A stretch of DNA of 46,138 nt from Citreicoccus inhibens (lineage in GTDB: Bacteria > Myxococcota > Myxococcia > Myxococcales > Myxococcaceae). Where the stretch lies: contig NZ_JAHNZT010000050.1 of NCBI RefSeq assembly GCF_019039035.1, forward strand, positions 1-46,138, given 5' to 3'. A program made the position numbers and the translations under genes. Positions 1 to 46,138 of the stretch are shown here, piece by piece (position 1 is the stretch's first letter; each line of letters begins with the position of its first letter). The notes below the pieces were generated by a model that was given only the letters and a program-made list of their open reading frames with translations, did no database searches and was not told where the DNA came from.

Positions 1-28
1 ATATGTGGTGATGAGTAGTTGTGTGTAG
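1..28. other. Suspect left tip (no C on the plus strand)
   Basis: The first 28 bases contain no C on the plus strand, which is very unlikely in DNA of this GC content. Read outward on the minus strand the stretch is made only of A, C and T, and the codons are ACA, CAA, CTA, ACA, TAT where this genome would use ACG, CAG, CTG, ACG, TAC. The encoded residues still fit the HmuY-like repeat, so the change looks like G being called as A near a contig end rather than real divergence. Confidence 0.6.
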
Positions 29-1038
29 CCGCCCGAAGCCGTGCGCACCAGGAACACGCGCGCCTTGGGCGACACCGCATGCGTATTCACGTCGTAGTCG
101 TACCAGTCCCCCAACACCGCGTTGCCCGGAGACGTGTCCCCCGTGGGCCCCGGCGACGTCACCACCACGTCCTGCACGTAGCCCACGGTGGGCGCACGCT
201 GCACCGCCGAGACCTCCGCCGCGTCCGCCACCCGCGCGCCCCCGAACCCCGGGCCGCTGGCGCCGCCATTGGTGCGCCACTGCGTGCGCCGCACCGCGAG
301 GTCCCAGTCGCGCGACGTGGCAGGGTCCGCCACCTGCACCACCCCGCGGCCCACCTGGAGATAGACCCACGCATCGGACGCGGAGGCATCCACCTGAAGC
401 TCGCCGGTGCCCGGGGCCTGCACCTTTCCCCAGCGCAGTTGGAGCATGGCCGGCGTGCCCGCGGCGTCGTAGTACGTGAGCATCCGCACCTTGAACCAGG
501 TGCCCTCATCCGAGCGCACGACGTACACGCGGTCGCGCGGGGACAGCTTGTGCGTCACCGCGTCGTAGCTGTACCAGCCTTCGCCCGCCTCGAAGGCCGT
601 GTCCGGGTCGGTCCCCACGTCATCGCCATCCGCCGCGTCCGTGGCGTAACCGGCCGTGGGCGCCTGAGACAGCTGCGCGAAGTCCGCGCCCGGGAGCGTG
701 GCCACCTCCACCCCGCCCTGCCCGTTCACGCCGCCGCGAGTGCGGATATGGAAGCGCTGGAAGGCCAGGTCCCACTTCGCGTCCTGCGTCGCGTCCACCT
801 GACGGCCCGAGTCCAAGTCCAACGCCACCCAGACGTCCTTGCTCGTCGCATCGACCGTGGTCGTGAAGGTGCCGTCGCCGTTGTTGGCGTGGCGCATGTT
901 CGCGTCGCCGCCCTCTTCGGCGGGCGTCTCGGGAGGATCTCCCGGCTTGGGTTGGAGGTCGTCGTTGCAGCCGACGAGCAGGCACAGCGGGAGGGCCAGT
1001 CGGCGCAGCAAGGCGAGGCCGGAGGACGGTCGATACAT
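1..1038 (-). CDS. HmuY-family lipoprotein with two tandem HmuY-like domains (3' end cut by the window)
   Basis: Predicted surface lipoprotein of the HmuY hemophore-like family; 346 residues are visible and the frame stays open through base 1. A signal peptide ends in lipobox LVGC (lipidated Cys24), followed by an acidic linker. Two copies of one domain follow: WDLAFQR (about residue 89) and WDLAVRR (245), APTAGY and APTVGY, WYSYDAVTHKLSP (155) and WYDYDVNTHAVSP (312), then RVYVVR and RVFLVR. The start ATG at 1038 has AGGAG a few bases upstream. It lies 31 bp behind a TonB-dependent receptor on the same strand, under one Fur box. HmuY of Porphyromonas binds heme; binding here is inferred, since heme ligands cannot be assigned by eye. 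The end of the second domain is missing. Confidence 0.85.
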   Translation of the reverse strand, partial: MYRPSSGLALLRRLALPLCLLVGCNDDLQPKPGDPPETPAEEGGDANMRHANNGDGTFTTTVDATSKDVWVALDLDSGRQVDATQDAKWDLAFQRFHIRTRGGVNGQGGVEVATLPGADFAQLSQAPTAGYATDAADGDDVGTDPDTAFEAGEGWYSYDAVTHKLSPRDRVYVVRSDEGTWFKVRMLTYYDAAGTPAMLQLRWGKVQAPGTGELQVDASASDAWVYLQVGRGVVQVADPATSRDWDLAVRRTQWRTNGGASGPGFGGARVADAAEVSAVQRAPTVGYVQDVVVTSPGPTGDTSPGNAVLGDWYDYDVNTHAVSPKARVFLVRTASGGYTQLLITTY

Positions 1039-1069
1039 GCGGTTCTCCTGAGGAAGGAAAGACAGACAG

Positions 1070-2998
1070 TCAGCGACGGATGACGAGTCCGGCGCGGAAC
1101 GAGCGCGGCGCGAGCGGCAGGTCATTGGGGTTGCCCGCGCCCGTGAGGTTGGTGCCTTCGACAAAGAGCTGGAGCCCCGCGGGGAGCTGGCGCGCCACGC
1201 GGGCATCCAGCGTCACGTAGGGAGAGGCCTCGTATGGCTCCGCGACGCCGTCGCCATCCGAGTCCGGAGCGAACGGCCTCGCGCCCACCCACGCGCCGCG
1301 CACCCACGTCTCCAAGCCCCAAGGGCGGAAGCGCCACGTGGCCTGCGCGGTGACGCGATGGCGCGCCTGTCCCTCCAGCGGCAGGCCCGAATCCTGATCA
1401 TGCCCATCGGTGAGCGAGTAGGTGGCTTCCAACATGAGCCCACCGGGCAAGCGCTGCCGGGCCCCCAACTCACCGCCGCGCACCTTGGAGCGCGCCACGT
1501 TGACGTAGACGAAATGCTGCCCCTCCGCGTCCTGCTGGAGCGACACGCCGATGCGGTCGCGCAGCGCGTGCTGATAGACGCTGACCCACACGAGCGAGGC
1601 GGGAGTCGGCCGCACCTCCACGCCCAGGCTCGCGCTGCGGGAGCGCTCGGGCCGCAGGTCCGGGTTGCCATTCACCGTGTACCCGACCGTGGGGTTCTCG
1701 AAGTCGAGCAGCAGCTCCTGGAAGCTGGGCGCGCGCAGCCCCCAGCCGTAGCTGGCGCGAACCGTGAGCCACTCCAGCGGATCCACTCGCGCCGCGAGCC
1801 GAGGCGTGACGGCGGCGCCGAACTGCGTGTCCGCATCCAGTCGCGCGCCCGGCACCAGCACCAGGCGCGGCTGAGACGCCACGGACCAACTGTCCTGCAC
1901 GTACAGCGCGCCCCGTCCCCGCTCGCCCCGTCCCCCCTCCAGACGGTCCGACGCGAGCCGCTCGCCGAGCAACTCCAGGCCCGCCACCAGCGCGTGGTCA
2001 CCCCCGAGGCGCGCATCGAGCTGCGTGCCCAAGCGCCCCTGCTGCTCGCGCGTGTCCTCCACGCTGTCCAGCGCGGAGGCCTGTCGTTGATCTCTCAGCG
2101 CACGCCGCGCGAACCACGCCACGTGGCCCTCGGTGCGCAGCGTGGTGGACTCGCCCAGTCTCCAGGAAGGCGCCACGCGCGCATTGAGCTCCTCGTCGCG
2201 GCTCGCCCGGTCGAACACCGCGCCCGCCGTGCCCAGGTCCACCCCGCGCTGGATGCGCCGCGACACGGACACCGTGCCCGCCAGGTCCATGGCGCCCTGG
2301 CCGCGCAGGTCGCCGCGCGCCGAGAGCTGAAAGCCCTCCAGGCTGCTGCCCGTGGTGCCCACGTCGCTGGGGTCCAGGTCATACCCATTCCGGCGCTGCA
2401 CGCCGCCGCTCAAGCGCAGGCCCCACGTCTCTCCGCGCGCCTCGCCCGTGCCGTCCAACTCCAAGCGCTGAAGGCTGCCGTATGACAGCCGCAGGTCCCC
2501 GCCGAGCGGGCGCTGCGCGCGACGGGTGATGAGGTTCACCACGCCCGCGACGGCATCACTCCCGTAGAGCGCGGATGACGGCCCCTTGACGATCTCCACC
2601 TGCTCGATGTCTTCGAGGGACAGTCGTGACAGGTCCACGCTGCCCGCGACACGGCCCGTGACGCGCTCGCCGTCCACCAACACGAGCGCGTACTCGGGGC
2701 CCAGGCCCTGGATGCGCAGCGATGCGCCCGAGAAGGTGTTGTCCACCTCCAGCCCCGGATGCGCGGCGAGCAGCGCCGCGACATCGTGCTTCCCGCTCGC
2801 CTCGATGTCGCTCCGGGTGATGACCTCCGTCGCCACCGGCGCATCGACCAGCCGCTCCGGGCTGCGCGACGCCGTGACGATGGTGCGCGCCATGGGCACG
2901 TCCTCCACGCCCGCGTCGGGGCCCGAAGGCAGCGCCTCGCCCAGCACCCGGCCGGGCAGCGCCCAGGCCATGACCAACACGAACCCACGCCAGGACAT
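1070..2998 (-). CDS. TonB-dependent outer-membrane receptor (heme/iron type)
   Basis: Outer-membrane gated channel of 642 aa, usual length for CirA/BtuB/HmuR-type receptors. A signal peptide ends near residue 20. The plug domain covers roughly residues 38-165: TASRSPERLVDAPVATEVIT near the start, then RIQGLGPEYALVLVDGERV and VEIVKGPSSALYGSDAVAGV, the standard plug signatures. The rest is a beta-barrel with GLRAPSFQELLL and NPDLRPERS motifs typical of these receptors. The last residues are RR rather than the usual aromatic ending. GGAGG lies 7 nt before the ATG. It sits between a Com-like zinc ribbon and a HmuY-like lipoprotein, downstream of a Fur box, so heme or ferric-chelate uptake is the likely role. 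The substrate itself is inferred from context. Confidence 0.93.
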   Translation of the reverse strand: MSWRGFVLVMAWALPGRVLGEALPSGPDAGVEDVPMARTIVTASRSPERLVDAPVATEVITRSDIEASGKHDVAALLAAHPGLEVDNTFSGASLRIQGLGPEYALVLVDGERVTGRVAGSVDLSRLSLEDIEQVEIVKGPSSALYGSDAVAGVVNLITRRAQRPLGGDLRLSYGSLQRLELDGTGEARGETWGLRLSGGVQRRNGYDLDPSDVGTTGSSLEGFQLSARGDLRGQGAMDLAGTVSVSRRIQRGVDLGTAGAVFDRASRDEELNARVAPSWRLGESTTLRTEGHVAWFARRALRDQRQASALDSVEDTREQQGRLGTQLDARLGGDHALVAGLELLGERLASDRLEGGRGERGRGALYVQDSWSVASQPRLVLVPGARLDADTQFGAAVTPRLAARVDPLEWLTVRASYGWGLRAPSFQELLLDFENPTVGYTVNGNPDLRPERSRSASLGVEVRPTPASLVWVSVYQHALRDRIGVSLQQDAEGQHFVYVNVARSKVRGGELGARQRLPGGLMLEATYSLTDGHDQDSGLPLEGQARHRVTAQATWRFRPWGLETWVRGAWVGARPFAPDSDGDGVAEPYEASPYVTLDARVARQLPAGLQLFVEGTNLTGAGNPNDLPLAPRSFRAGLVIRR

Positions 2999-3095
2999 GC
3001 CGCGTCCTCCGGCTCACGGCCGGCTGGCCCTCCTCACCGGGAGGACCCATTGGGCGCTGGGCTCTTGGCCTCGGGCCTCAGTCAATCATTCCCAC

Positions 3096-3269
3096 TCACG
3101 CCGTGCGATGCCCCCGCGCCGGAGGCACCGGGGACGGCGACGACTCCAGCGGAACCACCTGGGTCCGATGGCAGCGACGGCACTTCAGCTCCACGCCACC
3201 GGGGACCAGCCGCGCCAGCAGGCTGCCGCACAGGCACCGCAGCTCCCCTTCCGCGCACCCATCCTTCAT
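3096..3269 (-). CDS. Com-like zinc-ribbon small protein
   Basis: A 57-aa protein with a single zinc ribbon: Cys12-x-Cys14-Gly, then Cys30-Arg-Arg-Cys33, in the arrangement RCLCGSLLARLV and ELKCRRCHRT. This resembles the Com family, named after the phage Mu translational activator of mom, although Mu Com spaces its first pair as CxxC. A Pro/Ser-rich tail follows. It is the first gene after the Fur box on the minus strand, 97 bp before the TonB receptor. The ATG at 3269 is preferred because it begins just before the ribbon; longer in-frame versions run through the Fur box. A nucleic-acid-binding role is inferred from family only. The link with iron uptake is by position. Confidence 0.7.
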   Translation of the reverse strand: MKDGCAEGELRCLCGSLLARLVPGGVELKCRRCHRTQVVPLESSPSPVPPARGHRTA

Positions 3270-3299
3270 CCACCGCTCCCGGCTCGAAACGGCTAACAC

Positions 3300-3318
3300 G
3301 ATATTGATACTCATTATC
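3300..3318 (-). promoter_or_regulatory. Fur box
   Basis: The 19 bases GATATTGATACTCATTATC match the classic Fur consensus GATAATGATAATCATTATC at 17 of 19 positions. It is an AT-rich island in GC-rich DNA, 31 bp upstream of the zinc-ribbon gene and heading the minus-strand uptake operon. Fur with Fe2+ would be expected to repress the operon when iron is plentiful. The opposite strand has no gene starting nearby in the outward direction. Confidence 0.88.
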
Positions 3319-3409
3319 AATGTCAAATGACGCATCGACCGACCAAGCCACACGGAGCGCGGGCGCACGGGGCGTCACGGCTCGAGTGTCACCGGCCTCA
3401 CGTCAAGGG

Positions 3410-4051
3410 TCAGTGGAGCTTGGGACGGGCACCGGCCTCGCGGGACGCGCGGGGCTTGCGGGTGACCATCCGGGCGATGCCGAAGTAGAGCTGTTCCTCG
3501 GTGTACACCTTGCGCACCCGGCGGCTTCGCGCTCCGGGGTGATAGGCGGGACCGGGGCGCTCCAGCCACTGGAAGATGCGCACCTCGCCGGTGTGGGCCA
3601 GCTCGGACAGCAACTCCACGGGGCACACCTTCAGGTAGCGGCGGACCAACGGGCGCAGCTTGCGCGAGAACTCGGCGCCCAGCACCGCGTGACGGCGGCC
3701 TGCGTGCAGGGTGCCATCGAAGCGGCGGGACATGTGGAACAGCTCGTGGATGACCGTCTCCACGCGCGCCTGCGCCGTCGAGCCTCGGAAGAAGAGGGGC
3801 CGAAGCGTGATGCAGTACAGCATCCGCCGGCCCCGGATGCGCACCACCGGCTTGCGGCGTCCGGCACGGTCCGCGGCCCGGCCGCCTCGGAAGCACAGGG
3901 GCTTCACGGTGCCACGCGACGCGCGCCTCGCCTCGCCGGCCACCACGAGAATGCGGCTGGCCTTCACGTGGCTGAACTCCGGCATGCGCGCCGCGATGTC
4001 GCGGATGAGGGCGCGGAGCGTCTTGTTGAAGTTGGGGCGGCGGGGGGCCAC
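3410..4051 (-). CDS. Putative zinc metallopeptidase (HExxH, SprT-like or phage-metallopeptidase-like)
   Basis: About 213 aa. The central motif VETVIHELFHMSRRFDG carries a HExxH zinc-binding site. Preceding strands are rich in Arg (RRKPVVRIRGRRMLYCITLR), and a C-terminal basic region (VRKVYTEEQLYFGIARMVTRK) follows. The family is annotated as putative metallopeptidase; the natural substrate is unknown. The start is uncertain: GTG at 4051 begins just before the conserved N-terminal region NKTLRALIRDIAARMPEF; ATG at 4108 would overlap the divergent lipoprotein gene. No strong ribosome-binding site is seen for either. No signal peptide is visible, so it is probably cytoplasmic. Confidence 0.72.
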   Translation of the reverse strand: MAPRRPNFNKTLRALIRDIAARMPEFSHVKASRILVVAGEARRASRGTVKPLCFRGGRAADRAGRRKPVVRIRGRRMLYCITLRPLFFRGSTAQARVETVIHELFHMSRRFDGTLHAGRRHAVLGAEFSRKLRPLVRRYLKVCPVELLSELAHTGEVRIFQWLERPGPAYHPGARSRRVRKVYTEEQLYFGIARMVTRKPRASREAGARPKLH

Positions 4052-4119
4052 GAGTGGTGGACAGTCTAGCGGAAAAACCCTTGGGGCCAGCCTTGGCGAT
4101 CCCCACAATGTCCACCGTG

Positions 4120-4950
4120 ATGCGCTCGACCTGCCAGATGGCCCGCGTGGCGGTGCTGCTCACGGTGGTGGCCGGATGCGCCTCGGCGCCCGTGCGGCCC
4201 ACCGGCCCCCCCGTCCTGACCGACCCGAGCACCTCCGTGGTGGCGCAGGGCCTCACGGAGACCACCCTGCGCTTCAGCGGGCACCTCACGAGCCCTGGCG
4301 CCGCCGTCCTGGAGCGCGCCGAGTACGAGCTCGTCTCGGATGGGAGGGTGGTCAAGTCGGGCACCCGTCCCCTGGGCCTCGCGCTGACGCCAGGGGCCCC
4401 ATTGGATGTCGAGTTCCAGGAGGTCGCCCCCTATGCCCGCTCCGCCGAGGACCTGGCGCGACTGGGGGACGCGGATGGCACGGTGCTCGTCGCCCTGCGG
4501 GGCACCTTGGTGGTGCGCGCCGGCGCCACCGAGGAGCGCCTCCCCTTCGCGGCCAGCCGCACGGTGCGCGTGCCCCGCCCGCCCGTCGTGGTGTTGGAGG
4601 GACTGGAGGGCGCGCGCTACTCAGCCGAGGAGGTGCAGCTCAACCTCCGGCTGGGCGTGCGCAACCCCAACCCGTTTCCCCTGCGCCTGGAGCGCCTGAC
4701 GTACCAGGTGGGCATCGCGGGGAAGCTGCTGGAGGAGGGCACCGCCACGCAGGCGGACACCGTGGCGGCGGCGTCCACGGGCGTCTACCCGGTGGAGATC
4801 TCCGTGACGCGCGCCACCTGGGGCCCCGAGGTCCGGGCGCTCATCTCCAAGGGCGCGCTGCCGTGGACGGTGAAGGGCGAGCTGACGGGTCCCACGCTCA
4901 AGGTGCCCTACACGCTCGGCGGGGACGTGAAGCTCAACGTGTCCCGGTAG
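4120..4950 (+). CDS. LEA14-like (WHy domain) lipoprotein
   Basis: About 276 aa. A short signal peptide (MARVAVLLTVVAGCAS) ends in lipobox VAGC. The mature part has two similar beta-rich modules. The second has the hallmark LNLRLGVRNPNPFPLRLERL, the conserved core of LEA type 2/WHy domains, which are Ig-like folds found in stress and envelope proteins. The first module (LRFSGHLTSPGAAVLERAEY) is a diverged copy. Function is unknown. Possible starts are ATG 4108, 4120 or 4138; none has a clear ribosome-binding site, and 4120 gives a normal basic n-region. It ends 1 bp before aat, so the two may be cotranscribed. A second LEA14-like lipoprotein is at 10552-11055. Confidence 0.82.
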   Translation: MRSTCQMARVAVLLTVVAGCASAPVRPTGPPVLTDPSTSVVAQGLTETTLRFSGHLTSPGAAVLERAEYELVSDGRVVKSGTRPLGLALTPGAPLDVEFQEVAPYARSAEDLARLGDADGTVLVALRGTLVVRAGATEERLPFAASRTVRVPRPPVVVLEGLEGARYSAEEVQLNLRLGVRNPNPFPLRLERLTYQVGIAGKLLEEGTATQADTVAAASTGVYPVEISVTRATWGPEVRALISKGALPWTVKGELTGPTLKVPYTLGGDVKLNVSR

Positions 4951-4951
4951 G

Positions 4952-5647
4952 ATGCGGCGCACGGTGCCTCTCTACCTGCTGAGCGACGACCATCCGGAAC
5001 TCTTCCCTCCCCCCGCGCGCGCGGACAAGTCAGGCCTGCTGGCGGTAGGCGGTGACCTGCGACCTGAGCGGCTCCTCGCCGCGTACTCGCAGGGCATCTT
5101 CCCCTGGTACAGCGAGGGCGACCCCATCTTGTGGCACTCGCCCAACCCGCGCTTCGTGCTGGAGCCGGCGAACCTGCACGTGGGCCGCTCGCTGCGCAAG
5201 GCGATGAACAAGCGCCCCTATGACGTGCGCTACGACACGGCCTTCGAGCGCGTCATCGCCGCGTGCGCCCAAGTGCCTCGGCCCGGCCAGGACGGCACGT
5301 GGATCACCGACGACATGCAGCGCGCGTACGTCACGCTGCACACGCTGGGCTTCGCGCACTCGGTGGAGGCGTGGGCGGGCGACACACTCGTGGGGGGCTT
5401 CTACGGCGTGTCCCTGGGCGCGGCGTTCTTTGGCGAGAGCATGTTCGCGCTGGCGCCGGACGCCTCGAAGATTGCCTTCGCCACCGCGGTGGAGCGCTAC
5501 CGCGAGTGGGGCTTCCACTTCGTGGACTGCCAGGTGGAGACCGAGCACACCGCGCGATTCGGAGCGGAGCACTGGCCCCGCCCGCGCTTCCTCGCCGCGC
5601 TGGGCCGTGCGCTGAAGGAGCCCACCCGCCGCGGCTCCTGGAGCTGA
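4952..5647 (+). CDS. aat: Leucyl/phenylalanyl-tRNA--protein transferase
   Basis: Aat moves Leu or Phe from aminoacyl-tRNA to N-terminal Lys or Arg of proteins, marking them for ClpS/ClpAP turnover by the N-degron pathway. The 231-aa protein has the family motifs in order: GLLAVGGDLRPERLLAAYSQ near the N-terminus, GIFPWYSEGDPILWHSPNPR, the GTWITDDMQRAY segment, LVGGFYGVSLGAAFFGESMF, and DCQVETEHTARFGA close to the end. Length is normal. Start at ATG 4952, immediately after the lipoprotein stop; GTG 4964 is an alternative. It converges with the next gene with only 10 bp between. Confidence 0.96.
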   Translation: MRRTVPLYLLSDDHPELFPPPARADKSGLLAVGGDLRPERLLAAYSQGIFPWYSEGDPILWHSPNPRFVLEPANLHVGRSLRKAMNKRPYDVRYDTAFERVIAACAQVPRPGQDGTWITDDMQRAYVTLHTLGFAHSVEAWAGDTLVGGFYGVSLGAAFFGESMFALAPDASKIAFATAVERYREWGFHFVDCQVETEHTARFGAEHWPRPRFLAALGRALKEPTRRGSWS

Positions 5648-5657
5648 AGCACGCGCG

Positions 5658-6653
5658 CTACGGCTGCTTGCACGGAGACAGCGTGCGGCGGCTGTGCAGG
5701 CGCTCGTCCTCGGTGAGGCTGCCGTAGCGCACGGCCTTGGGCGGCGACTTGAGGCGCGCCGGGTCATACACGTACAGGGTGCCCTCCTTGCGGCTCAGCA
5801 GGTAACGCAGGCCGGCCGCGTCGTGGAAACCGCCGTAGAGGACGCCTCCGGGGCGCAGCTCCTCCATGCTGGTGAGGTCCGGACGCCGCAAAAGCAAGAG
5901 CGACGTGTCCTCCACCTGCCAGCCGCACGGGTCCCTCCCGTTGCGCTCCATCCAGGACACCGTGAGGTCATAGGCCCCGGTTCCCTCCTCGAAGCTGGCG
6001 CCGAAGTGCTCCCACAGCCGCGCGCAGCCCGGGGGCGCGCACTCGTGGTCGGGCACGCGGTCCGCCATGTCTCCAGGCAGCGGGTCTCCGTCCTTGCCCG
6101 TCTCCGTCCGGTTCGGGCGGCGGAGCTTGCAGCCGGTGGGCGCGTCCTTCTGGCGCAGGGCCACGGGCGTGCCGGACAAGCGGCCCGGAGGCAACAGGTC
6201 GCAGTCCACCTGCACCTCCGCCATGAGGTACGTCTGCCGGTCTTCGTCGGTGCCCATGCGCACGGCCCACCACGTGGTGGGCACCGCGCGGCACGGGGCC
6301 GCGTCCGACTTGCCGAACACCCAGAGCGGCACCTTCGGGTCCGCCGCGCCCAGCCGGCGTGCCTGGTCCTCGGGGACGGGCTTCACACCAGAGCGTGAGC
6401 GCTCGGCGCGCTGGAACCAGCGGTCCTTGGCTTCGGGGATGACGGCCTGATGCGCCAACCAGCCCGAGCGCGGCAGGCCCGCGACGGACATCGCGGTGAA
6501 GGGAACCACGTCGGGCTTCGCGGGGCAGCCTCGGTCCATCTCAGGCGGAGGAATCACCACCGCCTCGCCATCATCCTGGGCGAACGCCGTCGCGCCTCCC
6601 ACGAGCCACAGCACCCACACGGCCAGCCCGGCGCACTTCATCGCAGCCTTCAT
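5658..6653 (-). CDS. Secreted protein of unknown function
   Basis: 331 aa starting at ATG 6653 with GGGGAGGT upstream. The N-terminus has a clear Sec signal peptide (CAGLAVWVLWLVGGATAFAQ), so the protein is exported. The mature part is Cys-, Trp- and Pro-containing, with paired cysteines such as DHECAPPGCARLW and GCKLRRPNRTETGKDGD that may form disulfides. No enzyme motif or repeat was recognised. A longer in-frame version reaching 6821 is less likely because it buries the signal peptide. The gene is convergent with aat and divergent from the LVIVD lipoprotein. Confidence 0.8.
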   Translation of the reverse strand: MKAAMKCAGLAVWVLWLVGGATAFAQDDGEAVVIPPPEMDRGCPAKPDVVPFTAMSVAGLPRSGWLAHQAVIPEAKDRWFQRAERSRSGVKPVPEDQARRLGAADPKVPLWVFGKSDAAPCRAVPTTWWAVRMGTDEDRQTYLMAEVQVDCDLLPPGRLSGTPVALRQKDAPTGCKLRRPNRTETGKDGDPLPGDMADRVPDHECAPPGCARLWEHFGASFEEGTGAYDLTVSWMERNGRDPCGWQVEDTSLLLLRRPDLTSMEELRPGGVLYGGFHDAAGLRYLLSRKEGTLYVYDPARLKSPPKAVRYGSLTEDERLHSRRTLSPCKQP

Positions 6654-6812
6654 CGTCGTGCGACCTCCCCACCCCGTCATAGCGCACCGCCCCGCGAGGG
6701 CGCAGCGCCCAACCTCACCCCACCTCCCGCGACAAGGTCGAGACCCCACCGCGCGGCGTCCGGTAGCATGGCGCGTCCACGGCCCTGCACCTTCGGGGGG
6801 GGAATCACTGTC

Positions 6813-8357
6813 ATGCGCCATGCGTCACCGCTGCTGCTCGCGCTGTTCCTGTCGCTCCCTGCATGCAAGGACGAGCCGGTGCCGCCAGTCCCCCCCCAGG
6901 GCTCCTTTGACTTGGGGGACTGGATCGACACGGGCGCCTTCGCGCCGTGCCTCGTGGTGACGCGGGCGCCGTGCGGCGCGCGCAACAACTTCGAGTCCGG
7001 CGCATGCGACCCCGCGAGCCTCGCCGAGTTCGACACCGAGGCCGCGTACACGATGCACCTGCGCGTCACGCGCCCGGCCTATGAGAATGCGCTCGGCTTC
7101 ATGAACCAGGCGATGCTGCCCTCGGCCTCGGACGCCGGCACCGCGGGGGGCTACCCGCTGACGGAGCGGGAAATCACCCCGAGGAGCTTCTTCCTCACGT
7201 CCCAGCACGAAGACCTCCAGGGCCGCGTCACCCGCCGCGCGTACCTGGGCTGCCGTCAGCCCGAGCCGGGGCACCTGCAAGGCTGCTACGTCGAATGCAC
7301 CAACGACGCCGTGGCCGCGCAAGGCACCTTCGACGCCTGGAAGGTCACCCCGGTCGAGAACGAGCCCATCGACTCGGCACTGGCGCAGCTCTCCGAGACG
7401 CGCGTGGACCTGGGCACGCCCGCGGATGTCTACGTCACGCACGGCCATGCCTACGTGGTGTCGCTGCGCGGCGGCCTTTACGTCTACGACGTGCGCGAGC
7501 CCTCCCACCCGGTGCTCACCGAGCACGTGTTCCGCGAGGCGGACAACTACTGGAACGGCGTCTGGGCCAAGGACAACGCGCTGTACGTCGCGAGCGCCGC
7601 GCGCGGCGTGCTCGTCTTCGACCTCGAGGACCCCGCGCATCCGGTGCTCACGGGCGCGGCCCCGGTCCAGTCCATCAACGTGCACACGCTGTTCGTCACG
7701 GACAACCTGCTGTTGGCCTCGTCATCGGACCCGGACGGCGTGGTGCTCGTGTTCGACATCTCCCAGCCGCTGCGCCCCGTGCTGCTGTCCCAGTTCCAGG
7801 CGAACGGCTTCAATCCGTCGCGCTCCTACGGTCCGCACGACATGTTCGCCTTCGAGCGGCGCCTGTACGTGAACTACTGGGGCGCGGGCTACGTGGTGGC
7901 CTCGCTGGAAGACCCCACCGCGCCCGTGGAGCTGGGCCGCTACCGCTACGCGCACTCCACCAGCCACGCCAACGCGGTGGGCCGCATCCAGGGACGGCTC
8001 ATCGGCTTCGAGGGCGGCGAGGACTGGAACGCGCACCTGCGCGTGATGGACCTCTCGGACCCGTCCGCCCCTCGCCTCATCGGCGAGCACCAGCGCACGG
8101 GGCATGTCTCCATCCACAACATGGTGCTGGTGGGCACGCGGCTCTACGTCGCGTGGTACCACGAGGGCGTGCGCGTGCTGGACGTCTCCACGCCCGAGCA
8201 CCCGCGTGAGGTGGCGTGGTTCAACACGTTCCGCTCCACGGATCCGCGGCGAGGCCTCAGCTTCTACGAGGGCACCATCGGTATTCGCGTACCGGGCGAT
8301 GGCTACATCTACGCGGTGGACACGTCGCGTGGCCTGCTCGTGCTGAGCGAGCAGTGA
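6813..8357 (+). CDS. LVIVD-repeat beta-propeller lipoprotein
   Basis: 514 aa starting at ATG 6813. The signal peptide ends in lipobox LPAC (Cys18), followed by Lys and Asp. From about residue 200 the protein is built of repeats of the LVIVD type: GGLYVYDVREPSHPVLTEHV, RGVLVFDLEDPAHPVLTGA, VVLVFDISQPLRPVLLSQF, LRVMDLSDPSAPRLIGEHQ and VRVLDVSTPEHPREVAWF. Such repeats form a surface beta-propeller. The N-terminal third (with CDPASLAEF and CRQPEPGHLQGCYVEC) is not recognised. The role is unknown; family members are extracellular or envelope proteins. It converges with the next gene with a 3-bp gap. Confidence 0.85.
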   Translation: MRHASPLLLALFLSLPACKDEPVPPVPPQGSFDLGDWIDTGAFAPCLVVTRAPCGARNNFESGACDPASLAEFDTEAAYTMHLRVTRPAYENALGFMNQAMLPSASDAGTAGGYPLTEREITPRSFFLTSQHEDLQGRVTRRAYLGCRQPEPGHLQGCYVECTNDAVAAQGTFDAWKVTPVENEPIDSALAQLSETRVDLGTPADVYVTHGHAYVVSLRGGLYVYDVREPSHPVLTEHVFREADNYWNGVWAKDNALYVASAARGVLVFDLEDPAHPVLTGAAPVQSINVHTLFVTDNLLLASSSDPDGVVLVFDISQPLRPVLLSQFQANGFNPSRSYGPHDMFAFERRLYVNYWGAGYVVASLEDPTAPVELGRYRYAHSTSHANAVGRIQGRLIGFEGGEDWNAHLRVMDLSDPSAPRLIGEHQRTGHVSIHNMVLVGTRLYVAWYHEGVRVLDVSTPEHPREVAWFNTFRSTDPRRGLSFYEGTIGIRVPGDGYIYAVDTSRGLLVLSEQ

Positions 8358-8360
8358 GCC

Positions 8361-9131
8361 TCAGCGCGCCGGCTTGCGCTTGGGCGCCGGGGCCACGGGC
8401 GGCATGGAGGTGGGCGGCGTGACGGTCCCCGCGTCCGGAACGGTGGCGGCGGGGGCCGGAGCAGGCGCCTCCACCTCCACGCGGTCCTCCAGCGGAACGC
8501 GGCCCACGGCGCGGCGGAACAGCCCCCAGAGGGCCTTGTGGTGGGCCTCGGCGCTGGCCTTGCCCGACATCACCAACCCCGCGCCGCTGTAGCGCACCGT
8601 CACGCCGGGCGGCAGGGCCTCGCTGAACGCGGCGAGCTGCTCCTGGAGCGCGGCCACCTCGAACGTCAGCTCCAGCTCGCGCGCCACATACGCGTCCGTC
8701 CGGAACAACTCCGAGAGCGCCCCGCGACACGCGGCATCCTTCACCGTCGCGGAGAGCGAGCGCTCCGGCGTCGCCACGTCCTTCAGGTCCGGACACGCCT
8801 TCGCCGCGGCGGCGCGCCGGGACGCCACGTCCTCGGGAGCCTCGGGTCCCACGGTGATGCGCCACACCGCGAAGCGCCCCTCGGCGTACAGGAGGGCGAG
8901 CGTGCGCCCCGGCTTCTTCCCGGTGAGCAGCAGCTCGCCGCTGCCCGCGAAGGCCTCCACGCTCACCACGGACGGGTCCTCGACCTCCACCCAGTCCACC
9001 GCGGTCAGCTTCTGGAAGCGCTCCTGGCCCGGCTCCACCGAGACGCGCTGGTCCACCGGCCAGCCCAGGGCCAGGGCGGGCAGCAGCAGCGACAGCAGCC
9101 CTCCAACGATGGACATCCCACGTGCAAGCAT
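8361..9131 (-). CDS. Secreted protein with pilus/secretin N-terminal (CpaC-type) domain
   Basis: 256 aa from ATG 9131, which has GGGAGG 4 nt upstream. A signal peptide (MSIVGGLLSLLLPALALG) precedes a domain typical of T2SS/T3SS pilus-formation N-terminal regions: VDQRVSVEPGQERFQKL, then VEDPSVVSVEAF, GELLLTGKKPGRTLALLY. In secretins such as CpaC this module precedes the ring-forming domain, but no secretin domain is present here. A second region (about 150-210) with VTVRYSGAGLVMSGKASAEA looks BON-like. The C-terminus is a Pro/Ala-rich tail. No other pilus or secretion gene is nearby, so it may serve a distant apparatus or have another envelope role. Confidence 0.75.
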   Translation of the reverse strand: MLARGMSIVGGLLSLLLPALALGWPVDQRVSVEPGQERFQKLTAVDWVEVEDPSVVSVEAFAGSGELLLTGKKPGRTLALLYAEGRFAVWRITVGPEAPEDVASRRAAAAKACPDLKDVATPERSLSATVKDAACRGALSELFRTDAYVARELELTFEVAALQEQLAAFSEALPPGVTVRYSGAGLVMSGKASAEAHHKALWGLFRRAVGRVPLEDRVEVEAPAPAPAATVPDAGTVTPPTSMPPVAPAPKRKPAR

Positions 9132-9189
9132 CGCGCCTCCCGCCTGGGTGGTGGTGCGACCCTCTAGCACGGGTTAAGAACATCGCTCT

Positions 9190-10548
9190 ATGCCAACCTG
9201 GACCCTCTGGGTCGCCTGCCTGGCCCTCAGCTACCTGCGGGCCCTGGTCGCCGCCGCGGAGTCCGCGCTGTACGGCACCTCGGACCTGCGCGCCCAGGAA
9301 CTCGCCAAGACGAACGGCCGCGCGGGCCTCCGCGTGCTGCGCCACAAGACGGAGCGAGAGGCCACCGCCACCGCGCTGCGCCTGGGCACCCTGCTCAGCG
9401 GCTTCCTGGCCGCCGCCATCGGCGCGTTCGTGCCGCCGCGCATGCTCGACTTCAGCCGCTTCGGTGAGGCGGCCTGGGTGCCGCTGGCCACGGTGTGCGC
9501 GGGCGCGCTTTTCGTGGGCGTGCTCGCCAGCCTCATGGAAGTCACCATGCGGGGCCTCGCCAACGGCAACCCCGAGCGCTGGGCGCTGCGGCTGTCGTGG
9601 CTCGTGTCGGGGCTGGTGACGGTGCTGTACCCGCCCATGCGCCTGACGCTGCGGCTGCTCAACCTGGGCGCGCGCACCTTCGGCCGCACGTTGCGCTTCG
9701 AGGCCCCGCCTCCGCCGCTGGAGGAGCTGGAGAAGCTCCTGGCCGCGCAGGCCGCCAAGAACGAGGTGGACAAGAGCGCCCCGCAGCTCATCCGCTCCAT
9801 CTTCGAGCTGTCCGACAAGCGCTGCCGCGACGTGATGGTGTCCCGCACGGAAGTCGTGACGGTGGACATCACCACCACTCCGGACGAGGTGCTGCGCCTG
9901 TTGGCCGAGGAGAACCACTCGCGCATCCCCGTGTTCCGCGACGACGTGGACCACATCGTCGGCGTGCTGCACGCGCGCGACCTGATTCCCCTGCTGCTGC
10001 ACCCCGAGCTCATCGTCCTACAGGACATCATCCGGCCCGCGCACTTCGTGCCGTGGATGAAGCCCATTGGCGACCTGCTGCGCGACATGCAGAAGCGCAA
10101 GATTCACATGGCCGTCGTGGTGGACGAGTACGGCGGCTTCATGGGCGTGGTGACGCTGGAGGACATCCTGCGCGAAATCGTCGGCGACATCGGCGACGAG
10201 TTCGAGGTCGAGGAGAAGCAGGTGGAGAAGCTGGCCGACGGCAGCTTCCTGGTGGACGCCGGCATGGAGACGGACCGCTTCACCCAGGCCTTCGGCTTTC
10301 CGCTGCCCGAGGGCGACTTCGACACGCTGGGCGGCTACCTGTCCTCGCTGGCCGGGCACCTGCCGGACGTGGGCGAGCGCTTCACGTACAACGGCTGGCA
10401 GTTCGTGGTGTCCGCCAAGGAGGGCGCGCGCATCGACCGCGTCCGCCTGAGCCGCCTCAAGGCCCAGCCTCCCGCCAAGGAGGCTCCGCCCACGAAGGAC
10501 AGCACGCCCCGTCCTCCCGAGCCGCCCGCGGTCCAGCTCAAGGGCTGA
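9190..10548 (+). CDS. CNNM/CBS-domain membrane protein (HlyC/CorC family)
   Basis: 452 aa. The N-terminal half (about 1-170) is a DUF21/CNNM transmembrane domain with several hydrophobic helices (WVACLALSYLRALVAAAESA, LGTLLSGFLAAAIGAFVPP). Then come two CBS motifs: DVMVSRTEVVTVDITTTPDE with IPVFRDDVDHIVGVLHARDL, and MAVVVDEYGGFMGVVTLEDI. A CorC_HlyC ion-associated domain follows (LADGSFLVDAGMETDRFTQA; FDTLGGYLSSLAGHLPDVGE). The tail is Pro-rich. The family includes Mg2+/Co2+ efflux proteins; haemolysin naming is historical. ATG 9190 lacks a good ribosome-binding site. The gene is divergent from the secretin N-domain gene (58 bp) and convergent with the LEA14-like lipoprotein. Confidence 0.93.
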   Translation: MPTWTLWVACLALSYLRALVAAAESALYGTSDLRAQELAKTNGRAGLRVLRHKTEREATATALRLGTLLSGFLAAAIGAFVPPRMLDFSRFGEAAWVPLATVCAGALFVGVLASLMEVTMRGLANGNPERWALRLSWLVSGLVTVLYPPMRLTLRLLNLGARTFGRTLRFEAPPPPLEELEKLLAAQAAKNEVDKSAPQLIRSIFELSDKRCRDVMVSRTEVVTVDITTTPDEVLRLLAEENHSRIPVFRDDVDHIVGVLHARDLIPLLLHPELIVLQDIIRPAHFVPWMKPIGDLLRDMQKRKIHMAVVVDEYGGFMGVVTLEDILREIVGDIGDEFEVEEKQVEKLADGSFLVDAGMETDRFTQAFGFPLPEGDFDTLGGYLSSLAGHLPDVGERFTYNGWQFVVSAKEGARIDRVRLSRLKAQPPAKEAPPTKDSTPRPPEPPAVQLKG

Positions 10549-10551
10549 CGC

Positions 10552-11055
10552 TCAGCGCTCCGTCCCAGCCTCGGGCAGCACCGCCCGAGGCACCCGCAGC
10601 GCCGCCGCCAGCTTGAACGGCGCGCGGCGCTCCACGCCCCCGAAGCGCAGCACCACGCCGCCCTCGACGTCCACCATCACGTCCTCCGTGTCCGGAGGCG
10701 CGTCGCCGCGCACGGAGGCTTGAGGGCGCGGGTTGGGGAGCACCAGCGCCACCTTCACCTCCACCTCGCGCTCGGAATCCACCGGCACATCGAGGGTCTG
10801 CTCGGTGACGGCGACGCCCCGGCCCACGAGGCGCACGGCGAAGTCCACCCGGGTCAGCGTGGCCGCGTCCGAGGAAGGGTTGCGCACGCCCAGGTCCAAG
10901 CGCAGCCGCGCCGAGCCGTCCGGGAGCGACTCAACGCCCAGTCTGCGCACGCGGGCCGCGTCGTCGTAGGCGCGCGGCTGGAATGGCACCACGCCCAGAC
11001 ACCCGCCCAGGGGCACCGCCACCGCGAGCGCCAGCAGCGCCCGGCGCGAGCGCAT
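10552..11055 (-). CDS. LEA14-like (WHy domain) lipoprotein
   Basis: 167 aa. A signal peptide (RRALLALAVAVPLGGCLG) ends in lipobox LGGC (Cys19). The mature part contains ARLRLDLGVRNPSSDAATL and VDFAVRLVGRGVAVTEQTL, the LEA type 2/WHy core. The ATG at 11055 overlaps the stop of the upstream kinase gene as TGATG, which predicts translational coupling; it is the third gene of a glgA-kinase-lipoprotein unit. Function is unknown. Alternative longer reading frames on this strand belong to a different frame of the kinase gene. Confidence 0.82.
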   Translation of the reverse strand: MRSRRALLALAVAVPLGGCLGVVPFQPRAYDDAARVRRLGVESLPDGSARLRLDLGVRNPSSDAATLTRVDFAVRLVGRGVAVTEQTLDVPVDSEREVEVKVALVLPNPRPQASVRGDAPPDTEDVMVDVEGGVVLRFGGVERRAPFKLAAALRVPRAVLPEAGTER

Positions 11056-11972
11056 CAGCCCCCCAAGAGAGGCTGCAACGCCTCCACCGTCAGCGGCCAG
11101 CCCGCGCGGCGCGCCAGCACTTCCAGCGCCTTGAGGAATTCGCCCGCCGTCTGGAAGCGCCGCGCGCGGTCCGCGAACAGCGCCTTGCGCGCCACCTGCA
11201 CCGCGTAGTGCGGCAGCTCGGACGTCACCGACGAGAGCAGCGGCACGCGCGCGTCGCGCACCTTGTGCATGAGGTCCGCCTCGCTCTCGCTGTGGAAGAG
11301 GCGGCGGTTGGCCCAGAGCTCCCAGAGCACGACGCCCACCGCATACAGGTCCGTGCGCGCGTCCACCGGCTGCCCCAGCACCTGCTCCGGGCTCATGTAT
11401 GGCAGCGTGCCGCGCAGCGCGCCGGAATCGCCTCGCATCATGCCCTCCACCTCGGCCACGCCGAAGTCGGTGAGCTTCACGTCTCCGTTGATGCCGAGGA
11501 GAACGTTGGCGGGGTTGATGTCGCGGTGGATGATGGTGGCGCCGTTCTCCGCCACCTTCGCCCGGTGGATGTAGTCCATGGCCTTGAGCAGGCACCACGC
11601 GATGTAGCAGGCGGACTCGGGCGGCATCGCCGTGCCGGCCTTGATGAGCAGCTCCTGCATGTAGCCGAGCGTCCGGCCACTCACGAGTTCCTGCACCATC
11701 AAGTAGTCCGGCCCCGCGCGGAACAGGCGGAAGGTGCGGACGATGTGCGGATTGCGCAGGCGGACCGTGAGCTTCGCCTCGTCGACGAAGGCCTTCACAT
11801 AGCCGGGGTCGCCGCGGAAGGACGGGTGGAGCCGCTTGATGACGACGTCATCCGGTTCGCCGGGGGAGCGCTGCGTGCCCATGCGCGCGCGCACCTGGTA
11901 CACCTCGGCCATGCCACCCACGGCCAACCTGCCAACCACCTCGTAGCCACCCAGGTCCGGAGCTTCCGCCAC
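11055..11972 (-). CDS. Serine/threonine protein kinase
   Basis: 305 aa, essentially a bare Hanks-type kinase domain. Visible landmarks: glycine loop GRLAVGGMAEVYQV, VIK lysine Lys46, catalytic loop HRDINPANVLLG (Asp151, Asn156), DFG at 169-171, and GTLPYMSPEQVLG activation-segment end. The usual catalytic-loop Lys (HRDLKPxN) is Asn here; Ser or Asn at this place is common in myxobacterial kinases. There is no transmembrane helix or sensor domain, so it is cytoplasmic. GTG start. It lies 36 bp downstream of glgA and is coupled to a lipoprotein gene, so a role in glycogen control is possible. Myxococcus is known to regulate glycogen through Pkn4 and phosphofructokinase. Confidence 0.93.
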   Translation of the reverse strand: MAEAPDLGGYEVVGRLAVGGMAEVYQVRARMGTQRSPGEPDDVVIKRLHPSFRGDPGYVKAFVDEAKLTVRLRNPHIVRTFRLFRAGPDYLMVQELVSGRTLGYMQELLIKAGTAMPPESACYIAWCLLKAMDYIHRAKVAENGATIIHRDINPANVLLGINGDVKLTDFGVAEVEGMMRGDSGALRGTLPYMSPEQVLGQPVDARTDLYAVGVVLWELWANRRLFHSESEADLMHKVRDARVPLLSSVTSELPHYAVQVARKALFADRARRFQTAGEFLKALEVLARRAGWPLTVEALQPLLGG

Positions 11973-12008
11973 GGCTGCAAGCCTACAGCCAAATTCGCAC
12001 GAGCCCCA

Positions 12009-13442
12009 CTATTCCGTTCGCAAGGATGCAAAGAGGGCTTCGTACCGCCGGGCCGACGCCGCCCAGGAGAAGTCCTTCTCCATCCCCCGGCGCCGGAACG
12101 CGGCCATCCGAGGAGGGTCCGCGTAGAGGGAGAGGGCGCGCCGGATGGCGGCCAGGAGCGCTGCGGGGTGGAAGGCCTCGAAGAGCAGGCCGTTGCCCTC
12201 CAGCCCGCCCTCCACCGTGTCCATGAGCCCGCCGGTGGCGCGCACGATTGGCACCGTCCCGTAACGCAGCGAATACATCTGGTTGAGCCCGCACGGCTCA
12301 TAGCGGCTGGGCATGAGGAAGAAGTCCGCCCCCGCCTCCAACAGGTGGGACAGGCCCAGGTCGAAGCCGAGGTGCACGCCCACCTGCCGAGGGAAGCGGG
12401 CCTGGAGCGCGCGCAGGCCGTCCTCCAGCGGGCCCTCTCCATTGCCCACCGCCACGAAGCGCAGGTCCGCCTGCAACGCCGTGGGCAGCACGTCCAGCAG
12501 CAGGTCCACGCCCTTCTGCCAGGCCAGCCGCGTGACGATGCCGAACACGGGCGCGTCTGCTGGCGGCAGGCCGAAGCGCGCGAGCAGCTCGCGCTTGCAC
12601 ACGGCCTTCCCGGTCAGGTCTCCCGTCTCGAAGCGCGCGGGCAGGAATGGATCCGCGCCCGGGTCCCACGCTTGCGTGTCGATGCCGTTGATGATGCCGG
12701 TGAGCGCGTGCGCGCGGCGGCGCAGCAGGCCGTCCAGTCCGTAGCCCTGCTCGGGCGTCTGGATCTCCCGCGCGTAGGTGGGCGACACCGTGGTCAGCGC
12801 GTCGGAGTAGACGAGCCCCGCCTTGAGGAAATTGACCGTGTCGTGGAACTCCAGCCCGTTCTCGGCGGTGAACACGTCCCACGGCAGCCCCAGCTCGCCC
12901 ATCACGCTCTTGGGGAACTGGCCCTGGTACGCCAGGTTGTGGACGGTGAAGACGCTCCTGGCCCGGGCCAGCGCCGTGCCCGCATAGCCTCGGCGCAGCG
13001 CCAGGGCCGCCAGTCCCGCCTGCCAGTCATGGAGGCTGACGATGTCTGGCGCGAAGTCCAACCGCTGCGCGGCCTGGAGCGCCCCCACGGACAGGTAGGC
13101 GAAGCGCCGGGCGTTGTCTCCGAACTCGCCGTGCATGTCGCCATAGAGCCCGTCACGCCCCCCGTAGAGGGCTTCGTTCTCCAGGAAGAGCACCTCCAAT
13201 CGCTCGGAGAGGCGAGCGGACAGGATGGGGCCGCGCAACTCACCGGAGGGGAAGCGCACCTCCAGGGACGCGCCGGTGGGCACGAGCCGCCCGCCCTCCC
13301 GCACGTCGCGGTAGCGCGGCGTGACGACCTTCACGTCATGGCCCAGCGCGGCCAGCGCCGCGGGCAGGGCTCCCGCCACATCCCCCAGCCCTCCTGTCTT
13401 GGAGAAGGGGGAGACCTCGGAGGCGATGAAGAGAATCTTCAT
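12009..13442 (-). CDS. glgA: Glycogen synthase (ADP-glucose type)
   Basis: 477-aa GT5 glycosyltransferase that extends alpha-1,4-glucan from ADP-glucose in the cytoplasm. It opens MKILFIASEVSPFSKTGGLG, which contains the ADP-glucose-binding KTGGL motif at the canonical N-terminal position. Further signatures are DIVSLHDWQAGLAALAL, FGIVTRLAWQKGVDLLLD and YEPCGLNQMYSLRYGTVPIV near the C-terminal nucleotide site. Length is normal. The ATG at 13442 has TGGTGGGAG just upstream. It leads an apparent operon with a Ser/Thr kinase and a lipoprotein, and is divergent from pdxH. Glycogen is a developmental reserve in myxobacteria. Confidence 0.97.
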   Translation of the reverse strand: MKILFIASEVSPFSKTGGLGDVAGALPAALAALGHDVKVVTPRYRDVREGGRLVPTGASLEVRFPSGELRGPILSARLSERLEVLFLENEALYGGRDGLYGDMHGEFGDNARRFAYLSVGALQAAQRLDFAPDIVSLHDWQAGLAALALRRGYAGTALARARSVFTVHNLAYQGQFPKSVMGELGLPWDVFTAENGLEFHDTVNFLKAGLVYSDALTTVSPTYAREIQTPEQGYGLDGLLRRRAHALTGIINGIDTQAWDPGADPFLPARFETGDLTGKAVCKRELLARFGLPPADAPVFGIVTRLAWQKGVDLLLDVLPTALQADLRFVAVGNGEGPLEDGLRALQARFPRQVGVHLGFDLGLSHLLEAGADFFLMPSRYEPCGLNQMYSLRYGTVPIVRATGGLMDTVEGGLEGNGLLFEAFHPAALLAAIRRALSLYADPPRMAAFRRRGMEKDFSWAASARRYEALFASLRTE

Positions 13443-13519
13443 GCTCCCACCATCGCGTGTCCCACCCGCGAGTCAACCGTGAACGTGCGCGGCCGGCGAC
13501 CGTTGCCTATGTTCCTCCC

Positions 13520-14104
13520 GTGTCCATCCCCCCTGACCCCATCCAGCGCTTCGCGACCCTCTTCGAGCGGGCGAAGCAAGCCATCCCCGTGGATCCGAAC
13601 GCCATGGTGGTGGCCACCGTGGACGCCGCCGGCCGTCCGAGCGCGCGCGTGGTGCTGCTGAAGGACTTCGATTCGCGCGGCTTCGTCTTCTTCACCAACT
13701 ACGAGAGCCGCAAGGGCGAGCAGCTGCTCGCGCACCCGTTCGCCGCGCTCTGCATCTACTGGCAGCCGCTCGATCAACAGGTTCGGGTGGAAGGCCGCGT
13801 GGAGCGCGTATCGGACGCGGAAGCGGACGCCTACTTCCAGAGCCGGGCCCGAGGCAGCCAGGTGGGCGCCTGGGCCAGCCTCCAGAGCCAGCCGCTCCCG
13901 GAGCGCGCGGTGCTGGAGCGGCGCGTGGCGGACGTGGAGGCGCGATTCGAGGGGCGCCCGGTGGAGCGGCCTCCGCACTGGAGCGGCTTTCGCGTGGTGC
14001 CGGACCGCATCGAGTTCTGGCACGCCCGCCCCAGCCGCCTGCACGAGCGCCACGTCTATCTGCGCGAGGCCAACGGCTGGCGCACGGAGATGTTGTATCC
14101 GTGA
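13520..14104 (+). CDS. pdxH: Pyridoxamine/pyridoxine 5'-phosphate oxidase (FprA in Myxococcus)
   Basis: About 194 aa. FMN enzyme that oxidises PNP or PMP to pyridoxal phosphate. Motifs: AMVVATVDAAGRPSARVVLL, KDFDSRGFVFFTNYESRKGE, ALCIYWQPLDQQVRVEGRVE, SQVGAWASLQSQPL and the C-terminal RIEFWHARPSRLHER substrate/FMN segment. The GTG at 13520 is chosen because it starts right before the conserved IPPDPIQRFATLFERA; an upstream ATG at 13457 would add a non-homologous extension. In Myxococcus xanthus the csgA neighbour fprA encodes this enzyme, and here too it faces csgA tail to tail with a 16-bp gap. Confidence 0.94.
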   Translation: MSIPPDPIQRFATLFERAKQAIPVDPNAMVVATVDAAGRPSARVVLLKDFDSRGFVFFTNYESRKGEQLLAHPFAALCIYWQPLDQQVRVEGRVERVSDAEADAYFQSRARGSQVGAWASLQSQPLPERAVLERRVADVEARFEGRPVERPPHWSGFRVVPDRIEFWHARPSRLHERHVYLREANGWRTEMLYP

Positions 14105-14120
14105 GCAAGGTGGGGGGCCG

Positions 14121-14810
14121 CTACCAGACGACCTCCTCGCCCTCGAAGTCAAAGAAGCGTCCGCTCTGCTCCGGCGTGAGCCCGTCGATGATGCGCAGCA
14201 TGCCGCGCACGGAGACCTCGGGGACCACCGGCGCGTCCGGACCGCCCATGTCCGTCTGCACCCAGCCCGGGTGCAGCAGCACGCAGGAGAAGCCCTCCGC
14301 GCGCAGGTCCAGCGCCACCGAGCGCACGCCCATGTTCAGCGCGGCCTTGGACATCCGGTAGGCATACGCCCCCCCCTCGGTGTTGGACGACACCGCGCCC
14401 ATGCGGGAACTCACGTACGCGACTTTGCGTACCGTGCCTTGTCTCAGCGCGGGCAGCAGCGCGGCGGTGATGCGCAAAGGACCGAGCGCGTTGACCGCGA
14501 GCGTGCGAGCCATGTCGTCATAATCCAACTCGTGCAGGCCCACCCATTGCCCCGGCACGCCGGCGTTGTTGATGAGCACGTCCACCGGTTCGAAGCAGAC
14601 ATCCGCCGCGAAGTTACGGACGCTGACGGGGTCCGAAACATCGAGCGCATGGATGCGCAAGCGGTTTCCCGCGACCTGGTGAAACGGCTCCAGCCTCAGC
14701 GCCTGCTCCGGCGCGCGGACGCCCGCATCCACGGTGTCCCCTCGCCGCAGCAACTGCTGGACGAACTCGAGGCCGATGCCGCGACTTGCCCCTGTGATGA
14801 CGTAGCGCAT
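14121..14810 (-). CDS. csgA: CsgA, C-signal precursor (short-chain dehydrogenase)
   Basis: 229 aa, an SDR with NAD-binding TGASRGIG at 6-13, NNAG at 81-84, and catalytic Ser135, Tyr151 (YRMSK) and Lys155. Those positions agree with the Ser135 and Lys155 described for M. xanthus CsgA when ATG 14810 is the start (ATG 14819 is an alternative). Whole segments closely resemble M. xanthus CsgA: GGAYAYRMSKAALNM, LLHPGWVQTDMGGPDA, VRGMLRIIDGLTPEQSGRFF. In Myxococcus the 25-kDa protein is cleaved by PopC to the 17-kDa C-signal that drives rippling, aggregation and sporulation; p25 also acts as a phospholipid-linked dehydrogenase. Divergent from protoporphyrinogen oxidase and convergent with pdxH/fprA. 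Function in this strain is inferred from homology. Confidence 0.9.
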   Translation of the reverse strand: MRYVITGASRGIGLEFVQQLLRRGDTVDAGVRAPEQALRLEPFHQVAGNRLRIHALDVSDPVSVRNFAADVCFEPVDVLINNAGVPGQWVGLHELDYDDMARTLAVNALGPLRITAALLPALRQGTVRKVAYVSSRMGAVSSNTEGGAYAYRMSKAALNMGVRSVALDLRAEGFSCVLLHPGWVQTDMGGPDAPVVPEVSVRGMLRIIDGLTPEQSGRFFDFEGEEVVW

Positions 14811-14834
14811 GCTCTGCATTAACGCGCCGAATGA

Positions 14835-16286
<1,452 letters not shown>

Positions 16287-16405
16287 GCACCGCCGCCGCG
16301 CGACCACCGGCTGTCCGCTACCGACCGTTCGGCGCGCCCCGGCTCGGGGGCCCCTGGGAGCACGTCAGACTGTCCTGGCATGCTTCGAGAATTCCGGGGG
16401 CCTCC

Positions 16406-16522
16406 ATGTTTACACTTCCTTCGCCTCTTTTCGTTCTCGCGGCCATCCTGCTCTTCCCCGTCGTGCTGGCGGGCAGCATCGCGCTCGACGCCCTGGAGCC
16501 GGAGTGGGAGGGGCAGCCGTAG
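16406..16522 (+). CDS. Possible 38-aa single-pass membrane microprotein
   Basis: A short frame encodes MFTLPSPLFVLAAILLFPVV followed by LAGSIALDAL and an acidic tail EPEWEGQP. The hydrophobic core could form one transmembrane helix. A GGGGG run lies 4 nt before the ATG. It is 31 bp upstream of a LytS-type histidine kinase gene on the same strand. Codon third positions are less GC-biased at its start than in neighbours, so it may be spurious. Confidence 0.4.
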   Translation: MFTLPSPLFVLAAILLFPVVLAGSIALDALEPEWEGQP

Positions 16523-16553
16523 CGGTGGGCGCGGTGTAGGCTCCCGCCGGAGC

Positions 16554-17609
16554 ATGCTGGAGCCGGCGGAAGCATCCATTGTCCGAGCCACGTGGCGCGC
16601 CCTCATCACGCCGCGGCGGCTGTTGCCCATCCTGTTGGTGTCCCTGCCGCTGCTGTTCGCGCAGGAGCACTACAGCGCCGAGCCGCACGCGGTCTGGCTC
16701 GCCCTGCTCTTGTGCCTGCTCTTCGTCGCGGTGGCGCCCGTGTCGTACCGCGTCCTGTTCCCCGAGGGGCTGGACCTGAGCCACGGCGGCATCCGGCTGG
16801 CGCTCTACGCCACGGTGGGCGCGGGCGTGGTGCTGGTCGCGGGCTTCGTGCTGCCGCAGTGGCTGCGCATGGGCCCCAGCTTCCTCACCGAGCCCGCGAG
16901 CCTGCTCGTCTGCGGCGCCCTCTTCCTCGTGGGGGGCTGGGGGTTGGGGCGCGACATCGGCTTCGAGGAGACGCTCGCTCGGGAACGGGCGCGCGGGGCC
17001 CGGCTGGCGCTGGAAGCGGAGCAGGCGCAGTTGCTCGCGCTGCGCAGTCATCTGGATCCGCACTTCCTCTTCAACACGCTCAACGCCATCGCGGAGTGGT
17101 GCCGCGAGGACGGCGTGGTGGCCGAGTCCGCCGTGCTGCGGCTGTCCACCATGCTTCGCTCGGTGCTCGCGGGGGTGCGCAGCGCCACATGGCCGCTGGC
17201 GAAGGAGCTGGAGCTGATGCGCACGCTGTTCGACCTGCATCTGCTGCGCGACCCTGCCCTCTTCCAGCTCGGGATGGAGGTGACGCCGGGCGTGGAGGAG
17301 GTGCCCGTGCCGCCGCTCGTGCTCCTACCGCTCGCGGAGAACGCCGTGAAGCACGGGCCGGGCGCGGGCCACCGCGGACACCTCACCGTGGCGGTGTCCC
17401 GAGGCGAGGGCGGCGTGGAGATCATCCTCGAGAACCCCGGCGCGTCGCGCGGCCCGCGGGAGGGCAGCGCGGGGCTACCCACCGTGGAGCGCCGGCTCGC
17501 GCTCGCCTATGGCGGCCGTGCGCACCTGTCGCTGACGAGCGATGCGGGCCGCACCCGCGTCACGGTCCTCTTGCCCACCTCGGGCCCTGTCCCGGGAGTC
17601 CTCACATGA
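16554..17609 (+). CDS. LytS-type membrane sensor histidine kinase
   Basis: 351 aa. The N-terminal half has about four to five transmembrane helices (LLPILLVSLPLLF, AVWLALLLCLLFVAVAPVSY, LALYATVGAGVVLVAGFVLP, SLLVCGALFLVGGWGLG). A short helix leads to the His_kinase box HLDPHFLFNTLNAIAEW, whose His in PHFLFN is the phospho-acceptor. The ATPase N-box is LPLAENAVKHGPGAG and a later G-box is GSAGLPTVERRLALAYGG. ATG 16554 begins after a long non-homologous frame. Its stop overlaps the ATG of the response regulator (ATGA), a tightly coupled two-component system. The signal is unknown; no 5TM-LYT motif was recognised. Confidence 0.92.
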   Translation: MLEPAEASIVRATWRALITPRRLLPILLVSLPLLFAQEHYSAEPHAVWLALLLCLLFVAVAPVSYRVLFPEGLDLSHGGIRLALYATVGAGVVLVAGFVLPQWLRMGPSFLTEPASLLVCGALFLVGGWGLGRDIGFEETLARERARGARLALEAEQAQLLALRSHLDPHFLFNTLNAIAEWCREDGVVAESAVLRLSTMLRSVLAGVRSATWPLAKELELMRTLFDLHLLRDPALFQLGMEVTPGVEEVPVPPLVLLPLAENAVKHGPGAGHRGHLTVAVSRGEGGVEIILENPGASRGPREGSAGLPTVERRLALAYGGRAHLSLTSDAGRTRVTVLLPTSGPVPGVLT

Positions 17610-18379
17610 GCTCCGCCCTGAGAGTCCTCATCGCCGATGACGAACTGCTCGCGCGCAAGCGCCTGACCCGGCTGCTCGCCGCGCTCCCGGACGTGGAGGT
17701 GTGTGGCGAGGCCGCGGACGGAGAAGCGGCGCTCGCGGCCATGCGCGCGGGCACCGTGGACGTGGTGCTGTTGGACATCCACATGCCAGGGCTGAGCGGC
17801 CTGGACGCGCTGGCGCTGATGCCCGAGCGCCGGCCTCACGTCATCTTCTGCACCGCGCACGCCGAGCACGCGGTGGAAGCGTTCGAGCACGGCGCGGTGG
17901 ACTATGTCCTCAAGCCCGTGGAGCCCGCGCGGCTCCAGAAGGCGCTGGAGCGCGCGAGGGAGCGGCGCGTCCCAGCGCAACGCAGCGAGCCGACTCCGCC
18001 TCGGGAAAAGTCCTCGGGGGGGCTCGGGCTGTCTCGGCTGCCCATCCCTACGCGACAGGGCATCGTGCTCGTGGACCCCGACACCATCTCTCACGCCACG
18101 CTGGAAGACGAGTTGGTGACAGTGTTCACCGCGCAGGGCGACTTCCTCACCGACTTCTCACTCAACGAACTGGCGGAGAAGCTGCCCGCGGAGCGCTTCC
18201 ATCGCGTGCACCGGCGCGCGCTGCTCAACCTCACGCACGTCGCACGGCTGGAGCCGCTCGAGACGGGCGGCTACCTGGCGAAGACCGCGCGAGGCCACTC
18301 CGTGGAAGTGAGCCGCCAGTCCGCGCGGGAGCTGCGGCGCATGCTCGGCCTGCGCAAGGGCACCGAGGACGAAGCCTGA
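17606..18379 (+). CDS. LytTR-family response regulator
   Basis: 257 aa. The receiver domain (about 5-120) has the acidic pair in LIADDELLARKRL, phospho-acceptor Asp in VVLLDIHMPGLSG, Thr in FCTAHAEHAVEAF and Lys in DYVLKPVEPARL. A Pro/Ser linker follows. The C-terminal LytTR DNA-binding domain shows the usual features: VFTAQGDFLTDFSLNELAEK, FHRVHRRALLNLTHVARLEP and GHSVEVSRQSARELRRML. It is coupled by ATGA overlap to the upstream LytS-type kinase, its evident partner. Target genes are unknown. It converges with a lipoprotein gene. Confidence 0.95.
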   Translation: MSSALRVLIADDELLARKRLTRLLAALPDVEVCGEAADGEAALAAMRAGTVDVVLLDIHMPGLSGLDALALMPERRPHVIFCTAHAEHAVEAFEHGAVDYVLKPVEPARLQKALERARERRVPAQRSEPTPPREKSSGGLGLSRLPIPTRQGIVLVDPDTISHATLEDELVTVFTAQGDFLTDFSLNELAEKLPAERFHRVHRRALLNLTHVARLEPLETGGYLAKTARGHSVEVSRQSARELRRMLGLRKGTEDEA

Positions 18380-18428
18380 GGCCACGGCGTGCCACGAGGC
18401 ATGAGCGCAGCGGACCTGGGCCGAGTCG

Positions 18429-19898
18429 CTACGGCGTTCCATACAAGCGATGAACCTGGCCAGCGTCCTCGCCCAGGACGTCCGCGAGCACCGCGCGGTC
18501 AGGGTCGGGCAGGGCCACGCCAGCCCGGGCGCACCGTGCGGCTTCGTCTCGCGTCACGGCGGGCGCCGTGCACCACGCATCTCGCCAGCCCTCCACCAAC
18601 TTGCGCGCGAAGATGTGCTCGTAACCCAGCAGCTCAGACTCCAGCCACGCGCCTCCGACGGGCAGGTGCGCCCTGCGCGGCGACACTCCGCCCGGCGCGA
18701 AGGTGACATCGTGCTCGTAGCCCGAGGCGGACAGCGCGTTCTCGCCCTTCACCGCCAGCGGCGAGTGGGCCCCTCGCAGCAGCGCCTCCGTCACCAACAC
18801 GAAGCGCAGATCCACGCCGCGCTGGAGCGCCTTGTAATCGAAGGACCGCTGCTCATCACGGTAGCGCGTGACCTCCACCGTCGTGCGGTATTCCACCGTC
18901 TGGTACTTCGTCACCTTGCGCGTCTTCGTCTCGTTCTTCTCGACGTACGTTTCCTCGACCGTATAGGGCACCTCCACCGAGGCCTTGCGATCCTCATGGT
19001 CGGTGTACGGGACGCTGTCCGTCCAAACGGCGGTCAACTCCACGGGCTGGCTCCACGCGTGCTCGGAGAACGCGCCATCCAGCGACAGCGGCGCCTGACG
19101 CGACGCCTCCGCCGAGAACCACGGAGAAGACTCGAAGGCCCGCGCGAGGCGCTCTTGGAGGAACGTCACCACCTGGTCATCCATGCCCACCACCGACACG
19201 TGCCAGTTGGGCACGCCGAGCGCCTCGGGGAACACGGGAGCCTCGGGCGCCGCCTGCCCATAGTGCCGGCAGTACCGTGCGACGAGCCCCACCCAGTGCG
19301 GCCCCGCGTCACCCGGCAGGGCCTTCAAGCGCTCACAGGTGGCGCGGCCACCCTGCTGCACGGCCTCCTCCAGGTCGCGCCGGATGGGCGCCATCTCCGC
19401 GAAGGCGAGCAGCGCGCGCTTGCGCCCGAGCTGCGCCTCGGCGGTGAGCGCGTCCCCTCGCTTCGCGGGCGCGGTGATGAGCAATCGCAGGTGCCGATGC
19501 GTGCCTTCCATCTCATCGAGCAGCGAACTCTCCAGCGCGCCGTCCAGCTTGCTGCCCCACCGCGCGCGCCGGGTGAGGAACTGCTCCAGGCTCATCTCCG
19601 CGTCTTCGTCGCGCTCCTCGAAGCGGGACTGGCGCGCCTGCCCCAAGAGCTGCGAGAGGCCCCGCCACCGCAGGTCGTCCCGCGCCGCGAGCAGCCCCGC
19701 GTCATTGGGCGCCTCGCGCAGGAGCTGCTCGTACAGGTCCGCGGCCTCCACGAAGCGACCCTTCTTCGCCAGGTCATTGGCCTGACCGCGCAAGGACGAG
19801 CACGCCGCCAACAACAGCAGCGGGAGGAGCACGACGAAGCGACGAGAGAGGAGGAACTGGCTGAAGGCGTTCACGCTCGACACCCTGACGGCACGCAC
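18429..19898 (-). CDS. TPR-containing lipoprotein of unknown function
   Basis: 489 aa. The signal peptide ends in lipobox LAAC (Cys33, in PLLLLAACSSL). A TPR-like segment (DLAKKGRFVEAADLYEQLLR, EAPNDAGLLAARDDL) follows. The middle is helical and charged. A conspicuous alternating segment lies around residues 300-345: VPYTVEETYVEKNETKTRK, then TKYQTVEYRTTVEVTRYRDE, rich in Thr, Tyr, Val and Glu in a beta-strand pattern. No catalytic motif was recognised. It follows the GCS2-family ligase gene by 53 bp on the same strand and may share its transcript. Confidence 0.8.
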   Translation of the reverse strand: MRAVRVSSVNAFSQFLLSRRFVVLLPLLLLAACSSLRGQANDLAKKGRFVEAADLYEQLLREAPNDAGLLAARDDLRWRGLSQLLGQARQSRFEERDEDAEMSLEQFLTRRARWGSKLDGALESSLLDEMEGTHRHLRLLITAPAKRGDALTAEAQLGRKRALLAFAEMAPIRRDLEEAVQQGGRATCERLKALPGDAGPHWVGLVARYCRHYGQAAPEAPVFPEALGVPNWHVSVVGMDDQVVTFLQERLARAFESSPWFSAEASRQAPLSLDGAFSEHAWSQPVELTAVWTDSVPYTDHEDRKASVEVPYTVEETYVEKNETKTRKVTKYQTVEYRTTVEVTRYRDEQRSFDYKALQRGVDLRFVLVTEALLRGAHSPLAVKGENALSASGYEHDVTFAPGGVSPRRAHLPVGGAWLESELLGYEHIFARKLVEGWRDAWCTAPAVTRDEAARCARAGVALPDPDRAVLADVLGEDAGQVHRLYGTP

Positions 19899-19951
19899 GG
19901 CACGGCGCGCGTCGGACGGGCGCTGAGTGCGGATATTCAGTGCGCCTTCTA

Positions 19952-21442
19952 CTACTCCAACGGCCAGGTGTGCACGGGCGCGCCGGAGTTCGCCTGCTCC
20001 AGGTAGCGCTCCAACATCGCGGCCAGGGCCTCGTCACGAGGCAGGCGCGCCTCCAGCTCCGCGAGCACGCGCCGCTGCCACCGCGCGCCCGTCATCCCCC
20101 GCGCCAGCCGCTCCGCCACGAGGTCGAGCTGCGCATCGGCCTCCTCCGCGTCCACGCCCGCCAGCAGGAGACCGCGCCGCGCCACCGGCAACAGCCGAGG
20201 CACCAGCGCCGCCACCGACTCCGGCCGCGGACTGGGCGCCACCTCCGAGGGCCACATCAAGACCGCGTCCAGTCCCGAGCGCGCGGCGCGGAAGAAGTTG
20301 CTCCGCGCCTGCGAGAAGGGCAGCGCCGGCAGCAGCGCCTCCATGCGCTCCATCAGCCCCAACGTCAGCCCCAGCAGGAACGCGCCGTTGGCCACCATGT
20401 CCGCCACGGACGGCCCCGCGGGCAGCGCGCGCATCTCGATGCGCAGGTGTCCGCCGCAGAGCGGGTCATAGATGGCGCGGTTCCAGCTCCACACCGTCCC
20501 TTGATGAAGCCGCAACTCCGCGAGCCGAGGCAGACACTCCGTCGCCACGCACTCGAGCGGGGACTCCTCCGCCAGCACGGGCAACAGCGGCGGGTAGAGC
20601 GCCACCGCCTCGCAGAACAACTCGTAGGCCCCTTCTCGCGCCCACCCGTGGCCGAAGGACACCCGCGCGTGCGGAGGGATGTCACCGGACTCGCGCGCGC
20701 CTCGGTCGTCCGTGGCCTGACGGAAGAGGGCCACGCGGGTCTCATCCCAGAGTCGCCGCCCGAGGAACAGCGGTGAGTTGCCCGCCACCGCCAGCACGGG
20801 CGCGGTGGCCAACTGCGCGGCGTTGTACGCGCGCGCGAAGTCCGCCGGGCGCACGCGCAGGTGGTACTGGAGCGACGTGTTCGCGCCCTCCAGCGTCACG
20901 TCATCCCAGGTGAGCGCGAGCGAATCAGCTCCATGGATGGCCACGTGGAAGGGCACGTCCGCGCGGCGCTGGCGGATGGCCGCGGACAGCGCGCGGTAAC
21001 GCGGCTGCGCGGTGAGCGCGGTCCGGCCCAGGTCCTCCTCGCGCAGCGTGGGCAAGATGCCGATGACGGCCACGCGCGCGCCTTGCGTGGCCGCCGCCCG
21101 TCGCACCTCCGCGAGCGTGTCCTCGAACTCCGAGCGCAGCGCCGCGAACGGCCGCCCCGCCAACGCGCACGGGCGCAGGTTCGTCTCCAGGTTGAAGCGG
21201 TCCATCTCCAGCGTCACCCGAGGGTCCACGGTCCGAGCGAGCACCTCGCGGTTCAGCGGCAGCGGCTGCCCCCGCGCATCCACCAGGAACAGCTCCAGCT
21301 CGGCGCCCACGGTGGCGGGCCCCTCACCGAAGCCCGGTCGTCCCAGGAGCAGGCGCAGCGCCTCCAGACACTCGGAGAGCCGCACCGAGAACGCCTCCGC
21401 GTCCCCGGGACCGAACGCCTCCTGATGGATGAGCAGCCCCAT
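19952..21442 (-). CDS. Glutamate--cysteine ligase family protein (GCS2/YbdK-like)
   Basis: 496 aa from ATG 21442. The GCS2 carboxylate-amine ligase signature is visible: TVGAELELFLVDARGQPLPL near the N-terminus (glutamate-binding region), then TLEMDRFNLETNLRPCALAG, and later LEGANTSLQYHLRVRPADFA, AVAGNSPLFLGRRLWDETR, RIEMRALPAGPSVADMVANG. Family enzymes join amino acids to carboxylates with ATP; some are true glutathione-pathway ligases but YbdK-type members have weak or other activity. Substrate here is therefore open. A TPR lipoprotein gene follows by 53 bp. It is divergent from rlmN. Confidence 0.87.
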   Translation of the reverse strand: MGLLIHQEAFGPGDAEAFSVRLSECLEALRLLLGRPGFGEGPATVGAELELFLVDARGQPLPLNREVLARTVDPRVTLEMDRFNLETNLRPCALAGRPFAALRSEFEDTLAEVRRAAATQGARVAVIGILPTLREEDLGRTALTAQPRYRALSAAIRQRRADVPFHVAIHGADSLALTWDDVTLEGANTSLQYHLRVRPADFARAYNAAQLATAPVLAVAGNSPLFLGRRLWDETRVALFRQATDDRGARESGDIPPHARVSFGHGWAREGAYELFCEAVALYPPLLPVLAEESPLECVATECLPRLAELRLHQGTVWSWNRAIYDPLCGGHLRIEMRALPAGPSVADMVANGAFLLGLTLGLMERMEALLPALPFSQARSNFFRAARSGLDAVLMWPSEVAPSPRPESVAALVPRLLPVARRGLLLAGVDAEEADAQLDLVAERLARGMTGARWQRRVLAELEARLPRDEALAAMLERYLEQANSGAPVHTWPLE

Positions 21443-21565
21443 GGCCCCACAACCATGCCCATGGCCCGGCCCCCCGGACGGTGGACACTCCGGGCTCGGC
21501 TGTCCGGGCGCCCGGCGAACGGGCCCGGGCCCGTCCGCGCCGGCTGTGTTATCTGGCGATTGGCC

Positions 21566-22657
<1,092 letters not shown>

Positions 22658-22723
22658 GCGCCCCCACACGAGCGCGTCACCCAGCTTCGCTAAGGTGCCT
22701 CCGCCTTCTCTCCGGAGGACCTC

Positions 22724-22882
22724 ATGCTCTCAGTTCCTTCGTCGTTCCCTCGCGCATCCATCGCGCCGGGTCAGCGCGCACTCGCAGGTGCTTCGCGTCG
22801 CTTGCCTGTCCAGGCGGCCGTGGCGCGGGTCCACGCCAACACCCCGGACGTTCGCCGCGCATCGTCACTGGCGGATACCTGA
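22724..22882 (+). CDS. Possible 52-aa small protein with sequestered ribosome-binding site
   Basis: A 52-codon frame starts with ATG 22724, 6 nt after a strong GGAGGA. CCTCCG at 22698-22703 can pair with CGGAGG at 22713-22718, which would hide the ribosome-binding site in a hairpin. The product starts MLSVPSSFPRASIAPGQRAL and is basic, without a clear domain. It is the main content of the 307-bp gap between rlmN and the 127-aa gene. Codon use is not as strongly GC3-biased as in neighbours, so coding is uncertain. Confidence 0.3.
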   Translation: MLSVPSSFPRASIAPGQRALAGASRRLPVQAAVARVHANTPDVRRASSLADT

Positions 22883-22964
22883 CGGGAAACCTGAGGCGGG
22901 GCCCTTGCACCGCACATGGACGTGGGCACATTCTTCCCAGCGGCTTCACCGTCGGAGGTGAGCG

Positions 22965-23348
22965 ATGCTTTCCATCCAGGAGCATGGATCGGTGGAAGAG
23001 GCGAGCAACAACCTGCTCGACTTCATCCTCGTGCCGGACAACTGGCTCGCGGCATCCGTGGCGAGCCCCCGCCCGCAGGCCTGGCCTGCACCAGACATCC
23101 AATACCAACGTCGCGTCGGTCCGCTGCGCATCTGCGCCTCGGTCGACGTGGCGCCCTCGCTGGACGTCGTGTTGCACATCGCCTTCCGGGCACCCGGGCT
23201 CACGCCCGTGAAGGCCGCGGACCACCTCGAGGATTTCCTCAAGCAACGCCTGCCGCTCACCCCCAACACCGAGTGGCAGGTGGAGGTGGATGAGCGCCGG
23301 TGGATCCACTTCACGCGGCGCTACGTCAGCGCGCACCTGAAGGCCTGA
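22965..23348 (+). CDS. Conserved-looking protein of unknown function (127 aa)
   Basis: 127 aa, no signal peptide or membrane segment. ATG 22965 has GGAGGTGAGCG directly upstream, a strong ribosome-binding site. The sequence is a soluble alpha/beta-type protein (HGSVEEASNNLLDFILVPDN, then RVGPLRICASVDVAPSLDVV, VEVDERRWIHFTRRYVSAHL). I recognise no family. It converges with the nucleotide cyclase with a 9-bp gap. It may share a transcript with the 52-aa candidate frame upstream. Confidence 0.7.
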   Translation: MLSIQEHGSVEEASNNLLDFILVPDNWLAASVASPRPQAWPAPDIQYQRRVGPLRICASVDVAPSLDVVLHIAFRAPGLTPVKAADHLEDFLKQRLPLTPNTEWQVEVDERRWIHFTRRYVSAHLKA

Positions 23349-23357
23349 GCCGGCGCG

Positions 23358-24974
23358 CTACCGCTGCAGCCGGAAGTGCCGCAGCGGGTGCGCCACGTTC
23401 TTCACGGGCGTCTCCGTGAGCGGACCGAACTGAAGCTTCTGAATGAAGGGCTCGCGCGAGGTCTGGAGTACCTCGCGCGCGCTCTCCATCACCAGCGTCT
23501 CGCGAAAGCCCGCGAGCGACTGGAGGCGCGCGGTCTGGTTCATCCCGCTGGAGAACGCCGTGTAGTTGCGGTTGGGACCGAACAGGCCGCAGTTGGCGTT
23601 CGCCAGGTTCACGCCCACTGCCACGCCCAGCCCGGGCAGCTTCACGCGATGGCACAGCGCGGCCACTTCCTCACGCGCGCCCATGGCGGTGGTGAGGTCC
23701 TGGATGTCACATGCGGCGCGGACCGCGGCCTCGGCGCGGCGCACGCGGTCGCCCTGGAAGAAGGGCGGGCCGAACAGGCCGATGACGCAGTCGCCCACCA
23801 TCTTGTCGAAGACACCGCCGTGCTCCCAGATGCAGCCCACGGCGCGCTCGCTCCACTCGTCCACGAAGCGGCCGATGCTGCGCGGGCTGTCGAAGCCTTG
23901 CTCGCAGATGCGCGTGAAGCCGTTGATGTCCGCGAACAGGATGCCGACCTCCTGGTCCTGCGCGCGCAGGTGTTGCGCGTAGTCGGGGTCCTGGAGGAGC
24001 GCGTTGATGACGGCCGTGGGGAAGAACTGGGACAGGTGGATGCGCTCGCGGTGGTAGTCCAGCAAGCGCTGGCTGAGGGTGGAGGCCAGCACCCGGATGA
24101 GGTCCATGGTGTAGGCCGAGAAGCCGTCGTCGCTCCAGACGACAATCTTCCCCAGCGGCTCACTGCCCGCGGCGGCGGCGATGAGCACCGCCTCGGTGGT
24201 GCGCCCGGGGAACAGCGTCCGCAGCACGCCCGGCGCTCCAGCCAACAACCGCGTGCCGTGCTCGCGCAGCACCTGCTCCAACGGGGCGCTGGGCTGCGCT
24301 CCGGTCTCGTACTCCAGATGACCGTGGCGGTACGTGCGGTAGTGCAGCTCCTGCGGGCGCACGGCGTCGCGGTACAGCAAGAGGAAGCCCGGCAACCGCA
24401 CGCGCTGGGACAGCGTCAGCACCGCCTGATCCATGCCCGCCTCGAACACGGGGTTGGCCAGGTGCTGATTGCAGTGGAGGATGAGCTGGTGCTTCTCCGA
24501 CGCGGTGTGCACGAGCACCAGCACCGTGTCGAGTTCCTCCGCGATGGCGTCCAGCATGCGCAGCATCCGCCCGACGCGCTCGCCGTCCCCCACGTCCGCC
24601 GCGAAGCGCAGGCCCAGCGTGCCCACCTGCGCTCCGGCCACGTCCAGCGGCTGGGTGACGAGCGTGTCCGCGTCCAACCGCCGCGCGCCCTCGGGCCCTT
24701 GCAGCAAGGTGCCGGGGAGGTGGTCACCCCAGTCGCCCTCGCTCCACGTCTGCTCTTGGAGTTCCTCGTCGCGCGTGGTGACCGCGATGGCCTTCGCACC
24801 GGTGAGCGCGAGGATGGACGGAAAGCAGCGGCGGAAGGTGCGCGTCAGGTTCTCACGCTCGCGCAGGCTCTCCTCCAGCAGCGCGTCCACGGCGCGGCTC
24901 AGCTCGCGCAAGGCCTTGTACTCCTCCACGGACAGGTCGGCGGTCAGGGGCGGGAGCAGTGGGGCCTGGTGCAT
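23358..24974 (-). CDS. GAF-linked class III adenylate/guanylate cyclase
   Basis: 538 aa from ATG 24974. Residues about 45-310 hold GAF-like sensory regions. The class III cyclase domain spans about 340-530: metal-binding Asp349 (GILFADINGFTR) and Asp395 (DKMVGDCVIGLFG), substrate Lys391, and Asn479 and Arg483 of the transition-state motif. The usual substrate-specifying Asp or Thr three residues before the Asn is Ser476 (AFSSGMNQTARL). Makes cAMP or cGMP in principle; specificity cannot be read from sequence. The start lies 32 bp after the stop of a calcineurin-like phosphoesterase gene, so both are likely cotranscribed. Confidence 0.88.
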   Translation of the reverse strand: MHQAPLLPPLTADLSVEEYKALRELSRAVDALLEESLRERENLTRTFRRCFPSILALTGAKAIAVTTRDEELQEQTWSEGDWGDHLPGTLLQGPEGARRLDADTLVTQPLDVAGAQVGTLGLRFAADVGDGERVGRMLRMLDAIAEELDTVLVLVHTASEKHQLILHCNQHLANPVFEAGMDQAVLTLSQRVRLPGFLLLYRDAVRPQELHYRTYRHGHLEYETGAQPSAPLEQVLREHGTRLLAGAPGVLRTLFPGRTTEAVLIAAAAGSEPLGKIVVWSDDGFSAYTMDLIRVLASTLSQRLLDYHRERIHLSQFFPTAVINALLQDPDYAQHLRAQDQEVGILFADINGFTRICEQGFDSPRSIGRFVDEWSERAVGCIWEHGGVFDKMVGDCVIGLFGPPFFQGDRVRRAEAAVRAACDIQDLTTAMGAREEVAALCHRVKLPGLGVAVGVNLANANCGLFGPNRNYTAFSSGMNQTARLQSLAGFRETLVMESAREVLQTSREPFIQKLQFGPLTETPVKNVAHPLRHFRLQR

Positions 24975-25006
24975 GGGGGCCCTTCTACCGCCGAGGCCCC
25001 CCGGTG

Positions 25007-25861
25007 TCACAAGCGGGGGGCGTGCCGCTGCCCACCCACCACGGCGCCACCCGACACCTCGATGAGCCAGCCGCCCTCGTGCCCTGCCTCCGTCGACGAG
25101 CCCGCGCCGAACAAGTGGGGGCGGTCAGCCGTGGCGGGCAGGTGATAGCGCTGGTGGATGTGGCCGTGCAGCACGGCGAAGCGCGGCCCGCGCAACAGGC
25201 CCAGCAGCGCGTCCGCGTCACGCAGCCCGTGGAGCCGGTGGTCCGGCGCGCCCTGCGCCGTCCGAGGCGCGTGGTGCACCGCCACGAGCAATGCGCGACG
25301 GGCCAGCCGGGGATCCGCCACCACGGCCGCCAGCCCCTCGAGTTGCGCCTTGCCGACGTACCCCGCGGCAATCCCGGGCGCGGGCGGCACGCGCGCCGAG
25401 CACAGCCCCACGACGGCGGCGCCCTCCCCCACCAGCCGCACGAACGGGTACGGCCCCTCGCGGCGATGCTCGGGCAGGTCGCTCTCCATCAAGTGTCCGA
25501 AGTGGCGCGCGAAGCGGCCCGTGCGTTGGCTTCCCGGCGTGTAGACATCATGGTTGCCAGGGATGACCGTGCAGCGCCGAGGGTCCGCGGCGAGCGAGCC
25601 CAGCGCGGAGCGCGCGCCCTGGAACTCGGCCTCCAGGGCATAGGCGGTGAGGTCCCCTGAGAGGATGAAGTGGTCGGCGCCCAGCGCGCGCGTGTCCGCG
25701 GCCAGCGTGGCGAGCGTGCGCCGTGCCTGCCGATACGCCCTCGCGCGGCCTCCCACCGACAGCTCCGCGAGCGCGAGCCACCGCCGCCACCCCAGCTTGC
25801 GCCAGGGCAAGGCGAGGTAGTCCTCGGTGATGTGGACATCGGAGCAGTGGAGGAAGCGCAT
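25007..25861 (-). CDS. Calcineurin-like metallophosphoesterase (possible cyclic-nucleotide phosphodiesterase)
   Basis: 284 aa from ATG 25861. All metal-site motifs of the family are present in order: FLHCSDVHITED, ILSGDLTAYA, VIPGNHDVYTPG, VAVHHAPRT, and VLHGHIHQRYHL. That layout is like CpdA-type class III cAMP phosphodiesterases, but such motifs are shared by many phosphoesterases, so the substrate is inferred. The cyclase gene lies 32 bp downstream on the same strand. Together they could make and hydrolyse the same cyclic nucleotide. Divergent from a sensor histidine kinase (182 bp between). Confidence 0.9.
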   Translation of the reverse strand: MRFLHCSDVHITEDYLALPWRKLGWRRWLALAELSVGGRARAYRQARRTLATLAADTRALGADHFILSGDLTAYALEAEFQGARSALGSLAADPRRCTVIPGNHDVYTPGSQRTGRFARHFGHLMESDLPEHRREGPYPFVRLVGEGAAVVGLCSARVPPAPGIAAGYVGKAQLEGLAAVVADPRLARRALLVAVHHAPRTAQGAPDHRLHGLRDADALLGLLRGPRFAVLHGHIHQRYHLPATADRPHLFGAGSSTEAGHEGGWLIEVSGGAVVGGQRHAPRL

Positions 25862-26043
25862 GGAACCAACTCCCCGGGTCGAACGACGGGCCCCTGGATG
25901 CGCATTCTGGCGGGAAGCGGCGAGCAAGAAAGGCCCACCTGTGCACGCAGTGACGGTGGATGTCGTTCCGACGATGAACTGTTCCCTCTCACGGACCGGC
26001 GCGCCATCCTCGCGGGTGCCGGACGCCAAGGAGGTGGATGCCC

Positions 26044-27867
26044 ATGGATGCGCTGGCGGACCTGCTGGAATCCCAGGCCGGGGAGCTGGCGCAGCGCTGG
26101 AGCGCGCGGCCCCTCCCCCTGCCGCGAGACCTGCCCGGCCTCCTGCGAGTGCTCGCCGGGGCCCTGCGGGCCGCCGACGCTGCCCCTCCGTCCAGCGCCG
26201 AGCCGGCCTCCGCAGCCCTGTCCACGGGGGATCCAGCATCACGCGTGCGCGCGTACGCACGGCTGCGGAGCCTGCTCCTCGAGTGGTTGGAGGCACAGCG
26301 CATCCCCGTGCGCCTCTCGCAAGTGAGCGCGCTCACCGCCTCGCTCGATGCCGCGCTGGAGCGGGAGCTGTCGGAGCACGGCCCGCCCATGCGGGCGAGC
26401 AAGGCGTCCGCGGAGCTAGAGGCCATCTTCGCCAGCATGGTGGACGCCGTCTATGTCGGGACCCGCGACGGAATCACCCGCGCCAACGGGCCCGCGCTGG
26501 AGCAACTGGGTTACGACAGCATCGAGGCGCTCAATCGCAACATCGGGACGCTCGCGCGGGAGATCCAGACGCGCCGGGCGGACACGGGCGAGCCCATCTC
26601 GATGGCGGAGCAGGCCTTCAGCCACGCGCTGAGCGGCGAGCGAGACGTGCAGGAGGTGCTCATCCGCCACCGCAAGACAGGGGAAGACCGCGTGGTGCGC
26701 GCCGCCTGCGGCCCCATCGTGATGGACGGGCACGTGGTGGGCGCGGTGGCCATCAACACGGACATCACCCAGGCGCAGCGCGCGAAAGACGCCCTGTCAC
26801 GCACCGAGCGAGAGCTCCGCGAGCTGGCCGAGTCCATGCCCCAGTCGGTGTGGATTGCCACGCCGGATGGAGACATCACCTACGTCAACCAGGTGATGGA
26901 GCTCTTCACGGGCCGCCCACGGGAGCTGCTGCTGGGCCGGCACTGGGAAGACCTCATCCACCCGGATGACCAGGTGCGGTCCTGGGAGCACTGGAAGCGC
27001 GCGCTCGACACGGGCTCGTTCTACGAGGTGGAGCATCGCTCGCGACGGCACGACGGCACCTATCGCTGGTTCCTCGCGCGGGGCAGGCCCCTCAAGGACG
27101 AGCGGGGGCGCGTCCTCAAGTGGCTCGGCACCAGCACGGACATCCACGATATGAAGCTGGCGCAAGAGGAGGCGCGGCGGCGCGCCGGCTTCGAGCAGCA
27201 GCTCATCGGCATCGTGAGCCACGACCTGCGCAACCCCATCAGCGCCATCCTGCTGGCGGCCACGGCGTTGACTCGCCACACGGAGGCCTTGGATGAGCGG
27301 ACGCTCAAGGGGCTCTTGCGCATCCAGGCCATCGCCGAGCGCGCCACGCGCATGGTGCGCGACCTGCTGGACTTCACCCAGGCGCGGCTCGGGGGCGGAC
27401 TCGGCATGCGCAAGGCGGAGCTCGACCTGGCGGTCCTCGCGCGACAGGTGGTGGACGAGGTCAAGGCCACCCACGTGGACCGGGACGTCCACCTGGACAT
27501 CCGGGGCGAGACGCGCGGCGCCTGGGACGCGGACCGGCTCGCGCAGGCGCTCATCAACCTCATCACCAACGCGCTCCGCCACGGGTCCTCGACCGCGCCC
27601 GTGACGGTCACCGTGCGAGGGGACGCGCGGGCCGTGAGCGTGGGCATCCACAACCAGGGCCCCCCCATCCCAGCGGAGCACGTGAGCCGCCTCTTCCAGC
27701 CCTTCCAACGCGGCGCGCCGGATGCGGACGCGGCGGGGCGCAGCGTGGGGCTGGGGCTCTACATCGTGGATCAAATCGTCCGGGCCCATGGCGGCGCCGT
27801 CGAGGTGCACTCCGCCCGCGAGACGGGCACCACCTTCACGCTGCGACTGCCACGAGACCGAGGCTGA
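26044..27867 (+). CDS. Double-PAS sensor histidine kinase
   Basis: 607 aa, soluble, no transmembrane helix. The first about 100 residues (LADLLESQAGELAQRWSARP) resemble the RsbRD-type N-terminal helical domain of many myxobacterial kinases. PAS1 is about 130-255 (VYVGTRDGITRANGPALEQL), PAS2 about 265-375 (SVWIATPDGDITYVNQVMEL; WLGTSTDIHD). HisKA H-box: IVSHDLRNPISAILLA; N-box: LINLITNALRHGSS; G-box: VGLGLYIVDQIVRAHGG. AAGGAGGTGG precedes it; ATG 26044 gives a 9-nt spacing, while ATG 26038 gives only 3 nt. No partner regulator is adjacent, so it is an orphan. The next gene starts 33 bp later. Confidence 0.93.
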   Translation: MDALADLLESQAGELAQRWSARPLPLPRDLPGLLRVLAGALRAADAAPPSSAEPASAALSTGDPASRVRAYARLRSLLLEWLEAQRIPVRLSQVSALTASLDAALERELSEHGPPMRASKASAELEAIFASMVDAVYVGTRDGITRANGPALEQLGYDSIEALNRNIGTLAREIQTRRADTGEPISMAEQAFSHALSGERDVQEVLIRHRKTGEDRVVRAACGPIVMDGHVVGAVAINTDITQAQRAKDALSRTERELRELAESMPQSVWIATPDGDITYVNQVMELFTGRPRELLLGRHWEDLIHPDDQVRSWEHWKRALDTGSFYEVEHRSRRHDGTYRWFLARGRPLKDERGRVLKWLGTSTDIHDMKLAQEEARRRAGFEQQLIGIVSHDLRNPISAILLAATALTRHTEALDERTLKGLLRIQAIAERATRMVRDLLDFTQARLGGGLGMRKAELDLAVLARQVVDEVKATHVDRDVHLDIRGETRGAWDADRLAQALINLITNALRHGSSTAPVTVTVRGDARAVSVGIHNQGPPIPAEHVSRLFQPFQRGAPDADAAGRSVGLGLYIVDQIVRAHGGAVEVHSARETGTTFTLRLPRDRG

Positions 27868-27900
27868 ATGGCGCCCTCGCCAGGGTTATGGTCCCCGCCG

Positions 27901-29079
27901 ATGCGCACCGCGCTCCTCCTCAGCCTGCTCCTGGCCCCCGCGTCCTTCGCCACGCCCCGGAAGGTGGCCGTGCTGCCCATCCAGGCCCTCTCCGGCGATG
28001 TCCCCCCGCGCGCGGGCCCGCGCGTGACGGCGCGGCTCGCCTCGGAGGTGCGCGCCGTGGAGGGACTCACCCTCTCCGAGCCCCCCACGACACCGGCGGC
28101 TTCCGACCCGCTCGCCCGCGCCCGCGCCGCCCTGCGACAGGCCGCCGAGGCACGCGAGGCCCATGACTTCGCCCGCGCGGAGGCCGCGCTCACCGAGGCC
28201 CGGGACGCCTACGCCGCTGGGGCCTCGGGCCTCACGGATCCAAGCGAGGTGGCGGATGCCTACGCGCTGAGCGCCGCCGTCCGCTACGCCACCGGTCAGG
28301 ACGACGAGGCCGAGCGCATGCTCACCCACGCCCTCACCCTGGCCCCGGGACGAACGCCGCCGCTGGCCGCGACCTCGCCCTTGTTCGCGAGGACCGTCGA
28401 GCGCACGCGCGCGGCCCTCCAGGCTCGCCCCCGAGGCGCCGTGAGCGCCCTGTCCATCCCGCCCGGGGTGCCGCTCTCACTCGACGGACGGCCCGTGGGC
28501 GTCACGCCCGTGCGCATCACCGAGGTGCCGCCCGGCGCGCACCTGTGGCAGGCCAGGCTGCCCTCGGGCGACGTCGCGGGCGGCGTGGTGGTGGTCGCGC
28601 CAGGGAGCGAGGCCCGGGTGGACATCGCGCCGGCCGCGAGCGCGGGCCCCGACGCGGTGCTCGCCAACGCCCTCGCGGGCAACACGTTGGACGCGGCCTC
28701 GCTCGAAGCGGCGACCACGCTGGGGCGCGCGGCGGGCGCGGACCTCATCGTGCTGGGCGCGGTGTCGCGCGCGGGCGGCGGGCTCGCCTTGGATGCCTTC
28801 GTGTTCGCGCCGGGTGACATGGCGCCGCGCCGGCTGCCGCGACTGGCGCTGGACACGGAGCTGCTCGACTCGGGCGAGCCCCTGCGCCGGCTCGTCGCCA
28901 CGCTCGTGTCGCAAGAGCTGGCGGACGCCGCACCCGTGACGCTGCCCGCGCTCGCCTCCCGTGAGCCGTTGCCCACGCCACGCGCCACGCAGTCGCGATA
29001 CCCCACGGGCGAGGCCGCGGCCCGTCCGGTGGACCGCGCGCAGAGCGCGCCGATTCGACGCCCGTTGGTCAAGCCATGA
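27901..29079 (+). CDS. PEGA-domain exported protein
   Basis: 392 aa. Signal peptide MRTALLLSLLLAPASFA starting at ATG 27901. The first third (RKVAVLPIQALSGDVPP) resembles CsgG/TolB-like N-terminal modules, then come helical repeats (ARAALRQAAEAREAHDFARA, ALTEARDAYAAGA). A PEGA domain follows at about 190-240: AVSALSIPPGVPLSLDGRPV and GVTPVRITEVPPGAHLWQAR. PEGA domains are beta-rich surface modules common in myxobacteria. The remainder (AAGADLIVLGAVSRAGGGL) is TolB/FlgT-like. Its stop overlaps the gluQ ATG as ATGA. Function unknown. Confidence 0.83.
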   Translation: MRTALLLSLLLAPASFATPRKVAVLPIQALSGDVPPRAGPRVTARLASEVRAVEGLTLSEPPTTPAASDPLARARAALRQAAEAREAHDFARAEAALTEARDAYAAGASGLTDPSEVADAYALSAAVRYATGQDDEAERMLTHALTLAPGRTPPLAATSPLFARTVERTRAALQARPRGAVSALSIPPGVPLSLDGRPVGVTPVRITEVPPGAHLWQARLPSGDVAGGVVVVAPGSEARVDIAPAASAGPDAVLANALAGNTLDAASLEAATTLGRAAGADLIVLGAVSRAGGGLALDAFVFAPGDMAPRRLPRLALDTELLDSGEPLRRLVATLVSQELADAAPVTLPALASREPLPTPRATQSRYPTGEAAARPVDRAQSAPIRRPLVKP

Positions 29080-30023
29080 GCGCCGCGCGAGGACGCTTCG
29101 CGCCCAGCCCCACCGGGCGCATGCACCTGGGCAACATCCGCAGCGCGCTGCTCGGCTGGCTCCAGGCCCGTGCGGCGGGCGGAGCGTTCCTCCTGCGCAT
29201 CGAGGACCTGGACCGCGCGCGCTGCAAGCCCGCGCATGGGGACGCCCTGAAGGAAGACCTGGGCTGGCTGGGCCTGGACTGGGATGAGACACCGCTCGTC
29301 CAGAGTGAGCGCGACTCGGAGTACCGCGAGGCCCAGGCGCGACTGGAACGCGCGGGGCTCGTGTATCCGTGCTTCTGCACGCGCGCGGAGATCGCCCGGG
29401 CCGCCAGCGCGCCCCATGGCTTGTCGGACGAGGGCCCGCGCTACCCCGGCACCTGCGCGCACCTCACCGCCGCGCAGGTGTCCGAACGCTCCCGCACGCG
29501 AGCGCCCGCGTATCGCTTCCGCGCCCAGCCCGGCGAGGTGCGCTTCGTGGACGGGCTCCTCGGCCCCGCGTCGCAGGACGTGGATGCCGTGGTGGGGGAC
29601 TTCGTCATCCGGCGCAACGATGGCGTGGCCAGCTACCAGCTCGCGGTGGTGGTGGACGACGCGGCCAGCCACATCACGCACGTGCTGCGCGGCGACGACC
29701 TGCTGACGTCCACGCCCCGGCAGCTCCAGCTCTACGCGGCGCTGGAGCTGAACGCTCCCGACTTCCTCCACGTGCCCCTGGTGATGGGCGAGGACGGCAA
29801 GCGGCTCGCCAAGCGAGAGGGTGCGTTCGCGCTCGCGGAGCTGCGGGAGCGAGGGGTCGCGCCCGAACAGGTGCTCGGGCTGCTCGCCTCCTGGAGTGGC
29901 CTGGGAGACGGCGCTCCCGTGCGCCTCGACGAACTGGTGCGCCGCTTCCGCGTCGAGTCGCTGCCTCGCGAGCCCGTGGTGGCGCGCGAGGCGACGCTGC
30001 GCGAGGTGCTGGGCCTGGGCTGA
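29076..30023 (+). CDS. gluQ: Glutamyl-Q tRNA(Asp) synthetase
   Basis: 315 aa. A truncated GluRS paralogue lacking the anticodon domain; it attaches Glu to queuosine at the wobble base of tRNA(Asp) without needing tRNA for activation. Evidence: RFAPSPTGRMHLGNIRSALL (HIGH-type), LRIEDLDRARCKP, Zn site CFC with Y..C (YPCFCTRAE and GPRYPGTCAHL), and KMSKS-like KRLAKREGAFA. Length is typical of GluQ and too short for GluRS. It overlaps the upstream PEGA gene by 4 bp, so the two are translationally linked. Start ATG 29076. Confidence 0.95.
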   Translation: MSAARGRFAPSPTGRMHLGNIRSALLGWLQARAAGGAFLLRIEDLDRARCKPAHGDALKEDLGWLGLDWDETPLVQSERDSEYREAQARLERAGLVYPCFCTRAEIARAASAPHGLSDEGPRYPGTCAHLTAAQVSERSRTRAPAYRFRAQPGEVRFVDGLLGPASQDVDAVVGDFVIRRNDGVASYQLAVVVDDAASHITHVLRGDDLLTSTPRQLQLYAALELNAPDFLHVPLVMGEDGKRLAKREGAFALAELRERGVAPEQVLGLLASWSGLGDGAPVRLDELVRRFRVESLPREPVVAREATLREVLGLG

Positions 30024-30082
30024 ACCCCACGCCCCGCGATCCAAGGAGGCATCCGGGCTCGAGCTGCCGTGCCTTGGCGGAC

Positions 30083-30117
30083 GCGCGCCCCATGTTTTGC
30101 CGCGGATGCGGGCGCGC
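30083..30117. repeat. 8-bp inverted repeat between gluQ and a membrane-protein gene
   Basis: GCGCGCCC at 30083-30090 and GGGCGCGC at 30110-30117 are perfect inverted repeats around a 19-base loop. There is no U-tract after it, so it may be the gluQ terminator of the GC-rich type, or a structure in the leader of the next gene. Confidence 0.35.
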
Positions 30118-30162
30118 CGTCGGCAGGCGAGCGCGCTCCCTCGACAGTGGGAGCAAGCAGCC

Positions 30163-31089
30163 ATGGCAGCCATCGTGGAGACCGAGAAGACCGGCATCAT
30201 CCCCGCCACACCGGGCGCGGCGTACAAGCTGAGCTGGGGGGCCATCCTGGGCGGGGCCTTCGTCGCGCTCGGGATGTGGATCCTCCTCTACTCGCTGGGG
30301 CTCGCGCTGGGGCTCTCGTCGGTGGACCCCAACAATCCGGGCAGCGCGCGCGCCGCGGGCATCGGCACGGGCATCTGGAGCCTGCTCGCGCCGCTCATCG
30401 CGCTGTTCATCGGCGGCATGGTGGCCTCGCGCACCGCGGGCGTGGTGGACAAGGCGGGCGGCGCGCTCCACGGCGCGGTGCTGTGGGGGCTGACGACGCT
30501 TGCGGGCGCGGTGCTCATGGGGGCGGTGCTCTCATCGCTGCTGGGCGCCGTGTTCAGCGTGGGTAAGACCGCGGTGGGCGCCACGGGCGCGGCCGTGGTC
30601 GGCGTCGCGAGCCAGGGCGGTCAGGCCGCGCAGGCGTTCGGGCTGAACGCCCATGACGCCATCGCTCCGCTGAACGAGCGGCTGCGCGAAGCGGGCAAGC
30701 CCGCCGTCACCCCCGAGCAGCTCCAGTCGGCCACGCGCGACGTGGTGAGCGATGCGGTGCGCGCGGGCCATCTGGACCGGGAGATGCTCGTCACGTCCAT
30801 CTCGCAGAAGACGAACCTCTCGCGCGCGGACGCGGAGGACGTCGCCAACCGCGTGGAGGACCAGTTCACCGTGGCCCAGGGCAAGGCGCAGCAAGTGGGC
30901 CAGCAGGTGCAACACGGCGCGCTGAAGGCGGCGGACCAGACGGGGCGCGTCTTCTGGGGCGTGTTCTTCGCGCTGCTGCTGGGGCTCGCGTCGGCGGTGC
31001 TGGGCGCCACCCTGGGCGTCAGCAAGCGGCAGCGGATCCGCGCCGAGGGCGTCCTGACCTCGACCTCGCGCCGCGAAGTCTACCCCTGA
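30163..31089 (+). CDS. Polytopic inner-membrane protein of unknown function
   Basis: 308 aa. Three hydrophobic segments in the first 145 residues (AILGGAFVALGMWILLYSLG, WSLLAPLIALFIGGMVAS, LTTLAGAVLMGAVLSSLL) and one near the C-terminus (FFALLLGLASAVLGATLG), separated by a soluble middle of about 130 residues with coiled-coil character (VEDQFTVAQGKAQQVGQQVQ). Repeated Gly-rich helices. No functional motif recognised. ATG 30163 chosen because the hydrophobic core begins shortly after; GGGAGC lies upstream. Lies between gluQ and a patatin gene, transcribed alike. Confidence 0.8.
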   Translation: MAAIVETEKTGIIPATPGAAYKLSWGAILGGAFVALGMWILLYSLGLALGLSSVDPNNPGSARAAGIGTGIWSLLAPLIALFIGGMVASRTAGVVDKAGGALHGAVLWGLTTLAGAVLMGAVLSSLLGAVFSVGKTAVGATGAAVVGVASQGGQAAQAFGLNAHDAIAPLNERLREAGKPAVTPEQLQSATRDVVSDAVRAGHLDREMLVTSISQKTNLSRADAEDVANRVEDQFTVAQGKAQQVGQQVQHGALKAADQTGRVFWGVFFALLLGLASAVLGATLGVSKRQRIRAEGVLTSTSRREVYP

Positions 31090-31141
31090 GGGCGACGGCG
31101 CCGGCCCGACACCGGGGCTCCACCCACCACGTTGAGCCCTC

Positions 31142-31231
31142 CGAGACGGAGCGCTGGGATATCCTCGCGAGGTCGTCACGGAGGGACACCGGGGCCATGA
31201 GGCGCCGCGAGGACACGTCCCCTCCGTCTCG
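31142..31231 (+). promoter_or_regulatory. Mutually exclusive inverted repeats in patatin-gene leader
   Basis: CGAGACGGAG at 31142-31151 can pair with CTCCGTCTCG at 31222-31231. ACGGAGGGAC at 31178-31187 can pair with almost the same downstream arm (GTCCCCTCCGT at 31217-31227, one bulge). The two pairings compete, and the downstream arm abuts the likely ribosome-binding site AGGGGTGG of the GTG-initiated lipoprotein gene at 31247. A leader with switchable structure is possible. Confidence 0.3.
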
Positions 31232-31246
31232 CAGGGGTGGATTCTC

Positions 31247-33103
31247 GTGAGCCGAAACGCCGTGCTGTCGTCGCTCGTCCTCGCCGCGCTGGCCCTGGGC
31301 GGGTGCAGCTTCATGAAGACGGACGTCCTTCTCGACACCCTCAACAAACCCACTCCGCCCGACCCCTCCTCGCCGCCCGCGCGCGTGACGCCCGTCGAGC
31401 GCGTGGCCTCCCTCACCCGCGCGCAGCTCGTGGACGCGTACGTGGATCCGCGCGCCGTGGCGGGCTGGATGACGGGGCTGGGCAACGCCCCCGCCCTCGT
31501 GCTGGACATGACGCAGTGCCTGCTCGACCGAGCCGGCGGCAACAGCGGCGGCTGCTACGAAGACGCGGCGCATCCGGGCTTCATCGACCGCGCGGTGAAG
31601 GCCCCCGCGTGGGGCATGCCGCGAGCGCCCACGTCGGTGAACGCCAACTCACCAGACCCCGTGGAGGTGGACGCCCAGCGCTTCCTCGCCAACGCGATGA
31701 CCCTGGCGCCCTCGCTCATGGTGCTCCAGCAGTCCCTGGCCCAGTCGCTCACCCGCGAGGAGCTGGCCACGGGCATCAAGCTGGGCGCCGCGTCCGCCGC
31801 CCGCTACATGCAGGCCCGAACCTGGCACCGGATGCTCCAGCGCCCCTCCAACGCCCTCGTGCTGAGCGGCGGCGGCGCCAATGGCGCGTTCTCGGCCGGA
31901 GCGGTGTGGCGGCTCTTGGGCATCCTCCAGCAGTGTCGTGGGAAGCCCGCGCCGGAAGGGTGCGGGGACGCGCGCATCGACCTGGCGGCGGGCACCAGCA
32001 CGGGCGCGCTCATCAGCACCATGGTGGACCTGTTCCACACGCCGGGCCAGGAGCAGGCCGCGCGCGACCTGCTGGTGAGCAACTACACGTGCACGGTGGA
32101 GTCGGACCTGTACTGCGTGAACTCGACGTGGCTGTGGAACCTGGCCAAGAACACGCGGGGGCTCGTGCGCTTCGACGGCGTGGTCTCCAAGCTCGACGCG
32201 GCCATCCAGCCGGGGATGCTGCACAACGACACGGAGCTGGTGGCCGTCTCGGTGGACTTCCCCACGGGGGACGTGTTCGGCATCAGCGACCAGGACCCCG
32301 CGGACTTCGAGCCCGAGGCGTCCGATCTGGAGCGCAAGCACGGCCTCACCCAGGCGATTGTCGCCTCCATCGTCGAGCCCGTGTTGTCGGACCCCGTCGA
32401 GGCGCTGCCCTCCCGCTCGGGCAAGCGGTGGAGCGCGTACTTCGACGGCGGCGTGCGCTCCGGACTGCCGTTGCTCCAGGCCGTGCAGCGCGGCGCCGAG
32501 CGCGTGCTGGTCATCTCCACGGGCGGCCTGACGCCTCCCATGGCCGCGAAGCCCGCGCACGCGATGGACGTCCTGATGCGCACGCTCGACCTGTTCGTGG
32601 CGCAGCCGCGCATGGGTGAGGTGCAGCAGGCGGAGCTGGCCGCGGTGACGCGGCGGCTGGCGGAGTACAACGTGTGCGCGCTGCGCCTGGGACGCGACGA
32701 CACGGGCAACATCGAGGCCTTCTGCCGGCGCACGGGCACCGCCTTCCAGCCCCACGCGCTGCGCGCCCCGGAGGCCGGCATCCCGCTGTGGATGGGCCCG
32801 GCCCGCTTCGAGCAGGTGGCCACGAGTTGGCGCACGTCCTGGATGTTCCGCCCGGAGAATGACCTCGCCTCGGCGAGCGGCTACGCGTTCTCACCGGACG
32901 TCATGCAGCCCCTGTTCGTGCAGGGCGTGGAGACCTTCCAGAAGCGCTGCCTGGAGGTGCTGACCCTCTTCAACATCCAGGGCACCCGGGCTACTCAGGA
33001 GTGCGAGCGAGGCCCGCAGGAGGTCGCCGCGGAGGCTCGCGCGGCGCTGCCCTCGGCCGCGCAGTGCAAGCAAGGCAAGCCCGAGCGGCGCACCTGCGAC
33101 TGA
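31247..33103 (+). CDS. Patatin-like phospholipase lipoprotein
   Basis: 618 aa with GTG start; the signal peptide ends in lipobox LGGC (Cys20). Patatin domain about 200-460: oxyanion loop SGGGANGAFSAGAVW, nucleophile motif AGTSTGALIS (GxSxG) and catalytic Asp in FDGGVRSGLPLL, giving the Ser-Asp dyad. It would hydrolyse acyl esters of lipids. About 200 residues precede and 150 follow the domain, with paired Cys (QCLLDRAGGNSGGCYE; NYTCTVESDLYCVN) suggesting an exported, disulfide-bonded protein. It may act on the cell's own envelope or on prey lipids; this is inference. Followed by a GC-rich hairpin. Confidence 0.9.
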   Translation: MSRNAVLSSLVLAALALGGCSFMKTDVLLDTLNKPTPPDPSSPPARVTPVERVASLTRAQLVDAYVDPRAVAGWMTGLGNAPALVLDMTQCLLDRAGGNSGGCYEDAAHPGFIDRAVKAPAWGMPRAPTSVNANSPDPVEVDAQRFLANAMTLAPSLMVLQQSLAQSLTREELATGIKLGAASAARYMQARTWHRMLQRPSNALVLSGGGANGAFSAGAVWRLLGILQQCRGKPAPEGCGDARIDLAAGTSTGALISTMVDLFHTPGQEQAARDLLVSNYTCTVESDLYCVNSTWLWNLAKNTRGLVRFDGVVSKLDAAIQPGMLHNDTELVAVSVDFPTGDVFGISDQDPADFEPEASDLERKHGLTQAIVASIVEPVLSDPVEALPSRSGKRWSAYFDGGVRSGLPLLQAVQRGAERVLVISTGGLTPPMAAKPAHAMDVLMRTLDLFVAQPRMGEVQQAELAAVTRRLAEYNVCALRLGRDDTGNIEAFCRRTGTAFQPHALRAPEAGIPLWMGPARFEQVATSWRTSWMFRPENDLASASGYAFSPDVMQPLFVQGVETFQKRCLEVLTLFNIQGTRATQECERGPQEVAAEARAALPSAAQCKQGKPERRTCD

Positions 33104-33124
33104 CCCCGCTCCCCGGGCGCGGGG
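33104..33124 (+). terminator. Possible terminator hairpin after the patatin gene
   Basis: CCCCGC at 33104-33109 and GCGGGG at 33119-33124 form a 6-bp stem with a 9-base loop immediately after the stop. No U-tract follows, so this is a weak call. Confidence 0.3.
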
Positions 33125-33184
33125 ACTGGGCCCGAGGCCCCGGCGGTTTCTGGTAAGGGAGCGGCTGACCTCCCGCGACGCGCC

Positions 33185-33808
33185 ATGCCGAAACGCCACT
33201 TCATCCGCTGGGTCCTCATTCCCGGCCTGAGCCTGGGCGCGCTGGTGCTCAGCGCGGCGCTCGCCGCCTGGCTCACGCGCCCCACCCCCGCGCCCCCGCC
33301 CGCCCCGCCCCCGCAAGAGGCGCCATCGCCCCTGGGCGAGCCCCTCACGCCGCCGCCCCACGTGAACCCGCCCCCCGTGGCGGCGCCGCCCGCCTTCCCT
33401 TCGCCGCCGAGCGCCGTACCGGGCCTCGCGGGCGCCGCGAACCGGGACACCCGCCGCGTGGAGGACGCCGACCTCGTCATCGAGGAGTCCTCCGGGCGCA
33501 TCGACCGAGCGGACCTCCGCGTGGCCGTCCGGGCGGTCTCCCCCCTCGTGCAGCAGTGCTTCGAGGACGTGGCCCAGCGCAACCCCGGCCCCCAGGAAGT
33601 GAAGCTGCGCTTCACCGTGCAGGGCAGCGGCGAGGCGGGCCAGCTCACCCACGGAGAGCTGCTGTCGAGCACCATCGCCGACCCCATGGTCCAGGCGTGC
33701 GTGCTGGACTCGCTGCTGGACGCGCAATTTTCCGCCCCCTCCGGCGGTGGGAAGGCGACGGTCGTCTACCCGTTCCGCTTTCGAACACCCGGGGAGGCTG
33801 GCCCGTAA
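33185..33808 (+). CDS. AgmX/PglI C-terminal domain protein
   Basis: 207 aa. An N-terminal membrane anchor (WVLIPGLSLGALVLSAALAA) is followed by a Pro/Ala-rich linker and a C-terminal domain typical of AgmX/PglI: SPLVQQCFEDVAQRNP, KLRFTVQGSGEAGQLTHGE and STIADPMVQACVLDSLLDAQ with FPxF-like ending VVYPFRF. The pair of Cys in QCFE and QACV is a family mark. The fold is TonB-C-like and spans the periplasm; AgmX is tied to adventurous gliding motility in Myxococcus, but many paralogues exist, so the specific job is open. Confidence 0.85.
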   Translation: MPKRHFIRWVLIPGLSLGALVLSAALAAWLTRPTPAPPPAPPPQEAPSPLGEPLTPPPHVNPPPVAAPPAFPSPPSAVPGLAGAANRDTRRVEDADLVIEESSGRIDRADLRVAVRAVSPLVQQCFEDVAQRNPGPQEVKLRFTVQGSGEAGQLTHGELLSSTIADPMVQACVLDSLLDAQFSAPSGGGKATVVYPFRFRTPGEAGP

Positions 33809-33872
33809 GGTCGGGTTTTGCGTAAGGTGGCTGGACCGCTCCTTTCGCGCCCCCGAGGCCCCTCGCCAGCGA

Positions 33873-34712
33873 ATGCCAGTCACTGTCGAACAGCTCGGCC
33901 CTCAGGACATGTCCGCCCTGCGGACCCTGCTGGCCAAGGACCCGGTGCACAACCTCTACCTCCTGGGGTTGCTGGAGGAGTTTGGCGTCTCGCCACGCGG
34001 AGGCCGCGTCCAGTTCGCCTACCACGGCCGCTTCGACAAGGGCGTGCTGACGGCGGCCGTCTTCGTGGGAGGAGACGGCGGGCTCGTGGTGCCCAGCGCG
34101 AGTGACGCCACCGCCACCAGCATCATCGCGGACGCGCTCGCCGCCTCGCTGCGCATGCGCGCCACCGTGGGCGACAAGGCCGCCGTGGACGCGCTGGTGC
34201 GCAGCCTGTGCGCGGGCAAGCCCCGGCTGTCGCGCACGCAGCGGCTGTTCAGCGTGTCCGCCGACGACCTGGGCCCCTTCACCAACCCCACGCTGCGCCT
34301 GGCGCGCGAGGAAGACGTGCCGCGGCTGCTGCCGCTGGCCCAGGGCTACGTGCGCGAGGCGATGGAGCGCGACCCGCTCCAGGAGGACCCCGAGCACTTC
34401 GAGTCCCGCGTGCGCCAGCGCGTGCGCCAGCGCCGCACCTACGTGCTGGAGGAGAAGGGCGAGTTCGTCTTCAAGGTCGACATCGGCAGCCGCTCGCAAT
34501 ACGGCGCTGAGCTGGAGGGCCTCTACACCCTGCCCTCCGAGCGCCACCAGGGCCACGCCACGCTGTGCCTCGGCCAGATTTCCCGGCACCTCTTGTCCTC
34601 GCTGCCCCGGCTGACCCTGCGCGTGGACGAGCGTGACGAGCGCGCCGCGCGCATCGCGCGCAAGGTGGGCTACCTGGCGGGCCGCACGCAGCGCCTGGTG
34701 CTCGTGGAGTGA
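33873..34712 (+). CDS. GNAT-family N-acetyltransferase (DUF4081-like)
   Basis: 279 aa from ATG 33873. The N-terminal half (ALRTLLAKDPVHNLYLLGLL) matches the DUF4081-type module. The C-terminal half is a GNAT fold with the acetyl-CoA area GLYTLPSERHQGHATLCLGQ, in which the usual R/Q-x-x-G-x-G/A is present as RHQGHA, and LRVDERDERAARIARKVGYL. Probably uses acetyl-CoA; acceptor unknown. Same strand as miaE, 34 bp upstream of it. Confidence 0.83.
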   Translation: MPVTVEQLGPQDMSALRTLLAKDPVHNLYLLGLLEEFGVSPRGGRVQFAYHGRFDKGVLTAAVFVGGDGGLVVPSASDATATSIIADALAASLRMRATVGDKAAVDALVRSLCAGKPRLSRTQRLFSVSADDLGPFTNPTLRLAREEDVPRLLPLAQGYVREAMERDPLQEDPEHFESRVRQRVRQRRTYVLEEKGEFVFKVDIGSRSQYGAELEGLYTLPSERHQGHATLCLGQISRHLLSSLPRLTLRVDERDERAARIARKVGYLAGRTQRLVLVE

Positions 34713-34746
34713 GTTCGGGTGGAGTGAGCTACAGTCCGCGCGCCCC

Positions 34747-35370
34747 ATGAGCCGTCCCACGCCGACCCGCCGTCCCCTCTCTGGAGAGGGCCCCGTCATC
34801 CTCCACGCCGCCACCGACCCGCGGTGGCTCCCCCTGGCCCTCGAGCGCTTCGACGAAGTCCTCGTGGACCACGCCCACTGCGAGAAGAAGGCCGCGGCCA
34901 ACGCGCTGTCCATGCTCCAGGCGTACCCGGACCTGCCGGGGCTGCCGGCGCAGATGGCGCGGCTGGCGCGCGAGGAGAGCGCCCACCTGGCGCGCGTGTT
35001 GGACTTGATGGCCGAGCGCGGCTTGACGCTCACCAAGGACGCTGGCGACCCCTACGCCCAGGCCCTGCAGAAGCAGGTGCGCACGCCCGGCCCCGAGCGC
35101 CGCGTGGACCGACTGCTCGTGGCCGCCATCATCGAGGCCCGCTCCTGCGAGCGGCTGTCGCTTTTGGCCGAAGGGCTGACGGACCCCGCCCTCGCGCGCT
35201 TCTACGGAGAGCTGGCGCAGTCCGAGGACGGGCACCAGTCCCTCTTCTTCCGCCTCGCCGTCACCGCGTCCGCGGGAGACGAAGCCGCCGTGCGCGCCCG
35301 CATGGAGACGCTGCTCGCCCGCGAGGCGGAGGTCGTCACCGAAGTGGGACTGCGCGCCGCCATTCACTGA
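34747..35370 (+). CDS. miaE: tRNA-(ms2io6A37) hydroxylase MiaE-like
   Basis: 207 aa diiron protein that hydroxylates the isopentenyl side chain of ms2i6A37 in tRNA. Ferritin-like helices with carboxylate/His ligands: FDEVLVDHAHCEKKAAANAL, LAREESAHLARVLDLMAE, AAIIEARSCERLSLLAEGL and LAQSEDGHQSLFFRLA, fitting the ExxH...ExxH arrangement. Length is normal. ATG 34747. Ends 33 bp before a convergent transporter gene. Confidence 0.92.
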   Translation: MSRPTPTRRPLSGEGPVILHAATDPRWLPLALERFDEVLVDHAHCEKKAAANALSMLQAYPDLPGLPAQMARLAREESAHLARVLDLMAERGLTLTKDAGDPYAQALQKQVRTPGPERRVDRLLVAAIIEARSCERLSLLAEGLTDPALARFYGELAQSEDGHQSLFFRLAVTASAGDEAAVRARMETLLAREAEVVTEVGLRAAIH

Positions 35371-35403
35371 GGCGCTCGCCCCTTGCGCCCGTGAGCCTCC
35401 CGC

Positions 35404-37212
35404 TCAGGGGTTGAAGGGCCACATCCAGGGCACGGCCACCGCGAGCAGCACGAGCAGCACCAGCGTGAGGGGCGTGCCCAGGCGAAAGAAGTCGCTGAAG
35501 CGGTAGTGCCCCGGCCCGTAGACGAGCACGCAGCTGGGCTCCAGCGGGGTGATGAACGAGCAGCTGGCGGCCAGCGCCACGCCCATGGCGAAGGGCCGCG
35601 CATCCACGCCCAGCCGCCGCGCCACGTCCACCGCCACCGGCAGCACCACCAACGCGGCGGCCTGATTGCTCATGGGCGCGGACAGCCCGAGGGTCAGCAC
35701 CATCAGCAACACGAGCACGCCGCGCGGCCCCCCCGACGCGCCAAACCGGGCCACCAGGCCACCGAGGAAGTGCCCCGCGCCGCTCACCTCCATGGCCACG
35801 CCCAGCGCCATCATGCAGCCGATGAGCAGCACCACGCGCCAGTCCACCCGGAAGGCCTGACGCGCATCCACGCAGCGCGTGGCGATCATCGCGAGCATGC
35901 CGGTCAGCCCCGCCACGGACAGCGGCAACACGCCCGACGAGCCCGCCGCCAGCGCCCCCAGGAACAGGGCCACCGCGAGCGCCGCCTTGCCATAGCGCGG
36001 CGGCTGGTACTCGTGGCCGCCGAGCACCACCAGCTGCGTCCCGCTGGCCAGCGCCTCCACCCTCTCCCGAGGCCCGCGCAAGAGCAGCACGTCCCCCACG
36101 GACAGGGGCAGCATGGACATGGAGCGCTCACCGAAGACGCGGCCCAGGAGCTGGAGCTTCGTCGCGCGCTGGATGGCGGGCCGCCGGTGCAGTGCCAACG
36201 CCACCAGCCCGTAGCGCTCCACGAACGCGACTTCCTTCAAGCCGCGCCCCACGAGGGGACTGCCCACCGGCACGCTCGCCTCCACGAGCAGTGCGTCGGG
36301 GGCGCCCAGCTCGCCTTCGGCCAGGCGCACGTCCGGCCGCAGCTCGATGCCCCGCAGGTCCTTCACCCGCAGGATGTCCTCGCGCTGCCCTTCGATGAGC
36401 AGCCGCTCGTCCCCTCGCAGGCGCAGCGAGGGAGCGGCGGCCAGCGTCCGGCCCTCGCGCAGCACGCCCACCACGCGCAGCCCGAGCCCCTCGGTGAGCT
36501 CCGCCAGCTCGCGCCCCAGGTAGCGCGAGCCGGGCGGCAGGATGGCCTCGGTCAGGTAGTCGCGCAGCGTCCACGCGCCCTCGGTGCCCTTGCCCTCACG
36601 AGAGGGCAACAGCCGCGGCCCCAGCAGCACCACCACGGCCAGCCCCACCAGCACCACGGGGAGCCCCACCGGCGTCAGCTCGGTGACGCCCATGGGCCGC
36701 ATCCCCAGGCGCTTGAGCGCGGCGGACACCACCAGGTTGGTGGACGTCCCGTACAAGAGCAGGGTGCCGCCCAGCATGGACGCGTAGGCCAGCGGCAGCA
36801 GCACCTTGCTCGTGGGCACCCTGGCCCGGTTCGCCGCGCCAATGGCCACGGGCAGGAAGGCCGCGGTCGTCACCGTGTTGGAGATGACCGAGGAGAAGGC
36901 CGCCACCGTCACCATCATCGCCAGCACGAAGCCCCGCTGGCCGAAGCGCGCGAAGAAGGCCAGCCGCTGCCCGATGAGCTGCACCACGCCCGTGGAGGCG
37001 AGCCCTTGGGTCATCGCCAGCAGCGTGAAGATGAAGATGACCGTGTCGTTGCTGAAGCCCTCGAAGGCCTGCGCTGGCGTCAGCACGCCCGTCAGCGCCA
37101 ACAGGCACACCACGCACAGCGCGCTGAACTCGATGGGGACGGCGTCGAACGAGAAGAGCACCAGCGCGACCAGCACCAGGCCCAGGACGATGGCGATGTT
37201 CACGGGGTCCAC
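35404..37212 (-). CDS. SLC13-family permease with two TrkA-C domains
   Basis: 602 aa from GTG 37212 (ATG 37260 is a longer alternative lacking a good reason). Eleven to twelve hydrophobic helices in two halves with a soluble insert (about 205-365) of two RCK/TrkA-C domains (LGLRVVGVLREGRTLAAAPS; LVALALHRRPAIQRATKLQL). SNT-type substrate motifs: GTSTNLVVSAALK in the first half and SAPMSNQAAALVVLPVAVDV in the second. Such proteins take up sulfate or dicarboxylates with Na+. Substrate not decidable here. Divergent from pckG, which would suit a C4-acid uptake link, but that is guesswork. Confidence 0.92.
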   Translation of the reverse strand: MDPVNIAIVLGLVLVALVLFSFDAVPIEFSALCVVCLLALTGVLTPAQAFEGFSNDTVIFIFTLLAMTQGLASTGVVQLIGQRLAFFARFGQRGFVLAMMVTVAAFSSVISNTVTTAAFLPVAIGAANRARVPTSKVLLPLAYASMLGGTLLLYGTSTNLVVSAALKRLGMRPMGVTELTPVGLPVVLVGLAVVVLLGPRLLPSREGKGTEGAWTLRDYLTEAILPPGSRYLGRELAELTEGLGLRVVGVLREGRTLAAAPSLRLRGDERLLIEGQREDILRVKDLRGIELRPDVRLAEGELGAPDALLVEASVPVGSPLVGRGLKEVAFVERYGLVALALHRRPAIQRATKLQLLGRVFGERSMSMLPLSVGDVLLLRGPRERVEALASGTQLVVLGGHEYQPPRYGKAALAVALFLGALAAGSSGVLPLSVAGLTGMLAMIATRCVDARQAFRVDWRVVLLIGCMMALGVAMEVSGAGHFLGGLVARFGASGGPRGVLVLLMVLTLGLSAPMSNQAAALVVLPVAVDVARRLGVDARPFAMGVALAASCSFITPLEPSCVLVYGPGHYRFSDFFRLGTPLTLVLLVLLAVAVPWMWPFNP

Positions 37213-37353
37213 GCCCCACCCTGGAGTCGCGCTCCGCGTGAAGACAGTCCCCTGGCGCACTGCGCCGTCAGCTACTGGATGACCGCCTTCTCATAAGTGG
37301 AATTAGTGCGGACCAGGGCCGGCGCCGGTTGACTGCCGGACGCCAGTTGCTTT

Positions 37354-37368
37354 TGGAGCGCCGCTCCA
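37354..37368. promoter_or_regulatory. 15-bp palindrome upstream of pckG
   Basis: TGGAGCGCCGCTCCA has 7-bp perfect arms around a single C, in the divergent region between the SLC13 permease and pckG. The loop is too small for an RNA hairpin, so a protein-binding operator is the more natural reading. It lies 90 bp before the pckG ATG. Confidence 0.35.
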
Positions 37369-37457
37369 GAAGGTTTGGCGCTCTTCCGCAAGTAGGGTGA
37401 TCCCCCCTTGGACCGGACGCGGGAGACCCTAACTTGAGACAACACGAGGAGACTCCG

Positions 37458-39251
37458 ATGGCTACGACGCAAGCGGCCGCCGTGGCGCAAAACGCGCCCA
37501 CGAAGAACCCCACGCTGCTGGCCTGGGTGGCCAAGATGGCGGCGATGACCCAGCCCGATCGCATCGTCTGGTGCGACGGCTCTGAGGCAGAGAAGAAGCG
37601 GATGACGGAGGAGGCCGTGAAGGACGGCACCCTCATCCCGCTGAACCAGGAGAAGCGCCCGGGCTGCTATCTGCACCGCTCCAACCCCAACGACGTGGCG
37701 CGCGTCGAGCACCTCACGTTCATCTGTACGCCGAACAAGACGGACGCGGGCCCCACCAACAACTGGATGGAGCCGGACGAGGCGTACACGAAGCTGGGCC
37801 AGCTCTTCGAAGGCTGCATGAAGGGCCGCACCATGTACGTGGTGCCCTACGCCATGGGGCCGCTGGGCAGCCCGTTCACGAAGATTGGCGTGGAGCTGAC
37901 GGACAGCAACTACGTGGTCCTCAACATGCGGATCATGACCCGCATGGGCAAGGCCGTGCTGGACCTGCTGGGCGACAGCGATGACTTCAACCGCGGCCTG
38001 CACAGCACCGGCGACGTGAACCCGGACCGCCGCTACATCTGCCACTTCCCCCAGGACAACACCATCTGGAGCTTCGGCTCCGGCTACGGCGGCAACGTGC
38101 TGCTGGGCAAGAAGTGCCTGGCGCTGCGCATCGGCAGCTACCTGGGCCGCGAGGAGGGCTGGCTCGCCGAGCACATGCTCATCCTCGGCGTCACCAGCCC
38201 CCAGGGCGAGACGACGTACGTTGCCGCGGCCTTCCCGTCCGCGTGCGGCAAGACCAACTTCGCCATGCTCATCCCGCCCAAGGAGTACAAGGGCTGGAAG
38301 ATCGAGACCGTGGGCGACGACATCGCGTGGATGCGCCCGGGTCCGGATGGCCGCCTGTACGCCATCAACCCGGAGGCCGGCTATTTCGGCGTGGTCCCCG
38401 GCACCAACTACAAGACGAACCCCAACGCGATGGAGACCATCGCCAAGGACACCCTCTTCACCAACGTGGCGCTGACGCCCGACGGCGACGTGTGGTGGGA
38501 GGGCAAGGACGGCGAGGTCCCCGAGGAGCTCACCGACTGGCAGGGCCGGCCCTGGAAGAAGGGCAGCGCGGAGAAGGCGGCGCACCCGAACAGCCGCTTC
38601 ACCGCGCCCATGACGAACAACCCCGTGCTCAGCGGCAAGTCCAATGACCCGATGGGCGTCCCCATCAGCGCCATCATCTTCGGCGGCCGTCGCTCCAACA
38701 CGGTCCCGCTCGTGCTCCAGGCCTTCAACTGGACCCACGGCGTGTTCCTGGGCGCCACCATGGGCAGCGAGACGACCGCCGCCGCCACCGGCAAGGTGGG
38801 CGTGGTGCGCCGCGACCCCATGGCCATGCTGCCCTTCTGCGGCTACCACATGGGCGACTACCTCCAGCACTGGCTGGACATGCAGAAGTCCATCCCGCAG
38901 CTGCCGAAGATCTTCCAGGTCAACTGGTTCCGGCAGGACAAGAACGGCAAGTTCCTGTGGCCGGGCTACGGCGACAACATGCGCGTGCTCGAGTGGATCG
39001 TGAACCGCGTCCACGGCCGCGTGCCCACGCAGGAGACGCTGCTGGGCTGGGTGCCGCGCCAGGACCAGGGCCTCAACCTCCAGGGCCTGGACGTGGCCCC
39101 CGAGTCCATCTCCGAGGCCACCTCCATCAAGGAGGACGAGTGGAAGACCGAGCTGAAGAGCCAGGAGGTCTTCTTCGAGCAGCTCGGCACCAAGGCGCCC
39201 GAGGCGCTGATGCTCCAGCGCAAGCTGCTGATGTCCCGCCTGGGCGGGTAG
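37458..39251 (+). CDS. pckG: Phosphoenolpyruvate carboxykinase (GTP)
   Basis: 597 aa. Converts oxaloacetate plus GTP to PEP, the first committed gluconeogenic step. Kinase-1 P-loop is [13 protein letters not shown] with the reactive Cys. Other marks: [20 protein letters not shown] (substrate region), [58 protein letters not shown], and [14 protein letters not shown]. Length matches the GTP family (about 600-620). ATG 37458 has GAGGAG 7 nt upstream. Gluconeogenesis suits a bacterium living on amino acids and lipids, as myxobacteria do. Followed by a strong GC-rich hairpin. Confidence 0.97.
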
Positions 39252-39281
39252 TCGGGCACGCCTGACGTTCGAGTGAGTGCC

Positions 39282-39328
39282 CGCCGGGGCCGCCCCCACC
39301 CTTCCACGGGGTGTGCGCGGCCCCGGTG
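39282..39328 (+). terminator. GC-rich stem-loop after pckG
   Basis: CCGGGGCCGC (39284-39293) pairs perfectly with GCGGCCCCGG (39317-39326), 31 bp after the pckG stop; within the loop CCCC and GGGG can pair further. No U-tract follows. Likely the pckG transcript end or an RNA-stabilising structure. Confidence 0.5.
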
Positions 39329-39393
39329 CATTTGCGGGGACACACGGGCGGGTGTTCGCTGGCGGAACAATTCAGCGCTAGGCTGCCGGCCCC

Positions 39394-40227
39394 ATGAGAC
39401 TGGTCTTCGTGTTGACGGTGGCCCTGGCCCTCGCGCCGGCGGCCGCGCTGGCCCAGCGTGGCGGCGCGGCGAAGAGCGCGAACGCACCCGCGCTCATCAA
39501 GGAGGGCGAGCGCCTCTACAAGGCGGGCAAGTACCGCGAGGCCGCCGACGTGTTGAAGAAGGCGAACGAGGCGCAGCCGCACCCCAAGCTCCTCTTCAAC
39601 ATCGCCGTGGCGCTGGAGTACGCGGGCGAGCTGCGCGAGTCGCTCACCTGGTACCAGCAATATGTGGGCAGCTCCGAGGGCACGGACCCCGAGCTGCTCA
39701 AGAAGAGCACCCGCTACATGGAGCGCGTGCGCGCGCAGCTGGAGCGCGAGGAGCACGCCCAGTCCACCGCCGACGCGGACCGCAAGCGCCTGGAGGCGGA
39801 GGCCGAGTCCGCGCGCCAGCGGGCGGAGCAGGAGCAGCTGGCCGCGCGCCGCGCCGAGGAAGAGAACCGGGTGCGCCAGCAGGCCGAGCAGGAGCGCGAG
39901 ATGAAGTCCTACAAGCGCCAGCGCCTGGGCGCCTTCGCCGCGGGAGGCGTGGCGGTGGTGGGCGTGGGCGCGGGCGTGCTCTTCGGCATGCAGGCGCGGG
40001 ATGCGCGCAAGCAGTTCGACTCGGCGACGAAGCTGGCGGACAAGGAGAGCTTCAAGAGCGACACGCGCAGCAAGGCGCTCCTGGCGGACATCGGCTTTGG
40101 CGTGGGCCTGGTGAGCGCCATCACCGCCATCGTGCTGTATCCCAAGGAAGGTCCCCCGGCCGAGGGCGAGGTGCGGGTCACGATGGCGCCTCGGGGCGCC
40201 GGTGCCGGTATGGAGGTGAGCTTCTGA
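39394..40227 (+). CDS. Exported TPR/coiled-coil protein with two C-terminal membrane helices
   Basis: 277 aa. Signal peptide LVFVLTVALALAPAAALAQ. A TPR-like region (ALIKEGERLYKAGKYREAAD, LFNIAVALEYAGELRESLTW) precedes a highly charged coiled coil (LEREEHAQSTADADRKRLEA, ARRAEEENRVRQQAEQERE). Then two hydrophobic segments: LGAFAAGGVAVVGVGAGVLF and IGFGVGLVSAITAIVLY. Architecture common in myxobacterial envelope proteins of unknown role. Overlaps the next gene by TGATG (stop 40225-40227, start 40227). Confidence 0.83.
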   Translation: MRLVFVLTVALALAPAAALAQRGGAAKSANAPALIKEGERLYKAGKYREAADVLKKANEAQPHPKLLFNIAVALEYAGELRESLTWYQQYVGSSEGTDPELLKKSTRYMERVRAQLEREEHAQSTADADRKRLEAEAESARQRAEQEQLAARRAEEENRVRQQAEQEREMKSYKRQRLGAFAAGGVAVVGVGAGVLFGMQARDARKQFDSATKLADKESFKSDTRSKALLADIGFGVGLVSAITAIVLYPKEGPPAEGEVRVTMAPRGAGAGMEVSF

Positions 40228-41666
40228 TGCGCGCGCTGGGATTCATGGCAGTGGGAGCGGTGCTGTTCGCCGGGTGCAGCTTCACGACGGCCAGCGGCCT
40301 CAACGAGTGCGAGACGAGCGCGGACTGCGGCGCCAACCGCGTGTGCACGCAGGGTTACTGCCTGCCGCAGCCGGACGGGTGCGACCGCGCGCTCGGCGCC
40401 ACCACGGTGGCCAACGCCATCCCGCTGGGCGCCGTGCTGCCCATCACCACCAGCGAGGGCACGGACGAGTCCGAGGAGCAGGACCTCAACGCGCTCAAGC
40501 TCGCGCTGGATGAGGTGAACCAGTTGGAGGGCGTGGGCGGCCGCCGCTTCGTGCTCTACGTCTGTGACTCCCACGCGGACACGGACCGGGCCAAGACGCA
40601 GGCCGAGTGGATGGTGGGCGACAAGGGCGTGTCCGCCATCTTCACCTCGGGCAGCGCGCAGACCATCTCCATCAGCACCATCACCATCCCCAAGGGCGTG
40701 CTGCTGATGAGCTACACCGCCACCAGCGCGGCCATCAGCAACCTGAGCGACAAGAACGGCGGCTCCACGGGCCTCGTGTGGCGCACGACGCCCTCGGACG
40801 TGCTCCAGGGCCGCGTCATCGCGGACATCCTTCAGGGCCGCATCGCCATCAACGACCCGGCGGGGACCTTCACGGCGCCCGCCAAGGTGGGCGTGGCCTA
40901 CGTCAACGACGCCTACGGCCAGGGCCTCTACTCGGCCCTCCTGGACCGCTTCCAGCCCAAGCAGGTGCCGGGCGTGCAGTATCCGCGCAACGGCGACGTG
41001 GGCACAGCGGTGACCCAGCTGGTCCTCGAGAAGGCCAACCTGACGGTGCTCGCGGGCTTCCCCGAGGACAACACGCGCATCATCAACCAGGCGGTGAGCG
41101 CGGGGCTGACGCAGGCGGCGGGCTACCGGTGGTTCTTCACCGACGCAAACAAGACGTCCGATCTGTTCACCGCGCTGGGCAACAACAAGGCCGAGGTGGC
41201 GGGCGCCTACGGCACCACGCCCGCGACGGAGCGCCCCAACGACTCCGTCTACTCGCTGTTCGCCGCGCGCTTCAAGACAGCCACCAACAAGGACGCCGGC
41301 CAGTACTCGTATACGGCGCACGCGTATGACGCCATGTACCTGGTCGCGCTGGGCCATGCGTACGCGGTGGGGCCGGACATCAACTCGCCGCAGCCCATCA
41401 CCGGCAACCGCGTGGCGGAGGGCCTCACCTTCGTCACGCCCCCGCCGGGTGCCAACCCTGCCCCGCCCAACTACGCCATCGGGCCCATCCAGTTCACCTC
41501 CGCGCGCGACGAACTGCGCGCGGGCCACGTCATCAACGTGCGCGGCGCCAGCGGCGAGCTGGACTTCGACAACGCCAAGGGCGAGGCCCCGTCGCAGTAC
41601 GAGCTGTGGAAGATCGAGAACAGCAAGTTCACGACCCTCCAGCTCATCACCCCGCAGGCGGACTGA
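40227..41666 (+). CDS. Periplasmic binding-type lipoprotein (branched-chain amino-acid receptor fold)
   Basis: 479 aa. Signal peptide ends in lipobox FAGC (Cys17). Residues about 25-45 form a Cys-rich myxobacterial motif (ECETSADCGANRVCTQGYC). The rest is a type 1 periplasmic-binding fold like LivJ: AIPLGAVLPITTSEGTDESE at the start of lobe 1, ADTDRAKTQAEWMVGDKGVS, SYTATSAAISNLSDKNGG, FRTTP-like GLVWRTTPSDVLQGRVIADI, and KVGVAYVNDAYGQGL for lobe 2. No permease or ATPase gene is nearby. The stop overlaps its upstream TPR/coiled-coil gene, so the two proteins may act together, perhaps as a sensor. Ligand unknown. Confidence 0.87.
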   Translation: MRALGFMAVGAVLFAGCSFTTASGLNECETSADCGANRVCTQGYCLPQPDGCDRALGATTVANAIPLGAVLPITTSEGTDESEEQDLNALKLALDEVNQLEGVGGRRFVLYVCDSHADTDRAKTQAEWMVGDKGVSAIFTSGSAQTISISTITIPKGVLLMSYTATSAAISNLSDKNGGSTGLVWRTTPSDVLQGRVIADILQGRIAINDPAGTFTAPAKVGVAYVNDAYGQGLYSALLDRFQPKQVPGVQYPRNGDVGTAVTQLVLEKANLTVLAGFPEDNTRIINQAVSAGLTQAAGYRWFFTDANKTSDLFTALGNNKAEVAGAYGTTPATERPNDSVYSLFAARFKTATNKDAGQYSYTAHAYDAMYLVALGHAYAVGPDINSPQPITGNRVAEGLTFVTPPPGANPAPPNYAIGPIQFTSARDELRAGHVINVRGASGELDFDNAKGEAPSQYELWKIENSKFTTLQLITPQAD

Positions 41667-41697
41667 CGGCGCGGGCGCGGCGTTCCCGGCGCGGCGG

Positions 41698-42879
41698 CTA
41701 CCCCGCCGGGAACATCCGCCCCAGTCCATCCACGAGCACCTGGAGCGCGGCGCTGAAGCGCTCGGGCGGCGCCAGGAGCGAGAGCACCAGGTAGGCGCCG
41801 CCCTCGAAGTCGTAGAAGTACCCCGGTTGGACCCGCACGCCCGCGGCGAGCAACGCGAGGCACGTGGCCTCTTCCCCGGGCTCGGTGGGCACGCGCAGCA
41901 CCGCGCTCCAGCCGCCGTGGGCTCGCACCACGTCCCATGCCGCCCCGCGTGGCCGGGCCGCGAGCAGCCGCGCGCGGTTCGCGAGCACGCGCTCCCGCAG
42001 CGCCTGTTGGAAGCGCGGCGCACGGGCCAGCAGCGCGGGCACGGCGTGTTGCGCGGGCGTGTTCACGGAGAGGTACGCGTCCGACACCCACTCCAGCCGG
42101 GCCAGGGCTTCGTCGCGCAGTGACTCGGGACCGCCCACGTGCGTCCAGCCCACCTTGAGGCCGGGCAGGCCCACGGACTTGGACAACCCGCCGAGCGCGA
42201 AGGTGAGGCAGGGCAGCGCGCGGCCGGCCACGGTGGGCACTCGGTCCGGCTCGTCATCCCAGGGGAACTCGGAGAAGACCTCGTCGCAGATGAGCGCCAG
42301 CCCTCGTCGCGCGCAGACCTCCGCGAGCGCGGCGAGCTCCCCCTCGTGCAGGAAGTGGCCCGTGGGGTTGCCGGGGTTCACCACCACCACGGCGCGGGTG
42401 CGCGCGTCGCACGCGGACTCCACCGCGCCCGCGTCCAGGCCGAAGCCGTGCGCTAGCGGGAGGCGGTAGGCGCGCGTCTGGACGCCCTCCAGCCGCGCGA
42501 GGACGTCCACCAGGGGGTAGCACGGCGCGGGCACGAGCACGGTGTCCTCGGGCTCGCACAGGAGCTTGAGGAGCCAGCCGTAGGCCTCGCTGGTGCTCGC
42601 GGAGAGGAGGATGTGCTCGGCGGACACGCGCGCGCCGCGCGCGAGCCAGGACTCCGCCACGGCGTGACGGGCGGAGGCTAGGCCCAGGGGCTCCGGGGCG
42701 TAGCCCAGGCCCCCGGGGAGCGACAGGAGGTCCACGTCTGGCGCGGGCAGGCCCACGCGCGTGGGGTTGGACTCGGTGAGGTCCAGGAGCGGAAGCCCGC
42801 GCGCCTGTCGCGCCGCGTGGGCCTCGGTGAGCGCGTTGGGCGCTCGGGGGAAGTCCGTGCGGGTGGAGAACCGGCTCAC
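41698..42879 (-). CDS. PLP-dependent aminotransferase, class I/II
   Basis: 393 aa, cytoplasmic. Motifs: LLDLTESNPTRVG near the start, ILLSASTSEAYGWLLKLLCE, VVVVNPGNPTGHFLHEGELA (substrate/PLP contacts), LALICDEVFSEFPW and PLP-lysine motif ALGGLSKSVGLPGLKVGWTH. C-terminal RVQPGYFYDFEGGAYLVLSL includes the carboxylate-binding Arg area. The substrate amino acid cannot be told. Its ATG overlaps the stop of the 92-aa gene upstream (ATGA), so it is coupled to it. It converges with the binding-protein gene (31-bp gap). Confidence 0.93.
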   Translation of the reverse strand: MSRFSTRTDFPRAPNALTEAHAARQARGLPLLDLTESNPTRVGLPAPDVDLLSLPGGLGYAPEPLGLASARHAVAESWLARGARVSAEHILLSASTSEAYGWLLKLLCEPEDTVLVPAPCYPLVDVLARLEGVQTRAYRLPLAHGFGLDAGAVESACDARTRAVVVVNPGNPTGHFLHEGELAALAEVCARRGLALICDEVFSEFPWDDEPDRVPTVAGRALPCLTFALGGLSKSVGLPGLKVGWTHVGGPESLRDEALARLEWVSDAYLSVNTPAQHAVPALLARAPRFQQALRERVLANRARLLAARPRGAAWDVVRAHGGWSAVLRVPTEPGEEATCLALLAAGVRVQPGYFYDFEGGAYLVLSLLAPPERFSAALQVLVDGLGRMFPAG

Positions 42880-43154
42880 AGCCCCGTTTGGAGCATCGCG
42901 TTCGCGACGCGGCGGATCAGGTCGCGGCGCAGCTCCTGCCGGCAGTATTCGATGGCCTTGTCATGGGGCTTGGGGAGTTCCGGATCGCGGGTGCGCAGCG
43001 CCGTCCGCAGCACAAGCTCCACCTTCGAGGGCTCGAGGTGGAACAGCCGGGGGCCGTCCTTCTGGAGAAAGTACGAGAGCCCGCGCTGATCAATGAGCTT
43101 GAGGAAGAAGCGCCGGACGTCCGCGAGGAGCGTGAGGTCGATGATGTCCGCCAT
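42876..43154 (-). CDS. Small conserved-type protein of unknown function
   Basis: 92 aa, soluble, basic and helical: MADIIDLTLLADVRRFFLKL, ...HLEPSKVELVLRTALRTRD, then AIEYCRQELRRDLIRRVANA. No domain recognised. ATG 43154 fits the family-like start; a longer frame to 43211 would run through a terminator-like hairpin. The stop overlaps the aminotransferase start (ATGA), so they form one unit. The leader is odd: a stem-loop with a U-tract ends just 22 bases before the ATG. Confidence 0.75.
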   Translation of the reverse strand: MADIIDLTLLADVRRFFLKLIDQRGLSYFLQKDGPRLFHLEPSKVELVLRTALRTRDPELPKPHDKAIEYCRQELRRDLIRRVANAMLQTGL

Positions 43155-43176
43155 TCGTGACGGCTTTCTCGCGCGG

Positions 43177-43206
43177 AAAAAACGACACGTCCATTTCACG
43201 GACGTG
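43177..43206 (-). terminator. Intrinsic terminator (or attenuator) after bioD
   Basis: On the minus strand CACGTCC and GGACGTG (43206-43200 and 43192-43186) form a 7-bp stem with a 7-base loop, followed by TCG and six T (43182-43177). This is the best rho-independent terminator seen in the window. It lies about 60 bp after the bioD stop and only 22 bp before the ATG of the next gene. Confidence 0.7.
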
Positions 43207-43259
43207 CACACGCGAAAACTTGCGCGACCTGTAGCACTCGTCCGGACCGCGAAGCGCCG

Positions 43260-43279
43260 GAGGCCGATTTATCGGCCTC
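43260..43279 (-). repeat. 8-bp hairpin over the bioD stop codon
   Basis: GAGGCCGA and TCGGCCTC are perfect inverted arms with a 4-base loop TTTA that contains the bioD stop. The stem has no U-tract of its own. It may protect the bio transcript end or act with the downstream terminator. Confidence 0.5.
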
Positions 43280-43964
43280 GCGCGCGTTCGCTCACCAGCG
43301 GGCGCAGCGCGCGACGGAACGCGGCGTGGCGTGCGCGCGCATCCTCCAGATAAGGCACCGGCCCCAGGACCGGAACGCCGTGGCGCGCTTCCAAAAACTG
43401 GCGGTTGTCGCGTTCGGAGGGATCACGCGCGGCCGTGGAGCGAGACAGCACCACCGCGCGCACCGGCACCTCGCGCGCGGCCAGCGCCTCCAGCGACAGC
43501 GCCACGTGGTTGAGCGTGCCCAGGCCCGCGCGCGCCACCAGCACCACGGGCAGGCGCAGCACCTGGATGAGGTCGATGACGTCGTGCTTGGAGTCCAGCG
43601 GCACGAACAGCCCGCCCGCGCCCTCCACCACCACGGGCCCCATGCGCAGCCGCTCCCACGCGGCGAGCGTGACGCGGAAGTCCGGCTCCCGCCCCAGGCG
43701 ATGCGCCGCGATGCCCGGGGCCAGCGGCGCGCGGAAGCGGTGCGGACACACGGCCTCCATGGGCAGCGTGCTGCCTGCCGCCTCGCGCAGCGCCAGCGCG
43801 TCCGCGGGGTGCTTCAGCGACTCGCAGCCGCTCTCGTAGGGCTTGAAGCCCTGGGGCCGCACGCCCGCGTCCGCCAGCAAGGACAGGAGCGCGCGCGACA
43901 CCTGCGTCTTGCCCACGCCGGTGTCGGTGCCGGTGACGAAGACCTGGAACGGAGCTTTAGCCAT
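43269..43964 (-). CDS. bioD: Dethiobiotin synthase
   Basis: 231 aa. ATP-dependent carboxylation of 7,8-diaminopelargonate to dethiobiotin. P-loop [20 protein letters not shown], catalytic/substrate segment [11 protein letters not shown], and [40 protein letters not shown] is also typical. Starts 8 bp inside the bioF end, so translation is coupled. No bioA or bioC gene is visible in the window; these may lie beyond the right end or elsewhere. The stop codon sits in the loop of a small hairpin. Confidence 0.96.
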
Positions 43965-45132
43965 GGAACACCCCCACCGCGCGCAGCGCGTCCAGCGCCA
44001 GGTCCAGGTGCCCCAGCGTGTGGCCCGCGGACAGGCAGAAGCGCAGGCGGCTCGTCCCCTCGGGGACGGTGGGCGGGCGGATGGCCTTCACCAGGATGCC
44101 GCGCTCGCGCAGGCGACGGGCGGCGTCGAGCGCGCGCTCGGGCTCGCCCAGGACGACCGGGAAGATGGCGCTGCGAGACTCCGCGGGGAGCCCCAGCGCG
44201 CGCAGCCCCTCGGCGAAGCGGCGGATGTTGCGCCAGAGCTGCGCGCGCAACTCGGGCACGCCCTCCACCATGTCCACCGCGGCCTCGGCGGCGGCGCACA
44301 GCGCGGCGGGTAGCGCGGTGGAGAAGATGAACGGCCGGGCACGGCTGATGAGCAGGTCCACCACCGCGCGCGACGTGGCCACGTAAGCCCCCATGCCGCC
44401 CAGCGACTTGCTCAGCGTGCCCATCCGCAGGTCCACCCGGTCCTCCAGGCCCAACTCCTCGCAGAGCCCCGCGCCCCGAGCGCCCAGCACGCCGGTGGCG
44501 TGGGCCTCGTCCACCATCAGCGCGGCGCCATGGGCCTCGCACGCCTCCACCAACTCGGCGAGCGGCGCCACGTCTCCGTCCATGGAGAACACCGTGTCGG
44601 TGACGACCAGCTTGCGCCGCGCCTCCGTGCGCGCCAGGGCGTCGCGGAGCGCGGCCACGTCCGCGTGCGGATAGACGACCACGCGCGCGCGGGACAGCCG
44701 GCAGCCATCCACCAGCGACGCGTGGTTGAGCGCGTCCGAGAACACCGCGTCCTCGGGGCCCACCAGCGCGGGGAGGATGCCCGTGTTGGCCGCGTAGCCG
44801 GAGTTGAAGAGGAGCACCGCCTCGGCGCGCTCGAAAGCAGCCAGCCGCGCCTCCAGCCGGTGGTGCGCGGGCGTGTCCCCCACCACCAACCGACTGGCGC
44901 CCGTGCCCAGGCCCAGGTGCTCCACCGCGAGCCGCGCCGCCTCGCGCACCGGGGCCGACGAGGCCAGCCCCAGGTAGTCATTCGAGGAGAAGTTGACCAG
45001 CGTCTCGCCGCCCAGCCGGACCACCGGGCCCTGCGGCGAATCGAGCGGCTCCACATAGCGGCGCAGCCCGCGGGCGGAGAGAGCCTCCAGGTCCGCGCGG
45101 GCCCACGCCGCCGTCACGCCACCACTCATCAC
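43957..45132 (-). CDS. bioF: 8-amino-7-oxononanoate synthase
   Basis: 391 aa PLP enzyme joining pimeloyl-thioester and alanine. Marks: [94 protein letters not shown] and the PLP Lys in [14 protein letters not shown]. Normal length. Overlaps bioB upstream by 4 bp (ATGA; start at 45132 or the next ATG at 45129) and bioD downstream by 8 bp. KBL and related AONS-like synthases share the fold, but bioB/bioD neighbours settle the name. Confidence 0.96.
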
Positions 45133-46106
45133 GGCTCCTGACGGGGCTCCAGCGGCCGGATGCCGGCCTTCTCCAGGAGCGCCATGTCCTGCGTGTACTC
45201 GGGGTTGCCGGTGGTGAGCAGCTTCTCACCGAAGAAGAGCGAGTTGGCGCCCGCCATCATGCACAACAGCTGCGCCTCCTCGTTCATCTGCATGCGGCCG
45301 GCGGACAGCCGCACCATGGACTGCGGCATGAGGATGCGCGCGGTGGCGATGGTGCGGACCATCTCCACGGACTCCACGCGCTTCTGCTCGGCCAGCGGCG
45401 TGCCCGCCACGGGCACCAGCGCGTTGATGGGCACCGACTCCGGGTGCATCTCCTGGTTGGCCAGCGTGCGCAGCAGGTTGCAGCGGTCGTCCACGGACTC
45501 GCCCATGCCGATGATGCCGCCGCAGCACACGGAGATGCCCGCGTCCCGCACGCGCGCCAGCGTGTTCAACCGGTCCTGGTACGTGCGCGTGGAGATGATG
45601 TCCTCGTAGTGCTCGGAGGACGTGTCCAGGTTGTGGTTGTACGCGGTGAGCCCCGCGTCCTTCAGCCGCCGCGCCTGCGCGTCGGAGACCATGCCCAGCG
45701 TGGCGCAGGCCTCCATGCCCATGGCGCGCACGCCGCGCACCATCTCCAGCACGCTGTCGAACTGCGGGCCGTCCTTCACCTCGCGCCAGGCCGCGCCCAT
45801 GCAGAAGCGGGTGGCACCGGCCGCGCGCGCCTGCGACGCGGACTTGAGCACCTCCGGCACCGACATCAGCTTCTCCGCCTGGACCCCCGTCTTGTAGCGC
45901 GCCGCCTGCGGGCAGTACGCGCAGTCCTCCGGGCACCCGCCCGTCTTGATGGACAGGAGCGAGCAGAGCTGGACCTTGTTCTCCTGGAACACGGCCCGGT
46001 GCACCGTCTGCGCCCGGTACACCAGCTCCAGCAGCGGCAGCTTATAGAGCGCGCGAACCTCGGCGAGCGACCAGTCGTGCCGCACGCTCACACCCAAAAA
46101 CAACAC
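45129..46106 (-). CDS. bioB: Biotin synthase (5' end doubtful)
   Basis: About 325 aa visible. Radical SAM enzyme that inserts sulfur into dethiobiotin. The 4Fe-4S motif is CPEDCAYC in [20 protein letters not shown]; the 2Fe-2S/substrate regions [59 protein letters not shown] and [20 protein letters not shown] are all present. [13 protein letters not shown] near the N-terminus is conserved and starts close to 46085. The GTG at 46106 and codons before 46087 lie in a G-free stretch that looks corrupted, so the true start cannot be given. First gene of bioB-bioF-bioD as far as can be seen; the promoter is outside or destroyed. Confidence 0.93.
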
Positions 46107-46138
46107 AACAACATAATAAACATAACCATAAAAAAACT
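46087..46138. other. Suspect right tip (no G on the plus strand)
   Basis: The last 52 bases contain no G and are dominated by A and C, in contrast to everything inside. Read outward this mirrors the left tip, which lacks G on its outward strand. The pattern fits low-quality base calls at both ends of an assembled contig. It overlaps the bioB start region, so neither the start nor the promoter can be read. Confidence 0.6.

Follow-up and report, generated by a model that had tools for sequence, protein, structure and literature searches.

Gene content of the locus

The window, the whole stretch of Citreicoccus inhibens DNA that was analyzed (46,138 nt), carries a phosphoesterase gene (PDE) and a nucleotide cyclase gene (CYC) in tandem. 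A preliminary description of this DNA had placed the two genes on the same strand, 32 bp apart, and its coordinates, strand, and spacing were confirmed:

25861..25007, reverse strand: PDE, the first gene, a calcineurin-like, class III-type phosphodiesterase (translation, PF00149; ATG start, 284 aa)
24975..25006, reverse strand: PDE–CYC intergenic gap of 32 bp, from the PDE stop to the CYC start
24974..23358, reverse strand: CYC, the second gene, a class III nucleotide cyclase (translation, PF00211; ATG start, 538 aa)
24030..24974, reverse strand: N-terminal region of CYC (residues 1–315), with two predicted GAF-like α/β domains

Within the gap, the CYC start codon is preceded by AGAAGG, which resembles a ribosome-binding site. 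Scans found no terminator-like site in the gap (0.8 expected in shuffled sequences) and no promoter at the pair (0.1 expected), expectations so low that these scans are uninformative. A PAS histidine kinase gene lies upstream of PDE at 26038 on the forward strand and is divergent from it, and a 127-aa ORF (22965–23348, forward strand) converges on CYC at the opposite end, which leaves a unit of two genes. The kinase was considered as a third member and rejected: among the 70 loci examined, 30 of which had no more than about 1.5 kb of flanking sequence, it occupies this place only in the two genomes of the window's genus. We also rejected an apparent PDE–CYC fusion at one locus (L019, an apparent 837-aa PDE), where the BLAST piece apparently reads across the PDE stop; the open frame listed for PDE at that locus has 317 aa, and the row was excluded before residues were counted.

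Both proteins are probably cytosolic, since the highest 19-residue hydropathy (1.3 and 1.4) is too low for a transmembrane segment in either. The 9.05-Mb genome contains 14 cyclase-domain and 27 metallophosphoesterase matches, and random gene placement would yield about 0.01 pairs in which a same-strand phosphoesterase ends ≤500 bp upstream of a cyclase. It also contains 24 matches to cNMP-binding domains, in proteins that are possible receivers.

Catalytic domain of the cyclase

Pfam recognizes the catalytic domain of CYC alone (Guanylate_cyc, PF00211, 6.6e-9). The metal-binding aspartates D349 and D395, the transition-state residues N479 and R483, and the class III fold identify a class III cyclase, in agreement with the preliminary description. 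Together with K391 and T472, these residues are identical in 57 of 57 distinct orthologues, a count drawn (like that of 50 for PDE below) from the loci examined rather than from every matching genome; one locus with a stop (L048) was left out at one step. The same six residues are kept in 30 of 30 remoter relatives. The patterns FDKMVGD and [FY]ADIN[GS]FT were used to find these relatives, which partly builds in the invariance of the corresponding stretches (including K391 and D395); neither pattern covers T472, N479, R483, or the FSxGMN motif. The remoter alignment omits L132 and L143, and one of its members, L128, seems to be a 6,042-base contig that had been counted among the 57 as L041.

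In the alignment with CyaC, K391 and T472 match its lysine and threonine, giving CYC the pair that marks class IIIb. In class IIIb adenylyl cyclases, adenine is recognized by a lysine plus a threonine that replaces an aspartate. CyaC is also the top hit of the CYC profile search (1.7e-17) and the best fold for the CYC model (Z 24.4, rmsd 1.7, 189 aligned residues), tied with Pseudomonas aeruginosa CyaB (Z 24.1); the guanylyl cyclase Cya2 comes next at Z 22.8, which means that fold similarity by itself leaves the choice of base undecided. The family carries the signature FDKMVGDC ... TxFSxGMN, where CyaC has FTAIGPSVN at the latter position. Sequence and predicted structure make a well-supported case for CYC as the probable synthase half of the module.

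N-terminal region of the cyclase

The AlphaFold2 model of CYC (mean pLDDT 87.1) predicts two α/β units of GAF-like order (about residues 43–172 and 177–315), from which a long helix would lead into the catalytic domain. The preliminary description had called this region GAF. The order of elements in the model and weak Pfam matches elsewhere in the family (7 of the 27 N-terminal regions scanned reach E ≤ 1, with 0.0012 as the lowest value, and the window protein's is not one of the 7) agree with that name, but Pfam finds no GAF domain in the window protein itself at E ≤ 0.1, nor in 29 orthologues at E ≤ 0.01. The phytochrome–cyclase structure 6fht matched the whole CYC model over residues 1–538 with an rmsd of 15.6, and a profile of the N-terminal region had no meaningful match among PDB sequences. 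We found no PAS match in CYC at E ≤ 0.1, and it lacks the NKFDE motif, the cAMP-binding motif of CyaB1-type GAF domains. We tentatively read the region as tandem, very divergent GAF domains.

The phosphoesterase

PDE matches Metallophos (PF00149, 5.1e-10) and carries the DxH, GD, GNHD, HH, and GHxH motifs of calcineurin-like metallophosphoesterases, which upholds its earlier assignment. Its metal-site residues (D8, H10, D70, N103, H196, H234, and H236) are invariant in 50 of 50 distinct orthologues. The nearest folds to its AlphaFold2 model (mean pLDDT 91.0) are Lmo2642 (Z 24.8), GpdQ (23.9), and Rv0805 (23.7), which are close to ties; these neighbors include cyclic-mononucleotide phosphodiesterases and do not fix the substrate of PDE. 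A single-sequence search of PDB sequences returned nothing at 1e-3, and a profile search reached Lmo2642 and GpdQ.

The designation "CpdA-style" holds at the level of the superfamily, with the CpdA model matching 23 of 24 PDE orthologues at E ≤ 0.01 (best 3.6e-9), but fails at that of the equivalog, since PDE scores 26.8 bits against NF008359, whose curated cut-off is 225. Among its six NCBIfam matches at E ≤ 0.1, PDE reaches no equivalog cut-off: the best is an anti-phage phosphoesterase model (38.3 bits, cut-off 420), which also matches 24 of 24 orthologues, and the SpdA model gives 12.8 bits (cut-off 400). A genome-wide CpdA search returned one other gene, at 28.5 bits and likewise below 225, and thus no gene above the cut-off; this search overlooked the window PDE, which reaches 26.8 bits by direct scan, and is therefore not exhaustive.

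Conservation of the gene pair

We searched 145 genomes of the class for both genes, accepting cyclase matches at E ≤ 1e-20 and PDE matches at E ≤ 1e-10. Among the matches listed, 77 genomes have a cyclase and 133 a PDE, many of the latter distant; absences rest on the best 10 (cyclase) or best 17 (PDE) candidates scored per genome. The 77 include one match of 36% identity over 204 residues (G028), two fragments (G131 and G140), and one gene with a single in-frame TAG (G031). The cyclase is single-copy in all but one of them.

Of the 77 cyclase-bearing genomes, 50 have PDE directly upstream of the cyclase on the same strand, with 33–445 nt between the matched parts; this count covers all cyclase rows, and PDE rows down to E values near 1e-42 together with a fragment in G126. 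These pairs span three families, namely that of the window (f1), f7, and f9. Every cyclase-bearing member is adjacent in genera g1 (2 genomes), g2 (3), g4 (16), g6 (23), and g9, g20, and g22 (1 each). Outside f1, adjacent pairs occur in one f7 genome (G058) and two f9 genomes (G072 and G144).

In the window's family the surrounding block, GluQ-(PEGA)-PDE-CYC-o127-RlmN-GCS, is largely syntenic, and for this reason adjacency in f1 is weak evidence. The f7 and f9 genomes differ: none of the seven other window genes was found in the 16, 15, and 6 kb examined in G058, G072, and G144, respectively, and PDE and CYC are still adjacent. In G058, GluQ has its best match on a different contig; in G072 the best match (37%) is likewise on a different contig, with a partial one (46%) about 119 kb from the pair on the contig that carries it, and G144 has no GluQ match. 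Retention of adjacency there without the other neighbors suggests selection on the pair and makes the strongest case for adjacency itself being kept. PDE and CYC are a real, ancient pair, and they are probably co-transcribed.

Separation and loss of either gene

The pairing is also incomplete. In 27 of the 77 cyclase-bearing genomes, some of them fragments or drafts, the genes are not adjacent, and a further 26 genomes match PDE but not the cyclase. Genomes classed as having the cyclase only are those without a PDE match stronger than about E 1e-42, and several of those with both genes on different contigs have only a distant PDE (37–43%). Four genomes (G010, G040, G091, and G118) keep order and strand with the genes 2.4–11 kb apart; judged from their translations, the genes in between appear unrelated, both among themselves and to PDE and CYC. 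Four g17 genomes have the cyclase far from PDE or on another contig. At five loci (L051–L055) PDE stands beside the 127-aa ORF with no cyclase between, and one of these genomes (G095) has its cyclase about 2.3 Mb from PDE. Conversely, 6 of the 13 examined cyclase loci without a linked PDE (L059, L061, L062, L066, L068, and L069) have the cyclase next to PEGA/GluQ and no intervening PDE.

For the label "adjacent", the cyclase tree requires five changes, all forced by well-supported branches, and the PDE tree eight, five of them forced; the 2–11 kb splits, which the trees count as non-adjacent, explain four of the changes. Scored alone, "PDE away or lost" takes two changes and "no cyclase adjacent" six (four forced). 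Both trees are quick ones with several long branches, and five loci of already represented genomes were omitted from them.

The pair has thus been broken repeatedly, by loss of either gene alone or by separation of both. Unlinked PDEs are no less conserved than linked ones (77% identity to the window PDE in G095 and 76% in G107, compared with 68–75% in linked g6 genomes), which argues that PDE has a function for which this cyclase is not required; the cyclase, in turn, apparently works without this PDE. The preliminary description had taken the two genes as a synthase–hydrolase unit and proposed gene-pair conservation as a check. Such a unit is consistent with the intact active sites, the shared strand, and the gene order kept in three families, but it is not obligate, as each gene also occurs alone or unlinked. 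The check itself showed incomplete conservation rather than the lack of it that would have refuted the unit: the pair is kept in 50 of 77 genomes and repeatedly broken, with remoter relatives lacking PDE nearby.

Cyclase relatives beyond the class

In a collection of species genomes, 131 stretches proved to encode a cyclase relative, and the best 80 of them were examined. Eight of these 80, titled Elusimicrobia, Elusimicrobiota, or Elusimicrobiales, share 39–42% identity with CYC over most of its length; others, titled Polyangia, Myxococcales, or Deltaproteobacteria, share 35–39%. PDE lies within the cyclase locus in 29 of these best 80. At loci L129–L158, which include the eight Elusimicrobia-type ones, no PDE was found in the locus even at E ≤ 10, within 6-kb flanks that contig ends shorten in some cases. 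The cyclase family thus extends beyond the range of the pairing. When the phylum was searched, with the best 7 candidates scored per genome, 79 of 195 genomes had a cyclase match among the matches listed, and none of the cyclase-less genomes of the class search is among these 79.

We advance, as a speculative scenario that we think rather unlikely, that cyclases with the FDKMVGDC...TxFSxGMN signature and a divergent tandem-GAF sensor form a separate, deeply conserved class III branch common to Myxococcota and Elusimicrobia. The window's class would have gained a dedicated PDE as operon partner, giving a unit for both synthesis and degradation with a cAMP pulse set by the sensor, and later lineages would have lost one half or the other.

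A candidate cAMP operon and alternative explanations

In the reading we favor, PDE and CYC would form a short operon of cyclic-nucleotide metabolism. CYC would be a soluble class IIIb-type adenylyl cyclase making 3',5'-cAMP from ATP, and the tandem GAF-like region, receiving some signal, may switch the presumably homodimeric catalytic domain through the long helix. The two-metal PDE, translated from the same transcript, would hydrolyze cyclic nucleotides and may thereby lower the basal cAMP level or shorten a cAMP pulse; that cAMP is its physiological substrate is the step we hold most loosely. We put such a cAMP operon, in which a sensor cyclase is coupled to a phosphoesterase limiting its product, at somewhat under an even chance, and the "self-limiting" module of the preliminary description, in its cAMP form, is plausible and unproven.

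The main competitor makes PDE a general phosphodiesterase for another substrate, either 2',3'-cyclic nucleotides from RNA decay or glycerophosphodiesters, which shares a transcript with the cyclase and does not degrade its product. It would at most insulate cAMP signaling from 2',3'-cNMP, as the SpdA authors suggest for SpdA in passages of PMC4222275. The retention of PDE in many genomes without a cyclase match, its equal conservation when unlinked, and its closest folds (Lmo2642, GpdQ, and Rv0805) favor this explanation, whereas the adjacency that outlived other neighbors in f7 and f9 speaks against it. Characterized enzymes point both ways. According to the same passages, SpdA, a class III phosphodiesterase at the cyaD1 locus of Sinorhizobium meliloti, proved 2',3'-specific, Rv0805 favors 2',3'-cNMP about 150-fold, and the specificity of class III phosphodiesterases is not predictable from sequence; a passage of PMC3776917 adds that Rv0805 overexpression cut cAMP by only about 30%. 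Against this, PMC4222275 states that PdeA and PdeB of Myxococcus xanthus hydrolyze both 2',3'- and 3',5'-cNMP, so some myxobacterial enzymes of the superfamily can use cAMP. With SpdA 2',3'-specific, PdeA and PdeB active on both kinds, and Rv0805 reducing cAMP by about 30%, we weight the general phosphodiesterase and the cAMP operon equally.

Inherited synteny, with two functionally unrelated genes in a slowly changing block, would fit the largely syntenic block of the window's family and the dropping out of cyclase and PDE singly, but PDE–CYC order and strand are kept in f7 and f9 without that block in the stretch examined, and we consider this explanation improbable. A Pycsar-like anti-phage system, in which CYC would make a pyrimidine cyclic nucleotide and PDE would be the effector or off-switch, is very unlikely: a PADLOC Pycsar cyclase model matches the CYC domain (1.8e-9, 35.2 bits), and the anti-phage phosphoesterase model is the best NCBIfam match of PDE, shared by all 24 orthologues, but both matches are at superfamily level only. 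The cyclase is moreover single-copy in 76 of 77 genomes and, within the family, syntenic beside housekeeping genes, it keeps the K/T adenine pair, and no Pfam domain of a Pycsar effector was found in the five neighboring proteins scanned. We give almost no credence to an envelope role for PDE, as an LpxH-like lipid A enzyme or another hydrolase; LpxH belongs to the same superfamily, but the genome carries LpxI_C (148.8 bits), LpxI supplies the LpxH step, and no LpxH model is among the six NCBIfam matches of PDE at E ≤ 0.1.

Significance

How cAMP is removed in bacteria with many class III cyclases is often open; passages of PMC4222275 describe 26 class III cyclases in S. meliloti and a 3',5'-cAMP phosphodiesterase left unidentified. 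None of the literature titles and abstract openings searched concerns the PDE–CYC pair, and passages of PMC2887360 and PMC8538405 contain nothing on it; subscription papers lay mostly outside the search, so this does not show that the pair is unpublished. For myxobacteria, the conserved pair offers a concrete candidate for the turnover of cAMP, with natural comparisons available in lineages without one half.

Comparison with known systems

CYC resembles Spirulina CyaC (class IIIb; PDB 1wc0 series) in its catalytic fold and in the K/T base-recognition pair, and differs from it in having FSxGMN in place of IGPSVN and another, GAF-like N-terminus. A response to bicarbonate is typical of class IIIb adenylyl cyclases. 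With CyaB1 and CyaB2 of Anabaena, which are tandem-GAF adenylyl cyclases, it shares two GAF-like domains ahead of a class III catalytic domain, but unlike them it lacks NKFDE and a PAS match, and its GAF-like domains are too divergent for Pfam.

For PDE, Rv0805, GpdQ, and Lmo2642 are the closest solved folds (Z 22–25) and share the metal-site motifs, but are only 15–25% identical to it in structural alignments. S. meliloti SpdA is similar in being a predicted class III phosphodiesterase at a cyclase locus (cyaD1), as passages of PMC4222275 describe it, and differs in its 2',3' specificity, its other locus, and its weak NCBIfam match to the window PDE. PdeA and PdeB of M. xanthus are comparable to the window PDE through the related organism and the activity stated in those passages.

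Gene neighbours of the pair

The genes of the class III cyclase (CYC) and the calcineurin-like phosphoesterase (PDE) are flanked in the window by two features:

22965–23348, (+) strand: 127-aa ORF, converging on the CYC gene
26038–27867, (+) strand: PAS histidine kinase, pointing away from the PDE gene

Among the fetched loci, the 127-aa ORF is conserved beside CYC in pair-bearing loci of the window's family, and it adjoins the PDE in five loci with no cyclase at that position; a Pfam search with the window ORF at E ≤ 0.1 gave no match. The PAS histidine kinase occupies the PDE-flanking position in only two genomes across the loci examined, both from the window's genus.

Distribution of cyclase relatives

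Eight CYC relatives among the best 80 of 131 matching stretches come from records whose titles read Elusimicrobia, Elusimicrobiota, or Elusimicrobiales (loci L129, L130, L133, L136, L137, L140, L141, and L142). All match CYC across most of the cyclase length and carry the FSxGMN motif; by these titles, CYC relatives are spread over two phyla.

One in-frame TAG interrupts the cyclase of a single MAG (G031), reflecting either a pseudogene or a sequencing error:

L048 (also seen in L105), 7165–8790, (+) strand in L048: cyclase with in-frame TAG

Cyclases 78% and 58% identical to CYC occur in records labelled Comamonas sp. KCTC 72670 (L096) and Holophaga sp. (L106), respectively; these assemblies may carry the wrong name or be contaminated.

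A same-strand Ser/Thr protein kinase gene directly precedes the CYC relative in one MAG, which bears the title Myxococcales bacterium UBA1660:

L147, 4277–6004, (+) strand: Ser/Thr protein kinase and cyclase relative

Another cyclase locus in the same genome

The window's genome also encodes, at locus L005 (G000:C34):

1249–3471, (-) strand: 740-aa cyclase ORF, motif YTVMGDAVN
519–1169, (-) strand: 216-aa protein with a cNMP-binding match

The 216-aa protein lies directly downstream of the cyclase ORF, and the two likely form a synthase–receiver pair.
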